Both the position numbers and the translations under genes were made by a program. Below, piece by piece: positions 1-64,000 of a DNA stretch of 64,000 nucleotides. Under the pieces are notes generated by a model. It searched no databases and had not been told where the DNA came from. It worked only from the letters and a program-made list of their open reading frames with translations. The stretch's first letter is position 1. Every line of letters starts with the position of its first letter. This DNA is from Deltaproteobacteria bacterium (lineage in GTDB: Bacteria > Desulfobacterota > Binatia > Binatales > Binataceae), in contig JAJYRQ010000004.1 of NCBI GenBank assembly GCA_021794015.1, positions 1 through 64,000 of the forward strand, given 5' to 3'.

Positions 1-926
1 GCGCGCGATGCGCGTTCTTCTTTCCCTCTCCCCTTGGGGGGAGAGGGGAGGGTGAGGGGGGCCGCTGGCGCCACCTCGAGCCTCTGGGTGCGTCCCCCCT
101 CTCCTTGATCCTCTCCCCCGCTGGGGGAGAGGAATCAGGAAAAGGAGGTGCGTGCGCCTCCTTTGTCATTCCCGCGCGCGATGCCTGCGCTTCTGCCGTT
201 CTTGCGCGCGATGCGCGTTCTTCTTTCCCTCTCCCCTTGGGGGGAGAGGAAGCGCCGAAGGCGCAGGTGAGGGGGGTGTGCAGGGATCGCCCTCGGGAGT
301 GATAGGGCCGTGGTGCGGCCGGTTTCCGGATTAAGGAAAGCGGTCCCTCACCCGGGCCCAAGACCGCTCCCTTCCGCATTCCCCCCTCTCCTTGATTCCC
401 TCCCCTGGCGGGGGAGAGGAATCAGGAAAAGGAGGTGCGTGCGCCTCCTTTGTCATTCGCGCGCGCGATGCCTGCGCTTCTGCCATTCTTGCGCGCGATG
501 CGCGTTCTTCTTTCCCTCTCCCCTTGGGGGGAGAGGGGAGGGTGAGGGGGCCCGCTGGCGCCACCTCGAGCCTCTGGGTGCGTCCCCCCGTCTCCCTTCG
601 ACTCCGCTTGCGCTCCGGTCAGGGTGGCGCCTAGCCCTCTCCCTATGGGAGAGGGTCGGGGTGAGGGTGCTGATTGCGCCTGCCCGCACCCTCACCCGCG
701 CAGCGACAGACGCTGCGCGGCCTCTCCCGCTTCGCGGGCGAGGCGAGAGGAGCGGAGCTGGCGCGCCCGTTCCCCAAATCTCTTGGCGCACTCGCCGACA
801 ACATACAAGGCTGGCGCTCCGCGCCAGGTGAGGGTCGCCGCGCTTGCATGTTGCCTTTCCCGCCAGGGAAAGAGACGGAACGCGGGCTGTTGCCCGAAGC
901 CGCTAACGCGCCTGTGACGCTCGCGC
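1..926. repeat. Intergenic block of direct and palindromic repeats
   Basis: No convincing gene lies here. A unit starting gcgcgcgatgcgcgttcttc occurs at 1, 204 and 491; the copies at 1 and 491 stay nearly identical for about 100 bases. A second unit, containing the hairpin aaaggaggtgcgtgcgcctcc, occurs at about 110-203 and 383-490. Each unit carries short inverted repeats of the ctctcccc/ggggagag type. From about 600 to 926 similar GC-rich palindromic stretches continue without clear copies. Short open frames in this block change with every repeat and are not credible genes. The pattern resembles dispersed intergenic repeat families; their function is unknown. Confidence 0.75.
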
Positions 927-2654
927 TTAGTCGCGCTTGATTAGGCCGGCAAGCGCCGCAGCCAAGGTAGCCGCCACGGCAAGCGAAGCCAGGTAGTACA
1001 CGATAACCAGAAATTCGAAGAGCAGGTAGAGACGATCGGTCCCGTCTTTGGGCGCAAGCCACCAGCACGATTTCTGATGCAGGTCGAGGCCGGGCACGAT
1101 GGTCTCGACCGCGTAGAGAAACGGCTGCGGCCGCTCGGAACATGAGCTTCGCCCCTCATGCCGGCTCGCGGGGGCGGAAAGATGGTGTTGCGGCGCCGGG
1201 ACCATCCGGCCGCTCCTCGAGGCCGACCAGAAAAGCATCGTGGCAAGGAGGACGAAGCTCGCCAGCCATCCGAGCGCGAGAATCGGCCGGTAGCCGTGAC
1301 CGACCACGCCGCCCACGAGGTAGTTCCAGGCTTTTCCGAGCCCTCCCAGCGCTCCGCTTTTGCGCAGCGCCTTCTGCTTTGCGATTGCAATCTTCCGCGC
1401 CTCCCGCTCATGCCCCATGTTCCTTAGCACGCGGATAAGCTGCTCGTAGGGCTGCGGCCGAAACTTCTCCTGGCGGCCAAACCATTCGATGCGCTCCTTG
1501 GCCGATATCGGCGAGCCTGGCGCTATAGCCTCGTACACGAAGCCATCCAGCGCGAGGTAATCTTTTGCCGGCCAGCTCTTTGCATCGTCGCATAGGATGC
1601 CGACCTTGGCGCCCATCAGGTCAACCCGCCCTACCGGCGCCCCCGCTAGCTCGCGCATGAAAAACGTGCCTTCGACCGTTGCCCGCTGCATCAACAGCGC
1701 CGGGCCGTTCTGGTTGGTGAAGCTGCCGCCGTCGCAGGACAGGTCGCCGCCGATCTGGGCGCCGATCAGCCGCACCTCACCCGCCGCGGTGAATCCCCCG
1801 CGCAGGAACACGTTGCCGCGCACGTTTACGCGGTCCGCGCTGAGCGCCGGGCCGTTCTGGTTGCTGAAGCTGCCGCCGTTGCATTCCAGGCTGCCGTCGA
1901 TCTGCGCCCCGAGCAGCCGCACCTCGCCTTTAGCGGTGAATCCCTCGCTCAGGAACACGTTGCCGCGCACGTTTACGCGGTCCGCGTTGAGCGCCGGACC
2001 GTTCTGGTTGCTGAAGCTGCCGCCGTCGCATTCCAGGTCGCCGCCGATTTGAGCGCCGAGCAGCCGCACCTCGCCCGTTGCGGTGAATCCCTCGTGCAGG
2101 AACACGTCGCCGCGCACGCTTACGCCGTCCGCGTTGAGCGCCGGGCCGTTCTGGTTGCTGAAGCTGCCGCCGACGCAGGCGAGTTGCCCGCCAATCTGAG
2201 CGCCGAGCAGCCGCACCTCACCCGCCGCGGTGAATCCCTTGCGCAGGAACACGTCGCCGCGCACGTTTACGCCGTCCGCGCTGAGGCCGGGGAGATGGCT
2301 GCCGTTGAGGTAGAGTGCGGGTATCGTGGCACCGCGCAGCGTTACTGGCTCGGCGATATAGCAGCCGAGAAGCGCAAGCGGGCAGCGGAGCGTGGCAGCT
2401 TCAAAATCGAGCGCGCCGACGATCTTTGCGCCCCGAATCCGCACACCTTTGGCGTGGACCGGCCAGGCTGGGTTCGTGCCGACAGCCAGCGCGTAGATCA
2501 CTTCGGCTCTGACGCTCCGGCCGTCGTCCCAGGCTGCGCCTTGGGCCGGGTCGTCCGCCTGCTCGTTGCCGACTCTGAAATCAGCCAGGTCGCCCTCGGC
2601 GGCGTCGTTGACGACCTCCTTTTCGGCTGATGTAAGCGCAAGCGGAAGCGCCAT
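927..2654 (-). CDS. Repeat-containing membrane-anchored protein of unknown function
   Basis: This 575-residue protein starts at the ATG at 2654, which has a GGGAGGGGG ribosome binding site; an upstream in-frame start at 2714 lacks one. The middle consists of four near-identical 49-residue units, each reading GDVFL..GFTA.GEVRL.GAQIGG.L.C.GGSF, with weaker units on both sides. This beta-helical, bactofilin/pentapeptide-like pattern is seen in proteins often labelled membrane-associated oxidoreductase, although no redox motif is visible. A short helical region follows, then two hydrophobic segments at the C-terminus (around ILALGWLASFVLLATMLFW, and near the end), so the repeat domain is probably tethered to the inner membrane. 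No functional partner is adjacent. Confidence 0.75.
   Translation of the reverse strand: MALPLALTSAEKEVVNDAAEGDLADFRVGNEQADDPAQGAAWDDGRSVRAEVIYALAVGTNPAWPVHAKGVRIRGAKIVGALDFEAATLRCPLALLGCYIAEPVTLRGATIPALYLNGSHLPGLSADGVNVRGDVFLRKGFTAAGEVRLLGAQIGGQLACVGGSFSNQNGPALNADGVSVRGDVFLHEGFTATGEVRLLGAQIGGDLECDGGSFSNQNGPALNADRVNVRGNVFLSEGFTAKGEVRLLGAQIDGSLECNGGSFSNQNGPALSADRVNVRGNVFLRGGFTAAGEVRLIGAQIGGDLSCDGGSFTNQNGPALLMQRATVEGTFFMRELAGAPVGRVDLMGAKVGILCDDAKSWPAKDYLALDGFVYEAIAPGSPISAKERIEWFGRQEKFRPQPYEQLIRVLRNMGHEREARKIAIAKQKALRKSGALGGLGKAWNYLVGGVVGHGYRPILALGWLASFVLLATMLFWSASRSGRMVPAPQHHLSAPASRHEGRSSCSERPQPFLYAVETIVPGLDLHQKSCWWLAPKDGTDRLYLLFEFLVIVYYLASLAVAATLAAALAGLIKRD
1690..2277 (-). repeat. Four tandem 147-bp in-gene repeats
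   Basis: The string ttgctgaagctgccgcc (or a one-base variant) recurs at 1714, 1861, 2008 and 2155, exactly 147 bases apart, inside the membrane-anchored repeat protein. Each unit encodes 49 residues. The DNA identity between units is high enough that copy number could change by recombination or slippage. Confidence 0.85.
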
Positions 2655-3130
2655 CGTCCCCCTCCCGCAAAGCGTAAGCGAGAAATTATCGCTCGGGTAA
2701 GGCCCGTGGCACAAGACGCCGCGAGGCCCGCTGCGGCCGAGGCATACGCGCGGGCCGCGCTGCCCAGTCGGGGGCGCGCGGCGGACCGCGCGAGGTCCTT
2801 CGACTCGGCCCGAGACCGGGCCTCGCTCAGGATGACGGAAGGGAGGTGCCCGGGCGGGCCTCGGAGGCCCCTCTCGCTTCGCTCAGGGCGCCGAAGCGGC
2901 GGCTCAGGATGACGGGAAGCGCGGGCGGGCGCGGCCTGCCGGCCTGGACGCATCGCGCAGATCCCGGCACCGCGTTCCCGTTGGTCGGCCTGCCTGGGCG
3001 CTGCGGCCCCGGGACCCCGCGCGCGGTGCTCGCCGCACGGCAGCTTGCCCGACCCGCCTGCCGCGACCGCGCGGCGCAGGCAGGCCAACGGGAGCGCAAT
3101 GCCAGGATGCCCGGTGCGCTTTTGCTGCCC
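2655..3130. repeat. Intergenic palindromic repeats downstream of the IS110 relic
   Basis: No gene is supported. Around 2787-2840 and 2866-2925 are imperfect copies of a common dispersed repeat that ends ctcaggatgacgg and contains inverted pieces such as gcccgagaccgggc. The rest, to about 3130, is GC-rich sequence joined to the broken end of the transposase gene and may contain its decayed 3' part. Confidence 0.55.
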
Positions 3131-3664
3131 CTCGCCCGCGCCAGCGGGAGAGCGACTGTGTTGAGCGTCAAGGATGGCGGGCAGTTTGCGGACGGTGCGG
3201 TCGAGGCTCTTGCGCAGCCACTGGGGCGCCTGGGCGCGGCGGTTGCGCTCGGCGGTGAGCATCTGCAGCAACTGGTTGCGCCGGTTGACCAGCGCCTTGA
3301 GTTCCTCGCGCTCGGGCTCGGGCATCTCCCGGGCCGGCGGCTGGACGTTCTGGGCAAAGCGCGCCAGCATGCGGGCGTCGATACGGTCGGTCTTGGCTTG
3401 CTGGCCCAAGGCGCGGGCGAAATGATGCACCTGGCGCGAATTGATTACCCGCACCTCGATCCCGGCCGCGTACAGCGCTACGCTCAGCGCCCGCGCATAG
3501 CTGCCCGAGGCCTCCAGCACCACCAGCGCCGGCTTAAGCTCAGCCATCCGAGCGCACAGTGCGGCGATCCCTTGGGCGTCGTTGGCGCAGCTCCACTGTT
3601 CCTCCGTCGCCAGTGCCACCGCCAGCGTCTGCTTGGCTGCATCGATTCCCACGAACGGTTCCAT
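3131..3664 (-). pseudogene. IS110-family transposase, N-terminal fragment
   Basis: Translation from the ATG at 3664 gives MEPFVGIDAAKQTLAVAL, the opening of the RuvC-like DEDD domain of IS110 transposases, followed by VVLEASGSYA and KTDRIDARMLARF, which hold further acidic residues of that domain. Similarity runs for about 165 residues to RKLPAILDAQH. After that the frame stays open but no longer resembles the family: the C-terminal transposase_20 domain with its catalytic serine is not recognisable in any frame. IS110 proteins are normally over 300 residues, so this is a decayed or truncated copy. It lies between unrelated genes with repeats on both sides. Confidence 0.8.
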
Positions 3665-3972
3665 CGCTTCCACCCTCCGCTGCTTGCCGGCGCTGCCCTG
3701 CCTTGCGCGATTCGAGCTTGCCCTGCGGCGCTCCCGCGACTGTTCGGGCTCCATCCCGGGTTTCAAGGCGCGGCGACCATGCTCTCCCACGGCCTCACAC
3801 GACCCAGGGCAATTCGGCCTGCCGCGCCCATCTCCTTCACTATCTTGCGAACCCTGATTACAGATACAGGAGGGCAGGGAAAGAGGGCGCGCTCGCGCCT
3901 GCTCCCCCTTCGCCTTTGTAGGGATCCAGTCCGGGATTGGTCCAGGGTTTCGCCCAGCACCGGTGCGGCGCG
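3665..3972. other. Non-coding flank of the IS110 relic
   Basis: These 308 bases separate the transposase fragment from thrC and contain no supported gene. IS110 elements carry a long non-coding end upstream of the transposase that in studied members encodes a bridge/seek RNA, so part of this stretch is probably the remnant left end. I could not define its boundary or an RNA structure by eye. Confidence 0.4.
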
Positions 3973-5064
3973 CTAGTCGCGCTCGAGAAGACGCATCACG
4001 CGGTCGACGTCCGGCTCGGTCACAACCGTGTTGCCCAGGTTCTTGAGCGCGGTTTCGGGGTCCTTGAGGCCGTGGCCGGTAAGCGTGCAAAGCACCAGCG
4101 AGCCCGGCTTGAGCTCGCCCGCCGCGCCGCACTTGAGCGCGCCGGCAACCGAGGCGGCCGAGGCCGGCTCGGCGAATATGCCCAGGCTTGCGATAAGCCG
4201 GTAGGCGCTCAAAATCTCGGCGTCGCTGACGGTATCGATCGTTCCGCCCGATTGCTCGCGCGCCGCGATCGCTCCCTGCCAGCTTGCGGGATTGCCGATC
4301 TTGATCGCGGTTGCCACGGTGCGTGGGTCGTCCAGCGGATGGCCGAGCACAATCGGCGCTGCCTCGGCCGCCTGGTAGCCCATCATCCGGGGCAGGCGCG
4401 CGCACAGCCCCGCCTGATGGTAGTCCTTGTAGCCGGCCCAGCAGGCAGTGATGTTGCCGGCGTTGCCGACCGGCAGAAAGTGGTGCGTGGGAGCGTCGCC
4501 GAGCTGGTCGCACACCTCGAAGGCGGCCGTCTTCTGGCCGGCGATCCGGTCGGGGTTAAGGCTGTTGACCAGCCGGATGCCGACCGGGTCGCGCGCCGCC
4601 AGGTCGCGCACGACCTTAAGGCAGATGTCGAAGTTGCCGATCACCTCGAAAACCTTGGCGCCGTGAATAAGACTTTGCGAAAGCTTGCCGAGCGCCACGG
4701 CCCCGCGCGGGACCAGGATGACCGCCTTCAAGCCCGCGCGGCCGGCGTAGGCGGCTGCCGAGGCTGCCGTGTTGCCGGTCGAGGCGCAAAGGGCAAGCCG
4801 GGCGCCGGCGCCCGCCGCGTTGGTCATCGCCACCGTCATGCCGCGGTCCTTGAACGAGCCAGTGGGATTGCTGCCCTCGAACTTGAGAAAGCATCGCACG
4901 CCGACACCCAGCCGCCGCGCCAGGTCGGGACTTTCGATAAGCGGCGTGTTGCCTTCGTTGAGCGTGACCACCGGCGCGCCGGGCGCAATCGGCAGGAAGC
5001 GGCGGTAATGCTCGATTATTCCCGGCCATCGCCTAAGCCGGGCGTTGCGTTGAGGCAAATCCAT
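3973..5064 (-). CDS. thrC: Threonine synthase
   Basis: This 363-residue PLP enzyme converts O-phosphohomoserine to threonine and phosphate, the last step of threonine synthesis. The PLP-binding lysine is Lys72 in the motif NPTGSFKDRGM, and the phosphate-binding STGNTAASAAAYAG segment and VGNAGNITA loop are present. The length matches the short bacterial class. It lies 26 bases downstream of hom on the same strand, so the two probably form one operon that takes aspartate semialdehyde to threonine. Confidence 0.95.
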   Translation of the reverse strand: MDLPQRNARLRRWPGIIEHYRRFLPIAPGAPVVTLNEGNTPLIESPDLARRLGVGVRCFLKFEGSNPTGSFKDRGMTVAMTNAAGAGARLALCASTGNTAASAAAYAGRAGLKAVILVPRGAVALGKLSQSLIHGAKVFEVIGNFDICLKVVRDLAARDPVGIRLVNSLNPDRIAGQKTAAFEVCDQLGDAPTHHFLPVGNAGNITACWAGYKDYHQAGLCARLPRMMGYQAAEAAPIVLGHPLDDPRTVATAIKIGNPASWQGAIAAREQSGGTIDTVSDAEILSAYRLIASLGIFAEPASAASVAGALKCGAAGELKPGSLVLCTLTGHGLKDPETALKNLGNTVVTEPDVDRVMRLLERD

Positions 5065-5090
5065 CGCTCCTCTCGCCGGGCTTTCCCGGC

Positions 5091-6404
5091 TCAGGACCCG
5101 AGCTTCTCTTCGATTCTCACGAAGGCTGGAGGCGCGCCGACCATCCTCAATCGGCCGATTGCGCCGAGCGCCTGCTTAAGGTCGCGTTCGCGCGCCTCGT
5201 GCGTTCTCATTATAACCGGGACGCTGCCCTCGCGGTCGCGTCCCTGCTGGATGACCGAGGCGATCGAGATGCGGTGCCTGCCCAGGACCGAGGCGATGGC
5301 GCCCAGCACCCCGGGCCGGTCCTGCACCATGAAACGCAGGTAGTATTCGCATACCACGTCGCCCATCGCCTTGAGCCGCGGGCGCCTTAGCGCTTCAAGC
5401 GGCAATCCCAGCGGCTGGGGCCGGGAGCGCGCGGCGCCGGCGCGCTGGCGCGCCAGTTCCATGATATCGGCGACGACCGCCGTAGCGGTCGGCAGCGCGC
5501 CGGCCCCCTGGCCGAAATACATCGTTGGGCCGAGCGCCGGCCCCTCGACGTAAATCGCGTTGAACGCGCCGTCTACATTGGCCAGCAGATGGCCCAGCGG
5601 CACCATCGTGGGATGGACCCGCGCCTCGAGCGCTGCGCCGTCGCGCTTGGAGATCGCCAGCAGCTTGATCGCGTAGCCCAGTTCCCGCGCATAGGCGATG
5701 TCGGCCGGGGTGAGCCGGGTGATACCTTCGGTGTAGACTTGGGCGGGTGTCAAAGGCGTGCCGAAGGCGAGCGCCGCCAGCAGGCAGAGCTTTTGCGCGG
5801 CGTCGTGTCCCTCGATGTCCAGCGTGGGATCGGCCTCGGCAAGCTTAAGGCGCTTGGCCTCGGACAGCGCCCTGGCGAAGTCGCTTCCCTGGCGCGACAT
5901 CATCGTCAGGATGGAATTGCAGGTGCCGTTGACGATTCCGTAGACGGTGCTCAGGCGATCGGCGGCCAGCGCCTCGCGCAGCGTCCTGATGATCGGCACG
6001 CCGCCAGCCACCGCAGCCTCGAATCCGACCGCACATTGGGCGGCGGCGGCGGCGGCAAAAATCTCCCCGCCGTGCTCGGCCAGCAGCGCCTTGTTGGCCG
6101 TGACCACGTCCTTGCCCGCCCCAAGCGCGCTCAAGATGAGCGTGCGAGCCGGCTCGATTCCGCCGAAAAGCTCGACCACGATGTCCGCTTCGGGCAGCGC
6201 CGCCAGCGGCTCTCCGCTGCGAAAGATGACTTCGCGGCCAAGGCCGAGCGCGGCGTCGGGCTTGAGGCTGCGGTCGGCCACGGCGCAAAGCTTAAGCCGG
6301 GCGCCTGCCTTCTGCGCGATAATATCGGCGTTGCGGCGCAAAAGGCCGACCACCGCGCGTCCCACCGTGCCGCATCCGAGCAGGACTATCCCGACAGGCT
6401 TCAC
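5091..6404 (-). CDS. hom: Homoserine dehydrogenase
   Basis: This 437-residue protein reduces aspartate semialdehyde to homoserine with NAD(P)H. The Rossmann motif GCGTVGRA is at residues 10-17, the catalytic domain contains the family segments GIVNGTCNSIL and EADPTLDIEGHDAAQK, and a C-terminal ACT domain (about residues 355-437, with DRPGVLGAIASVLG) is the usual site of threonine feedback control. It sits between the aminotransferase gene and thrC on the minus strand with short gaps, an arrangement also typical of Deltaproteobacteria. Confidence 0.95.
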   Translation of the reverse strand: MKPVGIVLLGCGTVGRAVVGLLRRNADIIAQKAGARLKLCAVADRSLKPDAALGLGREVIFRSGEPLAALPEADIVVELFGGIEPARTLILSALGAGKDVVTANKALLAEHGGEIFAAAAAAQCAVGFEAAVAGGVPIIRTLREALAADRLSTVYGIVNGTCNSILTMMSRQGSDFARALSEAKRLKLAEADPTLDIEGHDAAQKLCLLAALAFGTPLTPAQVYTEGITRLTPADIAYARELGYAIKLLAISKRDGAALEARVHPTMVPLGHLLANVDGAFNAIYVEGPALGPTMYFGQGAGALPTATAVVADIMELARQRAGAARSRPQPLGLPLEALRRPRLKAMGDVVCEYYLRFMVQDRPGVLGAIASVLGRHRISIASVIQQGRDREGSVPVIMRTHEARERDLKQALGAIGRLRMVGAPPAFVRIEEKLGS

Positions 6405-6444
6405 GCGCCCTCCCGCGCAAAAGACCGCGCCGGCGCGCCGCGCC

Positions 6445-7653
6445 CTAGGCCAGGTCCGCCTCGCTTTGCGCGGGCATTACGCCGTTTCGGCTAAGCGCGT
6501 GGCGGATGCCGCGCAGCGCCTGCCGCGTGCGGTGCTCGTTCTCGATGAGCGCGAAGCGAACAAAGCCGTCCCCGTCGGGACCGAAGCCCACCCCCGGCGA
6601 GACCGCTACTTTCGCCTCTCTTAGAAGGAACTTGGCAAATTCCAGGGAGCCCATCGCCCGATACGGCTCCGGAATCGGCGCCCAGACAAACATCGTGGCC
6701 AGCGGCTTGTCGGCCGCCCAGCCGGCCCGCTGCAGGCCCTCGACCAGGACGTCGCGCCGGCGCCGGTAGGTCTCGACGATCTCCTCGACGCACTGGCGAG
6801 GCCCGTTGAGCGCCGCGATCGCCGCCACCTGCACCGGCGTGAAGATGCCGTAGTCGAAATACGACTTAAGCCGCGCCAGCGCGCCGATCATCTCGCGGTT
6901 GCCCACGGCAAAGCCGACCCGCCAGCCGGGCATGTTGTAGCTCTTGGAGAGGGTGAAAAACTCGACCCCGACCTCTTTGGCCCCAGGCACCTCGAGCAGC
7001 GAAGGCGCCCGGTAGCCGTCGAAGCAAAGGTCGGCGTAAGCGAAGTCATGCACCACCATCAGCTCGTTTTCCTGCGCAAAGCGGACCACCCGCGTCATGA
7101 AGTCGAGGTCGACGATGGCCGTGGTAGGGTTGTGCGGAAAACTCATCACCAGCATCTTGGGCCGCGGCCAGGAGCGGCTGACGATCCCCTGCACCCCGGC
7201 AAAAAACTCCTCTCCGTTGCGCAGCGGCACGCCATGCACCTGGGCACCGGCAATCACGCAGCCGTAGCGGTGGATCGGATAGGTCGGCGTCGGCACCAGG
7301 ACGGCGTCTCCCTGGTCCAGCACCGCAATCGCCAGATGGGCGAGCCCTTCCTTCGAGCCGATGGTGGCGATCGCCTCGGTGTCCGGGTCTATCTCGACGC
7401 CGTAGCGGCGCCGATACCAGTCGCTCACCGCAACCCTGAGCTTGTAGATGCCGCGCGAGACCGAGTAGCGATGGCTGGCCGGTTTGGCCGCCACCTCGAC
7501 CAGCTTGCGCACGATGTGGGGCGGCGTGGCGCCGTCGGGGTTGCCCATGCCGAAATCCACGATGTCCACGCCGGCTCTGCGGGCCTGCAGGCACAGCTCG
7601 GTAATCGTGGTGAAAACGTAGGGCGGAAGCCGCTTGATCCGTGAAAATTCCAT
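6445..7653 (-). CDS. alaC: AlaC-type PLP aminotransferase
   Basis: This class I/II aminotransferase has 402 residues when started at the ATG at 7653 ([14 protein letters not shown]). A longer frame to 7926 adds a low-complexity leader with no family similarity. The motif [15 protein letters not shown] holds the PLP lysine, and [12 protein letters not shown] and [11 protein letters not shown] are typical of the AlaC/LL-diaminopimelate aminotransferase branch. Members of this branch carry out glutamate-pyruvate or aspartate transamination. Its place just upstream of hom and thrC suggests a role in aspartate-family or alanine amino acid metabolism; the exact substrate cannot be read from sequence alone. 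Confidence 0.88.
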
Positions 7654-7894
7654 GGTATGAAAACAACCCCTTACCCCGTCGAACGGGCAACGAACCAACA
7701 TTCTATTTCTACCGCGAAGCGGTGGCTCGCGCCAGCATCCCGGCGTGCTCCGGCAGGCCGAGATGACGCCTTCTTTCCTCGCTGCGAGAGACGGCAGGGA
7801 TAGTCTGGCCGCGCCGGCGCCGGCCAATCGCAAGGTGCGGGTGCTGCGGACCTGGCTCAGCCGCGCCGGCCCGTGTTGCCCCGTTGCGTGGTAA

Positions 7895-8965
7895 TCAAGA
7901 GGCGCCGCCGCCGACGGCATCGGCAACTGAGGCGAAGCCGTCGCGCCTGAGCAGCGCTGCCAACTCGGCCTTGATCCTTCGCACCAGCGTCGGGCCTTGG
8001 TAGACCAGCGCCGTGTAAAGCTCGACCAGCCGAGCGCCGGCCCGGATGTAATCGTAGGCGTCCTGGCCGCTAGCGACGCCTCCCACGCCGATAATTGGCA
8101 GGGCGCCCTCGCTTAGCCGAAAGACCTGGGCCACCAGCGAGGGCGTCAGGCGTCTTAGCGGCGCGCCGCTAAGGCCTCCCGGCGCCGGAAAGGAGACGCC
8201 GAGCGTTTCGCGCTGGGCGCTGGTGTTTGCCACGACCAGGCCGTCGAGCTTGAGTTCGCGCGCGGCGCGCACGACCTCGCGCAGGCTTTCAGGGTCGAGG
8301 TCGGGCGAAATCTTAACGGCCAGCGGCGGGCCGTCGCCGCCTGGTTTGCCGGGGGCCGCGATTTTCTCTGCCAGCGCTCGCATCCGCTTCGGCGCCTGCC
8401 AGGCGCGCAGCCCCGGCGTGTTGGGCGAGCTCAGATTGATTACGACAAAGTCGGCCAGCGGCCCCAGCGCGGCGATAAGTTCGAGCAGGTCTTCGGCGAG
8501 CGACTCCTCGCCGGTTCGCTCGAGGTTCGGCCCAATGTTGATTCCCAGCCGAAGCCCTATCCCAGCCCGGCGCAGCAGCCGAATACGGCGGCCGACCCGT
8601 TCCATTCCGGCGCTGGGAAAGCCGAGCCGGTTGACCAGCGCCTGATGCTCCGGCAGCCGCCAAAGGCGCGGCCGAGGATTGCCCGGTTGCGGCCGAGGCG
8701 TCACCGTTCCCAGCTCGGCAAAGCCGAAGCCGAGTGCCTGCCAGGCCCACGCGGCGCGCGCGTCTTTGTCCATGCCGGCGGCCAGCCCGATCGGGTTGGC
8801 GAACCGCCGGTTCCACAGCGTAACGCCCAACTCCGGCGGATCGGGTCGGGCTTCTTGCGGGCGCGCCAGCGCAAGCAGGCCAAGGGTCAGCCGATGCGCC
8901 AGCTCAGGGTCGAGCCGAAACAGGAGCGGCCGCACCAGCTTCGAATAGATGAACTCTTCGGCCAC
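7895..8965 (-). CDS. pyrD: Dihydroorotate dehydrogenase (quinone), class 2
   Basis: This 356-residue flavoprotein oxidises dihydroorotate to orotate in pyrimidine synthesis and passes electrons to the membrane quinone pool. The N-terminal helical extension ([26 protein letters not shown]) is the membrane-associating part found only in class 2 enzymes. [12 protein letters not shown] binds FMN, and [11 protein letters not shown] carries the catalytic serine of this class. [19 protein letters not shown] is the C-terminal FMN phosphate site. The gene is complete and has no obvious operon partner apart from the upstream end of the aminotransferase unit. Confidence 0.96.
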
Positions 8966-9187
8966 GCTACGCCTGCCACCGCTGGTAATGCCGCATTAGA
9001 CCCTCCAACGCAAGCCGGCGTTGCGCTGCGGCGCCGGCCCGGCAAGGTCGCGCCCCTGCGCGCCCCGGCTGCGCAGCGCCGGCCTGGACGCCGATTCGGG
9101 AATCGCAGCCCCGCATGATAAGCTGACTGGGAGGGCGCAAGCGCCCGTTAGTTCGGCCGACACCGGCAGCAAAGAGCCCAGCAGGCG

Positions 9188-10015
9188 ATGGAAAACCAGG
9201 CGAGAATGCGCGTCCGGCTTGTCGATTGCGCCAAGGCGCCGCTGGCCAAGCTCTACGCCGCGTTTCGCACCTGCTATTCCTCGGAGTCGCCGCTTGAGAT
9301 TTGGCAGAAAATCGAGGCCGAAAAGATAAGCCCCGAGCGCATCCGCAGCTTCATCGGCGAGCGGCTCAAAACCGGTCACAGCTCGCCGCTCGAGCAGGTC
9401 GTTTTCTGGTTTGCCGTGGCGGGCGTTTCGCGCTCGCTGTCGCATCAACTGGTGCGCCACCGAGTCGGCATCAGCTTCGAGCAGCAAAGCCAGCGCTACG
9501 TGAAGTTCAAGCGCGACCGGCTCATTTTTGTCATGCCGGAGTCGTGGCGGCGGGCCGGCCTGGAGGGCGAGTTTGCCGGTCTGCTCGAACGGATTTCCGA
9601 GGTTTACGGCCGGGCGCTCGAGGGCGGCGTACCGGCTGAGGATGCGCGCTTTGTGCTGCCCAACGCGGCGCCGACCAACTTTCACCTGATGGTGAACTTT
9701 GCCGAGCTCCTGCATATCTGCGACGTCAGGCTCTGCGTGCGGGCGCAGTGGGAGATACGGCGGATGGTTGCGCTGATGCGCGCCGAGGTCAAGCGCGCCG
9801 TGCCCGAGCTGGGCAGCTTTTTGCAGCCCAAGTGCGGCGAGAGCCGCATGGGTTACTGCGATGAATCGCTGGAGGATTGGCAGCGATGTCCGCTGGGACA
9901 GGTGCGGCCGCACAAGTCGCAGCTCTTCGAGCTGTACGAGCGCCACGCCAGCCGCAAGAGCCGGCCGCTGGCCGACGAGCACTACCGCGCCGTTGAGCAG
10001 AAAGAACTGCTTTAG
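9188..10015 (+). CDS. thyX: Flavin-dependent thymidylate synthase
   Basis: This 275-residue protein makes dTMP from dUMP using methylene-tetrahydrofolate, FAD and NADPH. The ThyX signature is clear: RHRVGISFEQQSQRY at residues 90-104 matches RHRxxSxxxxSxRY. The upstream SSPLEQVVFWFAVAG and downstream NFAELLHICDVRLCVRAQWEIR segments match the fold. The start is uncertain: ATG 9188 and ATG 9206 are both possible and neither has a strong ribosome binding site. No thyA is seen in the window. Confidence 0.95.
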   Translation: MENQARMRVRLVDCAKAPLAKLYAAFRTCYSSESPLEIWQKIEAEKISPERIRSFIGERLKTGHSSPLEQVVFWFAVAGVSRSLSHQLVRHRVGISFEQQSQRYVKFKRDRLIFVMPESWRRAGLEGEFAGLLERISEVYGRALEGGVPAEDARFVLPNAAPTNFHLMVNFAELLHICDVRLCVRAQWEIRRMVALMRAEVKRAVPELGSFLQPKCGESRMGYCDESLEDWQRCPLGQVRPHKSQLFELYERHASRKSRPLADEHYRAVEQKELL

Positions 10016-10196
10016 CCAAGGCCTTTGCCATGGCGCCCCGCGCTGCGCTTACCGGCGCCAGAGGCTTTGGCCGCGCTTGCGCTGCGTGGTTCATCGGCGA
10101 GCGTGGCTGGCGGCGCACGCGGGGTGCAGGGGCGCACGGCGGTTTCGCGGCCACCCGCGAAAGGCGGCATAACGCCGGGCCAAGGCTGAGAGGCTG

Positions 10197-11066
10197 ATGG
10201 ATGTAACGCCCGAATTCGTGAGCGAGGGACTCAGCCGCGCCCGTTACGTTACCAACCAACGGGTCGAAACCGCTGTCTTCCTGGCGCTTGCGCTGGACAA
10301 GCCGCTGCTTATCGAAGGACCGGCCGGAGTCGGCAAGACCGAGGTCGCAAAAGTGCTCGCCGAACTCTTGGACGCCGAGCTCATCAGGCTCCAGTGCTAC
10401 GAAGGGCTCGACCAGGCCCACGCCCTCTACGAATGGAACTATCAGAAGCAGCTCCTGCGCATCCAGACCGACCAGCGCCAGGGACTCAACTGGGACGAGG
10501 TGCGCCAGCACATCTTCTCGGCCGACTACCTGCTTGAACGGCCGCTGCTTAAGGCGATTACCACGCCGCACCGCGCCGTGCTGCTGATTGACGAAGTTGA
10601 CAAGGCGGACGAGGAGTTCGAGGCCTTTCTGCTCGAGCTTTTGTCCGACTTCCAGGTGACGGTGCCCGAGCTGGGGACGATCCGGGCGACCAAGGCGCCG
10701 GCGGCGGTGCTTACTTCGAACCGCGCGCGCGAGCTTTCCGAGGCGCTGCGCCGGCGTTGTCTTTACCTGTTCATCGATTTTCCCGGCGTCGAACAGGAGC
10801 GCCGGATAATCGAACTCAAGGTGCCGGGGATGGAGGCCCGCCTGGCAGCCGAGGTGGCCCGTTTCGTCAACGCCCTGCGCAAGCTTGAGTTGAGGAAGCC
10901 GCCTTCAATCGCCGAGGCGCTTGACTGGGCGCGGGCGCTTTTACGCTTGCGGCTTAAGGAGCTGGAGGCGCAGTCGATCCGTTCGACGCTTGGCCTTTTG
11001 CTCAAGCATGAGGAGGACCGCGCGCGGGCCGAAGCCAGGGTTGGGGCGCTACTCGGGCGTTCTTGA
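10197..11066 (+). CDS. MoxR-family AAA+ ATPase
   Basis: This 289-residue AAA+ protein has a Walker A (GPAGVGKTEVAK, residues 41-52), a Walker B (LLIDEVDKAD, about 130) and a sensor region LTSNRARELSEALRRRC. MoxR-type ATPases act as chaperones that insert cofactors or assemble complexes, usually together with a von Willebrand A protein. Here the next gene is such a partner, starting one base into the TGA stop. The pair resembles CoxD/CoxE, but no carbon monoxide dehydrogenase gene is nearby, so the client is unknown. Confidence 0.9.
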   Translation: MDVTPEFVSEGLSRARYVTNQRVETAVFLALALDKPLLIEGPAGVGKTEVAKVLAELLDAELIRLQCYEGLDQAHALYEWNYQKQLLRIQTDQRQGLNWDEVRQHIFSADYLLERPLLKAITTPHRAVLLIDEVDKADEEFEAFLLELLSDFQVTVPELGTIRATKAPAAVLTSNRARELSEALRRRCLYLFIDFPGVEQERRIIELKVPGMEARLAAEVARFVNALRKLELRKPPSIAEALDWARALLRLRLKELEAQSIRSTLGLLLKHEEDRARAEARVGALLGRS

Positions 11067-12430
11067 TGACGACGCTTTTCGGCCGTCTCCATGATTTCGT
11101 CGCGGCGCTGCGGGCCGCCGGAATCCGCGTTTCAGTGGGCGAAACGATGGACGCGATGCGGGCCGTGGCTGCCGTCGGACTATGGCCGGGCCCGATGCGC
11201 GAGGCGCTTGCCGCCGCCTTGGTGAAAGACGAAGCGGACCGCCCGCTTTTCGACCGCATCTTTGATCGTTGCTTCAGCTCCGCCGCTTCCCGGGGCAAAA
11301 GCGGCCAGCCGGCCGGTGCGACAGACCCGCAAGCCGCAGGGCAGGGCCGTGCGGGCGCAAGCAGTTGCGGCGAAAAGGCTCCCTCGCGGGCACCCGACCA
11401 CGCCAACGCCGACCATCCGCGCTTCAAGGGCAAGGCGGCGCCTGCGCCCCGGCGCCATGCCGATCCTCACGCGCTGCATTCTCTAAGCGGGCGAGACGAG
11501 CTTTCTGCCGCGCGGGGCATCCCGGCAGGCGTGCAGCCGAGCCCGCCGACACGGGGCGAAGCTCCCGCTGCGGCCGACCGGGCCGCGCCCTTCGAGGACG
11601 CGCAGCCGGGATGGGCCGCGCGCGCCGCCCGGATGCGCGCGCTCGAGCTTAAGCCTTTCGCGGCTTATACGGAGGTTGACTATGCCGCCGCGCGCGAGGC
11701 GCTGGAAAAGCTCAGGCGGCTTTTCCAGACACGGCCCGGGCGCAGGCTTGCCCGCGCGAGCTTTGGGCAGTTGGACTTCAGGCGCACGATTCGGGCCGGC
11801 CTTCAGCGCGGCGGCGTGATGGCCGAGCTGAAGATGCGTGCGCGGCGGCCGGATCACGCCGAACTGCTGTTGTTGGCCGATCTCTCGGGTTCGGTTCGCT
11901 ATGCCGCCGAACTGGCGCTTGAGCTAATCGCCGCGCTCGGGCGCTGTTTCCGTCGTTTGCAGGCGTTCGCCTACGTGGACCGGCTCTCCGAGGCGTCGTT
12001 CGAGCGGGGCTATTTGGTGCTTACGCCGCCGCTGGACCTTTACGCTCGCTCTGATTTCGGCCTGGTCCTGGAGCAGCTTTGGCGCGAGCTTGGCCCGACG
12101 CTGAATCGGCAGACGGTGGTTGTGATCCTGGGCGATGGGCGTAATAACCGGCGTCCGCCCCGGCTTGAGCTTTTGCGGGCGCTCGGCGAGCGCTGCCGGG
12201 CGGTGGTGTGGCTTTCGCCCGAGCCGCGAGAGCGCTGGGGAATCGGCGACAGCGCGCTCTTGCAGTATGCGCGGGAGGTTGACGCGCTCGTTTCGTGCGA
12301 GAATCTCCGCCAACTGAGCAGCGCGCTTGTGCGCCTGCCCCGGCATAAAGCCGCCGGTTCGCGTGCGGTCGCCGGACGGCACAGGCCGGCGTTCTGGCAA
12401 AGCGCAAAAGCCGGCTTTGCCCTTCCTTGA
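11066..12430 (+). CDS. VWA-domain protein, CoxE-like
   Basis: The start is taken as the ATG at 11066, overlapping the MoxR stop by one base (TGATG), giving 454 residues; a TTG one codon upstream is also possible. After a short N-terminal helical part comes a long low-complexity, Ala/Pro/Arg-rich linker (about 70-190). The C-terminal half is a von Willebrand A domain with the metal-site motif DLSGS near residue 272, followed by VIVLGDGRNN-like sequence (read as VVVILGDGRNNRRPP). It is probably the partner of the MoxR ATPase in maturing an unknown complex. It ends just before the cobalamin riboswitch, so it is not part of that regulon. Confidence 0.85.
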   Translation: MTTLFGRLHDFVAALRAAGIRVSVGETMDAMRAVAAVGLWPGPMREALAAALVKDEADRPLFDRIFDRCFSSAASRGKSGQPAGATDPQAAGQGRAGASSCGEKAPSRAPDHANADHPRFKGKAAPAPRRHADPHALHSLSGRDELSAARGIPAGVQPSPPTRGEAPAAADRAAPFEDAQPGWAARAARMRALELKPFAAYTEVDYAAAREALEKLRRLFQTRPGRRLARASFGQLDFRRTIRAGLQRGGVMAELKMRARRPDHAELLLLADLSGSVRYAAELALELIAALGRCFRRLQAFAYVDRLSEASFERGYLVLTPPLDLYARSDFGLVLEQLWRELGPTLNRQTVVVILGDGRNNRRPPRLELLRALGERCRAVVWLSPEPRERWGIGDSALLQYAREVDALVSCENLRQLSSALVRLPRHKAAGSRAVAGRHRPAFWQSAKAGFALP

Positions 12431-12459
12431 CCGGCCGGTTCGGTTCTGGCAGCGTAAAG

Positions 12460-12640
12460 AGCGTTCGCTGGCGGTTTCAAGGGAAGCCCGGTGAAAGGCC
12501 GGCACGGCCCCCGCCACTGTAACCGGAACGAAAGCGGGCTTAAGCCACTGCTCCTGGGCGAAAACGGGGGCGGGAAGGCGCCGCAAGTAGGAAGAGCCGC
12601 CTGGGACGGCACGCCGGAAGTCAGGAGACCTACCGCAGCG
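12460..12640 (+). promoter_or_regulatory. Cobalamin (AdoCbl) riboswitch
   Basis: The stretch contains the conserved elements of the B12 riboswitch in order: ggtgaaa with paired flanks (12490-12500), the gccactgtaacc box (12513-12524), a second gccactg (12544-12550), gggaaggcgcc (about 12571-12582), and gccggaagtcaggagacctacc split over 12613-12634. It lies about 160 bases upstream of cbiA and faces the cobalamin operon. Riboswitches of this class normally turn expression off when adenosylcobalamin is abundant. I see no clear rho-independent terminator, so control may act on translation or through rho. Confidence 0.95.
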
Positions 12641-12796
12641 AAGATCCCGTGGCAGTCCTCCGGGGCGCGAGGGCGAAAAAAGCAGCCGGTCTCTTCGCAC
12701 CCTAAACAGCGCTGGCGCCCGCGGCTTGACGGGTCGCCCCGAGGACCATGCCAAAGGACCCGGCGGGCCGCCCCCGGCCGCCGAGGCGCGCAAAGT

Positions 12797-14242
12797 ATGG
12801 TCCACACTCGCAGCACGGGACGAATCATGATCGCCGCGCCGGCCAGCGGCCAGGGCAAGACCACGGTTACCCTGGGGCTGCTCGGTGCCTTCAGGCGTCG
12901 CGGTGTCAAGGCCGCGCCCTTCAAAGTGGGACCCGACTTTATCGATCCGGGGCTTCACCGCCTGGCGGCTGGGGGGGCGGTTTCGCACAACCTTGACGGC
13001 TGGATGCTCCCGCAGGAGGAGAACCGGGCGCTTTTGCTGCGCCACAGCGTCGGATGCGAGATCGCCGTGATCGAGGGAGTGATGGGCCTTTTCGACGGCT
13101 ACAGCCAGCCTAACGCGCGCCCGGCGCCGGGCAGTACCGCCGAGATGGCGCTTTGGCTGGCCGCACCGACCATCCTGGTTGTCGACGCCCACGGCTTGGC
13201 CCAGAGTATCGCCGCGCTGGTAAGCGGGTTTCAACAATACGAGCCGAGGCTAAGGCTTGCCGGGGTGATTGCCACCAAGGTCGGCAGCGACGGGCACGCA
13301 AAGCTTCTCGCCGAGGCGCTGCAAGAAGGCTGCGGCTTCCCTCTTTTTGGAGCGATCCTGCGCGATGCGGAGTTGGCGATCCCGGAGCGCCATCTGGGGC
13401 TCAAGACCGCCGAAGAGTTCGGCCGCCAAGAGGCGCTTTTCAGCCGGCTGGCGGAGGTATTTGCCGCGCGGGTTGATCTGGACGCCGTGAGGGAAGCGGC
13501 AGGCTCTGCGCCGGCGCTTGCCGGTGAGCCGTTTGCGACGCAAGAGCCGGCGGCCGAGCCGGCGCGGGTCACGATTGCGGTCGCCCGCGATCGGGCGTTT
13601 TGCTTCAACTATGCCGACAACTTCGACCGGCTGCGCCGGGCGGGGGCGCGCCTCTTGTTCTTCAGCCCGCTTGAACAGACGCGGCTTGCGCCGGGCGTGG
13701 ACGCGCTTTGGCTCGGCGGAGGCTACCCGGAGCTTTACGCCGCCGAGTTGGCCGACAATTCAGCGATGCGCCGCGAGATAGCCGCATTTGCCCGCGCAGG
13801 CGGGCCGGTTTACGCCGAATGCGGCGGCTTCATCTACCTCTGCCGCGAGCTGGTCACGGCCGAGGGCCGGCGCTATCCGATGGCTGGGGTTTTCCCCCTG
13901 GCGGTGCGCATGGACAGCCGGCTGCGGGCGTTGGGGTACCGCGAGGTTGCGGTCGGCGAGGGTCATCCCTTCTTCCCGGCCGGAATGCTCCTTCGCGGGC
14001 ACGAGTTTCATTACTCACAGCTTGAGGCCGCTGCGGCTTCGCAAGCCGGCCTTCGGCTTACGCTTGAGCTTCGCGCCCGCGGGCGCAGCGCCGCTGAAGG
14101 ATACTGCCTGGGCCGCACGGTGGGCAGCTACGCCCACTTGCATCTCGGCTGCAACCCGCAGGCAGCCGAAAGCTTCGTCGAAGCGGTGGCCGCGGCGCGC
14201 CACGCCCACGCCGCGCGAGCCGGCATGGGGGACCATGGCTGA
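12797..14242 (+). CDS. cbiA: Cobyrinic acid a,c-diamide synthase
   Basis: This enzyme amidates the a and c side chains of cob(y)rinic acid using glutamine and ATP. The start is placed at ATG 12797, giving 481 residues, because the longer frame runs back through the riboswitch. APASGQGKTTVT is the P-loop near residue 13, KVGPDFIDPGLH is the substrate/ATP region, and the class I glutaminase domain has its nucleophile in YAECGGFIYL. The His-Leu tail SYAHLHLG completes the triad. It is the first gene of the riboswitch-controlled operon and overlaps cbiD by 8 bases. Confidence 0.95.
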   Translation: MVHTRSTGRIMIAAPASGQGKTTVTLGLLGAFRRRGVKAAPFKVGPDFIDPGLHRLAAGGAVSHNLDGWMLPQEENRALLLRHSVGCEIAVIEGVMGLFDGYSQPNARPAPGSTAEMALWLAAPTILVVDAHGLAQSIAALVSGFQQYEPRLRLAGVIATKVGSDGHAKLLAEALQEGCGFPLFGAILRDAELAIPERHLGLKTAEEFGRQEALFSRLAEVFAARVDLDAVREAAGSAPALAGEPFATQEPAAEPARVTIAVARDRAFCFNYADNFDRLRRAGARLLFFSPLEQTRLAPGVDALWLGGGYPELYAAELADNSAMRREIAAFARAGGPVYAECGGFIYLCRELVTAEGRRYPMAGVFPLAVRMDSRLRALGYREVAVGEGHPFFPAGMLLRGHEFHYSQLEAAAASQAGLRLTLELRARGRSAAEGYCLGRTVGSYAHLHLGCNPQAAESFVEAVAAARHAHAARAGMGDHG

Positions 14243-15335
14243 GACGCAAAACGGCGTAAGACGCAAAGGCCTTCGCACCGGCTTTACCACCGGCTCATGC
14301 GCCGCGGCGGCAGCCAAGGCTGCGGCACTGGCGCTGTTTGGCGCCGCGCCGGCTGCACAGGTCGAGATCGTGCTGCCCAACCGCCAGCACGCCCGCTTCA
14401 ACGTTGCCCGTACCGCGGCCAGCGGAGCCGGCATGCTGTGCGCTGTCATCAAGGATGCCGGCGACGACCCGGACGCGACCCACGGCGCCGAGATTTGCGC
14501 TACGGTTTTCCCGGCCGACGCGGGGGTCATCCTGGAGGGCGGTCCCGGCGTGGGCCGCGTCACCCGGCCCGGACTCGGCATCGAGCCGGGCGAGCCGGAC
14601 ATCACGTCCACGCCTCGGCGCATGATAACCGGCGCGGTGAAGGAGGTGATCGCGGCGCATGGCCGGCCGGGCGCCCGCATAGTGATCTCCGTGCCAGGAG
14701 GAGAGGAGATCGCCGCCAAGACGCTTTTGGGGCGGCTCGGCGTGGTCGGCGGAATCGGCATCCTCGGCACCACGGGAATCGTGCGCCCTTACTCGACGGC
14801 GGCCTTTCGCGCCAGCATCACCCAGGCGATCGACGTTGCCCTGGCGGCCGGAGTCGGCGAGGTTGTGCTGACCACCGGCGGCCGTTCGGAGAAGTTCGCC
14901 CAGGGGTTGATTGCGCTGCCCGAGGTCGGCTTTGTGCAGATGGGCGATTTCGTAGGTTTTGCGATGCGCGAGGCGGGGCGCAAAGGGCTGCGCAAGGTGA
15001 CGATCGTCGGCATGGTCGGCAAGCTCTCGAAGATCGCCGACGGCAAGAAAATGACCCACGCCGCAGGCTCCGAGGTGAACTGCGCGATGCTGGCCGAAAT
15101 GGCGCGCACGCTGGGCGCCGCGCCGGAGGTGGTCGCGCAAATCGCCGCAGCCAACACCGCCCGCCACGTGCTCGACCTGGCCGCGGCGCACGGCCTTGCG
15201 GGACTGGCCGACCTGGTATGCCGGCGCGCGGCCGAGAACGCCCGCAGCTTTGCCGGCGACCATCCGCCGGCCGACGGCGTCGAGGTCATCCTCACCGATT
15301 TCGACGGCCGCCCGATCGGCCGCGCCCGCGCTTAA
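14235..15335 (+). CDS. cbiD: Cobalt-precorrin-5B C1-methyltransferase
   Basis: This 366-residue protein methylates C1 of cobalt-precorrin-5B, a step specific to the anaerobic (early cobalt) route. The diagnostic N-terminus LRTGFTTGSCAAAAAKAA and the central PEVGFVQMGDFVGFAMREA match CbiD. The ATG at 14235 lies inside the end of cbiA (8-base overlap), which explains the long spurious upstream extension. The gene supports the view that this organism builds the corrin ring by the cobalt-early pathway. Confidence 0.96.
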   Translation: MAETQNGVRRKGLRTGFTTGSCAAAAAKAAALALFGAAPAAQVEIVLPNRQHARFNVARTAASGAGMLCAVIKDAGDDPDATHGAEICATVFPADAGVILEGGPGVGRVTRPGLGIEPGEPDITSTPRRMITGAVKEVIAAHGRPGARIVISVPGGEEIAAKTLLGRLGVVGGIGILGTTGIVRPYSTAAFRASITQAIDVALAAGVGEVVLTTGGRSEKFAQGLIALPEVGFVQMGDFVGFAMREAGRKGLRKVTIVGMVGKLSKIADGKKMTHAAGSEVNCAMLAEMARTLGAAPEVVAQIAAANTARHVLDLAAAHGLAGLADLVCRRAAENARSFAGDHPPADGVEVILTDFDGRPIGRARA

Positions 15336-15345
15336 GGAGTAGGCG

Positions 15346-16698
15346 ATGACCGAGGAGATGCGTCAGGTTACCGCGCGCGGCCGCGAGATCGAGCAGAGCA
15401 GCTTCGAGACGATCGACCGCGAAGCCGGCAGCCACGGCTTCGACGAGCGCCAGTGGCAAGTTGTGCGCCGCGTCATCCATGCCACCGCCGACTTCGAGTT
15501 CAAGGAGCTTACGGTTTTTCATTGCGACCCGATCGCCGCCGCCGCCAGGGCGCTGGCGCGCGGCGCGCCCATTGTGGTCGACGTCCAGATGATCGCGGCA
15601 GGGCTCAACCCCGACCGGCTCGCCGTGTTCGGCTCGAAGGTCTACTGCTTCATTTCGGATGCGGACGTTATCGCCGAGGCCAAGGCCCAGGGGCTCACCC
15701 GGGCGGTGGCTGCGATGCGCCGGGCGCGGGCGCTGCTCGACGGCGGTATCGTCGCCGTCGGCAACGCGCCGACCGCGCTTTTGGAGGTCGCCCGGATGGT
15801 GCGCGAGGAGGGGCTCAGGCCGGCGCTGGCGGTGGGTGTTCCGGTCGGCTTTGTCAATGCGCGCGAGTCGAAGGAGGAGTTGCTCTCGCTGGCTGTTCCC
15901 GCGGTTGTCACCCGGGGACGAAAAGGCGGCAGCACCATCGCGGTTGCGATACTGCACGCTTTGTTTGCGCTTGCCGAGCGGGCGGGAGCCGCCGCTTCGG
16001 CCAGGGGGCCGGCGGTGCGCGCCGAGGCGGGCATGGCCGAGTCGGCGGCGGCAGGCTGCGCAGCGGAGGCTGCGGTTAGCGTTGTCGGAATCGGCAACGA
16101 CGGTCCGCCAGGGCTCTCGGCGCGAGCGGCGCGCGTGATAGCTGAGGCCGAGCTTCTCTGCGGCGGCGAGCGCCATCTGGGGTTTTTCCCCGAGCATCGG
16201 GCCGCGAAGTTTGTCATCCGCTCGAACCTCGCGGAGTTGGTGAGCGCGATCGAAGATGCGCGCGGCCGGCGCGTGGTTGTGCTGGCCTCGGGCGACCCGC
16301 TCTTCTTCGGTGTCGGCAGCTACCTCGTCAGGCGGCTTGGTAAGCAGCGAGTTGCCGTGATGCCGGCGCCGAGCGCGATGCAGGAAGCTTTCGCCCGGAT
16401 TGGCGAACCCTGGGACGACGCAGTCTTGCTGAGCGTCCACGGCCGCAGCATGGACAACCTGGTCGAGAGCCTGCGCGGGCGGCGCAAGGCGGCTATCTTT
16501 ACCGACCCGGTAAACTCGCCGCAGGCGATTGCACGCGCCCTCCTGGCGGCCGGCGTAAGCGGCTTTCGCGCTTACGTCTGCCAGGACCTTGGCGCTCCCA
16601 GCGAACGCGTCCAATCCTTCGGACTCGACCAACTGGCAAAGGCCGAGGGGCTGTCCGACCTTAACGTTCTCATCCTGCTGGAGGAGTCGAAGCCATGA
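15346..16698 (+). CDS. Fused cobalt-precorrin-8 methylmutase / precorrin-6B C5-methyltransferase (CbiC-CbiE)
   Basis: This 450-residue protein joins two cobalamin enzymes. Residues 1 to about 212 are CbiC (precorrin-8X methylmutase), with the catalytic histidine His45 in RRVIHATAD and the segment VGNAPTALLEVARM. After an Ala-rich linker (about 213-240), residues 243-450 are CbiE, a SAM-dependent tetrapyrrole methylase starting VSVVGIGNDGPPGLS and containing LASGDPLFFGVG. CbiE is more often separate or fused to CbiT, which here is the next, separate gene (4-base ATGA overlap). Reading is continuous, so this is a genuine fusion in this assembly. Confidence 0.93.
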   Translation: MTEEMRQVTARGREIEQSSFETIDREAGSHGFDERQWQVVRRVIHATADFEFKELTVFHCDPIAAAARALARGAPIVVDVQMIAAGLNPDRLAVFGSKVYCFISDADVIAEAKAQGLTRAVAAMRRARALLDGGIVAVGNAPTALLEVARMVREEGLRPALAVGVPVGFVNARESKEELLSLAVPAVVTRGRKGGSTIAVAILHALFALAERAGAAASARGPAVRAEAGMAESAAAGCAAEAAVSVVGIGNDGPPGLSARAARVIAEAELLCGGERHLGFFPEHRAAKFVIRSNLAELVSAIEDARGRRVVVLASGDPLFFGVGSYLVRRLGKQRVAVMPAPSAMQEAFARIGEPWDDAVLLSVHGRSMDNLVESLRGRRKAAIFTDPVNSPQAIARALLAAGVSGFRAYVCQDLGAPSERVQSFGLDQLAKAEGLSDLNVLILLEESKP

Positions 16699-17315
16699 AA
16701 ACCTGGCAGCCGGGACTGCCCGACGAGCTTTTCTTTCAGCGCAAGCCGGAAAAGGGCCTGATAACCAAGGCCGAGATTCGTATCCTAAGCCTGGCTCGGA
16801 TGGCGCTGGCGGCGGCCGACGTCGTGTGGGACATCGGCACCGGCTCCGGCGCCGTGGCGGTTGAGGCGGCGATGCTCGCTCCCGAAGGCCGAGTCTATGC
16901 GATCGAGAAAAATGCCGAAGACGTCGACATCGCGCGCAAGAACGTCGAGAAGTTCCGCCTGCACAACGTCGAGGTGATTCATGGCCGCGCTCCGCAGGCG
17001 CTCGCCCAGGTGCCGGACGACCCCGACGCTGTCTTCATCGGCGGAAGCGGCGGCGAGATGTCTGAGCTGGTGGGCGAGGTGATCGCCAGGATGCGCCCCC
17101 AAGCCCGGCTCGTCGTCAACGCCATCACGCTGGAAAACCTGGCCGCGGCCCAGCAGGCGCTTAGGCTAAGCGGCTATTCCTACGACGTTACGCTGGTGCA
17201 AATCGCCCGCAGCAAGCCGATCCTCGACTTGGTACGTTTCGAGGCGCTCAACCCGATCTTCATTTTGAGCACGGTCAAGGGCGGCGCAGCCGGCCAGGAA
17301 GGGCAACGGTCATGA
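16695..17315 (+). CDS. cbiT: Cobalt-precorrin-6B C15-methyltransferase (decarboxylating)
   Basis: This 206-residue class I SAM methyltransferase methylates C15 and removes the acetate carboxyl at C12. PDELFFQRKPEKGLITKAEIR at its N-terminus is split around residues 8-28 and is typical of CbiT; VWDIGTGSGAVAVEAAM is SAM motif I, and IEKNAEDVDIARKN follows. It overlaps the CbiC-CbiE fusion by 4 bases and cbiL by 4 bases, consistent with translational coupling and with CbiE and CbiT acting on the same intermediate. Confidence 0.95.
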   Translation: MKTWQPGLPDELFFQRKPEKGLITKAEIRILSLARMALAAADVVWDIGTGSGAVAVEAAMLAPEGRVYAIEKNAEDVDIARKNVEKFRLHNVEVIHGRAPQALAQVPDDPDAVFIGGSGGEMSELVGEVIARMRPQARLVVNAITLENLAAAQQALRLSGYSYDVTLVQIARSKPILDLVRFEALNPIFILSTVKGGAAGQEGQRS

Positions 17316-18073
17316 ATACCGACTACGGAACCTTCTACGGCGTCGGCGTTGGCCCGGGCGATCCCGAGCTGCTCACCCTTCGCGCCCATCGGCTGCTCGG
17401 CGCGGTTGACGTCATCTGCTATCCGGCGTGCAAGCCAGGCGCGTCCAGTTACGCCTTTCGAGTGGTCAAGGAGCTGATCGATCCCACCCGCCAGAGCGTC
17501 AAGGGGCTGGTCTTTCCGATGAGCCGTGACCTCTCGGCGCTCAAGCCCATCTGGCGCCAGTCGGCCGGCGCCATCGTGGAGGAGCTTCGGGCCGGCAAAA
17601 GCGTTGCCTTTATCACCGAGGGCGATCCGATGCTCTACTCGACGTTTCTTCATGTTTACCAGGTGATCGCCGAAGAGCAGCCGGGAATCGCTGTCGAGAT
17701 CGTGCCCGGGGTATCGTCGATAAGCGCCGGCGCCGCCGCCGGCCGGATGGCAATTGCCCAGGGCGAGCAGCGTATCGCAATTATCCCGGCCACCTATCAC
17801 GCCGAGCAAATCCGCGCCACGCTTGAGCGGTTTGACACGGTTGTCCTGATGAAGGTCGGGTCGGTCTTCGACCGGGTGCTCGACGTGCTGGAGGAGATGG
17901 GGTTGGCCGACAAAGCCCTGCTTTTCAGCCGGGTCGGCGCACGCAAGGGCTTTGTCACGCGCGAGGTGCGCGCCTGGCGAGGCCGACCGCTAGGCTACCT
18001 GACAACGCTCATGGTAGTGAAGGACCCCAACCCGTCATTTGAGCCGGAGGCCGGTGCGGAGGAACGGGAATGA
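17312..18073 (+). CDS. cbiL: Cobalt-precorrin-2 C20-methyltransferase
   Basis: This 253-residue tetrapyrrole methylase adds the C20 methyl group to (cobalt-)precorrin-2. It has the family motifs GVGVGPGDPELLT near the start, ITEGDPMLYSTFLH in the middle and VPGVSSISAGAAA after that; the combination with the C-terminal VLMKVG segment points to CobI/CbiL rather than the other methylases. It overlaps both neighbours by 4 bases. Confidence 0.94.
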   Translation: MNTDYGTFYGVGVGPGDPELLTLRAHRLLGAVDVICYPACKPGASSYAFRVVKELIDPTRQSVKGLVFPMSRDLSALKPIWRQSAGAIVEELRAGKSVAFITEGDPMLYSTFLHVYQVIAEEQPGIAVEIVPGVSSISAGAAAGRMAIAQGEQRIAIIPATYHAEQIRATLERFDTVVLMKVGSVFDRVLDVLEEMGLADKALLFSRVGARKGFVTREVRAWRGRPLGYLTTLMVVKDPNPSFEPEAGAEERE

Positions 18074-18768
18074 GCCGCTTTAGCGCCGAGGAGTTAAGAG
18101 GAGTTTACCGGGCGGTGCTGACCCGGCGCGACGTCCGCGCCTTTCGCTCCGATCCCGTAGCGCAGCCGACGCTCGCCCGGCTGCTGCTGGCCGCCCATCA
18201 CGGCCCCTCGGTCGGCTTCATGCAGCCGTGGAATTTCATCGTGATAACCGACCTGGCGCTAAAGCGCGAAATCCATGCGATGGTAGCGCGGGAGAAGGAA
18301 CTGGCGGCTGCGGATTTTAGCGGTCCGCGGCGCGAAGTGTACGACCGGCTCAAGCTCGAGGGCATCCTGGAGGCGCCGGTTAACCTCTGCGTTACCTGCG
18401 ATCCCGAGCGCTTCGGCCCCGGCGTCATCGGCCGTCATACGATCCGCGAGACCGACGTTTTCAGCGTATGCTGCGCGGTGCAGAATCTCTGGCTTGCGGC
18501 GCGGGCCGAAGGCCTGGGCGTGGGCTGGGTGAGCATCCTGCGCAACGATCTGCTGCGCGCGCTGCTCAAGATTCCCGAGCCGGTCTTCCCGGTGGCCTAC
18601 CTCTGCATCGGCTACCCCGAGCGCTTTGCAAGCCGCCCCGAACTGGAAGAGATCGGCTGGGCGCCCCGGGTCGATCTCAAGGAGCTTATCTTCGCCAACG
18701 GCTGGGGCCGGCGCGACGGCGTTGAGGCCCTGGCCGAGGCGGCCGGCGCCGAGGACCTCTTGCGATGA
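18070..18768 (+). CDS. bluB: 5,6-dimethylbenzimidazole synthase
   Basis: This 232-residue flavin-destructase of the nitroreductase fold turns FMNH2 and O2 into dimethylbenzimidazole, the lower ligand of B12. RRDVRAFRSDPV near the N-terminus and the segment GPSVGFMQPWNFI are characteristic of BluB, and IRETDVFSVCCAVQNLWLAARAEG matches its dimer core. Its reaction needs molecular oxygen, whereas the ring-building genes around it are of the oxygen-independent type, so the organism probably meets oxygen. It overlaps cbiL and cbiF by 4 bases each. Confidence 0.93.
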   Translation: MSRFSAEELRGVYRAVLTRRDVRAFRSDPVAQPTLARLLLAAHHGPSVGFMQPWNFIVITDLALKREIHAMVAREKELAAADFSGPRREVYDRLKLEGILEAPVNLCVTCDPERFGPGVIGRHTIRETDVFSVCCAVQNLWLAARAEGLGVGWVSILRNDLLRALLKIPEPVFPVAYLCIGYPERFASRPELEEIGWAPRVDLKELIFANGWGRRDGVEALAEAAGAEDLLR

Positions 18769-19553
18769 AGGGCAAGGTCTACTTCATCGGCGCCGGTCCC
18801 GGCGACCCCGAGTTGCTGACGCTCAAGGCCAAGCGGCTGCTGGAAGCGGCCGACCTGGTGATCTATACCGGCTCGCTGCTCGGCGTGGGGCTCGTGGCCC
18901 GCGCCCGGCCGACGGCGGTCGTGCGCGACAGCGCGGAGCTCTACCTCGAACAGATCGTGGCGATGATGGTCGAGGCGGCCAGACGCGGCCAGCTTGTGGC
19001 CCGTCTGCATTCGGGAGACCCCACCGTGTTCGGCGCAATTCACGAGCAGTTGGTGGCGCTGGAGCGCGCCGGCGTGCCGTTTGAGATTGTGCCCGGCGTA
19101 AGCTCGGTGTTTGCCGCCGCCGCGGCGCTGGGCGCCGAGCTGACCGTGCCGGAAGTGGCGCAGACCGTCATCCTTACCCGCACCGAGGGGAGGACGCCGA
19201 TGCCGCCGGGCGAGCAGCTCGAAGCGCTTGCCCGCCACGGGGCGACCATGGCCCTATATCTGAGCGCGGCGCTTATCGGCAAGGCGGCGCGCGCCCTGAT
19301 GGCCGGCTACCCGGCCGATACGCCGGCGGCGGTCGTGGCCGACGCCAGCATGCCGAGCCAGCGGATCGTCACCGGCCCGCTCTCCGAGATAGCCGAGCGG
19401 GCGCGCAGCGCCGGAATCAAGGCCCAGGCGATGGTACTGGTGGGGCGGGCGCTCGACCCCGAAATACGGCGCACCGAGGCCGGCCGCCGCTCGCGGCTCT
19501 ACGACCCCGGCTTTAGCCATAGCTTTCGGCGCGGAGCGACGACCCATGAGTAG
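18765..19553 (+). CDS. cbiF: Cobalt-precorrin-4 C11-methyltransferase
   Basis: This 262-residue tetrapyrrole methylase methylates C11. GAGPGDPELLTLKAKRLL at the N-terminus, the early IYTGSLL segment, LHSGDPTVFGAIHEQ and the LTRTEGRTPMPPGE stretch are hallmark CobM/CbiF motifs. The gene overlaps cobA by 8 bases. No truncation or unusual residue is visible. Confidence 0.95.
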   Translation: MKGKVYFIGAGPGDPELLTLKAKRLLEAADLVIYTGSLLGVGLVARARPTAVVRDSAELYLEQIVAMMVEAARRGQLVARLHSGDPTVFGAIHEQLVALERAGVPFEIVPGVSSVFAAAAALGAELTVPEVAQTVILTRTEGRTPMPPGEQLEALARHGATMALYLSAALIGKAARALMAGYPADTPAAVVADASMPSQRIVTGPLSEIAERARSAGIKAQAMVLVGRALDPEIRRTEAGRRSRLYDPGFSHSFRRGATTHE

Positions 19554-20331
19554 GCGCCAGCGGCTGCGCCCGGGCGTCTACCTGGTCGGCGCCGGGCCGG
19601 GCGACCCGGAGCTGATAACCGTGCGCGGCCTCGAGTACTTGCGTCGCGCCGACGCGATCATCTACGACGACCTGGTTTCGCCCAGGCTTCTTAAACACGC
19701 CCGCCTCGAGGCCGAGCTGATTCATATCGGTCGCCGCCACACCGGCGAGCATCTCAGCCAGGCCGCAGTCAACGAGTTGATGGTCGCGCGATACCGGCGC
19801 GGGCGGGCGGTGGTGCGGCTTAAGGGCGGCGACCCGCTCATCTTCGGCCGTGGCGGGGAAGAGCTGAGTGCGCTGGCCGAGGCGGGTGTGCCCTTCGAGG
19901 TGGTGCCGGGCGTAAGCGCGGCGCTGGCCGCGGCGGCGCAAGCCGGCATCCCGCTGACCGATCGGCGATGCGCCTCGGTGGTGAGCTTCGTCACGGCCCA
20001 TCAAGGCGACGGCAACGCGCGCGGCGTCGATTGGCAGGCCTTGGCGCGGCTTAAGGGCACGCTGGCCGTCTTCATGGGCGCGCGCCGGCTGGGCGCCGTG
20101 GTACGCCGCCTCTTGAGCGCCGGGCGCTCGCCTGAGGAGCCGGCGGCGATTGTCGCCTCGGCGACGACGCCGGACGAAAAGATCGTGCTCGCCAGGCTCG
20201 GCGACTTGGACCGGCTCGCCGAAGCGGCGAAAATCACCGCGCCGGCGCTCGCGCTTATCGGCCCGGTCGTCGGATTGCGCGCCGCAGCGCCTGCGTGCGC
20301 CGGCACCGCCGTGGAAGAGGACGGATTATGA
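19546..20331 (+). CDS. cobA: Uroporphyrinogen-III C-methyltransferase
   Basis: This 261-residue SUMT enzyme makes precorrin-2 by two SAM-dependent methylations, the entry step for cobalamin and siroheme. It has GAGPGDPELITVRGLEYL, the SUMT-specific IYDDLVSPRLL, RLKGGDPLIFGRGGEE, and VPGVSAALAAAAQAGIPLTDR. It is a stand-alone methyltransferase without the CysG dehydrogenase/chelatase part. Overlaps of 8 and 4 bases tie it to cbiF and cbiH. Confidence 0.96.
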   Translation: MSRRQRLRPGVYLVGAGPGDPELITVRGLEYLRRADAIIYDDLVSPRLLKHARLEAELIHIGRRHTGEHLSQAAVNELMVARYRRGRAVVRLKGGDPLIFGRGGEELSALAEAGVPFEVVPGVSAALAAAAQAGIPLTDRRCASVVSFVTAHQGDGNARGVDWQALARLKGTLAVFMGARRLGAVVRRLLSAGRSPEEPAAIVASATTPDEKIVLARLGDLDRLAEAAKITAPALALIGPVVGLRAAAPACAGTAVEEDGL

Positions 20332-21212
20332 ACGAGATGAACCAAGCGCGAAAAGGACGGCTTTTCCTGATCGGCTTCGGGCCCGGCGCCCATGACCAAC
20401 TCACCCTGCGCGCCCGCCAGGCAATCGCAGAGAGCGAGGTCGTCATCGGCTATACGACCTATATAAAGCTGATTGCCGAGATGCTCGCAGGCAAGGAGGT
20501 CATCCGCAAAGGCATGACCGAGGAACTTGACCGGGCCACCGAGGCCATCGAGCTGGCCCGCGCCGGACGGACCGTGGCGCTGGTTTCCAGCGGCGATATC
20601 GGCGTCTACGGGATGGCCGGTCCGACCTTCGAGTTGTTGCGCGAGCAGGGATGGAAGCCGGGGGAGAGCCCGCAAGTCGAGGTGATCGCCGGGGTGACGG
20701 CGCTAAGCTCCTGCGCCGCGCGCCTGGGCGCTCCGCTTACCCATGACTTTGCCGCGATAAGCCTTTCCGACCTGCTTACGCCCTGGCCGGTTATCGAGCG
20801 GCGGCTTGAGGCTGCGGGCCAGGGCGACTTCGTGATCGCGCTCTATAATCCCCAATCCAAGCGGCGTACCTGGCAGCTTAAGCGCACCCAGGAAATCCTG
20901 CTGCGCTATCGGGCGCCGGCAACGCCGGTGGGGATCGTCAAGAGCGCCTACCGCAAGCTCGAGAGCGTGGTGCTGACCGACCTCGAGCACATGACCGAGC
21001 ACGAAGTCGGGATGCTGACGACCATCCTGGTGGGCAATTCCAACACGGTTGCCTTCGAAGGGATGATGCTCACCCCGCGCGGTTACACCAACAAGTACGA
21101 CCTGGAAACCGGAGAAGCGCTGCCCGGCCAGCGGCCCGGGCTTTCGCTTAAGCTCGACCCTGCCGGCAAGCCCGAAAGCGCCGGTGCGCAGGGGCCGGAG
21201 GGCGAGGGATGA
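20328..21212 (+). CDS. cbiH: Cobalt-precorrin-3B C17-methyltransferase
   Basis: The start ATG at 20328 overlaps the cobA stop (ATGA) and gives 294 residues. The enzyme methylates C17 and drives ring contraction. LIGFGPGAHDQLTLRARQAI, VIGYTTYIKLI and SSGDIGVYGMAGPTFELL are CobJ/CbiH motifs, and DFVIALYNPQSKRRTWQL is the usual later segment. A C-terminal extension of about 40 residues is low complexity. It overlaps cbiG by 4 bases, its usual pathway neighbour. Confidence 0.95.
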   Translation: MNEMNQARKGRLFLIGFGPGAHDQLTLRARQAIAESEVVIGYTTYIKLIAEMLAGKEVIRKGMTEELDRATEAIELARAGRTVALVSSGDIGVYGMAGPTFELLREQGWKPGESPQVEVIAGVTALSSCAARLGAPLTHDFAAISLSDLLTPWPVIERRLEAAGQGDFVIALYNPQSKRRTWQLKRTQEILLRYRAPATPVGIVKSAYRKLESVVLTDLEHMTEHEVGMLTTILVGNSNTVAFEGMMLTPRGYTNKYDLETGEALPGQRPGLSLKLDPAGKPESAGAQGPEGEG

Positions 21213-22288
21213 CCCAGAGCGCGATTACGCTTACGCGCCAGGGGGTCGAGGTCTGCCGGCGAATCGAGGCGGCTTTTCCCGAGACGGTGGTTTTCGTCGC
21301 CGACAAGTACGACGCGCAGGCGCCCACTCACTGGCGGCGCTTTGACGGCAAGCTGCGGCCGCTTCTGGATGAGATTTTCGGCCGCTTCGAGGCGCATATC
21401 TTCGTCATGGCAACCGGGATCGTGGTGCGGGTGATTGCGCCCTACGTCAGCGACAAGCGGCTTGACCCGGCGGTCGTGGTGATCGACGTGACCGCGCGCT
21501 TCGCCGTAAGCCTGTGCTCGGGCCATCTCGGCGGCGCCAACGCGCTGGCCCGAAGCCTTGCCCAGGCGCTCGGGGCAACGCCGGTCATCACCACCGGCAC
21601 CGACGTGAATGAGACCCTCTCGCCCGACTTGCTGGCCAAGGAACTGGGCGCCGAGATCGAGAACTGGCAGACGCTCAAGGTCGTAAGCGGCGCCCTGGTT
21701 GACGGCGAGCCGGTGGCGGTTTTCGCCGAGCCGTCGGTTAAGCTGCCCGATCTTACGCCGCTTGCCGAAAAGAAGGTCCGGGTGGTCGAGTCGCCCGAGG
21801 CGTTTGCCGAGGGCTTTCGCGCAGCCATCCTGCTGTCGCATCGGACGGATATTGCGCTGCCGGCCGGGATGCCCGTGCTGCTGATTAGGCCGCGCGACCT
21901 GGTGGTGGGCATCGGATGCGATCGCGGGGTTGCAGCCGACGAAATCGAAGCGGCTATCGCGCGGGTTTTTGCCGCGCGCGGGCTTAGCCGCCTGAGCATT
22001 CGGCAGCTTGCCACCTACGCGCTCAAGAAAGATGAGCCGGGGCTGGTCGAATTTGCCGCGCGCAATCGGCTTGAGCTGGCTTGGTTCGAAAAAGACGAGA
22101 TCAACCGGCTCGCCGAGCGCATTCCCAATCCGTCAAAGACGGTCATGTCCTACGTCGGCGTGGCGGGCGTGGCTGAGCCGGCCGCGATGCTCGCCGCGGG
22201 CACCGACCGGCTGCTGGTGGAAAAAGTCAAATGCGAACGGGTCACCGTGGCGGTGGCGCTGGCAGGCGCCGAGGAGCTCAAGCGATGA
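21209..22288 (+). CDS. cbiG: Cobalt-precorrin-5A hydrolase
   Basis: This 359-residue protein opens the delta-lactone of cobalt-precorrin-5A and releases acetaldehyde, a step found only in the anaerobic pathway. The N-terminal domain contains FVMATGIVVRVIAPYVSDK and CSGHLGGANALA, the middle domain TTGTDVNETLSPD, and the C-terminal domain VVGIGCDRGV followed by LATYALKKDEPGL; all three CbiG regions are present. It overlaps the next small gene by 4 bases. Confidence 0.95.
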   Translation: MTQSAITLTRQGVEVCRRIEAAFPETVVFVADKYDAQAPTHWRRFDGKLRPLLDEIFGRFEAHIFVMATGIVVRVIAPYVSDKRLDPAVVVIDVTARFAVSLCSGHLGGANALARSLAQALGATPVITTGTDVNETLSPDLLAKELGAEIENWQTLKVVSGALVDGEPVAVFAEPSVKLPDLTPLAEKKVRVVESPEAFAEGFRAAILLSHRTDIALPAGMPVLLIRPRDLVVGIGCDRGVAADEIEAAIARVFAARGLSRLSIRQLATYALKKDEPGLVEFAARNRLELAWFEKDEINRLAERIPNPSKTVMSYVGVAGVAEPAAMLAAGTDRLLVEKVKCERVTVAVALAGAEELKR

Positions 22289-22701
22289 GCGAAGCGCAGG
22301 CCGCGCCGGCCGGACCGCTGGAAGCGCTTATCGAGGAACTGGCCGGCCTGGAGGAGCTGCACCTGGTCGTCAACACCGGCGCCGCGGCGGTCGAGCTTCG
22401 CGGCAAGGCAAGCGCCCGGCGAGGGCCCCAGTGGCTTACGCTTGAGATGGCCGGAAGCCCGGACCATATCCATTTGCGCCGAAGCGAGATCGCGGCGGCC
22501 AGGCCGATGGCCTCGACCCGGGGCAACCGCGCGGTGCGGTTTTTCAGCGCCGACGGCCGGGCGCTGATGACGGTCTATCTTCCCGGCACGAGCCCGGAGC
22601 GCTCCGATTTCAAGCCGGAGCGCGCCCAGGCGCTCGACAGCGTTTTGCAAAGGCACCCCGGCGTGCTGGGTCCGGCGCTTTCGGCCGGAGAGTCTTCGTG
22701 A
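22285..22701 (+). CDS. Small ChuX/HutX-like protein of unknown role in the cobalamin operon
   Basis: This 138-residue protein starts at ATG 22285, overlapping the cbiG stop, and its end overlaps cbiX by 4 bases, so it is fully embedded in the operon. It matches no known cobalamin enzyme. Residues 61-100 (HIHLRRSEIAAAR, then RAVRFFSADGRALMTVYLP) resemble the core of the HemS/ChuX/HutX heme-utilisation fold, in which a similar HIxL...IRFF...G..VYL pattern lines a tetrapyrrole pocket. If the resemblance holds, it could bind or carry a tetrapyrrole intermediate or hand sirohydrochlorin or metal to CbiX. No membrane segment, signal peptide or cysteine is visible. Confidence 0.6.
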   Translation: MSEAQAAPAGPLEALIEELAGLEELHLVVNTGAAAVELRGKASARRGPQWLTLEMAGSPDHIHLRRSEIAAARPMASTRGNRAVRFFSADGRALMTVYLPGTSPERSDFKPERAQALDSVLQRHPGVLGPALSAGESS

Positions 22702-23573
22702 GCGACGTGAGCGACGGCACGCTGGTGCTGGTCGGCCACGGAAGCCGCGCTGGCGAGGCGAACAGGGAATTCCTTGCCTTTGCCGAAAAGCTGCGCCAGG
22801 CAACGGGCCTTGCGGTTGAGCCCGGCTTCGTTGAGCTGGCCGAGCCGACGCTGGCCGAGGCGCTTGACCGCGCGGCGCGCCTGTCCGCCGAGGTTGCGGT
22901 GGTGCCGTTTGTGCTGTTTGCCGCCGGCCACGTTAAGCTCGACCTGCCGCTTGAGATCGAGGCTGCACGCCGGCGCCATCCCGGCATGCGCTTTGCCCAA
23001 GCCGCGCCGCTCGGACTCCATCCCCGGCTGCTCGAGATCGCCGGCGAGCGGCTCGACGCCGCGCTGGACAAGCTTGGCGAGACGGGAGCCGCTGAGCGGG
23101 CGGTGCTGCTAGTTGGCCGCGGCTCCAGCGACCCCGACGCCAACAGCGAGGTGGCCAAGCTGGCGCGGCTGTTGTCCGAGGGCCGGGGATGCATGCTGGT
23201 TGAGGCCGCCTACTGCGGCGTGACCCGGCCGTCGGTGCCGGAGGGGCTGGAAAGGGTTGCGCGGCTTGGTGCGCGCGGGGTCGTCGTCCTGCCGCACCTG
23301 ATTTTTGCCGGGGTGCTGGAGGCGCGGCTGCGCGACAACATCGCCGCGTTTCGCCGCGCCTTTCCGGGTATCGAGGCGGTGCTGGCCGACACGCTTGGCG
23401 GAGATCCGCGGCTTATCGAAGTTGTACTTGAGCGCCGCGGCGAGGCATTGGATGGCGCTGTTCGGATGAGCTGCGATCTCTGCAAGTACAAGGTCCGGCT
23501 TCCCGGCTTCGCCGATGAGCGTGGCGCCGAGAAGGCGCTCTTGCACGCCGCCCACCACACCGCCTCGAAGTAG
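22698..23573 (+). CDS. cbiX: Sirohydrochlorin cobaltochelatase, long form
   Basis: This 291-residue protein inserts Co2+ into sirohydrochlorin. It has two chelatase-like halves: LVLVGHGSRAGEANREF with the metal-binding His14 in the first, and VLLVGRGSSDPDANSEVAKLARLL in the second (split at about residue 155), where the equivalent histidine is arginine. The C-terminus carries a CDLCKYK pair of cysteines (Cys259 and Cys262) and HAAHH, similar to the Cys/His tails of long CbiX proteins that may hold an Fe-S cluster or metal. It is the last gene of the operon. Confidence 0.92.
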   Translation: MSDVSDGTLVLVGHGSRAGEANREFLAFAEKLRQATGLAVEPGFVELAEPTLAEALDRAARLSAEVAVVPFVLFAAGHVKLDLPLEIEAARRRHPGMRFAQAAPLGLHPRLLEIAGERLDAALDKLGETGAAERAVLLVGRGSSDPDANSEVAKLARLLSEGRGCMLVEAAYCGVTRPSVPEGLERVARLGARGVVVLPHLIFAGVLEARLRDNIAAFRRAFPGIEAVLADTLGGDPRLIEVVLERRGEALDGAVRMSCDLCKYKVRLPGFADERGAEKALLHAAHHTASK

Positions 23574-23736
23574 CCCGCCCGGTAAAGCCGCCCCGCTCTG
23601 CCGCCCCGTTCCCTGGAGTCGCAATACCGCCCCGCGCTACAGTAGCAGCCGGGACAGAGCGAGCCGTGAACGCAACGGCGGTCGGGGTCCGGCCGGCGAA
23701 GCGAATGGAGCGGGCGGCGCCCAGGGGGCAGTGACG

Positions 23737-24999
23737 ATGATTCTCTCGATGTCACTACGAAACTTCCGGTCGATTCGGGAGCAGAACGTCCGAATCGCGC
23801 CGATGACGGTGGTCTACGGCCCCAACGGCGCCGGCAAGTCGAGCCTCATCTACGCCCTGCTCACGCTCAAGAACATCGTCCTTAACCCGAATCAGCCGGT
23901 CGACGCGTTCTTCAACTACGGATGGCTCAACCTCGGCGGCTTCAAGCAGGTTGTCTTCGGCCACGACGAGAGAACCCCGGTTGCGCTCGGCGTGGAGCGA
24001 GCAGTGACCTGGCCGGACGGACTTGATCGCGACACCAGCTATAGCGTCACCCTGTGGCCGGGCCGAGGAGCATTTCGGCTGCGGGCCGGGCAGGCGATTC
24101 ATGCCGACCTTCGGCTGGAGGTGAGCTTTCCCCATCCAGCTAGTATGCTCTTGCGCACCAAGTGGGAGCAGTACGACGCCATCAGCCACTGGAACGGCAT
24201 CTTCGCACGGCTCGAGCAGAGGCCGGGCGCACCCCTTTTGGACGGCGCTGAGGACAGGCTAAACAACCTGAATGTCGCACTTAACACCTTGCCTGCCACG
24301 GTTGCCTCCGCCCAGGCCGTCCCGCTTCGCCGGGGCTTTTTCAAGCCCAGCTATGGAATGGTCCCGCTGACGCCCGTTGCTGTCAACGAGGACGAAATGG
24401 CGACCTACCTCGCCAACGAAAAGTACCTGCGCGACGAGGTGAGCGCCTATCTGGAAGAGATTGTCGAGAGAAGGTTTAGCGTAAACGTTACGCCCGGCAC
24501 GGCGCTCTTTTCCCTGGACTGCTTTGACGCTCGCCGAAAGGTGAGCACCGAGCTGGTCAACGAGGGCTTCGGCACGAACCAGCTCGTTTACCTTCTGACC
24601 GTGGCGCTGCGCAAAGATGCGAGCGTAGTCTGCATCGAGGAGCCGGAAGTCCATCTCCATCCGACGGCGATTCGCCGCCTGGCCCGCGCGCTTTCGACGA
24701 TCGCGAAAGAAAAGAACCGGTCATTTGTGATCTCCACGCACAGTGAACAGTTCGTGCTGGCGCTCCTCGCCATGGTGAAGGAAGGGAAGCTTGGGCATGA
24801 CGAGGTTGCCTGCTACCTGGCGACAAAGCGCGACCGCGAGACACGCTTCGAACGGCAGCCGGTCGAGCCGACCGGCCAGATCAAGGGCGGCCTGTCTTCG
24901 TTCCTGGAAGGCGAGATGGAAGACCTACGCACCTTCCTTGGCGTCGCGGAGAACGGTGGGGAAGCCTCCGATGTCAAGCCGCCGGATCGTGCTGAATGA
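23737..24999 (+). CDS. AAA/ABC-type ATPase (OLD/RecF-like), probable defence or toxin module partner
   Basis: The start is set at ATG 23737 (420 residues); a GTG two codons earlier is possible. MSLRNFRSI leads into the Walker A GPNGAGKSS (residues 28-36), and the Walker B region EEPEVHLHP (about 301) and ISTHSEQFVLAL switch motif follow. This is the layout of AAA_15/AAA_21 ATPases used in many anti-phage and RecF/OLD-type systems. No nuclease domain is fused; instead a PIN-like protein gene overlaps its 3' end by 29 bases. The pair is bounded by the cobalamin operon and a stretch of small frames. Confidence 0.85.
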   Translation: MILSMSLRNFRSIREQNVRIAPMTVVYGPNGAGKSSLIYALLTLKNIVLNPNQPVDAFFNYGWLNLGGFKQVVFGHDERTPVALGVERAVTWPDGLDRDTSYSVTLWPGRGAFRLRAGQAIHADLRLEVSFPHPASMLLRTKWEQYDAISHWNGIFARLEQRPGAPLLDGAEDRLNNLNVALNTLPATVASAQAVPLRRGFFKPSYGMVPLTPVAVNEDEMATYLANEKYLRDEVSAYLEEIVERRFSVNVTPGTALFSLDCFDARRKVSTELVNEGFGTNQLVYLLTVALRKDASVVCIEEPEVHLHPTAIRRLARALSTIAKEKNRSFVISTHSEQFVLALLAMVKEGKLGHDEVACYLATKRDRETRFERQPVEPTGQIKGGLSSFLEGEMEDLRTFLGVAENGGEASDVKPPDRAE

Positions 25000-25438
25000 A
25001 TGGGTCCTGCACGATCTGGCGGGCCAGAAAGGCGAAGCGAGGCAAAGACAAGCCGAAAGCCTGCTCGACAAGCTCGGAGCCGAATCCGGCATGCTTGCCG
25101 TTTGGAGGGGCAGCCCTTGGATGAGCAAGTTCGCCCTGTTTACCAACCGCGCCGCGGGGCCGGGCCCACACCTGCTCTTGAAGAGCCTGGCGAATTTAGT
25201 CTACGACTCGGCCCGCTGCCACATCCTCGAGAACGACCAGGTGCTGCGGCTTCCGCCTGAGTCGGCGGAGAAGCTGCCTAGTGATGATATTTACCTGGTC
25301 GAAACCTACTTGGCAGCCAAAGCCGACCTGCTGGTAACCGAGGACGCCAGGCTGCTCGCCGCGCTGCACGCGCATTGCCCTGACGTTAAGGTGCAAACGC
25401 GAGATGATTTCATGCGCGACCTCGGAATTCGCGCCTGA
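24971..25438 (+). CDS. PIN-like nuclease candidate
   Basis: This 155-residue protein starts at ATG 24971, 29 bases inside the ATPase gene, so the two are almost certainly co-translated. The segment DDIYLVETYLAAKADLLVTEDARLLAAL (acidic residues at 105, 106, 125 and the LVTEDARL motif) matches the second half of PIN domains, and an N-terminal hydrophobic-acidic stretch VLNEWVLHDL could supply the first acidic residue, though it is less typical. PIN proteins are metal-dependent RNases. The ATPase may sense or activate it. Assignment as PIN is by motif only. Confidence 0.65.
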   Translation: MSSRRIVLNEWVLHDLAGQKGEARQRQAESLLDKLGAESGMLAVWRGSPWMSKFALFTNRAAGPGPHLLLKSLANLVYDSARCHILENDQVLRLPPESAEKLPSDDIYLVETYLAAKADLLVTEDARLLAALHAHCPDVKVQTRDDFMRDLGIRA

Positions 25439-25585
25439 ACTCCGGCGCACCTCCGCGCGGGAACGCGGTCGTACGCCACGCCCGGCGTAGAGACTGGCCG
25501 CTAAACGAGCGGCGTCCGATGCACTAACCTGGAACGGCCCGCGCCTCTCTCTTGCGAACTCGGAAGCTTTGGCGCCTTAACAACG

Positions 25586-25819
25586 TCACTTCGCCTGCGG
25601 GGCGGACTTTGCGCGCGGCGTCAGGCGCACCACGAAGAACTTCTCAAGCTCTGCCACCGTAACCCGCGCGGGGTCAACGGCGTGCGGGTCGTGTTTCGGC
25701 AGCGCCGCAACGAAGCGGCCGCTGCCGTGACGCCTGCCCCGGCAGCGGCATCGGCAGCGATGCTCCCAGGCCAATTCGCAGGCCTGCGCGGCTCGAAAAG
25801 ACAGCGCTCGCTCGCTCAC
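25586..25819 (-). CDS. Possible small basic protein
   Basis: A GTG-started frame of 77 residues with an Arg/Cys/Gly-rich centre (HRCRCRCRGRRHGSGR) and an ending VTVAELEKFFVVRLTPRAK that looks protein-like. It lies 43 bases downstream of the other small minus-strand frame, with which it shares a GRRHG element. No family is recognised and the start is weak; it may be spurious. Confidence 0.3.
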   Translation of the reverse strand: MSERALSFRAAQACELAWEHRCRCRCRGRRHGSGRFVAALPKHDPHAVDPARVTVAELEKFFVVRLTPRAKSAPQAK

Positions 25820-25862
25820 GATCGCGCCTGGCCGGCGCTTTTACGGGGGCCAGGCCGGCTGC

Positions 25863-26033
25863 TCATGCGGCCGGCGCAGCCTGCTCGGCCTGCGACTTTT
25901 TCTCGGGCTCCGCTTCCTGGGAGCAGCAGCAGCGGCATCGACCGTGGCGCCTTCCAAGCGGCTGGGCGGCGAGCCTTCCGCGCAGGTCATGGACCAAGCC
26001 CTTAAGTTCTTCGAGCAGTTCGTCAGTGGCCAT
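25863..26033 (-). CDS. Possible small Cys-cluster protein
   Basis: From the ATG at 26033, preceded by GAGGT at a good distance, a 56-residue protein is encoded: an amphipathic helix (MATDELLEELKGLVHDLRGRL), a GRRHGRCRCCCS cluster, and an acidic-lysine-alanine tail. The His/Cys cluster could bind metal. No family is recognised. Confidence 0.4.
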   Translation of the reverse strand: MATDELLEELKGLVHDLRGRLAAQPLGRRHGRCRCCCSQEAEPEKKSQAEQAAPAA

Positions 26034-26191
26034 CGCATTTACCTCGAGCTTCAATATAGCGACGATCCTGGTGGCGCACAAGCCTTGTGTGCCAGGCAGC
26101 GCGCAGCGCAACCGAATTTTCATTTAAGAGGCGCGCCCGACCGGGCCGAGCCAGCAGTTGCCCCGCCTGGGCGGGGCGGCCAGGCGGGTCG

Positions 26192-29134
26192 CTACTTTGG
26201 TGGAGTCATGTAGCGGGTGAAGAGGGCGCGGATGCGCTGGCGACGCACCCGGAGTTCGTCGAGCAGCAGGGCGCCGGCGTTCGGCCCGTCGTAGCCCATC
26301 CGGCGGGCCAGCGGCGCCAGCGCCTCGGGATCGGCAGGCACGGCCCAGGCCGGCTGGTCGTGTTCCATGCGCAATCGGTTCTCCAACCGGGCCAGGAAAT
26401 CGTAGTCGGGGCAGAGCGTCTCGGCATCCTCGGGGGTTATCAGGCCGGCGCGGGCCGCGGCGGCGATCAGGTCGGCTGTCCGGCGTGGGCTCTCGGCTTT
26501 AAGCTTGGGGCCGGCGCGCAGCGCCATCGTCTGGGCCAAAAACTCGACGTCGACCAGCCCGCCCGGTCCTTGCTTGATGTTGAGCCGGCGGCCGGTTTCG
26601 CGGCCCAGCTCGCGCTGCATCCGCATCCGCATCGCGGCGATCTCGGCCACGCCTGCCGCGTCAAGGCCGGGACCGAAGACGAAGTCGCGGCGCGCCGCCT
26701 CGACCAGCTCCGCCAGCGCGGCGCTGCCGGCAACGACCCTGCCGCGCACCAGTGCCTGTCGCTCCCACAGGGCCGAGCTTTGCCGATGATAGTTGCAAAA
26801 TCCCTCCAGCGAGGTCACCAGCGGACCGGCGTTGCCGGAAGGCCGAAGCCTGAGGTCGAGCCGGTAGGCGTAGCCCTCGCGCGTTGGGGTCTCCAGGGAC
26901 GCGATGAGCCTCTGGGCGACGCGGGCGGCCTGCTGCCCTGCGCTTAGGCTTTCCTCCGGGTCGCGGTAGACGAAGATCAGGTCGAGGTCCGAGTTGTAGG
27001 TCATCTCGCCGGCGCCGAGCCGTCCCATGGCGAGCACGCAGATTTCGAAGCCGGCGGGCAGGGGCTCACGCTCGGCGGTTTTGGCCAGCGTCATAGCCAG
27101 GGCGGCCTTTAGCACCTCTTCGGCAAGCAGCGTGAGTTCCCGCTGGGTGCCGGCGAGCGCCAGCGCGCCGGCCAAGTCGGCAATCGCGATGCGCAGAAAC
27201 TCCTGGTGGCGAAAGGCCCGCAGCGCGTCCAGCCGCTCCTCGCTCTCGGTGCAGGCGGCAAGCAGGGCCGCCAACTCGTCGGCAAGTTCCTCTCTTTGCC
27301 GGCGCGGCCAGGCAAGGTCGGAGCGCAAAAGCGTGTCGAGCATCTCGGGATGCCGGATGAAGAGCCCGGAGAGATAAGCGCTCGAGGCGAAAAGCCGCAT
27401 CAGGGCCGCCCGCGTGGCCGCTTGTTCCTCCATCAGCGAAAGGAAAGAGCTGCGGGCACCAACTGCGGCGACAAACGCGGCCAGATTGCGCAGCGCAAGG
27501 TCGGGGTCGGGTAGCCGCGCCGCCTCGTCGAGCAGCGTCGGCCCAAGCCGGGTTAACAGCTCGCGCCGGCGCGGGCCGGCAATCGCGCTTGCCGGACCTC
27601 GCGCAAGCAGCATCAAATGCTCCGCGCTCTCTTCCGGCCGGGCAAAGCCGAGCCGGCCAAGGGCCAAGGCCGCCTGCTCGGGCTCAAGCGCCGTCTCCCA
27701 GGCGGCCGCGGCGGCCTGGGAGACGGAGGCCGGCGGCAGCTCGCTGCGCGCCAGCATCTGGGCAAACTCGTCGGCGATAAGCCTGCGCCGGCGCTCAAGC
27801 TCGCTCACAAAACGTTCGAGCGCCCGGCCGTCGTTGCCGTAGCCGAGCCGGCCGGCCAACGCCCGCATGCCCTTCTCGGTTTTCGGCAGCGAATGGGTCT
27901 GAAGGCCGGCCGCGGCCTGCAGCTTGTGCTCGACGTTGCGCAGAAAGAGGTAGGCTTCGCCGAGCCGTTGGGCGAGGCCGGCGTCCAGGTAGCCCAGGCG
28001 CGAAAGCCGCTCGAAGGCCTCGACCGTGCCGCGACAGCGCAGCCGCGGGTCGCGCCCGGCGTAAACCAGCACCAGCGCCTGGGCGATGAACTCGACTTCC
28101 CGGATGCCGCCGTAGCCGAGCTTGATGTTCTGCGCCTTGAGTTCGGGCCGGCGCAGCTCGGTTTCGATCCGCCGCTTCATCGCCCGCAGTTGGCGCATCA
28201 TGTCGAAGTCGAGGTAGCGCCGGTAGACAAACGGTGCCAGCTCGCGCAAAAGCCGCTCGCCCAGCTCCCGCGCGCCAGCCAGCGGGCGCGCCCGCAAGAG
28301 CGCCGCGCGCTCCCAGGTCTGGCCCAGGCTTTGGTAGAAGCCGAGCGCGCCCTCCAGCGAGGCGGCCAGATGGGCGTTGCGGCCCCCCGGACGAAGCCGC
28401 AAATCGACGCGCAGGCACTCGGCCGCGAGCAGCTCCGTTACCGTTTCGGCAAGCCGCACGGCCGCCGGCAACAACTGCTCCGGCTGCGGCCCGTCGTAAA
28501 GGTAGAACAGGTCGACGTCGGAGCTTAAGTTGAGTTCCTCAGCGCCAAGCTTGCCCATCGCCATGACGCAGAACTTAAGCGCGGGCGGGCGCGTAAGCCC
28601 CACCAGACGGACGGCAGCGCCGAGCGCAGAAGCGATGGCCGCCTCGGCCAGGCGCGACATCCGAAGCATCGTTTGCCCGACGCCGGCGCCGCCCACGAGG
28701 TCGGCGATCGCGATTTCGGCCCATACCCGCCGCTTGGCTGCGCCCAGGATTCGCCCCGCCTCTTCCTTGTTCGGCGCCGAGGCCAGCGCTTCGGCGTTCG
28801 CAACCAAGCCGAAGCCGGCGTGGCCGGCGCGCGCGGCGCGGAAAAAGTCAAGCCACTGATGCCCGGCCGCTTTGAGTTCCCGCACCACCGGCTGCGAGGC
28901 GCCCAGGCAGAAGACCAGATCGCGCGCCAGCGAAGGGTCGCGCAAGGCCTCGGCCAGCCTCTGCGGGAAACTCTCCGCCAGCTCGACAAGCCCAACGAGC
29001 GCCGGCCGCTCGGCGGGCGCCGCCTGCCTGACCAGCTCGCGGGCGCGGGCGGCCGCCGGTTCGTCGGCCAGGTGATAGGCAAGCGCGTGCGACAACTCGG
29101 GCAGAAGAGCCTGGGCCTTGGCTTTGGCGTCCAC
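26192..29134 (-). CDS. glnE: Glutamine synthetase adenylyltransferase / adenylyl-removing enzyme
   Basis: GlnE adds or removes AMP on glutamine synthetase in response to nitrogen status through PII. The GTG at 29134 is chosen as start because AAGGA lies 5 bases upstream and the 980-residue product then fits the family; an ATG at 29245 would add 37 low-complexity residues. Two nucleotidyltransferase domains are visible: GKLGAEELNLSSDVDLF (about residue 205, deadenylylation half) and GRLGAGEMTYNSDLDLIFVY (about 715, adenylylation half). Both retain the metal-binding DxD. The gene faces away from the sigma-54 regulator, sharing a roughly 200-base divergent region. Confidence 0.95.
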   Translation of the reverse strand: MDAKAKAQALLPELSHALAYHLADEPAAARARELVRQAAPAERPALVGLVELAESFPQRLAEALRDPSLARDLVFCLGASQPVVRELKAAGHQWLDFFRAARAGHAGFGLVANAEALASAPNKEEAGRILGAAKRRVWAEIAIADLVGGAGVGQTMLRMSRLAEAAIASALGAAVRLVGLTRPPALKFCVMAMGKLGAEELNLSSDVDLFYLYDGPQPEQLLPAAVRLAETVTELLAAECLRVDLRLRPGGRNAHLAASLEGALGFYQSLGQTWERAALLRARPLAGARELGERLLRELAPFVYRRYLDFDMMRQLRAMKRRIETELRRPELKAQNIKLGYGGIREVEFIAQALVLVYAGRDPRLRCRGTVEAFERLSRLGYLDAGLAQRLGEAYLFLRNVEHKLQAAAGLQTHSLPKTEKGMRALAGRLGYGNDGRALERFVSELERRRRLIADEFAQMLARSELPPASVSQAAAAAWETALEPEQAALALGRLGFARPEESAEHLMLLARGPASAIAGPRRRELLTRLGPTLLDEAARLPDPDLALRNLAAFVAAVGARSSFLSLMEEQAATRAALMRLFASSAYLSGLFIRHPEMLDTLLRSDLAWPRRQREELADELAALLAACTESEERLDALRAFRHQEFLRIAIADLAGALALAGTQRELTLLAEEVLKAALAMTLAKTAEREPLPAGFEICVLAMGRLGAGEMTYNSDLDLIFVYRDPEESLSAGQQAARVAQRLIASLETPTREGYAYRLDLRLRPSGNAGPLVTSLEGFCNYHRQSSALWERQALVRGRVVAGSAALAELVEAARRDFVFGPGLDAAGVAEIAAMRMRMQRELGRETGRRLNIKQGPGGLVDVEFLAQTMALRAGPKLKAESPRRTADLIAAAARAGLITPEDAETLCPDYDFLARLENRLRMEHDQPAWAVPADPEALAPLARRMGYDGPNAGALLLDELRVRRQRIRALFTRYMTPPK

Positions 29135-29329
29135 CGCATCCTTAAGTGTATAACAAAGGCGGGAGCCCGCGCGGCGCCTGGCGGGGCGAGCGCCGAGCGC
29201 GCCGCGCCGTCGCCGCGGAATTTGGGGTTTGTTGACGCTCAACATGCTAGACTTTGTTGGGCGCCGGGGCGGGCGGCAGGTTGCCTGCCGGATTGGCGCC
29301 CGGAAGATTGACACGGCCCAGAGGCTCTC

Positions 29330-30775
29330 TTGCCCGACGAAGCTACCGCGCAAGCGCCGCCGACCGAGAGTTTGAGAGTCCTTATCGCGGACGACGAACC
29401 GCTGATGCTGGAAAACTGCCGGCGCGCGCTCGAGGCCGACGGCTACGCCTGCGCGCTGGCGCTTGACGCCGAGCAGGCGGTCTCGATGCTGGAGGCGGAC
29501 GCGCCCGACATCCTGCTGAGCGATCTGCGGATGCCGGGCGGCGACGGGATGTGGCTGCTCGAGCGCTCGCGCAGTCTGGACCCGATGCGGCCGGTGATCA
29601 TTTTTACCGGCTTTGCGACGATCGAGTCGGCGGTTTCTGCGGTCAAAGCGGGCGCTTTCGATTACCTGGCCAAGCCGTTTTCCGCCGACCAGCTCCGGCT
29701 GGCGGTGCGCCGGGCGGCCGAGCAGCGCCGGCTGCTGCTGGAGAATCTGCATCTGCGCGAGCAGCTTCACGGCGCCTACGGCTTAGAGCAAATCGTGGGC
29801 AAAAGCGCGGCGCTCAAGGCGGCGCTCGAGATCGTGCGCAAGGTGGCGCGCTCGAGCGCCAACGTGCTTATCCTGGGCGAATCGGGAACTGGCAAGGAGC
29901 TGGTCGCCCGGGCGATTCACACCAACAGCGGGCGCGCGGCGCATGCCTTCGTTGCGATTGACTGCGCCGTGTTGCCGGAAAACCTGCTTGAATCGGAATT
30001 GTTCGGCTACGAGCGCGGCGCCTTTACCGGAGCGGTAAGCGCCAAGCCGGGACTCTTCGAGCTGGCCCACCGGGGCACGCTTTTTCTCGACGAGGTGGGC
30101 GACCTGCCGCTTTCGCTGCAGGCCAAGCTTTTGCGGGTGCTGCAGGAGCGGCGCACCCGGCGCCTGGGCGGCGTGCGCGAGACCGAGCTTGAGCTGCGGG
30201 TGGTGGCCGCCACCAATTGCGACCTGCGCCGGCAAATCGGCGCCGGCCGCTTCCGCGAAGACCTCTTTTATCGCCTGCAGGTGGTTGATATCGTGCTGCC
30301 GCCGCTGCGCGAGCGGCCGGGCGACGTAAAGCTTCTGGCGCAGACTTTTCTGGCCCGCTACGGGAAGAGCGGCGAACAGTGGGTGCGCGGTTTCGAGCCG
30401 CAGGCGATGGCCGCGCTGGAGGCTTACACCTGGCCGGGCAACGTGCGCGAGCTGCAAAACGTCATCGAGCGCGCCTGCGCCCTGGCGTGCGGCGAAACCA
30501 TCGGACTCGACGACCTGCCCGCCTACCTGCGCGCTGCGCCTTCTTCCCGCGACGAACTCTCCGCACCTCCGTTCTGGCCGACCCTCAAGGAGGCCCGCCG
30601 GCGCTGGCTCGAAGACCTGGACGCCGCCTACCTGCGCGCGGTGCTCGAGAAGGAGCACGGCAATGTCTCGCAAGCCGCGCGCACGGCCGGAGTCGACCGC
30701 AAAACGATCCGCCGCCTGCTTAACCGCCAAAAAGCGGAGCACACCGGCGGTGCGGAGCCGGAGGACGCTGACTGA
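29330..30775 (+). CDS. Sigma-54-dependent response regulator, NtrC family
   Basis: This 481-residue protein starts with TTG at 29330. The receiver domain has acidic Asp21-Asp22 and the phosphorylation site Asp65 (LLSDLRMPG). The central AAA+ domain has GESGTGKELVARAIH, the sigma-54 contact loop GAFTGA (in ERGAFTGA) and LDEVGDLPLSLQAKLLRVL. A Fis-type helix-turn-helix closes the protein (NVSQAARTAGVDRKTIRRLL). It should activate sigma-54 promoters after phosphorylation. The cognate kinase may be the one encoded at 31522-32733; that is inferred from distance only. Confidence 0.93.
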   Translation: MPDEATAQAPPTESLRVLIADDEPLMLENCRRALEADGYACALALDAEQAVSMLEADAPDILLSDLRMPGGDGMWLLERSRSLDPMRPVIIFTGFATIESAVSAVKAGAFDYLAKPFSADQLRLAVRRAAEQRRLLLENLHLREQLHGAYGLEQIVGKSAALKAALEIVRKVARSSANVLILGESGTGKELVARAIHTNSGRAAHAFVAIDCAVLPENLLESELFGYERGAFTGAVSAKPGLFELAHRGTLFLDEVGDLPLSLQAKLLRVLQERRTRRLGGVRETELELRVVAATNCDLRRQIGAGRFREDLFYRLQVVDIVLPPLRERPGDVKLLAQTFLARYGKSGEQWVRGFEPQAMAALEAYTWPGNVRELQNVIERACALACGETIGLDDLPAYLRAAPSSRDELSAPPFWPTLKEARRRWLEDLDAAYLRAVLEKEHGNVSQAARTAGVDRKTIRRLLNRQKAEHTGGAEPEDAD

Positions 30776-31150
30776 GCACCGAACAGATGCGGCCTCCGTC
30801 CTCGCCTCGCCCGCCCCACGGGAAAGAGCCGCCCTGAGCCAGCCGAAGAGCCGCGCAGTGCCCCTCGCTGCGCGGGCGAGGGTGCCGGCGGCGCGCCGCA
30901 GGTGAGCGGTGCTGCAACAGCCGGAACAAGCAACCTTAGCCAGCCCGCGCATCTGCGCGGGCCGACAAGGACCCCCTCTGAATCTCCCCCTAACAGGGGG
31001 CGAAATTCAGAGTGGCACGCCCAAGTCCTCGCCTCGCCCGCCCCGCGGGAGAGAGCCTGCCCCCAGGCGAAGCCGAAGGGCCAAGAGCGGGGCTCAAGGA
31101 GACTTGTTGAACAGAGAGGACCTAGGACGCTACCCAAGCTTGTGCAGAGT
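30776..31150. repeat. Repeat-rich region between convergent genes
   Basis: The 375 bases between two convergent genes hold a roughly 32-base direct repeat (30799-30830 and 31026-31057, beginning tcctcgcctcgcccgcccc) and the palindrome at 30976-31012. No gene is supported. Confidence 0.6.
30976..31012. terminator. Inverted repeat, possible bidirectional terminator
   Basis: The arms ctctgaat and attcagag enclose a second pairing cccccct/aggggg around a short loop. It sits between the 3' ends of the convergent regulator genes, so it may end transcription from both sides. There is no clear T-run, and it may equally be a dispersed repeat. Confidence 0.4.
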
Positions 31151-31525
31151 TTAGCTCGAGCTGCCGGACAGTGCTTTGTTTACGGCCTCGAGCAGCCGCG
31201 CGTTGGAAAAAGGCTTGGTCAGGTACTCGCAGGCCCCCGCCTTCAGCGCCGCCTCGGCAACCGCCGGCGAGGAGAACGCGGTCATCAGGATGACCCGGGT
31301 CTCGGGATGGTGCAGCCGGGCGTAGCGCGTTATCTCCAAACCGTCGGGCGGAGGAAGGTAGAGATCGAGCACCGCAACCTGCGGCGCCTCGGCGGCAAGC
31401 AGCTTGAGCGCGGTCGGTCCGTCGTTAGCCACGCTGCAATCGTAACCCGCGCCCTTGAGCACCCGGGCGAAGGTTTCGCTCAGCGAAGCTTCGTCGTCCA
31501 CCACCAACACCTTGGCTGCGCTCAC
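31151..31525 (-). CDS. Single-domain response regulator
   Basis: This 124-residue protein is a receiver domain alone: acidic pocket Asp10-Asp11, phosphorylation site Asp54 (VAVLDLYLPPPDG), the conserved threonine in LMTAF and the lysine in LTKPF. It has no output domain. It overlaps the histidine kinase gene by 4 bases and should receive phosphate from it, then act through protein contact or as a phosphorelay intermediate. Confidence 0.92.
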   Translation of the reverse strand: MSAAKVLVVDDEASLSETFARVLKGAGYDCSVANDGPTALKLLAAEAPQVAVLDLYLPPPDGLEITRYARLHHPETRVILMTAFSSPAVAEAALKAGACEYLTKPFSNARLLEAVNKALSGSSS

Positions 31526-32733
31526 GTTCTCCCGCCGGCCTGGCGCCCGGCGGCCAGGTCATAGACGCGCGCCCCGGCCGAGACCTCCGAGCCGTCGGCG
31601 ACGCCCTCGCGGTCGTCCTGGGCTGCGGGCAGGACGACGACAAAGCGCGCGCCGCCTCCGGGCTGGGACTGTGCCGCGATGCTGCCGCCGTGCTCCTGCG
31701 CGATACGCCGGCAGAGCCACAGCCCGAGCCCGGTGCCGTCCGGCTTCGAGGTGTAGAAAAGCTGGAACAAGCGTCCCATCGCTTCCGGCGCGATCCCCGG
31801 GCCGTCGTCGGCCACCGACACACGAACCCGCGCCGGCTGGCCGCGCTCCCAGCCGGTCTCCAAGGTCACCGTGCCGTTGCCGTTGGTAGCGTCCCGCGCG
31901 TTCATCAAAAGGTTGACCAGAACTTCCTGCAGCGCCGTGCGCTCGCCGCGCACCGGCTTAAGTCCGGCAGTCAGGCTGTACGCAATCCTGATGCCGTCGC
32001 GTTTGAACTGGTCGCCCAGCAGCGCCGCCACCTCCTTGACCAGGTCGTTGATCGAGATAAGCTGCAGTGTGCCACGGCGCTGCGCGCCAAAAGCAAGGAG
32101 GTCCTGTACCAGCCTGCTTGCGCGCAGCGCGCTGTCCCGCACCGCCTTTAAGTCCTCGAGCAGCGAGGGTTGCATTGTTTCAGGTTTGTTTTCCGCCATT
32201 ATCAGCTCGATCCGGCCGGCGATGATTGCCAATGGATTGTTGAGCTGGTGGGCGATGCCCGCGGCCACCGCGCCGAGCGCGCTCAGCGCCTCCGTGCGCC
32301 GCATCTGGCGCGCAATTCTCATCCGCTCGCTGATGTCGACCACCGAGGCGACCACCAAGCTGCCTTGTCGCCGCGCAAGGTAGGTGAGGCCGATCTCGAC
32401 GGGAAACTCCGAGCCGTCTTTGCGCCGCGCAAGCTGCTCGACGCCTTGGCCCAGGGGGCGCGTGCGCGCCGCCTGCATGAACTCGGCGCGGTGGCGGACG
32501 TGCGCGCTGCGCGCGCGTTCGGGAACCAGCACTTCCATCGGCTGGCCGCAGATTTCCGCCCTATGGTAGCCGAAAAGCTCTTCAGCCTTGGGGTTGAAGC
32601 CGGCGATCCTGCCTTGTTCGTCGACAACGACGAGAGCTACGGCGGCGGCCTCGAAGTATCCCCGCGCCGCCGCGCGCGCTTGGCGCCGCGCTGCGCATCG
32701 GTTCCACAGCCCGCTTAGCCACGACATAGGCAT
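31522..32733 (-). CDS. PAS-domain sensor histidine kinase
   Basis: This 403-residue protein has no clear membrane segment. A PAS domain spans about 27-135 (LVVVDEQGRIAGFNPKAEELFGY), followed by a HisKA domain with the phosphorylated His162 in AAGIAHQLNNPLAII and an ATPase domain with NLLMNARDA, DDGPGI and GTGLGLWLCRRI. Residue 163 is Gln where most kinases have Glu, the residue thought to act as base next to the histidine. It is probably a cytoplasmic sensor that signals to the overlapping single-domain regulator. Confidence 0.92.
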   Translation of the reverse strand: MPMSWLSGLWNRCAARRQARAAARGYFEAAAVALVVVDEQGRIAGFNPKAEELFGYHRAEICGQPMEVLVPERARSAHVRHRAEFMQAARTRPLGQGVEQLARRKDGSEFPVEIGLTYLARRQGSLVVASVVDISERMRIARQMRRTEALSALGAVAAGIAHQLNNPLAIIAGRIELIMAENKPETMQPSLLEDLKAVRDSALRASRLVQDLLAFGAQRRGTLQLISINDLVKEVAALLGDQFKRDGIRIAYSLTAGLKPVRGERTALQEVLVNLLMNARDATNGNGTVTLETGWERGQPARVRVSVADDGPGIAPEAMGRLFQLFYTSKPDGTGLGLWLCRRIAQEHGGSIAAQSQPGGGARFVVVLPAAQDDREGVADGSEVSAGARVYDLAAGRQAGGRT

Positions 32734-32833
32734 CCCTCCCGCGCTCTCTTCGCGCCGGCCTCGGGGGCGTCAACAGCGCTAATAGGGTTAGCACTTTTCG
32801 GCTAGCGCGTCTAATGTCGGCGGTTGCCGCGGC

Positions 32834-32867
32834 GGGACGTTCGAGTCCCAGGTGGGACTTCGGTTCC
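32834..32867 (+). promoter_or_regulatory. Two adjacent hairpins upstream of the porin gene
   Basis: gggac-gttcga-gtccc (32834-32849) is followed by gggac-ttcg-gttcc (32854-32867), the latter with a stable UUCG loop. They lie about 160 bases ahead of the porin start in an otherwise empty region and could be part of a leader or the terminator of the divergent side. No T-run follows. Confidence 0.35.
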
Positions 32868-33028
32868 CCAGACCGAGGCTGGCTGCGAAGGCCAGCCGGG
32901 CTGCGCAGCGATTCGCGGCGGCTTTTTAAAGCCCTTCGGGCAGGGCCGGGCATGGATCGCGCTGGGCATGACGGTTGCTCATGAAAACCAAGCTGACTTT
33001 TGAGCCACGACTGCGAGGAGGTGCAAAA

Positions 33029-34666
33029 ATGATCGCGCGCTGGGAACGACAGGCGCTGCTTGGGGGCGTGCTTGCCCTTGTACTGTTGTTCGCGGGTCCG
33101 GTGCTGCTCGATGCGCAGGAAAAGCCGGCCGCCGGCAATGCCATTTCGGTGAGCGGGTCGGACCCCGCCAAGCCGAGTAACGCCGACGTGCGCGCGCTTA
33201 GGCGGGAGATCGAGCGGATGCGCCGGCACGAGGCGGCGGAACGCAAGAAGGTCGAGGCCCTCGAGCGAAGGCTCGACGAGTTGGAAAGCCGCAAGGCGGC
33301 CGCGGCGCCCGCGGCGCCGGCCGGCGCGGCCGCGGGCGTCTCAGGCGCGGGCGCAGCCCTGACGGCCGCGGCGCCGGGCGCGGGCGGCACGCAAGGGCCG
33401 AGCTTGCAGAGTCTTCAGCAGCAGGTCAGTCAGCTTCAGACGAAAGTTTCGGGGCTGGCCAGCGGCGGCAAGTCGATCGGCAGCATGCTCTCAAGCTACC
33501 TTGGCACGCACCAGTTCACGTTTGTGGGCGACGCGGCGTTCGATTTCATTTACGACAAGGGACAGAACACGCTGGGTGCGTCGAACAATACCTACGCGAT
33601 CCATTTCGCGCCGATCGTGCTTTACAACCTGAACGACTGGGTGCTGTTTGAGGGCGCGATGTCGGCCAACGACGGCGGCGAGGGCTTTGGTGCGATCTTC
33701 TACCACATGCCGGTGGCCGATGCGCAAATCTTCCTGAACCCGTACCTGGAGTTGGTGGCCGGCATTTTCGACCAGCCCTTCGGCGAGTTCTACGAGGATT
33801 ACAGTGCGTCGTGGGTCAACCGGTTCATCACGGCGCCGCTGCCGTACGGGGCCAATCCGCTGGTGCCGCCCACCGAAATCGGCCTTCAGCTTCGCGGCGG
33901 CTACAACTGGGGCGGGATCGGGCAGAATGTCGATTACACGGTCTGGACCGGCAACGGCGCCACCTTCATGAGTTTCCCCAGCGTGGTGCCCGGCGACGTC
34001 ATGAACGGCCAGACCAACATCAAGGTGCAGAGCAACGGACCGTCATTCGGCGGGCGCTTCAGGTTCTACCCGCTGCCGGTGGATTCCCCCCTCGGCTATC
34101 TGGAGTTGGGCGCCTCGAGCTATGACAGCAAGTGGCTGGACCACTTGTGGATGTACACTTGGGGAGTTGACTTCGCCTGGCATCTGGGCAATCTCCAGGC
34201 GCGCGGCGAGTTTCTCGAGATGTACCAGCAGATGCCGGCCGGGATCGGCCGCGGCTTTCGCCAGGGCTGGTGGGTTGAGACTGGCTATTTCTTGAATGGC
34301 TACCGGCTTCCTCTGGCCAGCGACGAAATCAACCGGCAGTTCCAGAAGCTTGAGCTGCTGGCGCGGTACACGGGCATCAACCAGGGCACGATCAACAGCG
34401 CGGCAGTGCCGGCCGCCGGCATATCGGCGCTGGGCTTCGGCTTCAACGGCTCGCCGGCAATCTTCACGCCTTACCCGCGCGAGGTTGCGCTGGGGGTCGA
34501 TTACTGGATCGCGCCGTCGATTGTCTGGCAGACCGAGGTTGACTTCGAGCTGCCGGCTGCAGGCGGCAGCTTCAGCAACGTGGGCGGTGTGCCGCTGGCG
34601 CTTGCCGCCGTGGGCGCCGCGCCGAACGACCGCGCGGTGTTGACCCAGTTCGCGATCGGCTTCTAA
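33029..34666 (+). CDS. Outer-membrane porin-like protein with coiled-coil N-terminus
   Basis: The ATG at 33029 follows a strong GAGGAGGT site and gives 545 residues; a start at 32975 is in frame but poorer. A signal peptide (ALLGGVLALVLLFAGPVLLDAQ) is followed by a charged coiled-coil (about 55-92) and an Ala/Pro/Gly linker. The rest is an aromatic-rich beta-barrel-like sequence with alternating patterns and a terminal phenylalanine (LTQFAIGF), as expected for an outer-membrane porin. It is the first gene of a cluster with two periplasmic cytochromes and a copper nitrite reductase, so it may let nitrite or another small ion into the periplasm. Confidence 0.8.
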   Translation: MIARWERQALLGGVLALVLLFAGPVLLDAQEKPAAGNAISVSGSDPAKPSNADVRALRREIERMRRHEAAERKKVEALERRLDELESRKAAAAPAAPAGAAAGVSGAGAALTAAAPGAGGTQGPSLQSLQQQVSQLQTKVSGLASGGKSIGSMLSSYLGTHQFTFVGDAAFDFIYDKGQNTLGASNNTYAIHFAPIVLYNLNDWVLFEGAMSANDGGEGFGAIFYHMPVADAQIFLNPYLELVAGIFDQPFGEFYEDYSASWVNRFITAPLPYGANPLVPPTEIGLQLRGGYNWGGIGQNVDYTVWTGNGATFMSFPSVVPGDVMNGQTNIKVQSNGPSFGGRFRFYPLPVDSPLGYLELGASSYDSKWLDHLWMYTWGVDFAWHLGNLQARGEFLEMYQQMPAGIGRGFRQGWWVETGYFLNGYRLPLASDEINRQFQKLELLARYTGINQGTINSAAVPAAGISALGFGFNGSPAIFTPYPREVALGVDYWIAPSIVWQTEVDFELPAAGGSFSNVGGVPLALAAVGAAPNDRAVLTQFAIGF

Positions 34667-34695
34667 TCCCGGCGGGAGCGTTGGAGAGGCAAATC

Positions 34696-34995
34696 ATGGC
34701 AACGAACAGGAAAAAAATCCTCGCCGCGCTGGCGCTGGCCGTCGCGGTTGGTTCGGCCTGGCTGCGGCCCGGTGCGGCGGCGGCCCAGGCCATGACACAG
34801 AGCCAAAGGCAGCAGCTCTTCCTGCGCGGCGCGCAGCTCTGGCCGGTCAAGTGCATGCAGTGCCACAACGCCCGCCCGGGCGGCGAATTCACCCCCGAGC
34901 AGTGGAAGGCGATCGTGATGCACATGCGGACGCTGGCCAATCTGCCGCCCGAAGACGCCCAAGCGGTGCTGGAATACCTCAAGGGCGGGCGTTAA
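34696..34995 (+). CDS. Small periplasmic c-type cytochrome
   Basis: This 99-residue protein starts at ATG 34696 behind GGAGAGG. It has a signal peptide to about residue 31 and a single heme-binding motif CMQCH at 53-57; the methionine in VMHMR is a likely distal ligand. Located between the porin and a second cytochrome, it probably carries electrons to the downstream copper nitrite reductase. Confidence 0.85.
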   Translation: MATNRKKILAALALAVAVGSAWLRPGAAAAQAMTQSQRQQLFLRGAQLWPVKCMQCHNARPGGEFTPEQWKAIVMHMRTLANLPPEDAQAVLEYLKGGR

Positions 34996-35104
34996 TCTGT
35001 TAACCTAACCGCCGAAGCCAGAGAACGCCGGGCGCTAGTTGCGGTTCGCGCCCGGCGTTGGCGCGCCGGAGTCTCTGCAGTGTGAAGCAAAGGAGGAGTT
35101 GAGC

Positions 35105-35467
35105 ATGCGAAAGTTGCCTCTGACCCCGCTCGCCGCGGCGGCCCTGGCCGTGGTAACGCTACTGGGCGTGCTGGCGAGGCCGGCCGCGGCGCAGCCGGCC
35201 TCGATGCTCTTCACGATGTTTTGCGCGCGCTGCCACGGCGCCACCGGCCACGGCGATGGCGACGACGCCGCCTCGCTGAGCACTAAGCCGCAGGACTTTC
35301 ATGACTGCGCGGCAATGGCCAAGAAGCCGGACGACCAGCTCTTTAACGCCGTCAAGGGCGGCGGAACGTCGGTCGGCCTGCCTTCCGACATGCCGGCCTG
35401 GGGCACCGGCCTCAACGACCAACAGATTCACGACCTGGTTGCTTACGTAAGAGGCTTCTGCAAGTAA
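35105..35467 (+). CDS. Periplasmic c-type cytochrome (class I)
   Basis: A 120-residue protein beginning at ATG 35105 after AGGAGGAG. A signal peptide ends near residue 30, the heme motif is CARCH (40-44), and SDMPAWG supplies the usual distal methionine. LNDQQIHDLVAYVRGFC is the typical C-terminal helix of class I cytochrome c. Its place directly upstream of the nitrite reductase makes it the likely electron donor. Confidence 0.9.
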   Translation: MRKLPLTPLAAAALAVVTLLGVLARPAAAQPASMLFTMFCARCHGATGHGDGDDAASLSTKPQDFHDCAAMAKKPDDQLFNAVKGGGTSVGLPSDMPAWGTGLNDQQIHDLVAYVRGFCK

Positions 35468-35536
35468 GAGGCTGTCTTAAGGGCACCGCTGCCTGTCGGC
35501 GCGGCCGGCGCTGGCCGAGTGCGCGCGGGAAAAGAA

Positions 35537-36613
35537 ATGACAACGTCAGAAACCGACCGTCGAGGCTTCCTGCGCGCAGCGGCGGGCAGCGCGCTGGCGC
35601 TGACCGTGGGTGGCATGACGATTGGGCTGTTCGCTCGGGCCGAGGAAGCAAAGCGCGGGGCGCGCCAAGCCGAGCCGCAGCCGGCGCGCGCCGGCGCCGT
35701 GGTGATCGCCGACCCGAGCCGGATTCCGCCGCCGATCCGGCGCGGCCATCCCGTCCATCACGAGATAACGCTGGAAGTTGAGGAAATCGTAAGCGAGATC
35801 GCGCCGGGCGCGCGTTTTCGCTTCCAGACCTTCGGCGGGCAGGTGCCGGGTCCGATGCTGCGCGTCAGGCGCGGCGACACGATTGCCTTTACCCTGAAGA
35901 ACCCCGCGCGCAACGTCCTGCTGCACAGCATCGACATGCATGCGATCTACGGCACCGGTGGCGGCGCGGCGGCGACCGCGGTTTTGCCCGGCAGCGCCAA
36001 GAGCATCGTTTTCAAGGCCGCTTACCCCGGCTTTTTCATCTACCACTGCGCGGTGCCCGAGATGGACATGCACATCGCCAGCGGCATGTACGGCGCAATC
36101 CTGGTCGAGCCCGAGCGTGGGCTGGCTCATGTCGACCGGGAGTTTTACCTGGGCCAGAACGAGGTCTACACGGTCGAGCCGTTCGGCACAAAGGGGCAGC
36201 ACAAGTTCGACCAGGACGCGATGGTGCGGGAGCAGCCGACCTACGTGCTCTTGAACGGCGCGGCTAACGCGCTGACGGTGGAGCGAGGGCGGCCGATGCG
36301 GGCCAAGGTCGGAGAGACGGTGCGGGTCTTTCTGGTCAACGGCGGCCCCAATCTTTTGTCGAGCTTTCATCCGATTGGCAACGTCTGGTCGCGGGCCTGG
36401 CCGCAGGGCGCGCTGGCCAACCGGCCGCTGCGTTACGTCCAGACGCAGCCGGTTGCGCCCGGCTCGACGTTTGTGGGCGAGATGGAGCTGCCGCTGGCCG
36501 AGACGATAAAGCTGGTTGACCATGCGCTCTCCCGGGTGCTGCACCAGGGGCTTTTGGCCGAGATCGTGGTTGCCGGCAAGGATGATCCGTCGATCTTCAA
36601 GGCCGGCCGCTGA
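35537..36613 (+). CDS. nirK: Copper-containing nitrite reductase, AniA/NirK type
   Basis: This 358-residue multicopper protein has a Tat signal (DRRGFLRAAAGSALAL). All copper ligands are visible: type 1 His130, Cys171, His179, Met184; type 2 His135, His170 and His329; and the catalytic pair Asp133 and His278. The spacing in CAVPEMDMHIASGM matches the AniA branch. Such enzymes reduce nitrite to nitric oxide in the periplasm. It is preceded by two cytochromes c and a porin. No NO reductase is in the window. Assignment as nitrite reductase rather than another two-domain multicopper oxidase rests on the conserved type 2 site residues. Confidence 0.85.
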   Translation: MTTSETDRRGFLRAAAGSALALTVGGMTIGLFARAEEAKRGARQAEPQPARAGAVVIADPSRIPPPIRRGHPVHHEITLEVEEIVSEIAPGARFRFQTFGGQVPGPMLRVRRGDTIAFTLKNPARNVLLHSIDMHAIYGTGGGAAATAVLPGSAKSIVFKAAYPGFFIYHCAVPEMDMHIASGMYGAILVEPERGLAHVDREFYLGQNEVYTVEPFGTKGQHKFDQDAMVREQPTYVLLNGAANALTVERGRPMRAKVGETVRVFLVNGGPNLLSSFHPIGNVWSRAWPQGALANRPLRYVQTQPVAPGSTFVGEMELPLAETIKLVDHALSRVLHQGLLAEIVVAGKDDPSIFKAGR

Positions 36614-36650
36614 CCGCGCCGGCGGGCCGCGCCAGCGCTGACGCTCCGTT

Positions 36651-37277
36651 GTGAAACGACACGGTTCCAACACGCAGGGTGGCGCTCCCTCAAAGCCGCA
36701 TCGGCCGCGCCATGGCGCCCGCCAGCCTGAGCGGTTCGACCCGGCTCATGCGGCGCTGCTCGACGATCCCGAGCGGTTCGACTACCTTCCGCCCAAGCGG
36801 GTTATTGAGCTGCTGGACCCCCCGGCCGGGGCTCTCGTCGTCGACTACGGCGCCGGCACCGGGACCTACGCTATCGCCATTGCACGGGCGCGTCCCGACG
36901 TGACCGTGGTCGCCTACGACGAGCAGCCGCAAATGCTTAAGCGGCTAGCCGCCAAGCCCGAAGCGAGCCTGCCAAACCTGCGCATGGCGGCACCCGAGCA
37001 GTTCGCCGAGCTTAGGGGCCGCTGCGAGCGCGTGCTGGCGCTCAACGTGCTGCACGAGCTTGGCGACCGGGCCCTTAAGGAGCTCGCCGCGCTGCCCTCG
37101 GCGGCGGGCTTCGTGCTGCTGATCGACTGGAATGCGGGGGTTGAGCGGCCGGTCGGTCCGCCGCGCGAGCACACCTACGATAGCCGAGAAGCGCTGCAGC
37201 GGCTGCAAGCGGTCGGCCTTAGGGTGGAGGAACTTAAGCCGATGCGCTATCACTTCGTACTGCGCGCGCGGGGCTGA
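36651..37277 (+). CDS. Class I SAM-dependent methyltransferase
   Basis: GTG start at 36651; 208 residues. The glycine-rich SAM motif VVDYGAGTGTYAIAIARA and the acidic residue in VVAYDEQPQ are clear, followed by LALNVLHELGD. The substrate cannot be told. It lies 37 bases after nirK, so it may be transcribed with that cluster. Confidence 0.85.
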   Translation: MKRHGSNTQGGAPSKPHRPRHGARQPERFDPAHAALLDDPERFDYLPPKRVIELLDPPAGALVVDYGAGTGTYAIAIARARPDVTVVAYDEQPQMLKRLAAKPEASLPNLRMAAPEQFAELRGRCERVLALNVLHELGDRALKELAALPSAAGFVLLIDWNAGVERPVGPPREHTYDSREALQRLQAVGLRVEELKPMRYHFVLRARG

Positions 37278-37420
37278 AGGGCGCCCGGCCGGTCAAGGCC
37301 GGCTGCTACGCTGTACGGCTCGGCCGGGGCAAGCTCGGCGCGAGAACGGGTAATTGAGGCGGGGAAATCGCCAGCCGGCGGAGTTGGCCGTTCCCGCAGG
37401 CGCTGTCTTAGGCAGCCGCG

Positions 37421-37867
37421 ATGAGTCGAAGGGCACTCGAGGAGCTCAACCGTCTTATCCGGGAGAACCGGGTTGCCGATTACTCCTCGCCTAACCTGGC
37501 CCTGGGGATGCGCCCGGTGCGCTTCGCTCCGGGCAGCGCATCATGGGTGTGGCCGGAGCAGCCGGCGGCGGCGCTCAATCCGTTCGGTACGCTGCAAGGC
37601 GGCTACCTGGCGCTGTTTGTCGACGAACTGTTATCGACGGCGATCGGCTCGGTGCTGGAGACGGGCGAGTTGGCGCTCACCGCCGAGGTGAAGCTTTGTT
37701 ACCTGCGCGGGCTTTCGCCGGGCCGGCTCGAAGGCGAGGCCAGGGTTGTGCGGCGCAGCCGAACGCTGGCTTTTCTGGAGGCCGTGGTGACGGGGCCCGA
37801 CGGCAAGCCGGCGGTCAGCGCAAGCTCGACCTGGGCCATTTTGCGCGCCGCAGAGGAGCGGCGTTAG
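37421..37867 (+). CDS. PaaI-family hotdog thioesterase
   Basis: This 148-residue single hotdog-fold protein hydrolyses acyl-CoA thioesters, with unknown chain preference. The segment NPFGTLQGGYLALFVDELLSTA matches the catalytic PaaI motif (N...GGxxAxLxD), read here around residues 48-70, although the usual HGG histidine is Gln. TAEVKLCYLRGLSPG is the second strand pair. Confidence 0.82.
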   Translation: MSRRALEELNRLIRENRVADYSSPNLALGMRPVRFAPGSASWVWPEQPAAALNPFGTLQGGYLALFVDELLSTAIGSVLETGELALTAEVKLCYLRGLSPGRLEGEARVVRRSRTLAFLEAVVTGPDGKPAVSASSTWAILRAAEERR

Positions 37868-37966
37868 GGCGGCTTTGCGCGCAGCAGCCGAAGCTGTAAT
37901 GCTGCCCGGAGCAGGAGAGCGCTGCAGGCGCAAGCGCGGGCGAACAGGGAAGAGCAGGTAAGGGCT

Positions 37967-38980
37967 GTGGCATTGCAAGGCGCGACGGCGAGTCTTGGTG
38001 TGATCGACTTTCAGGAAATGGCCGGGCGGGTGCTGGCAGGGGCCGAACTCGACCGCGCCGAGGCGCACGCCATCCTGAACTGCCCGGATGAGCGGCTGGA
38101 TGAGCTGCTTAAGGCGACGCGCAAGGTGCGCGAGGCGGTCTTCGGCCGGCGAGTCAAGGTCTGTCTTTTGCGCAACGCCCAGAGCGGTATCTGCTCTGAG
38201 GACTGCCACTACTGCTCGCAGTCGCGCATCTCGCGGGCGAGCATCCCGGTATACCGGATGCAGAGCGTGGCGCTCCTGCTCGAGGGAGCGCGCCAGGCGG
38301 TCGAGACCGGCGCGCGGCGCTACTGCATGGTTTGCAGCATGCGCGGACCGCGTGCGCGCGAGGTCGAGCATCTGGCCGAGGCTTGCGAGCGCATACGAAG
38401 CGAATTCCCGCGCCTCGAGCTTTGTCTCTCGCTCGGCCTGATGACCTTCGAGCAAGCCTCTGAACTCAAGCGCGCCGGCGCCGGTTGGATCAACCATAAT
38501 CTCAATACCAGCCGGAGGTTCTATCCTGAAATCTGCACCACCCACACCTGGGACGACCGCGTGGCGACGATTCAAAACGTTCGCCGGGCCGGGCTGGCCA
38601 CCTGCTCGGGGGGGATCGTAGGCATGGGCGAGAGCGACGAGGACATCCTCGACCTTGGCTACGCCGCGCGCCGGCTGCGGATCGACTCGGTGCCGGTGAA
38701 CTTTCTTCACCCGATTGCGGGCACGCCGCTGGGCGGCCTGCACGCGCTCACGCCGGAGCGCTGTCTCAAGGTTGCCTGCCTGTTGCGCATGCTTAATCCG
38801 ACCAGCGAGGTGCGGGCGGCAGGCGGCCGGGAGTTGAACGTCGGTCCGCGCCAGGCCGAGCTTTTCGACGCCGTTAATTCGGTCTTCGTCAACGGGTACC
38901 TGACTACGCCGGGATGGGACCATGCACGCACGCGAGAGCTGATCGAGCGGGCCGGGTTCGAGGTGGAAGCGCCGGCTTGA
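37967..38980 (+). CDS. bioB: Biotin synthase
   Basis: This 337-residue radical SAM enzyme inserts sulfur into dethiobiotin. The radical SAM cluster cysteines are Cys76, Cys80 and Cys83 in CSEDCHYC, and YCMVCSMRGPR and NHNLNTSRRFY are BioB-specific. The start is a GTG at 37967. No other biotin gene is adjacent. Confidence 0.95.
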   Translation: MALQGATASLGVIDFQEMAGRVLAGAELDRAEAHAILNCPDERLDELLKATRKVREAVFGRRVKVCLLRNAQSGICSEDCHYCSQSRISRASIPVYRMQSVALLLEGARQAVETGARRYCMVCSMRGPRAREVEHLAEACERIRSEFPRLELCLSLGLMTFEQASELKRAGAGWINHNLNTSRRFYPEICTTHTWDDRVATIQNVRRAGLATCSGGIVGMGESDEDILDLGYAARRLRIDSVPVNFLHPIAGTPLGGLHALTPERCLKVACLLRMLNPTSEVRAAGGRELNVGPRQAELFDAVNSVFVNGYLTTPGWDHARTRELIERAGFEVEAPA

Positions 38981-39007
38981 GCCGGGCGCCGGCTGGCGCT
39001 CTGCCGG

Positions 39008-39637
39008 CTAGTTCCGCTGCCGAGCCAAGAGACGGAGCGCGGCTTGGTAGTCCTCCGGCGTGTTGACGTTGAAGAAGCTCAAGAGTTCGGGGTCGAGCGC
39101 GCGCAGTTCGGCCTCTGCCACGTGCCGTGCGCTGCAGTTGGCGGCGATAGCCGACATCCGGGTCTCGCCCTTGGCAACTATCCGGCCGATCAGCGCGCCG
39201 ACCACTCGCGGCGCGTAAGCCGCGTGCAGCGGCTCAGGACGGCCGCCGACTACCGGAACGACCGCGTCGTAGGGGTCGAGCAGTGCGCATAGACGGCGCG
39301 CAAGCTCAGGGCTGACAAAGGGCAGGTCGCAGGAGCAGGCGAACACAGCGTCGTTGCCGGCTTGGTCGAGACCCAGCTTCAGGGCCGCCAGCGGTCCCGG
39401 AAAAGGGTTTGCGTCCTCGACTACGCGCGCGCTGGCAACAAGCGGCTGTAACAGAGATGCCTGGCCCGCCCCCGCGACAACGATTATCTCGGCAAAGGCG
39501 CCACTAAGGCGCGTGGCCACCCGGGCGACCAACGGCGGGCCGCCAAACGGCAGCAGCGCCTTGAGTTGGCCCATACGCGAGCTTCGCCCGCCGGCCAGCA
39601 CTACCGCGCTAAACTGCTTTTCGGTTTGCGCCGCCAT
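39008..39637 (-). CDS. mobA: MobA-like nucleotidyltransferase (molybdenum cofactor guanylyltransferase)
   Basis: This 209-residue protein has the GT-A fold signature LAGGRSSRMGQLKALLPFGG at residues 15-34, with the nucleotide-binding loop and lysine, then CSCDLPFVSPEL with the metal-binding aspartate and FFNVNTPEDY near the end. These fit MobA, which attaches GMP to molybdopterin. MocA-type cytidylyltransferases are a close alternative. It is convergent with bioB. Confidence 0.85.
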   Translation of the reverse strand: MAAQTEKQFSAVVLAGGRSSRMGQLKALLPFGGPPLVARVATRLSGAFAEIIVVAGAGQASLLQPLVASARVVEDANPFPGPLAALKLGLDQAGNDAVFACSCDLPFVSPELARRLCALLDPYDAVVPVVGGRPEPLHAAYAPRVVGALIGRIVAKGETRMSAIAANCSARHVAEAELRALDPELLSFFNVNTPEDYQAALRLLARQRN

Positions 39638-39670
39638 CGCTGAGCGACGCTGGCGCCGTCGCGCCGCTCC

Positions 39671-41065
39671 CTAGTCGAGCGGCGGAAGCTTGTCGCGCCA
39701 CGGCTGGGCCTCCTCGAAGGCTGCGCCCAAACTAATGATGGTGTGCTCGTCGACCGGCCGGCCGACAATTTGCAAGCCGATTGGCAGGCCGTCGGCGCTA
39801 AAGCCGTTGGGCAACGAGATGGCCGGTTGCCCGGTTGCGTTGAAGGGAAAAGTAAACGCGATCCAGGCGTAGATTTCATCTGCTCCCCCTTCTGCTGAGG
39901 AGGGCAGGCTGCCCAGGGGCATCGCCGGGCGGGTCAGCGTCGGCGTAAGCAGGGCGTCGTAAGGCATCAGCTCCTGGACGATCCGGCGCGCGGTATTGTG
40001 GGTTGCCGTGACGGCGCGGATGTAGTCGGTGGCGCTTATCTTTCTACCGACCTCGAAAGTGTGCCTGACGACCGGGTCCATCAGTTCGGGCCGAGGGACC
40101 TCGCGGGCGCCCACGCCGGCCGCGATGATGACCTTGGCAGGCGCGATCAGCTCGGCGCCTGGGTCCAGCTTGACCGGCTCGACGCGGTGCCCCATCGCGC
40201 GGAAAAGCTGGCAGGCCGCCTCGAAGTTTCGCCGCACCTCGGGGGCGACCGCGCCCAGCGCGCTTTCGCCGATGGCGGCCAGCCGAAGACCAGCGGGCCG
40301 CTGCTCGGCGGCGCTGGCAAATGACCTTGCAGGCTCAGGAGCAAAATAGGGATCGCCGGGCACCGCGCCGGCCATCACGTCGAGCATCACAGCGGCGTCG
40401 CGCACCGAGCGGGCAAGCGGCCCGTAGGTTGCCATCCCGGCCCATCCCTCGCCTTCGACCGGGGCGCGGGTTATCCGGCCGCGCGAGGCTTTGAGCCCTA
40501 CTACGCCGCAGCACGAGGCTGGAATGCGCACCGAGCCGCCGCCGTCGCTGCCCTGCGCAAGCGGCCCCATTCCCACGGCGACCGCGACCGCGGCGCCGCC
40601 CGAGGAGCCGCCTGCGGTGTGCGTCGGCTTCCACGGGTTACGCGCCGGGGGACAGAGGCCGCCTTCGGTGGTCGGCCGCCCGCCGAACTCGGGCGTTGTC
40701 GTCTTGCCTAGCAGTATTGCGCCGGCGCGGGCCAGGCGGGCGACGTGCTCGGCGTCTTCGGCCGGGACAAAATTTTCGAAGTTCCGGGAGCCGAGGGTGG
40801 TCCTGATTTCCTTGGTCCAGGTGAGGTCTTTAACCGAATAGGGCACGCCGAAAAGGGCAAGCTCACGGGCCCTGTCGGGGCTGAGCGCCGCAAGCCTGCG
40901 CGCGTCGCTGAGCGCCCTTTCCCGTGTGACGGTCATGTAGGCGCCCAAGGACGGATTGAGGCGTTCAATTCGGGCAAGGAAAAACTCGGCGACCTCGATG
41001 GGGCTGATCTCTCGATCGAGGAGCATCTGCCTTAATTGCCATGCTTCGGTGTAAGGATTAAGCAT
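39671..41065 (-). CDS. Amidase-signature family hydrolase
   Basis: A 464-residue amidase. The Ser-cisSer-Lys triad is visible: Lys in PYSVKDLTWTK, the cis-serine in GGSSGGAAVAVA and the nucleophile in QGSDGGGSVRIPASCCG. This family includes GatA and many amide hydrolases; the absence of gatC or gatB and the divergent C-terminus point to a general amidase with unknown substrate. Confidence 0.9.
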   Translation of the reverse strand: MLNPYTEAWQLRQMLLDREISPIEVAEFFLARIERLNPSLGAYMTVTRERALSDARRLAALSPDRARELALFGVPYSVKDLTWTKEIRTTLGSRNFENFVPAEDAEHVARLARAGAILLGKTTTPEFGGRPTTEGGLCPPARNPWKPTHTAGGSSGGAAVAVAVGMGPLAQGSDGGGSVRIPASCCGVVGLKASRGRITRAPVEGEGWAGMATYGPLARSVRDAAVMLDVMAGAVPGDPYFAPEPARSFASAAEQRPAGLRLAAIGESALGAVAPEVRRNFEAACQLFRAMGHRVEPVKLDPGAELIAPAKVIIAAGVGAREVPRPELMDPVVRHTFEVGRKISATDYIRAVTATHNTARRIVQELMPYDALLTPTLTRPAMPLGSLPSSAEGGADEIYAWIAFTFPFNATGQPAISLPNGFSADGLPIGLQIVGRPVDEHTIISLGAAFEEAQPWRDKLPPLD

Positions 41066-41331
41066 CGTTGGTCTTTCCTCGGATCAGCCTTAGGCGAGCG
41101 GCTGCCGGCGCCCGTCAGGTCAGTTTGTGGCGCAAGCGCCCGCGGTCTCAGTTCTGGAGCTGCCGCCGACCAGTCCGGTGTAGCGAACCGCTTCTCGCGT
41201 CCGAGCCTAGCAAAGGCTGTCCGAAAGCAACAGGGTTGAGGCGGTGTGCCGCTGCCCCGGCCACGGCGCCCTGCGCAAGCACGAGAGCGGTCCTTGAAGC
41301 GGCCGCGGGCAACGCGCAGCCTTAAGCCATC

Positions 41332-41814
41332 ATGTCGTGGCGGGCGGGTTTGCTGTGGGCGCACGTGTTGGCTGGGGTGCTGTGGACGGCACTATGGGGG
41401 ACTTTTTTTCTGGCCTTGGTGGTCTCCGGTCAATCACCGGCCGAGCGCCGGCGCCTGAGCGCTCGGGCGGCGGGGCCGATTAATGCTCTGGGCGGCGCTG
41501 CCGCGCTGGTCGTGCTGGTCACGGGTACAGGCAACTTGGTCGCCCTGGCGCGGGGCGGCTGGCAGTTCTTATCTGGGGGATTTTTGCTGGTGCTGGGCGC
41601 CAAGCTGGTAGTATTTGCAGCGATGGTTGTCGTGCTGCATCTGGTCTGGGCGGCGGGGCGCGGCGGTTGGGCGGCAAGCGCCGATGACTCTGGTTCGGGA
41701 GTCGAGCATCAGTTCTCGCGCATGGTGGTGCTTTATGGGGTCGGCGCGGGGCTGGGCGCGCTTGCGCTCGGCCTTGGCCTTTGGCTTTTGGGCACGGTGG
41801 GAGGGGCAGGCTAA
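41332..41814 (+). CDS. Four-helix integral membrane protein
   Basis: This 160-residue protein has four hydrophobic helices (about 7-29, 49-70, 80-108 and 131-155) with a short polar loop containing EHQFSR. HVLAGVLWTALWG at the start resembles CopD or DUF2269-type membrane proteins. It ends 6 bases before the metallo-beta-lactamase-fold gene, so the two are likely co-expressed. Confidence 0.65.
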   Translation: MSWRAGLLWAHVLAGVLWTALWGTFFLALVVSGQSPAERRRLSARAAGPINALGGAAALVVLVTGTGNLVALARGGWQFLSGGFLLVLGAKLVVFAAMVVVLHLVWAAGRGGWAASADDSGSGVEHQFSRMVVLYGVGAGLGALALGLGLWLLGTVGGAG

Positions 41815-41820
41815 GCGAAA

Positions 41821-42690
41821 ATGGAAACTGTGCCGAAACTTGCCGTGGGTGGCTTCACAATCGCCCTGCTCAGCGACGGCTTCTGGTACAACGACGGCGG
41901 ATGCATGTTCGGCGTGGTGCCGCGCCCGCTCTGGCAGCGCGAGCATCCCGCCGACCAGCATAATCGGGTCAGGCTGGGTCTGTGCTGTCCGCTTATCATG
42001 CGAGGCGGCGAGGCGATCCTGGTCGATACCGGTATCGGCAACCGCCTAGGCGAGGTCGAGCGGCGGATCTTCGAGCACGGCGAGGGGCGGCTCCTCGATG
42101 GGTTCAAGGCGCTGGGGGTCGAGCCCGGCGACGTTACCGGCGTGGTTCTCTCGCACTTACACTTCGACCACTGCGGGGGACTGGTGCGCCGGCGCAACTC
42201 GGGGAGGCTGGAGGCTTCATTCCCCGGGGCGCGGATTTTCGTTCAGCGGGGCGAAGTCGAGACTGCAACCGGGGCACGCAACGAGCGGCTCAAAGCCGCC
42301 TACCGGCATGTTGCCGAATGCCTTGGACCAATCGAGGACAAGCTCGAACAAATCCAAGGCGACTGCGAGCTTATCCCCGGCGTGCGGGCAACCGTCACCG
42401 GCGGCCATACCCGCGACCACCAGGTGGTGATCGTCCGCGACGGCGATGCCGGCCTTGCGCATCTGGCCGACGTGGTGCCGACGCGCTCCCATCTGCGGGG
42501 GCCGTGGAACCAAGCCTATGACCTCGACCCACTGAGAACCATGGAGGCCAAGGCGGAGCTTTTGCAGGCGGCAGCGCGCGCCGGAGTGTGGGTCTCGTTC
42601 GCTCACGACGAGCGCCTGCTGGCGGCGCGGATGCGCCAGGATGGGGTGGGGCTGCGGATCGTCGAGGAGATCGGCGCCTGTGCCGAGTAG
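41821..42690 (+). CDS. Metallo-beta-lactamase-fold hydrolase
   Basis: This 289-residue protein carries the zinc motif SHLHFDHCGG (His112, His114, Asp116, His117), the further ligand in GGHTRDH and a late SFAHDE histidine. Relatives include lactonases and quorum-quenching hydrolases, but the family is too broad to name a substrate. It is cytosolic, with no signal peptide. Confidence 0.88.
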   Translation: METVPKLAVGGFTIALLSDGFWYNDGGCMFGVVPRPLWQREHPADQHNRVRLGLCCPLIMRGGEAILVDTGIGNRLGEVERRIFEHGEGRLLDGFKALGVEPGDVTGVVLSHLHFDHCGGLVRRRNSGRLEASFPGARIFVQRGEVETATGARNERLKAAYRHVAECLGPIEDKLEQIQGDCELIPGVRATVTGGHTRDHQVVIVRDGDAGLAHLADVVPTRSHLRGPWNQAYDLDPLRTMEAKAELLQAAARAGVWVSFAHDERLLAARMRQDGVGLRIVEEIGACAE

Positions 42691-42975
42691 GCGGGCACGC
42701 CCGCAGCCTCGGCGGACAATCTGCGGCGGCGCAAACCGCAGCACGCCAGGTCATGTCATGCCGCAACCCAGCGCGTATGGAGCGAACCTTGCGCAAGCCT
42801 GGGTATTAATCCGGCCCTGTCTTGACCCCTTTGGCCGCCAGCTTACTTGATCGAAGCGCCAGGTTCGGTATTCTTCAAAAGGGAGGTGAGCGCTAGTCAT
42901 CAAGCCACCTCGGACCTGCCAGCCTTCCACCGACAAACTTCCGTTCCACAGGGCGCGACCTGAAGGAGGTGTTCG

Positions 42976-44910
42976 ATGACCGAACACACCAGCTTCGAAC
43001 GGGTGATCAAGGATGACCGGGCCAGCCGCGAGTCCAGGCAGTGGCGCGGAACGCTGCTGGACTACCTTGAGCTGGTCAAGGCCGACCCGACAATTCCCAA
43101 GCTGTCCCACGCACGCATCTACGACATCGTCATTGCGTCCGGCGCGGGCAACGTGCAGGAGATCGACGACCCGCGCACGCGGCGCCTTTACAAGGACGAG
43201 GCCCTCAAGGTCTACAACTTTTTCGCCGAGGAGTTCTTCGGCATCGAAAAGACCATCGCGCAGATCGTTCGCTACTTCCACTCCGCCTCGCTCAAAGGGG
43301 AGGAGAGCCGCCAGGTGCTCTACCTGATGGGCCCGGTGGGTTCGGGCAAAAGCTCGCTGGTCGAGCGGCTGCAGCGCGGCTTCGAGCAGAGCCCGCCATT
43401 CTACGCGATCGCCGGCTGCCCGATGCACGAGGAGCCGCTGCACCTCATCCCGCGCCATCTGCGCCGCGAGTTCGAGAAGATGCTCGGCGTGCACATCGAG
43501 GGCGACCTGTGCCCGGTCTGCCGCTACCGGCTCAAGACCGAGTACGACCAGCGCTACGAGGAGTTCCCGGTCGAAAACCGCAATTTCTCCAAACGCAACC
43601 GGATCGGCATCGGGGTGGTGCCGCCGGTCGATCCCAACAACCAGGACACCTCGGTGCTGATCGGCTCGGAGGATATCTCGAAGCTCGATCAGTACTCGGA
43701 GGGAGACCCGCGAGTGCTCGAGCTTAACGGCGCGCTCAACGTCGGCAACCGCGGCCTGGTCGAGTTCATCGAGGTTTTCAAGAACGAGACCGAGTACCTG
43801 CACGCGATGATCACGGCGACCCAGGAGAAGGTGATTCCCGCTCCCGGCCGCCACGGCATGGTTTACGTCGATACCTGCATCGTCGCCCACTCCAACGAGG
43901 CCGAATGGCAGAAGTTCAAGGCCGATCACACCAACGAAGCGATCCTCGACCGGATCGTCGTGATCCGGGTGCCTTACAACCTGCGGCTTTCCGAGGAGGT
44001 GAAAATCTACCAGAAGATCATTCGCAGCTCGGATTTTAGGGCGCACGTGGCGCCGCACACGCTCGAGATCGCCTCGATGTTCGCCATCTTGTCGCGGCTC
44101 GAGCCCACCCCGAAGTGCGACCTGATGACCAAGCTTCAGCTTTACAACGGCGAGGAAGTGGTCGAGAAGGGGCGCACCAAGAAGATCGACGTGCAGGAAC
44201 TCAAGGAAGACGCCAAACGCGAGGGCATGTCGGGCATCTCCACGCGCTTCATCATGAAGGCGCTCGACAACGCGCTCTCGGACAACGTCGCCGGCAACTG
44301 CATCAACCCGATCAACGTGCGCGAGGCGCTCATCGCCATGGTCAAGGAGGCCGACGTTGGCGACGATCTGCGCAAGCACTGGCTGGAGCTCCTGCAGGAC
44401 ACGCTGCACAAGCAATATCTCGAGCTGCTCGAAAAGGAGATCACCCGCGCCTTCGTTTACTCTTACCAGGAGCAGGCCGAGGCGCTGTTCCAGAACTACC
44501 TGGACCACGCCGAGGCCTATGTCAACCGGACCAAGGTGCGCGACCGCAACACCAAGGAGGAGCTGGCGCCCGACGAAAGCTTCCTTAAATCGATCGAGGA
44601 GCAGATCGCCATTATCGGCACCGCCGCCGACGGCTTCCGCCAGGAGGTGATTGCCTACCTCTGGGCCAGCTCAAGGCGGGGCGAGCGGGTCAACTTCCGC
44701 AGCTACGAGCCGCTCAAGGAGGCGATTGAAAAGAAGCTGATGAGCTCGGTGCGCGACATCTCGCGCATCATCACCCGCGCCCGCACCCGCGACGAAGAGC
44801 AGGCCGACAAGTACAACGCCATGGTCAAGAACCTGCTGGAGAACGGCTACTGCGAGTCCTGCGTCGACGTGGTGCTCAAGTACGCCGCCAACAACCTGTG
44901 GAAGGACTGA
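42976..44910 (+). CDS. prkA: PrkA-type serine protein kinase / AAA+ ATPase
   Basis: This 644-residue protein starts after GAAGGAGGT. The AAA domain has Walker A GPVGSGKSSLVERL (about residue 117) and the CPMHEEPLHLIP and LCPVCRYRL segments of PrkA, with a C-terminal PrkA kinase-like domain (from about 480). It is the first gene of a prkA-yeaH-spoVR operon, conserved in many Proteobacteria and linked in Escherichia coli to nutrient stress and nitrogen starvation. Its in-vivo target is unknown. Confidence 0.95.
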   Translation: MTEHTSFERVIKDDRASRESRQWRGTLLDYLELVKADPTIPKLSHARIYDIVIASGAGNVQEIDDPRTRRLYKDEALKVYNFFAEEFFGIEKTIAQIVRYFHSASLKGEESRQVLYLMGPVGSGKSSLVERLQRGFEQSPPFYAIAGCPMHEEPLHLIPRHLRREFEKMLGVHIEGDLCPVCRYRLKTEYDQRYEEFPVENRNFSKRNRIGIGVVPPVDPNNQDTSVLIGSEDISKLDQYSEGDPRVLELNGALNVGNRGLVEFIEVFKNETEYLHAMITATQEKVIPAPGRHGMVYVDTCIVAHSNEAEWQKFKADHTNEAILDRIVVIRVPYNLRLSEEVKIYQKIIRSSDFRAHVAPHTLEIASMFAILSRLEPTPKCDLMTKLQLYNGEEVVEKGRTKKIDVQELKEDAKREGMSGISTRFIMKALDNALSDNVAGNCINPINVREALIAMVKEADVGDDLRKHWLELLQDTLHKQYLELLEKEITRAFVYSYQEQAEALFQNYLDHAEAYVNRTKVRDRNTKEELAPDESFLKSIEEQIAIIGTAADGFRQEVIAYLWASSRRGERVNFRSYEPLKEAIEKKLMSSVRDISRIITRARTRDEEQADKYNAMVKNLLENGYCESCVDVVLKYAANNLWKD

Positions 44911-44914
44911 GCCG

Positions 44915-45262
44915 ATGGACATAGCGGAGAGCCTGGATGCTTTGCGCGGGAGAATCGAGGGGCTGGAAGCACGCGAGGCCGAAATCCAGGACAGGCTCAT
45001 TAACCTGCAGGACCGGGGCAGGCTCATTGGCCTGCAGGACGAGATCAATGCGTTACATGGCGAAATGGAACGTGTCGGAGACTCGCTGCTGAGGGCGCAA
45101 TTCGCCGATCTGGCGGGCCGTCAGATTCCGAGCTCGCTTTCGTCCGAGTGCGAGGATTCTGCTTACGATGTGCCGCACGACCGATTGTCGAGCGTCAGGA
45201 AGCACCTGGAGCAGTTCAGAGAGGGCGTGCGCCATGCCCTGCAGAAAAGGCCTTCGGAGTAG
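44915..45262 (+). CDS. Coiled-coil protein inserted between prkA and yeaH
   Basis: This 115-residue protein starts 4 bases after the prkA stop. Residues 4-65 are heptad-like and charged (SLDALRGRIEGLEAREAEI), then a Ser-rich middle and a basic helix. A 27-base near-perfect tandem duplication encodes RLINLQDRG and RLIGLQDEI. It is not part of the classic three-gene operon and matches no family I know. Its position suggests it could mediate an assembly between PrkA, YeaH and SpoVR. Confidence 0.7.
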   Translation: MDIAESLDALRGRIEGLEAREAEIQDRLINLQDRGRLIGLQDEINALHGEMERVGDSLLRAQFADLAGRQIPSSLSSECEDSAYDVPHDRLSSVRKHLEQFREGVRHALQKRPSE

Positions 45263-45312
45263 CGTATGTCTCGGCGCGGGCCTGCCAATCCGCCCCTTCT
45301 GCGATAAGTCTG

Positions 45313-46506
45313 ATGCGCCTGCCTGAGAGTATTTTCCGCGAGTACCGGTTCTCCGAGGCCGAGCGCTCGGATCGCGCCGCCGGCGACCGCGCGCGCCATC
45401 GGCGGAAAATCCGCGAATCCATCCGGGAGAATATCGCCGACATCATCGCCGAGGAGTCGATCATCGGCAAGGACCGCGACCGGATAATCAAGGTGCCGTT
45501 GCGCGGTATCAAGGAGTTCCGCTTCGTCTACGGGCCCAACGCGCCGGGCGTGGCCGAAGGCCAGGGAGACGTCCGGCCGGGACAGGTGATCGGCAAGGTG
45601 GCGCGCGAGGGCGGCAAGGAGGCGGGCAAAGCCGGCGACCAGCCGGGGGTCGACTACTACGAAACGGACGTGACCCTCGATGAGCTTGTCGAGATCATGT
45701 TCGAGGACCTGGAACTGCCCGAGCTGGAGCGCAAGGCGCTGCGCCAGGTGGAAACGGCGCGCACGGTAAAGCGCAAGGGCTACCGGCACGTCGGGATTAG
45801 GGCTCGGCTCGACAAGCGGCGCACCGCGCGGCAGCGGGTGATGCGCCGGCTGGCCAGCCGCGGCGCCGCGGCGACCCCCGCAGCGAGCGCCGAGGAGCGG
45901 CGCTTTCCCTTCCACGAGGACGATCTGCGCTACCGGCACGTGGTGGCCGACACGCGCGAGGAGTCCAACGCCGTGGTGATCTGCATCATGGACACTTCGG
46001 GCTCGATGGATATGATGAAGCGCTACCTGGCCAGGAGCTTCTTTTTTCTGCTCTACCAGTTTATCTCGGTGCGCTACCACAACGTCGAGCTCGTCTTCAT
46101 CGCCCATCACACCGAGGCGCGGGAGGTGAGCGAGGAGGAGTTCTTCCACAAAGGCGAGTCGGGCGGGACCTTTATTTCGTCGGGTTACGCGAAGGCGCTC
46201 GAGATCATCTCGCAGCGCTACCATCCGTCGCTGTGGAACGTCTATGCGTTTCACTGCTCGGACGGCGACAATTTCGATTCCGACAACGAGGCGGCGCTCA
46301 GTGCCGGCCAGGAGCTGGCCGAGCTGTGCAACCTGTTCGGCTACGGCGAGATAAAGCCGCTAGGGTCGCGCTACTATGAGTCGTCGATGCTGCATATTTT
46401 CCGGCAGCTCGAAGCGGAGAATTTTCACGCCGTGCTGATCGAACGCAAGGAAGACATCTGGCCGGCCTTCAAGAGCTTTCTTTCCAAGGAGCGGGTTGCC
46501 GAGTAG
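45313..46506 (+). CDS. yeaH: YeaH/DUF444-family VWA protein
   Basis: Start at ATG 45313 (MRLPESIFREYRFSEAERSD), 397 residues; the long upstream extension is spurious. The N-terminal region has IKVPLRGIKEFRFVYG, typical of DUF444. A von Willebrand A domain follows with MDTSGSMDMMKRYLARSFFFLLY (MIDAS at about residue 230). It forms, with PrkA and SpoVR, the conserved stress-response module. Confidence 0.94.
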   Translation: MRLPESIFREYRFSEAERSDRAAGDRARHRRKIRESIRENIADIIAEESIIGKDRDRIIKVPLRGIKEFRFVYGPNAPGVAEGQGDVRPGQVIGKVAREGGKEAGKAGDQPGVDYYETDVTLDELVEIMFEDLELPELERKALRQVETARTVKRKGYRHVGIRARLDKRRTARQRVMRRLASRGAAATPAASAEERRFPFHEDDLRYRHVVADTREESNAVVICIMDTSGSMDMMKRYLARSFFFLLYQFISVRYHNVELVFIAHHTEAREVSEEEFFHKGESGGTFISSGYAKALEIISQRYHPSLWNVYAFHCSDGDNFDSDNEAALSAGQELAELCNLFGYGEIKPLGSRYYESSMLHIFRQLEAENFHAVLIERKEDIWPAFKSFLSKERVAE

Positions 46507-46540
46507 GAGCGGGCGGCGCCCGGGACCCGGGCCGCAGGCG

Positions 46541-47971
46541 ATGGCGAGCTACGAGCTTAAGGAACTGATCGAGTGGGACGCGCGCATCCGCGACAAGGCC
46601 GCGCAGTTCGGACTCGACTGCTTCGACCAGGAATTCGAGATTTGCGACCATGCCGGGATGCTCGGCTACATGGCCTACTCGGGCATGCCCTCGCACTACC
46701 CGCACTGGTCGTACGGCAAGGCCTACGAGAAGCTCAAGACGCTTTACGACCACGGCGTCACCGGATTGCCCTACGAGATGGTGATCAACGCCAACCCGGC
46801 GATTGCCTACCTGATGCGGGACAACACGCTCTTGCTGCAGGTTCTGACGATTGCGCACGTTTACGGGCACAACGATTTTTTCAAGAACAACTACACCTTC
46901 CGCACCACCAAGCCCGCGCTCACGGTCGAGCTGTTCAAGGCCCATGCGCTGCGCCTGCGCCGCTATGTCGAGGACCCCTCGATCGGCATCGACAAGGTCG
47001 AGCGGCTGCTTGATGCGGCCCACGCGCTCGCTTACCAGTGCCGGCGCAACCTGGCGATCCGCAAGCTTGACCGGCGCGAGCAGGAAACGCGGCTCATCGA
47101 GCAGGCGCAGCCGCGTCACGACCCGTTCCGCCAGCTCCATCCGCGCCTGGTGCCGCCCGAGCCCGATCTCAACCGGGTGCCGCTTGAGCCGGACGAAGAC
47201 CTACTGCTGTTTATTCGCGATCACAACCCGCGCCTCGCGGACTGGGAAAAAGACGTTTTGACCATCCTGGATCAGGAGGCCAAGTACTTCCTGCCGATGA
47301 TCGAGACCAAGATCATGAACGAGGGATGGGCCAGCTACTGGCACAAACGCGTGCTCGAGGCGCTAGCGCTGGACCAGGGGCTCAGCCTTGAATTCATCGT
47401 CCGGCACAACCAGGTCCTGCGTCCGATTCCCGGGCAGATAAATCCCTACCGTCTCGGCTTCAAGGTCTGGGAGGACATCTATCGGCGCCACACCGAGCCA
47501 ACGCCAGAGGAGGTGCGCAAGTACGGGGCGCCGACCAAGTCGGGCATCGAGAAGCTTTTCGAGGCGCGCGAGGTCGAGCGCGACACCTCCTTTTTGCGCC
47601 GCTACCTGACCGAGGAGCTGATGCGCGAGCTGGGGCTGTTCGAGTTCGAGGCCAACGGCGAGGACCTGGTGGTAAGCCGGGTCTCCGACGAGGAGGGTTG
47701 GCGCGCCGTCAAGGAGACGCTTATCAAGAACCAGGGCTCGGGCTCGATCCCGGTCGTCAAAGTGGAGGACGCCGACTTTGGCCAGAGCCGCACGCTCTAC
47801 CTAAAGCACTACCACGACGGGCGGGACCTCCAGCTCGAGTACGCCGAGAAGACGCTGGCCTACGTCTTTCGCCTGTGGGAGCGCGAGTGCGTGCTGGAGA
47901 CCGTGCTGCAGGGCCGCCGCTCGATTCTTTGCTACAACGATCGGGGCTTCTCGATGCGCGCGCTGAAGTAG
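46541..47971 (+). CDS. spoVR: SpoVR family protein
   Basis: A 476-residue protein starting at ATG 46541. It has the typical N-terminal part ICDHAGMLGYMAYSGMPSHYPHWSYGK (in the region 40-70), VYGHNDFFKNN, and the conserved HKRVLEALA and RFNPYRLGF-type segment (here INPYRLGFKVWEDIYRR). It is the third member of the prkA-yeaH-spoVR operon; its biochemical role is not known. Confidence 0.94.
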   Translation: MASYELKELIEWDARIRDKAAQFGLDCFDQEFEICDHAGMLGYMAYSGMPSHYPHWSYGKAYEKLKTLYDHGVTGLPYEMVINANPAIAYLMRDNTLLLQVLTIAHVYGHNDFFKNNYTFRTTKPALTVELFKAHALRLRRYVEDPSIGIDKVERLLDAAHALAYQCRRNLAIRKLDRREQETRLIEQAQPRHDPFRQLHPRLVPPEPDLNRVPLEPDEDLLLFIRDHNPRLADWEKDVLTILDQEAKYFLPMIETKIMNEGWASYWHKRVLEALALDQGLSLEFIVRHNQVLRPIPGQINPYRLGFKVWEDIYRRHTEPTPEEVRKYGAPTKSGIEKLFEAREVERDTSFLRRYLTEELMRELGLFEFEANGEDLVVSRVSDEEGWRAVKETLIKNQGSGSIPVVKVEDADFGQSRTLYLKHYHDGRDLQLEYAEKTLAYVFRLWERECVLETVLQGRRSILCYNDRGFSMRALK

Positions 47972-48030
47972 CTTTGCCGCCGCACAGCGGCCCTCCCGCT
48001 TGACCGTACCGCGCGGCGGGAGCGCGCCGA

Positions 48031-50901
48031 TCAGACCGCAGGCACCAGGGCGCGGCGCAGAACCTGCGCCAGATGGAGCGGGACGCGCTCGGGACAGAAC
48101 TGCCTAAGCTGCGCGCGGCAGGCAAAGCCGTCGGCGATGACCAGTGTGCCGGGCGCAGCCGAGTCTACCGCCGGGATGAGCAGGCGTTCGCCGATGCGGC
48201 GCGAAAGCTCGAAACGGCGCCGGTCGTAGCCGAAAGCGCCGGCCATCCCGCAGCAGCCGGCATCGAGCGCCTCCACCTCCAGACCGTCCACCCGGCCAAG
48301 CGCAGCCAGCTCGTCGTCCAGCCCGGCCAGCGCCTTTTGGTGGCAATGGCCGTGGAGCAGGGCGCGGCCCGCGAGGGCGAAGCCGGCCGGCAAAGCGGGT
48401 GCGCGGGCGACGAATTCGCCCAGAAGAAAGGTATGCTCCGCCACCAGCCCCGCATCGCGGTCGCCGGGGAACATCGCCAAAAGCTCGTCGCGCAGGGTAA
48501 GCGTGCAGCTCGGCTCGAGGCCGACGATGCTTATGCCGCGCCGGGCAAACGGAAGCAGCGCGCCTACGCAGCCCGCCAGTCGCCGGCGCGCCCGCTTAAG
48601 CATCCCCTGGTCGTACAGCGGACGCCCGCAGCAGAAGTCGCCCTGCGGCAGCGTTACGCGAAAGCCCAGATGCTCGAGCACCTCGACCGCGGCGCGCCCG
48701 ATCTCGGGCTCGAAAAAATTGGTGAAGGTGTCGGGAAAAAGCGCCACCTCGCGAGCACCGGCCGCCGCCGCACGGCGGCTAAGCCAGGCGCGCAGCGGTA
48801 CCGGCGCGGGCTTCGGCAGCCGGCGCTCGGGATGGATGCCGAGCAGCCGCTTGAGAACCGTCTCGGCGATCGGATGGGAGGTAAGCGCGCCGCTGAGGCG
48901 AGGGCCGGCGCTCAACAGCCGGGCCAGTTCATGGATGTGGCCAAAAACATGCCCCGCCAGCGGCCGCAGACGGCGCCGGTAATAATACGCGAGAAACTCC
49001 GCCTTGTAGAGCGCCATATCGACGCCGGACGGGCATTCGCTCTTGCACGCCTTGCACGAAAGGCAGAGTTCGAGCGCCTCGTAAAGCGCATCGTCGGCCA
49101 GCCCCCGCTTCAAAAGCGTGCCGCTCAGCGCCTCGTAGAGCATCCGCGCCCGCCCCCGGGTCGAGTGTCGTTCCTCGCGCGTGGCCATGTAGGAGGGGCA
49201 CATCGTGCCGCCCTCGAGCTTGCGGCATTTGCCGATGCCGACGCACTTGAGAGCAGCGCCGGCAAGGCCTTGCTCGCGCTCGAAACTGAAGTGCGTCAGA
49301 GGCGGCGGCGGCTTGGGTCCGGGCGTAAGGCGCAGGTGAGCGTCGACCGGGTCCGGCTCAACGATAATCCCGGGATTCATCCGGCCTTGCGGGTCGAAGG
49401 CGCGCTTGAACTCGGCAAAGGCGGCGGCCAGTTGCGGGCCGAGAATCCGCGCCGTGATTTCCGAGCGGGCCAGGCCGTCGCCATGCTCGCCGGACATCGA
49501 GCCGCCAAATTCGGCCACCAGCTCTCCCAGCGCGAGCATGAAGGCACGGAAATTGGCGATGCCTGCGGCGCTGGTGAAGTCGAAGCTTATCCGGCAGTGT
49601 ACGCATCCCTGCCCGAAGTGTCCGTAGTAGGAGGCGACCCAGAGACCGTGCCGGTCGACCAGGCTGCTTAGGCGGCGCAGGTAGGCGCCCAGGCGCTCGG
49701 GCGCCACGGCCGTGTCTTCCGCGCCGGGCCAGGTGCGCGGGTAGCCGGGCACCACGGCGCTCGAGGCGAGTCCCGAGCCGCGCAATTGCCAGACGGCCAG
49801 CCGCTCGGCGGGCGCGAAGAGCGCGGTTGTGCCGCAAACCTGCCGGCATTTACCCGCCTCGGCGAGCAGCTCCTGCCCCTTTTGCCGCAAAGCTTCGGCG
49901 TTCTCGGCGCCGATCTCGACCAGCAGAAAGGCCCGCCCTGCAGGGAGCAAGCGCGTTGCCGGCAGCCCTCTTAGCCGCGCGAAATGAAACAGCCGGTCGT
50001 CGAACCCTTCCAGGGCTTGCGGCCGGTGCTCCATGATCCAAGGTACCTGGTCGGCGGCCGAGAAGACGTCGTCGAAACCAAGCACGATCAATGCGGCGCT
50101 CGCAGGCTTGGGCGCCAGCGCCAGGGTGGCGCTCAAGACCAGTGCCAGCGTGCCTTCAGAGCCGACGAGCGCGCGCGCCGGGTTGAAGCCGTTTTCCTCG
50201 AGCAGTTGGTCGAGGTTGTAGCCCGAGACCCGCCGGGGGATGCGCGGGTAGGCGCGGCGCACCGGCTCGGCGTAGCGCCGGCCAATCTCGCGCAGCGCGG
50301 CGAACAGGCGTGCCGCCCGGCCGCCGGCCGCCACGGCCGCCTCCAACTCGACGGCGTCCATGGGGCCCAGGGCAAGGCGCGTTCCGTCGTAGAGCAGCAC
50401 TTCGAGCCGCTCCAGGTTGTCGGCCGTCTTGCCGTAGGCCGCCGAGTGAGCGCCGCAGGCGTTGTTGCCGACCATGCCGCCGATCGTACAGCGGTCGGCC
50501 GTGGTCGGGTCGGGAGCGAAGACAAGACCGTACTTGGCGAGCTGCGCGTTGAGCAGGCTCGGCACCACGCCGGGCTCGACCACCGCCAGGCGCCGTTCGG
50601 CGTCCACCACGCGCACGCGGGTCATGTACTTGGAGAAGTCGAGCACCAGCGCCGCGTTGCACGCCTGACCGCCGAGGCTGGTGCCGCCGCCGCGCGCCAG
50701 GACCGGCATGCCGTTTTCGCGGGCCAGCGCAAGAGCCGCCGCGACGTCGGCCTCGTGGCGCGGCATCACCACGCCCAGCGGCACCCGGCGATAGTTCGAG
50801 GCGTCGGTTGAGTAGGCGGCGACGGTCCCGGCGTCGAAGCGCACCTCTCCCTCGACCGATTGGGCGAGCTTGCGGGCCAACTTTTCGAAGGCGCGACTCA
50901 T
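48031..50901 (-). CDS. FAD-binding and 4Fe-4S oxidoreductase (D-2-hydroxyacid dehydrogenase, YdiJ-like)
   Basis: This 956-residue protein joins an FAD domain and an iron-sulfur domain. The FAD-binding_4 motif is RGGGTSLGGQACN, with GGMVGNNACGAHSAAYGKT after it; the C-terminal part of the flavoprotein runs to about 530. Two 4Fe-4S motifs follow: CVGIGKCRK...MCPSYM at about 550-570 and CLSCKACKSECPSG at about 610. Two CCG domains end the protein (FCCGRP near 754 and CCGMAG near 884). Proteins of this design oxidise D-lactate, glycolate or D-2-hydroxyglutarate. It is convergent with spoVR. Confidence 0.92.
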   Translation of the reverse strand: MSRAFEKLARKLAQSVEGEVRFDAGTVAAYSTDASNYRRVPLGVVMPRHEADVAAALALARENGMPVLARGGGTSLGGQACNAALVLDFSKYMTRVRVVDAERRLAVVEPGVVPSLLNAQLAKYGLVFAPDPTTADRCTIGGMVGNNACGAHSAAYGKTADNLERLEVLLYDGTRLALGPMDAVELEAAVAAGGRAARLFAALREIGRRYAEPVRRAYPRIPRRVSGYNLDQLLEENGFNPARALVGSEGTLALVLSATLALAPKPASAALIVLGFDDVFSAADQVPWIMEHRPQALEGFDDRLFHFARLRGLPATRLLPAGRAFLLVEIGAENAEALRQKGQELLAEAGKCRQVCGTTALFAPAERLAVWQLRGSGLASSAVVPGYPRTWPGAEDTAVAPERLGAYLRRLSSLVDRHGLWVASYYGHFGQGCVHCRISFDFTSAAGIANFRAFMLALGELVAEFGGSMSGEHGDGLARSEITARILGPQLAAAFAEFKRAFDPQGRMNPGIIVEPDPVDAHLRLTPGPKPPPPLTHFSFEREQGLAGAALKCVGIGKCRKLEGGTMCPSYMATREERHSTRGRARMLYEALSGTLLKRGLADDALYEALELCLSCKACKSECPSGVDMALYKAEFLAYYYRRRLRPLAGHVFGHIHELARLLSAGPRLSGALTSHPIAETVLKRLLGIHPERRLPKPAPVPLRAWLSRRAAAAGAREVALFPDTFTNFFEPEIGRAAVEVLEHLGFRVTLPQGDFCCGRPLYDQGMLKRARRRLAGCVGALLPFARRGISIVGLEPSCTLTLRDELLAMFPGDRDAGLVAEHTFLLGEFVARAPALPAGFALAGRALLHGHCHQKALAGLDDELAALGRVDGLEVEALDAGCCGMAGAFGYDRRRFELSRRIGERLLIPAVDSAAPGTLVIADGFACRAQLRQFCPERVPLHLAQVLRRALVPAV

Positions 50902-51065
50902 CGTCTGTCATCGGCGCTGCGTGGACCGCGCCCCCGAGGTCTGGAGCGAGCGTCCTGGTTGGCGCGCGGCCGGCTGGGGTTGCTGTGCTGGCAGGGGCGC
51001 CTGGTTCTCGTTCGTGGGCTTGGGCGCCGGCGCGTTTGCGGGACCGGCGCCGCTCTGCGGCCGGC

Positions 51066-51464
51066 TCACCCCATGGAGGAGCAGGAGACAGGCTCAAGCT
51101 CGAAGAGCACTCTCACCTCGTTGGGTCCGCGCCACGGGTACTTGTCCTTGCCGAGATATTTTTTGGCGAGGAAGTCGATATGCTGGTCGGCTCCCTCCTC
51201 GGTGACGCGGGCGACCCGGCCGCGGATTTGCAGGAAGCGGTAGGGATTGTCGGGGTCTGCGATGGCGAGAGCGACGCGGGCGTTCTTCTGCATGTTGCGG
51301 GTCTTGACCCGGCCGCGCGCAGTGTTAACCAGAATTCGGCCGTTACGGTAGTCGACCCAGACGGGCGTGACCTGCGGCGAGCCGTCAGGCATGACAGTGG
51401 CCAGGTTGGCAAAAGCCTTCTTTTGGGTAAGTAAATCGAGGTAGTTTTCCGGTATTGCGCTCAT
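51066..51464 (-). CDS. PPOX-class (pyridoxamine oxidase-like) F420/flavin-binding protein
   Basis: The ATG at 51464 is favoured: GGAGG lies 8 bases before it; the product is 132 residues. FANLATVMPDGSPQVTPVWVDYRNGRILVNTA is a pattern of PPOX-class F420- or FMN-dependent enzymes (described here over residues 18-50), followed by KTRNMQKNARVALAIADPDNPYRFLQIRG. The substrate cannot be inferred. Confidence 0.85.
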   Translation of the reverse strand: MSAIPENYLDLLTQKKAFANLATVMPDGSPQVTPVWVDYRNGRILVNTARGRVKTRNMQKNARVALAIADPDNPYRFLQIRGRVARVTEEGADQHIDFLAKKYLGKDKYPWRGPNEVRVLFELEPVSCSSMG

Positions 51465-51758
51465 CGTGCTCACCTCCTGCTGGGCGCGGGAATGGGTTAG
51501 ACTACTACTCTAGCATCGGCATCGGCTCCGGTAAGCAGCCGGCCCTTAGAGCGCAGGGCGCGCCGACCGGGTATGCCGCCGACCGGCGGCGCCCGAGCGG
51601 CCGCGGGCAGCCGAGGCCTCGGGGCCAGGCACGGGCTTCGGGTTTTCGTGGCGGCGGCATTTGACTGGGCCGTCCGGGTCGGGTATTAGCCGATATTAAG
51701 GCCGGTGGCGCTCAAGGCGGGGGAAGCCAGCCGGAATCAACCGCAAGGTGAGCAAACC

Positions 51759-52313
51759 ATGGCTTTTTTCAACAAAGAAGCGGAGAGGAACATCCGGCCT
51801 GAGAGCGCGGGCAAAGCGCCGCTTCAGGCTCAACCGCAGCCGAGCACCATCTCCCCGGTGGGACCGATGCCGGAAAGAAACGTTGCCCCGCGCGCAAGCC
51901 TCCCGGAAATGGCCGGAAACGTCAAAGCCTACCTGGACACCGGCACCAGGGTGAGCGGCAAGCTTTTCTTCGAAGGTCCGGCCCGGATCGACGGACAAAT
52001 CGAGGGCGAAATTTCCGCCAAGGAAACGGTGATAATCGGCGAGAGCGCCGTGGTCAACGCCCAGGTGCGGGCGGCCACTATCATCGTTGCCGGCCGGGTC
52101 AACGGCGATCTCATCGCCGCAGAGCGGATCGAGGTCAGGCCGTCGGCCAAGGTAGTCGGCAATCTCACCACGCCGGTGCTGGTCATACAAGAAGGGGCGT
52201 TGTTCGAGGGGCACTGCACGATGCAGGTTGAGGCGGTGAGGGAGGGCAAGGTGGCCGCTTTGCATAAGGAGGAGCGGGCGCCCCAGGCTGCGGTCGCGCA
52301 GAAGCAGGTTTGA
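51759..52313 (+). CDS. Bactofilin
   Basis: The start at ATG 51759 has AGGTG upstream; 184 residues. A disordered, Pro-rich N-terminus leads into a right-handed beta-helix: KLFFEGPARIDGQIEGEISAK, VVNAQVRAATIIVAGRVNGD and RIEVRPSAKVVGNLTTPVLVIQEGALFEG are split over residues 62-145. Bactofilins form cytoskeletal filaments. In related bacteria a bactofilin gene often precedes the ATP synthase operon, as here. Confidence 0.93.
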   Translation: MAFFNKEAERNIRPESAGKAPLQAQPQPSTISPVGPMPERNVAPRASLPEMAGNVKAYLDTGTRVSGKLFFEGPARIDGQIEGEISAKETVIIGESAVVNAQVRAATIIVAGRVNGDLIAAERIEVRPSAKVVGNLTTPVLVIQEGALFEGHCTMQVEAVREGKVAALHKEERAPQAAVAQKQV

Positions 52314-52392
52314 ACCGCGGGCAGGATTTCCCGGTTCGCGTTTTTCTGCAACCGGCACGTGCCGGTTCGGATCAAGGTGAGCGGTAGCTGGT

Positions 52393-52848
52393 ATGCATAT
52401 TCCGCCGGAGTGGGGGAATTTCTTTGCCCTGGTTGTCTCTTTTCTCATTTTTTGGTTTATATTTGGTAGGCTTTTCTTTAAGCCTTATCTCCGCCTGATT
52501 GAGCGTCGCGAGGGCCACCTAAGGCAGCTCGAGGAGTCGGCCCAGCGGCTTCGCCGAGAAGAAGAGGCGGCGCTGGAAGCTCGCCGGCAAGCGCTTGCGC
52601 AGTTGGAGCGCGAACTGACCGCGCGCAGAGAGGAGGCGCTCAGACAGGCGGAGTTGGAGGCGGTGAGTACGGTAGAGCAGGCGCGATCTGCGGCCAGGGC
52701 CTCGCTTGAGGCGACGGCCAGGCAGATCAGCTCTGAGCTGGAAGGCGCGAAAGCCGAATTGGAACAAGCGGGTCAGGCGCTGGGCCGGGAGCTGGTCGAC
52801 CGACTTGTGACGGAGCTGCGCGGCGGTACGCCGGCGCAACAGCTTTAA
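52393..52848 (+). CDS. atpF': F1Fo ATP synthase subunit b'
   Basis: This 151-residue protein has an N-terminal membrane helix (FFALVVSFLIFWFIFGRLFF) and a long charged helix, the form of subunit b'. A second b-type gene follows directly, as in lineages with heterodimeric peripheral stalks. Start ATG 52393. Confidence 0.93.
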   Translation: MHIPPEWGNFFALVVSFLIFWFIFGRLFFKPYLRLIERREGHLRQLEESAQRLRREEEAALEARRQALAQLERELTARREEALRQAELEAVSTVEQARSAARASLEATARQISSELEGAKAELEQAGQALGRELVDRLVTELRGGTPAQQL

Positions 52849-52859
52849 GGGCAGGGCGC

Positions 52860-53453
52860 GTGCTTGGGGGAAGGGTGCGCTTAGCAGCGGCACAGGCGGC
52901 ATTCTCTGCGGTGCTGGTCTTTTCGTCGCCGGCCTGGGCGGGTGAGGGCGAAGCGGCGGCTGCGGGGTCGGGCCTAAGTTTATTCTTTTACGCGGTCAAC
53001 TTTTTGCTTTTTGTCTGGCTGCTCAGGCGCTTCCTGATGCCGCCGGCAAAGCTCTTTTTCCGCCAGCGCGCGGACCAGGTGCGTGAGAGCCTGGAGCGGG
53101 CGAACGCCGACTTCGCCGAGGCGGAGCAGAAGGCCGAGCGGGCGCGCGCGGCGATGGCCGCGTTCGAGGCGGAAAAGGCGCGCCTTGCTGAGGCGGTGCA
53201 GGCACAGACGGCCGTGCTTACCCAGCGCCTGACGCGCCTGGCCCGGGAAAACGCCGCCCGCATCGCCAGGGACGCCGAGATGACCGCCCGCGCGATGGAG
53301 GAAAACGCGCGCCGGGAGGTGCGCCGCCGCCTGGCCCGCGGCGCGGCGGCCACGGCACGGGAGATGCTCGTGCGCCAACTCGGGAACGAGGACCGGGCCC
53401 GCTTGATCGGCCGGTTTGTCCGCCAAGCCGCTAGGGAGCGTCGGGCAGGATGA
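52860..53453 (+). CDS. atpF: F1Fo ATP synthase subunit b
   Basis: A GTG-started, 197-residue subunit. A cleavable-looking hydrophobic N-terminus (AAFSAVLVFSSPAWA) precedes the main membrane helix (LFFYAVNFLLFVWLLRRFLM), then a long charged helix rich in Ala/Glu/Arg. The signal-like start is seen in b subunits of delta-type bacteria. It overlaps atpH by 4 bases. Confidence 0.9.
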   Translation: MLGGRVRLAAAQAAFSAVLVFSSPAWAGEGEAAAAGSGLSLFFYAVNFLLFVWLLRRFLMPPAKLFFRQRADQVRESLERANADFAEAEQKAERARAAMAAFEAEKARLAEAVQAQTAVLTQRLTRLARENAARIARDAEMTARAMEENARREVRRRLARGAAATAREMLVRQLGNEDRARLIGRFVRQAARERRAG

Positions 53454-53992
53454 ACCGCGGGTCGCGAGCGGCCAGACGCTACGCCCGGGCGCTGCTCGAA
53501 CTTGGCGACGGCGAGCCGGCGCGGCTTGCGGCCTGGGGCGAGGAGCTCGGGCGCCTGGCCGAGACGTTCGAGGCGGCCGAACTGCGCGCCGTGGTCTTTT
53601 CGCCCGAGCTTTCGCAGGAACGCAGGCTTGGGCTCCTGGCCAGAGTGAGCGAGCTTTTGGGCTTAAGCTATCCGGTGCGATCACTAGCCGCGGTGGCGGC
53701 GCGTCACGGCAGGCTTGCCGAGATGGGTGCCATCGCCGACGCTTACGCCGCGTTGCTCGACCAAATGTTGGGCAGGACGCGCGCCAGGCTCAGCTTCGCC
53801 CAGGCGCCCTCCGACCGGGAGGTCCAGGAAGTGGTCCGGGCGCTCGAGCGCCTGACCGGCAAGACCGTGCTGGCCACGGTGGCGCTCGATCCGGCGCTGG
53901 TGGGCGGCGTGGTCGCCGAGGTTGAAGGGAAAATTTACGACGCGAGCCTGGTCGGGATGCTGGCCGAGGCAGAACGGCGGCTCGCCGGTTAA
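53450..53992 (+). CDS. atpH: F1Fo ATP synthase subunit delta
   Basis: A 180-residue subunit joining the peripheral stalk to F1. [19 protein letters not shown] at the N-terminus and the late [21 protein letters not shown] are the two family hallmarks. It overlaps atpF by 4 bases and is 23 bases before atpA. Confidence 0.95.
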
Positions 53993-54015
53993 ACAGGCAG
54001 GAATCGCGGTCACCA

Positions 54016-55560
54016 ATGGTACAGATAAAACCCGCTGAAATCAGCGCCATTCTGCAGGATGAAATTCGGGCCTTCGAGGGGGGCCCGAGCGTGCGCGAAA
54101 CGGGCCGCGTGCTCTCCTGCGGCGACGGTATCGCCCGCATCTACGGCCTTGACAACGCCGCCGCGGCCGAGCTGCTCGAGTTCCCCCACGGCATCTACGG
54201 CATGGTGCTCAACCTCGAGGAGGACAACGTCGGCGCCGCGCTGTTTGGCGACCCGCAGGCGGTGCGCGAGGGCGACGAGGTGAAGCGCACCGGCCGCATC
54301 GCGCAGGTCCCCGTGGGCGACGCGCTTTTGGGGCGCGTAGTGAACGCCCTGGGACAGCCGATTGACGGCAAGGGGCCTGCCGAAACCTCCAGCTACCGGC
54401 TGATCGAGGTCAAAGGGCCGGGGATCATCAAGCGCCAACCGGTCAAAGAGCCGCTGCAGACCGGGCTCAAGGTGCTCGACTCGATGATCCAGATCGGGCG
54501 CGGCCAGCGCGAGCTTATCATCGGCGACCGGCAGACGGGCAAGACCGCGATCGCGCTGGACGTGATCATCAACCAGCGCGGGCAGGACGTCTACTGCGTC
54601 TACGTTGCGATCGGCCAGAAGCGTTCGACGGTGGCGCAGGTGGTCGAAAAGCTGGCGCGCTACGGCGCGATGGAATACACGACGGTGGTTGCGGCCACGG
54701 CCTCGGAGGCGGCGCCGCTGCAATTTATTGCGCCTTACGCGGGCTGCGCGATTGGCGAGTACTTCCGCGACCGGGGAAAGCACGCGCTGCTGATCTACGA
54801 CGACCTGACCAAGCATGCGCAGGCTTACCGGCAGTTGGCGCTGCTGTTGCGCCGTCCGCCGGGGCGCGAGGCCTATCCCGGCGACGTCTTTTACCTGCAC
54901 TCGCGGCTTTTGGAGCGGGCCGCCAAGATGAGCGAGGAGATGGGCGGCGGATCGCTTACCGCGCTGCCGATAATCGAGACCCAGGCGGGCGACGTCTCCT
55001 CGTATATTCCCACCAACGTTATCTCGATTACCGACGGGCAGATCGTTCTGGACAGCGATCTCTTCTACTCCGGCATCAGGCCGGCGGTGAACGTCGGGCT
55101 GTCGGTCTCGCGAGTGGGCTTTTCGGCCGCAGTCAAGGCGATGAAGCAGGTCGGCGGCACGCTCAAGCTCGACTTGGCGCAGTACCGCGAGATGGCGGCC
55201 TTCGCGCAGTTCGGCTCGGAGCTTGACCCGGCCAGTCGGCAGCTCTTGCATCGCGGCGAACGGCTGGCCGAGATGCTCAAGCAGGACCAGTACCAACCGC
55301 TGCCGATGGAAAAGGAAGTGCTGGTCATTTTTGCCGCCAACGAGGGATACCTGGACCGGCTCGAGGTGCCCCAGGTAAGGCTGTTCGAACAGGGGCTCTA
55401 TGCCTTTTTTGACAGCCGGGGCAAGGAGCTGCTCGACGAAATCCGGAACCAGCGCGAGGTCTCTAACGACCTGCGCCGGCGCTTGGGCGCGGCTTTCGAC
55501 GAGTACTACGCTCAGTTCAGCGCCGGGCAGGGGGGTCCGGACGAGCAGAAGGCGGCCTGA
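54016..55560 (+). CDS. atpA: F1Fo ATP synthase subunit alpha
   Basis: A 514-residue non-catalytic nucleotide-binding subunit. The Walker A is GDRQTGKT (about residue 171), and [37 protein letters not shown] and [20 protein letters not shown] are conserved family segments, named here in pieces. Length and context are normal. Confidence 0.98.
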
Positions 55561-55587
55561 GCGGGGCCCCTATCCCGGCGTACCTCG

Positions 55588-57937
<2,350 letters not shown>

Positions 57938-57954
57938 CAGGCCGAGAGCGGCGC

Positions 57955-58377
57955 ATGGCAGAGGCTTTCACCCTAAAGCTGGTCACCCCGGAAGGAACCT
58001 TGTTCGACGGCGCGGTCGAGGCCGCAATCGCCGTAGGAACGCTGGGGGTCTTCGGCGTTTTGGCGCATCACATCGATTTCGTCACCTCGCTGCGTCCCGG
58101 GCTGGTAAACCTGGTCGAGTCGGAGGGCCGCACGCAGTCCTACCTGGTGAGCGGCGGGATCGCCGAGGTCAAGAACGGCGCGCTCACGCTGCTCGTGCCG
58201 CAGGCCCGTCTGGCCGGGGAGATCGATACCGCCAACAGCGAGCAGCGGCTCAAAGCGGCGCGCGAGCGGCTGGCGCGGCTAAGCTCCTACGAGCCGGACT
58301 ACCCGGAGGCGGAGCAGGAACTGCTGATGGCCCAGGCGGTCGAGCAGGTCGCCGCTCTCCAACGCTCGCACCGCTGA
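57955..58377 (+). CDS. atpC: F1Fo ATP synthase subunit epsilon
   Basis: A 140-residue subunit with the beta-sandwich N-terminus (KLVTPEGTLFDGAVEAAIAV) and two C-terminal helices that can regulate ATP hydrolysis. It ends the atp operon; the Fo genes atpB and atpE are not in the window. Confidence 0.95.
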   Translation: MAEAFTLKLVTPEGTLFDGAVEAAIAVGTLGVFGVLAHHIDFVTSLRPGLVNLVESEGRTQSYLVSGGIAEVKNGALTLLVPQARLAGEIDTANSEQRLKAARERLARLSSYEPDYPEAEQELLMAQAVEQVAALQRSHR

Positions 58378-58610
58378 TTGCCCACCCCAGATGCCTGGTC
58401 CGTCAGTCGAGACCTGTGGAAGTGCAGGCGCAAGGGCGCGAAAATAGACCAGCCACGTTGCGGCCAGCCGTGTTGGGCCACATGACGCTTGAGCATCGCG
58501 AGGCTCGCGCGTAACCGTGACAGCTTGTCAGCAGGCATGCTCGTGTGCAACCATGAGTCTGTGGTCTGTCCTCGCCGCCAACGGTTCGAAATTAAGGAGT
58601 CGCTGAGTTT

Positions 58611-58862
58611 ATGGCTAGCAAGAAACTGATTGACGAGGTGTGGGAGAAAGGCAGGCCTATTCGCGGTAGCAATCCGGACACTTGGCGTCGAGACCCCAAG
58701 GGCAACGTAATTTGCAAGAGATCATATGGCACACAGGGGGAATACGGATGGGAGATTGATCACAAGATTCCTGTGGCCAAAGGCGGCAGCGATAACATCC
58801 GCAATCTTCAGCCGCTTCACCACGAAGAAAATCGCGAGAAATCCGACAGAATCAGGAAGTGA
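58611..58862 (+). CDS. Small HNH endonuclease
   Basis: This 83-residue protein is a stand-alone HNH domain: WEIDHKIPVAKGGSDNIRNL supplies the first His (IDH), Asn (NIRNLQ) and the distal HHEENREKSD His/Asn. Its base composition is visibly more AT-rich than its neighbours, suggesting transfer. There is no adjacent partner such as an ATPase or methylase. Confidence 0.85.
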   Translation: MASKKLIDEVWEKGRPIRGSNPDTWRRDPKGNVICKRSYGTQGEYGWEIDHKIPVAKGGSDNIRNLQPLHHEENREKSDRIRK

Positions 58863-59071
58863 CTCCTCCGCTTTCTTCGAAGACATACGACTATTGGATC
58901 GCTGTGCAGAGCGCTGCGCGCACCTCTGCGCGGGTCAGATTCGATCCGAAGTTATCTCGATATCATGCCAGTAACGCGCGGCGATAGAAGTATTCATTCG
59001 CTCGGCGAGTTGCTGACGCCGTTCTGTCCGTGCGCTCTGCCTGGTCGGGTTCGTTTGCCGCCGGGACGGCG

Positions 59072-60532
59072 CTAGAGGTTGAAGACGACCAGCCGTTCCT
59101 CGGTCATCTCTCGAACGGCGCGGCCGGGGCCTTCGCGCCCTTGCCCGCTCTCCTTGACGCCGCCGTAGGGAAGCTGGTCGGTGCGCCAAGTCGAGGTGCC
59201 GTTGACGATAATGCCGCCGACCCGAAGCGAGCGGACGGCGCGCAGCGCCAGGTCCAGCCGGTTGGTGAAGATACCGCAGTGCAGCCCGTAGCGCCCGGCG
59301 TTGATTAGCTCGAAGACCCGGTCGAGGTCTTCATAGCGCTGCACGGTGACCACCGGGCCGAAGATTTCCTCGCACACCACGCGCATCGAGGGCTCAACCT
59401 CGGCAAGCACCGTCGGATCGTACCGGGTGCCGTGGCGCCGGCCGCCGGTGAGCAGCTTGGCGCCGGCGCCAAGCGCCTCATCGACCCACTGCTCGACCCG
59501 GCGGGCGGCGGCCTCGTCGATGAGGGTGCCGACGTCGGTTTCGGGGTCGAGCGGGTCGCCCGGCTTAAGCTTGCGCACCTCGTCGACCAGGCGCGCAACG
59601 AACTGGTCGTAGAGCCGGGCATGGACGTAAAGGTTTTGCACCGAGATGCAGCTTTGACCGGCAAGCCGCATCGCGTTGCGGGCGCATAGCGGGGCGCTGG
59701 CGTCGACCGAGGCGTCGGCATGGACGATGGTCGGTCCGTTGCCGCCCAGCTCAAGCGCCACGCGGCGCATCCCGCAGGCCGCTTTGATCTCGGCGCCGAC
59801 GCGGCTTGAGCCGGTAAAGCTGATGAAGTTGACGCGCGGGTCGCGCACCAGCGCCGGGCCAACCGTTTTGCCGTAAAGCACCCCGAGAAAACCCGCAGGC
59901 AGCCCCGCCGCGAAGAAGAGTTCGCCGAGCTTGCTGACCGACCAGGGTGCCTGCGGCGGCGCCTTCAGCACGACGGTGTTGCCCGCGGCAATGGCGGGAG
60001 CGACCTTGTGGCAGGCCAGATTGAAGGGCGCGTTGAAGGGCGTGATGCCGGCCACCACGCCCACCGGGAAGCGCAGCAGCAGCGCCAGCTTGCCCGCGCC
60101 CATCGGGGCGCCGTCCAGCGGAACGTGCTCGCCCTGGATGCGGATCGCCTCCTCTGCCGAGAGCATGACGGTCTCCTGAGAGCGGGCGACTTCGGCGCGG
60201 GCGTCTTTGATCGCCTTGCCGGTTTCGCGCGCGATGATGACGGCGATTTCCTCGCTGCGCGCGGCGAGCAGCTCGCCCACGCGGCGCAAAAGGGCGGCGC
60301 GCCGGTACCCCGGCAGCGCCGCGGCTTCGGCCTTCGCCTTGGCGGCCGCGCCCAGCGCGTCGTCGAGGTCTTGCAGCGATGATTCGGGCGCGCGCGCAAC
60401 CACCTCGCCACGGTAGGGATCGATTACGTCGTAAAGAATCTTGCCGGCGCGCCGGGCCCCCGCGATGAGCATATCGATTCGAGCCGGTTCGGCCTGCCTT
60501 GTGCCGGCCGTTACGCTTTGCGCTTGACTCAT
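59072..60532 (-). CDS. NAD(P)-dependent aldehyde dehydrogenase
   Basis: A 486-residue ALDH-superfamily member. The catalytic cysteine is in AGQSCISVQNLYV, the glutamate in ALELGGNGP, and the N-terminal FNAPFNLACHKVAPAIAAGNTVVLK binds the cofactor. The C-terminal GRYGLHCGIFTNRLDLALRA and PYGGVKESGQGREG are typical. It most resembles succinate-semialdehyde or lactaldehyde dehydrogenases; the substrate is uncertain. Confidence 0.92.
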   Translation of the reverse strand: MSQAQSVTAGTRQAEPARIDMLIAGARRAGKILYDVIDPYRGEVVARAPESSLQDLDDALGAAAKAKAEAAALPGYRRAALLRRVGELLAARSEEIAVIIARETGKAIKDARAEVARSQETVMLSAEEAIRIQGEHVPLDGAPMGAGKLALLLRFPVGVVAGITPFNAPFNLACHKVAPAIAAGNTVVLKAPPQAPWSVSKLGELFFAAGLPAGFLGVLYGKTVGPALVRDPRVNFISFTGSSRVGAEIKAACGMRRVALELGGNGPTIVHADASVDASAPLCARNAMRLAGQSCISVQNLYVHARLYDQFVARLVDEVRKLKPGDPLDPETDVGTLIDEAAARRVEQWVDEALGAGAKLLTGGRRHGTRYDPTVLAEVEPSMRVVCEEIFGPVVTVQRYEDLDRVFELINAGRYGLHCGIFTNRLDLALRAVRSLRVGGIIVNGTSTWRTDQLPYGGVKESGQGREGPGRAVREMTEERLVVFNL

Positions 60533-60863
60533 TTGAGACGCCTCGTGACCTGCCTGTTGTCGCGCCGGTGAGGAGCAGTCGGGGATTGCCGCCGGGGTTT
60601 CTCAGACCCGGCCCGACTTCTCCCATTATAGGGCGCGCCACACCGGAACCGGGAAAGCGGCGGTCGCTTAATTAAGATGCCCTGCGATGCGCGGGACGGC
60701 TTAAAAACCGCGTACGCTCGGCGAGGCACGGCGGCTGAGCACTCGGGAGCGGACCGCTCCTTGACTCACGTTTGGCACCGGCACAGCCTGAAGTAAAGGG
60801 GGGACGCGCCAAGTCAGCGTTCGGCCGCAGACTGCGGCTGCTTTCCGGCGCGTTCAGGTCACG
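60533..60863. other. Intergenic region between aldehyde dehydrogenase and HTH gene
   Basis: These 331 bases contain no supported gene. They are the shared upstream region of the divergent aldehyde dehydrogenase and the HTH gene. A ttgact at 60773 could be a -35 element, but no matching -10 is clear. Confidence 0.4.
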
Positions 60864-61070
60864 GTGGCTGAGGACCGCATATTGACGGTCAAAGAGCTGT
60901 CCGAGTACCTGCGGGTCCATCCGACGACGATCTACAGGCTGCTCAAACAGGAACGCCTGCCGGGATTCAGAGTGGCCAGCGGCTGGCGTTTCAGCCGTGC
61001 GGCTATCGAGCGGTGGGAGCGCGAGCAGGCGGAAAAGAGGGCCTTGCGGGACGAGGAAGACAAAGGCTAA
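60864..61070 (+). CDS. Excisionase/MerR-type helix-turn-helix protein
   Basis: A GTG-started, 68-residue protein made of one winged HTH (LTVKELSEYLRVHPTTIYRLLKQERLPGFRVASGWRFSRAAIERW, given here as the whole domain in outline: the recognition helix is HPTTIYRLL). This is the HTH_17/excisionase-type domain found in small regulators and phage excisionases. No phage or integrase gene is nearby. It lies 422 bases upstream of the MerB-like selenoprotein gene on the same strand, so it could regulate that locus. Confidence 0.85.
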   Translation: MAEDRILTVKELSEYLRVHPTTIYRLLKQERLPGFRVASGWRFSRAAIERWEREQAEKRALRDEEDKG

Positions 61071-61438
61071 GCCGCTTTCCCGCAAATCCAGCGACAAAGC
61101 GCAAGTTGCCATTGCGGGCGCCGACGGCAACTGCGTGGCCGCCAGATGCAGCGGCGAATGAGCCGGCGCTGCGCTCCTGCCGGCCTGCCCGCGCCGCGGC
61201 AGGCAGGTCGTGGAGGCGCGGAGGACCGCCCGGCGCGCCAGGGCCGCGCGGGCGTCTTGCCGCCCGTCTCCCCACTGGAAGAGGTCGGCGCGAAGCGCCG
61301 GGTGAGCGACCTTGCTCCTCGCTCCTTCGCCGTTCTCGCTTCTTACACGACGACGGGGGGCGAGGCCGGCCGTTGTTTTGATTTGCCAACCGCCCGGACG
61401 GTTGCGCCGGACTTGCGAAAAAGAGCGATCCAGGCATA
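61071..61438. other. Leader region before the selenoprotein genes, no gene supported
   Basis: These 368 bases are GC-rich, with short frames in several phases that lack ribosome binding sites or similarity. The final part (ttgcgaaaaagagcgatcc at about 61413) is less GC-rich and could contain a promoter, but I cannot define one. Confidence 0.4.
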
Positions 61439-61469
61439 GCATAAGCCGCGGATGCCCGGCGGCTTATGC
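61439..61469. promoter_or_regulatory. Perfect 11-bp inverted repeat upstream of the MerB-like gene
   Basis: gcataagccgc (61439-61449) and gcggcttatgc (61459-61469) are exact inverse complements around a 9-base loop. The repeat ends 23 bases before the favoured GTG start at 61493. It could be an operator for a dimeric regulator or an RNA hairpin in the leader. It also covers the alternative ATG at 61466, which argues against that start. Confidence 0.65.
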
Positions 61470-61492
61470 CGGGCAGAGAATGGAGTGCAGCC

Positions 61493-62173
61493 GTGGCGGA
61501 TATGGCGTTGCTCGACCGAGGATTCGCGGCAATCATCCGGCGCTTCGTCGAAACCGGGCAGGGCCCCCACTACACGGAGTTGGCGCAGGAATTGGGCCTG
61601 TCGGTGGAGCAGGGGCGAGAGTTGGTTCACGAGCTGTTCGCGCGCAATGTTCCGGGCTGGGTGCATCCGGGCACCGACCTGATCGCCTCGTTTGCGCCGT
61701 TCAACAACCTGCCTACCCAGTATCGCGTGAGCGTCGACGGCCACCAGAAGTGGTTCGCCCAGTGAGGGTTTGAGGCGCTGGCGGTCCGCTGGCTATTTCC
61801 CGGCAAGAAAGTTCGAATCGACGCGCCGTGCCTGGAGTGCGGGGAGCCGATGGCGCTCGAGATGCGCGACGACCGAATTCTGTTGACGCAGCCGGACACG
61901 ATGGTGGGTTACACCCACAGTCCCGTCGGCGGGCCGCGCGAGACGATCGCCTTTCGCTGAGGGGGCATGAATCTCTTCCGGTCGGAAGAGCACGCGCGCC
62001 AGTGGAAGGGTTTTAAGCCGGAGATGGAGAAAACGCTGCGGCCGGTCTCTTTCTGGGCCGAGCTTTTCAGCGAGCAGTTGTTTCGCCAACGCGGGCGGGC
62101 CGACTACATGTCCTGGCTGAGGTCTGAGGAAGGCCGGCAGTCGCTGGCGAGCTTGTGGGCGAAGATGCCGTAA
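61493..62173 (+). CDS. MerB-like organomercurial lyase with two selenocysteines (in-frame TGA at 61763 and 61958)
   Basis: Ordinary translation stops at 61763 and 61958, but the frame continues past both TGAs to TAA at 62171, giving 226 residues from GTG 61493 (GGAG lies 7 bases upstream); MerB has about 212. The N-terminal helical part (HYTELAQELGLSVEQGRELV) and core match the alkylmercury lyase family. The first TGA (residue 91) sits in WFAQ-U-GFEALAV, aligned with the catalytic Cys96 of MerB (YAWCALD type); MerB Asp99 is Glu94. The second TGA (residue 156) sits in AFR-U-GGMNLFRSEEHARQW, aligned with Cys159 in the MerB C...FFAS.EAA..W motif. Cys113 matches structural Cys117. Each TGA has a hairpin 18-19 bases downstream. 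It probably cleaves carbon-mercury bonds, or a related organometal bond, using selenols. Confidence 0.88.
61763..61793 (+). promoter_or_regulatory. Putative bacterial SECIS element 1 (MerB-like Sec91)
   Basis: After the TGA at 61763-61765, gctggcg (61777-61783) pairs with cgctggc (61787-61793) through seven pairs (two are G-U). The apical loop is gtc, starting 18 bases after the TGA. A G at the start of a short apical loop at this distance is what SelB recognition of bacterial SECIS elements requires. Confidence 0.8.
61958..61990 (+). promoter_or_regulatory. Putative bacterial SECIS element 2 (MerB-like Sec156)
   Basis: After the TGA at 61958-61960, ctcttcc (61973-61979) pairs perfectly with ggaagag (61984-61990). 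The loop is ggtc, beginning 19 bases after the TGA. The loop matches the GGTC found in the fdhF SECIS loop of Escherichia coli. Confidence 0.85.
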
Positions 62174-62273
62174 GGGCAGTGCTGCGTGGTGTTGAGGCGA
62201 GCCCGGGCGGCCCGGTCCGGCCGCCGAACGCCGGTTTGGACGCACGGTCGCAGCCGCGAGAGGAGCGTCGCAA

Positions 62274-63164
62274 ATGCCGAGCGATTACGTCCGCTACATC
62301 GATAAGACGCGCGATTATTACCTGGCCGAGGGTTACAAGGAGCCGTACCGCTGGGCGCATTTCGAGGAGATCCCGTTTACCCGGCTTAGCAAGCCGCTTA
62401 GGCGCTGCCGCCTGACCATCGTAACGACCAGTGACATCGCGGTTCGCAGCGAATCGGGCGGCCGCGAGAGCGTCGACAAGGACACCCTGGTCGGACGCAT
62501 CTACTCGATTCCGTTTGACGTAGCGGCCGAGCGCCTTTACAGCCGCAACGAGCATTACGACCAGCACGCGACCAGTCTTGACGACGTCAACGCCTATTGT
62601 CCGGTGGACCGGGTAAGAGAACTGGCCGCCACGGGACGGATCGGCGGTTTTGCGCCGCGTTTTCATGCGGCCTACACTTCTTACAGCCAGCGGATCACCA
62701 TGGAGCGCGATGCGCCGGAAGTGCTGCGGCGATGCCGGGAGGACGAGGTCGATGCGGTGCTGCTGACACCTGTCTGACCCGTCTGCCATCAGACCGTCGG
62801 TCTGATAGCGCGTCATCTGGAAGCTAACGGTATTGCGACCGTGGTTTTCGGCACGGCCCGCGACATTGTGGAAAGCGTTGGTGTGCCTCGTTTCATTTTC
62901 ACCGACTTTCCCTTGGGCAATCCGTGCGGCCGGCCGTTCGACGCTACGATGCAGCGTGCGATCGTTGAAACCGGCCTTGAGCTGCTCGAGAAGGCCACGG
63001 CTGTTGCACCAACCGTGACCACGCCCTACGTCTGGAGCGACGACGATTCGTGGAAACGGCTCATCTTCAGTAAGGAACAGCCTTTTCTGGAGGGCGAGGC
63101 CTACCGCCGCTGGATGGAGGCCAAGGAAAAGTACCGGCAGCTCAAGCGCGAGGGCCAGGTTTGA
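62274..63164 (+). CDS. GrdB-like selenoprotein with a UPVC motif (in-frame TGA at 62775)
   Basis: Reading through the TGA at 62775-62777 joins two open stretches into one 296-residue protein from ATG 62274 (AGGAG 8 bases upstream). It belongs to the glycine/sarcosine/betaine reductase selenoprotein B-like family: FSH-type region (YSRNEHYDQHATSLDDVN), GRIGGFAPRFHAAY, and a Rossmann-like end with TDFPLGNPCGRP. The TGA codes for residue 168 in LLTPV-U-PVCHQTVG, giving a U-x-x-C redox pair (Sec168, Cys171). It lies 100 bases after the MerB-like gene. Family members are thiol/selenol oxidoreductases; GrdB itself cleaves C-N bonds. Its substrate here is unknown. Confidence 0.88.
62775..62806 (+). 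promoter_or_regulatory. Putative bacterial SECIS element 3 (GrdB-like Sec168)
   Basis: After the TGA at 62775-62777, atcagacc (62788-62795) pairs perfectly with ggtctgat (62799-62806). The loop is gtc, starting 18 bases after the TGA, the same loop and distance as element 1. Confidence 0.88.
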
Positions 63165-63208
63165 CCAAGCTGCAGGGCGGACCGGGCGAGGGTTCGCGGG
63201 AGCCGGCA

Positions 63209-63445
63209 ATGGCGCGAAACGTGGTGGTCTATTCGACCCCGCTCTGCGCTCCGTGCGAGCACCTCAAGCAGTATCTGCGCAGCCGAGGGGTCTCGTTCGT
63301 TGTGCGCGATATCATGATGGACGAAGAGGCGGCGATCTTCCTCGAGGACCGGGGGATTAGGTCTACGCCGGTTCTGGCGGTTGACGACGCGCTGGTCGTC
63401 GGTTTCGACCGCAAGCGCGTGGACGAGCTTTTGGGGCTCGCCTAA
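63209..63445 (+). CDS. Glutaredoxin-like protein (CAPC)
   Basis: Start at ATG 63209, giving 78 residues; an upstream TTG at 63161 would add a poor leader. VVVYSTPLCAPCEHLKQYLRS holds the active site CAPC (Cys13, Cys16), and STPVLAVDDALVVGFD is the cis-proline and C-terminal part of the glutaredoxin/NrdH fold. It follows the GrdB-like gene by 44 bases and probably reduces selenenylsulfide or disulfide bonds formed by the upstream selenoproteins. Confidence 0.88.
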   Translation: MARNVVVYSTPLCAPCEHLKQYLRSRGVSFVVRDIMMDEEAAIFLEDRGIRSTPVLAVDDALVVGFDRKRVDELLGLA

Positions 63446-63581
63446 GCGGCAACCGCGCGCGGGAATAACAAGAGCGCCTGCGCCGCCATACCGTGTACCG
63501 CTCGGACGGGTCGGCACTGAAGATTAATCGCGGCCTGGAGGGCGGCGGCACGTGCCGCGCTGTGAAAGGAAGGCGCAACGC

Positions 63582-64000
63582 ATGTCCACCGATCGGGGCT
63601 TGAGTTTTTCCTTTTCCGAAGAGCAGGAGGCGATTCGCCGGCTTGCGGCGCAGTTCGCCGAAAAAGAAATCAAGCCGGTTGCGCGCCGGTTCGAACACGA
63701 TCTCGAAGGCAGGCTTGCCGAGGAGATCATCGACCGGGCCGCGGCGGTGGGGCTGCTCGCTTTGCCGGTGCCCAAGGAGTTCGGCGGAGGCGGCGGCTCC
63801 AACGTCGATTGCACGCTGGTGCTGGAGGAGCTGGCGGTGGGATGCGGCGGGGTGGCAACCGCGATCGGCGCAAGCTGGTTTGGCCAGACGCCCGTCATGA
63901 TGGCGGCTAGCGCCGAGCAGCGCCGCTGGGTCTTCCCGCCTTTGGCGTCCGCCGACAAGGGCCGGCTTGTCTGCATGGCGATGACCGAGCCGGCCGGCGG
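63582..64000 (+). CDS. Acyl-CoA dehydrogenase, N-terminal part (cut by window end)
   Basis: Begins at ATG 63582 after GAAAGGAAGG. The visible 139 residues hold the N-terminal helical domain (FSEEQEAIRRLAAQFAEKEIKPVA), PVPKEFGGGGGSN, and the FAD-binding MAMTEPAGG at the window edge. Acyl-CoA dehydrogenases introduce a double bond at the alpha-beta position. Chain preference cannot be told from this fragment, and it is probably the first gene of another unit. Confidence 0.93.
   Translation, partial: MSTDRGLSFSFSEEQEAIRRLAAQFAEKEIKPVARRFEHDLEGRLAEEIIDRAAAVGLLALPVPKEFGGGGGSNVDCTLVLEELAVGCGGVATAIGASWFGQTPVMMAASAEQRRWVFPPLASADKGRLVCMAMTEPAG

Follow-up and report, generated by a model that had tools for sequence, protein, structure and literature searches.

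The window analysed here, i.e. the whole stretch of 64,000 nucleotides, contains a MerB-like gene (61493..62173, + strand), which starts with GTG, ends with a TAA stop at 62171-62173 and encodes 226 residues when two in-frame TGA codons are read through. Apart from these TGAs, at codon 91 (61763..61765, +) and codon 156 (61958..61960, +), the frame is open without any internal TAA or TAG, and its start residue is common to many homologues. The TGAs are found in the contexts FAQ-U-GFE and U-GGMNLFRSEEHARQW, respectively, at the positions of the MerB residues Cys96 and Cys159, and both are predicted to encode selenocysteine (Sec). Their spacing is 65 residues as compared to 63 in MerB, and the position of MerB Asp99 is occupied by Glu94 (61772..61774, +), a residue that is present in all of 80 related loci fetched from other genomes. 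The two TGAs with their contexts and spacing, the otherwise open frame and the Glu for Asp99 had been claimed in a sequence-only reading of the window, and all of them were confirmed. At the position of MerB Cys117 the protein possesses Cys113 (61829..61831, +), which is conserved in 80/80 loci, and Cys116 (61838-61840, +) is found in 62/80. ORFs of 133 and 150 aa overlap the gene on the opposite strand.

The MerB-like gene is followed by a GrdB/PrdB-like gene (62274..63164, +) with its own internal TGA at codon 168 (62775-62777) in the motif UPVCHQT. Its best NCBIfam model is PrdB (TIGR04483) with 105 bits, below the cut-off of 300, and it reaches no other NCBIfam cut-off; perhaps this frame forms a new branch within the GrdB/PrdB family. 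Next comes a glutaredoxin-like protein (63209..63445, +) with a CAPC motif and no TGA inside, which scored 67.3 bits with GlrX_YruB (cut-off 88.55; the scanned piece began one codon earlier). Further genes were named from reading the sequence, namely an acyl-CoA dehydrogenase downstream on the + strand, a helix-turn-helix gene (60864-61070) and an aldehyde-dehydrogenase-like gene on the other strand (59072-60532, -). The adjoining GrdB-like frame with its TGA, pointed out in the sequence-only reading, is present in the window, but it is not a regular partner: in the flanks of up to 6 kb at the 80 other loci (tblastn, E ≤ 1e-5), a PrdB-like gene was detected at 2/80 and a glutaredoxin at 1/80. 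The PrdB-like copies at L031 and L063 carry the same TGA.

The read-through protein reaches 67.9 bits with the Pfam MerB model PF03243 (gathering cut-off 27), and with its predicted fold it is a member of that superfamily as judged from sequence. By sequence it falls outside the curated organomercurial lyases proper: with the NCBIfam MerB models it scores 30.7 bits (cut-off 193) and 25.2 bits (cut-off 200), and the signature Cys96/Asp99/Cys159/Cys117 is replaced by predicted Sec, Glu, Sec and Cys. With MerB (R831b MerB; MerB2, PDB 5c17) the protein shares the predicted fold, the positions of the Cys96/Asp99/Cys159 triad and the position of Cys117, whereas it differs in the predicted Sec at both catalytic positions, in Glu for Asp99 (which is Ser in MerB2), in an overall identity of only ~20%, and in that no mer operon was found around the gene. 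The canonical MerB profile alignment has a gap at 156 and places Cys159 on residue 155; the match of Cys159 with residue 156 rests on MerB2 and an ungapped reading.

A protein search gave 680 homologues at E ≤ 0.001. Of the 120 that are listed, 89 have Cys and 31 have Trp at residue 91, and at residue 156 there is a gap in 88 (most 154-155 aa long), Trp in 31 and Cys in one (P0094), with Trp at both positions in 30. Our reading is that the database Trp probably represents TGA translated by code 4 and that the short forms are probably calls cut at TGA156. The public databases hold these proteins (P0003-P0122) largely as such 154-155-residue pieces or with Trp at both predicted Sec positions, and a few are named organomercurial lyase. 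On the DNA level, the best 80 of 104 confirmed loci from a genome scan show TGA/TGA at codons 91/156 in 46 cases and Cys/TGA in 34, a ratio that is biased and not a prevalence, because one of the two patterns used for the scan is unable to match TGA91. TGA156 is thus found in all 80 of these best loci, the spacing is 65 residues in 75 of them, and none contains a further TGA before residue 200, with the frames of L103 and L107 ending before that residue. The coding frame is conserved beyond the TGAs, as expected for a predicted selenoprotein, and Cys also occurs at both positions, at 156 in P0094 and in seven Cys-only MerB-like relatives (L005-L011), so that the Cys or Sec expected in homologues at 91 and 156 was indeed seen. 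These seven relatives of the same class share the positions Cys91, Glu94, Cys113 and Cys156 (7/7) and differ from the window's protein, with which they have 28-32% identity, in the lack of any TGA and in the C-terminus. They possess a Cys-Glu-Cys triad plus a CxCC motif and also lie outside the canonical MerB signature.

Among 57 related genomes, ten contain a match: that of the window itself, two more whose match has a single TGA, and seven whose match has none; a second match in the window's own genome was not found. A plasmid search resulted in six records at 25-28% identity, none of which covers 80% of the query. A tree calculated without columns 91 and 156 requires at least six Cys/Sec changes, and the nearest kin of the window's gene, L030 and L031, have Cys91 with TGA156. 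In principle, the in-frame TGAs could stem from a pseudogene, from a sequencing error, or from a genome-wide TGA reassignment, and the 30/120 listed homologues with Trp at both positions are what translation of TGA with code table 4 would give. We consider this hardly credible: both TGAs recur in 46/80 fetched loci from separate assemblies, which speaks against the sequencing error that the sequence-only reading had named as a possible refutation, and this recurrence, together with TGA156 in 80/80 loci and no other TGA before residue 200, indicates more than chance. Moreover, on the DNA all 34 loci without TGA at codon 91 have Cys there and never Trp, and TGA is the most frequent stop codon of the window, ending 29 of 52 rough ORFs (the internal TGA of the PrdB-like frame counted).

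Just 3' of each TGA a putative bSECIS hairpin can be formed, at 61777..61793 (+) for codon 91 with seven pairs and a GUC loop, and at 61973..61990 (+) for codon 156 with seven pairs and a GGUC loop; the TGA of the PrdB-like neighbour is followed by a hairpin of eight pairs with a GUC loop (62788-62806, +). Compared with shuffled sequences, the folding energies correspond to z values of -2.10 for codon 156, -2.41 for the neighbour's TGA and +1.27 for codon 91, and the latter hairpin is therefore not remarkable by energy alone. It is remarkable across loci, though: in a fixed register, all pairs are present at codon 91 in 45/46 TGA91 loci and in 13/34 Cys91 loci, and at TGA156 in 74/80 loci, as compared to 41 and 19 among 14,664 control positions taken from these genes. 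Unrestrained folds gave 40/46 for TGA91, 12/34 for Cys91, 73/79 for TGA156 and 111/954 for controls. As the Cys91 loci show it too, the conserved peptide also accounts for part of the codon-91 stem. In the 46 two-TGA loci, hardly any variation is left at the third codon positions after codon 156, with a mean entropy of 0.35 bit in seven columns versus 1.25 in 57 others, and this constraint is weaker after codon 91 (0.93 bit versus 1.25 elsewhere; Cys91 loci 0.99 versus 1.08). An Rfam search for SECIS elements gave no match at E ≤ 5. It could be argued from Cys91 with TGA156 in the closest relatives, and from the z value of +1.27 in the window, that only TGA156 is read as Sec and that TGA91 stops translation or is a defect of this particular genome. 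We regard that explanation as very improbable, since TGA91 is present in 46/80 loci, 45 of them maintain the hairpin register, and the downstream frame is conserved. L030 and L031 retain the codon-91 hairpin despite their Cys91, which looks like a relic or stand-by of TGA91, reflecting either a recent Sec-to-Cys change or a readiness to return.

The Sec machinery, on which the sequence-only reading had made its claim dependent, is encoded in the window's genome, where selA, selB and selD were found together with a tRNA-Sec gene (selC) that scores 68.5 bits. Two weaker tRNA-Sec matches that likewise exceed the 47-bit score may represent other tRNAs with a long arm. The selD gene (L026, G000 contig C17) adjoins selB and with its one TGA is itself predicted to encode a selenoprotein. 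Searches of host genomes took 50 of the 80 loci, and selB is over the cut-off in 46 of these genomes; the other four, those of L040, L061, L067 and L105, are all drafts, and the L067 genome has a contig-edge piece. An enrichment of selB in the 50 hosts over the relatives was not seen, and because selB is over the cut-off in 50/57 relatives as well, its presence is necessary but not telling. The genome of L030 (G011/G057) contains two full-length selB matches over the cut-off.

The MerB fold and a MerB-like selenoprotein with a single Sec, SaoL of the SAO system, are known; the new aspect, as far as searched, is the predicted Sec at both catalytic-cysteine positions. In the accessible parts of a 2026 catalogue of 119 selenoprotein families or subfamilies, SaoL is the sole MerB-like entry and is named for unspecified organometals (PMC13188914), and the same accession appears as alkylmercury lyase MerB-like selenoprotein in the available portion of another paper (PMC9312934). 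Both SaoL and the window's protein are MerB-like, and both are selenoproteins, the latter by prediction, but SaoL carries one Sec in a CU motif according to Table 1 of the catalogue (PMC13188914), whereas in the window's protein two are predicted and neither of them adjoins a Cys. This catalogue description and the score of 37.5 bits with the SaoL model NF040728 (cut-off 140) set the two apart; the same model matches 22/22 family members scanned at E ≤ 0.001. At the title and abstract level, no two-Sec MerB was found in the literature, and primary papers on SaoL or on newer selenoprotein neighbourhoods may mention one; the words MerB and alkylmercury are absent from the main text of PMC2398784, as is MerB from that of PMC12013277. 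The two-Sec metal protein MbdU (NF045648) was considered as well and is not among the NCBIfam matches at E ≤ 1. A survey of mer genes was screened on Cys96, Asp99, Cys159 and Cys117, and its MerB-fold variants resemble the present protein in lying outside this signature; the parts of it available to us name no Glu99 or Sec class (PMC8261052).

We think, with a probability of about 60%, that the gene reads its two TGAs as Sec at the catalytic-cysteine positions of a predicted MerB fold, and that the protein likely cleaves the bond between carbon and mercury, or a similar one between carbon and another metal, by means of its two selenolates and Glu94. In MerB, Cys96, Asp99 and Cys159 form the mercury-holding active site, the loss of methane is assisted by a proton, and exchange with thiols releases Hg(II), as described in the accessible part of PMC4525700. 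By analogy, Sec91 and Sec156 would bind R-Hg+, Glu94 would take the part of Asp99 in MerB and pass on the proton by which the hydrocarbon is released, and Hg(II) would stay between the two selenolates until it is taken by glutaredoxin, by small thiols, or by MerA in genomes that have it. Mercury has few stronger biological ligands than selenium, and selenolates have a lower pKa and a stronger mercury affinity than thiolates, which would favour capture. That glutaredoxin-type thiols are the exit route of such a tightly held product is a guess.

The substrate is the weakest step of this proposal, with methylmercury as first choice and other organometals as possible candidates. The window's genome encodes a MerA over the cut-off and, ~2 kb away, a MerT/HMA-like frame (named from sequence), which together with a sigma-factor-like gene form a mercury locus on another contig (L119:2975-7049; G000 contig C59). 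MerA is over the cut-off in 4/50 other host genomes, most of which were scored on the best 25 candidates only, and mercury is thus the leading but not a proven substrate. The genes around the other loci do not point to mercury either, as they include acyl-CoA enzymes, molybdate transport and FAD oxidases. From 81 co-directional neighbours predicted by our own gene caller, 77 were scanned with Pfam (one gene of L056, one of L099 and two of L110 were omitted), and no family dominates among the 25 commonest of 102 Pfam families, which were also what was inspected for a possible SAO gene neighbourhood; a recurrent mer neighbourhood was not found among the neighbours examined. Molybdate-transport genes 3' of the family gene in L041, and genes for ABC transport at further Chloroflexi loci, were considered as conserved partners and taken as a clade effect. 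Of the organomercurial lyase proposed in the sequence-only reading, the predicted MerB fold and the Pfam match stand, while the missed curated MerB and SaoL cut-offs, the neighbourhoods and the rarity of MerA do not support it. Both Sec residues could well be real and yet serve another substrate, such as organoarsenic, organotin, organoselenium or a metal-thiolate, or merely soft-metal binding. The same MerA counts and neighbourhoods, the invariant Glu for Asp99 (80/80 loci) and the naming of SaoL for unspecified organometals in the accessible catalogue text (PMC13188914) speak for this, and we give it a substantial though minority likelihood, since the triad and Cys117 positions are kept over a predicted MerB fold and the window's own genome carries MerA.

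Returning to the preferred carbon-mercury or carbon-metal cleavage, a wider proposal can be formulated, which we put forward tentatively and hold to be less likely than not. The family could be a selenium-dependent, largely MerA-independent organomercurial lyase branch with a Sec-Glu-Sec site (Cys-Glu-Sec in Acidimicrobiia and Rokubacteria) that occurs in sulfate reducers, syntrophs, SAR202-type Chloroflexi and others and accounts for some of the methylmercury demethylation in sediments and the deep sea that still lacks an explanation, and it could have been missed because gene callers cut or misread TGA and the survey demanded Cys96/Asp99/Cys159. If both Sec residues hold metal, this would be, as far as searched, the first double-selenolate site in a MerB-fold protein; selenium and mercury cycles would be joined in one enzyme, bacteria that lack MerA would have a candidate for methylmercury breakdown that can be tested, and the annotation of a family held largely as truncated pieces would be corrected. 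What selenium contributes can be tested directly with the Cys91 and Sec91 pairs that occur in nature. In a tree of 81 rows (80 loci and the window), the family is distributed over Thermodesulfobacteriota (22), Actinomycetota (19), Myxococcota (10, the group to which NCBI assigns 'Deltaproteobacteria' titles), Chloroflexota (10), Rokuibacteriota (9) and Pseudomonadota (3), where single taxon labels may be binning errors, as the record titles name metagenome-assembled genomes. The remaining rows are one each from Hydrogenedentota and Poribacteria and six that are ungrouped, including the window.
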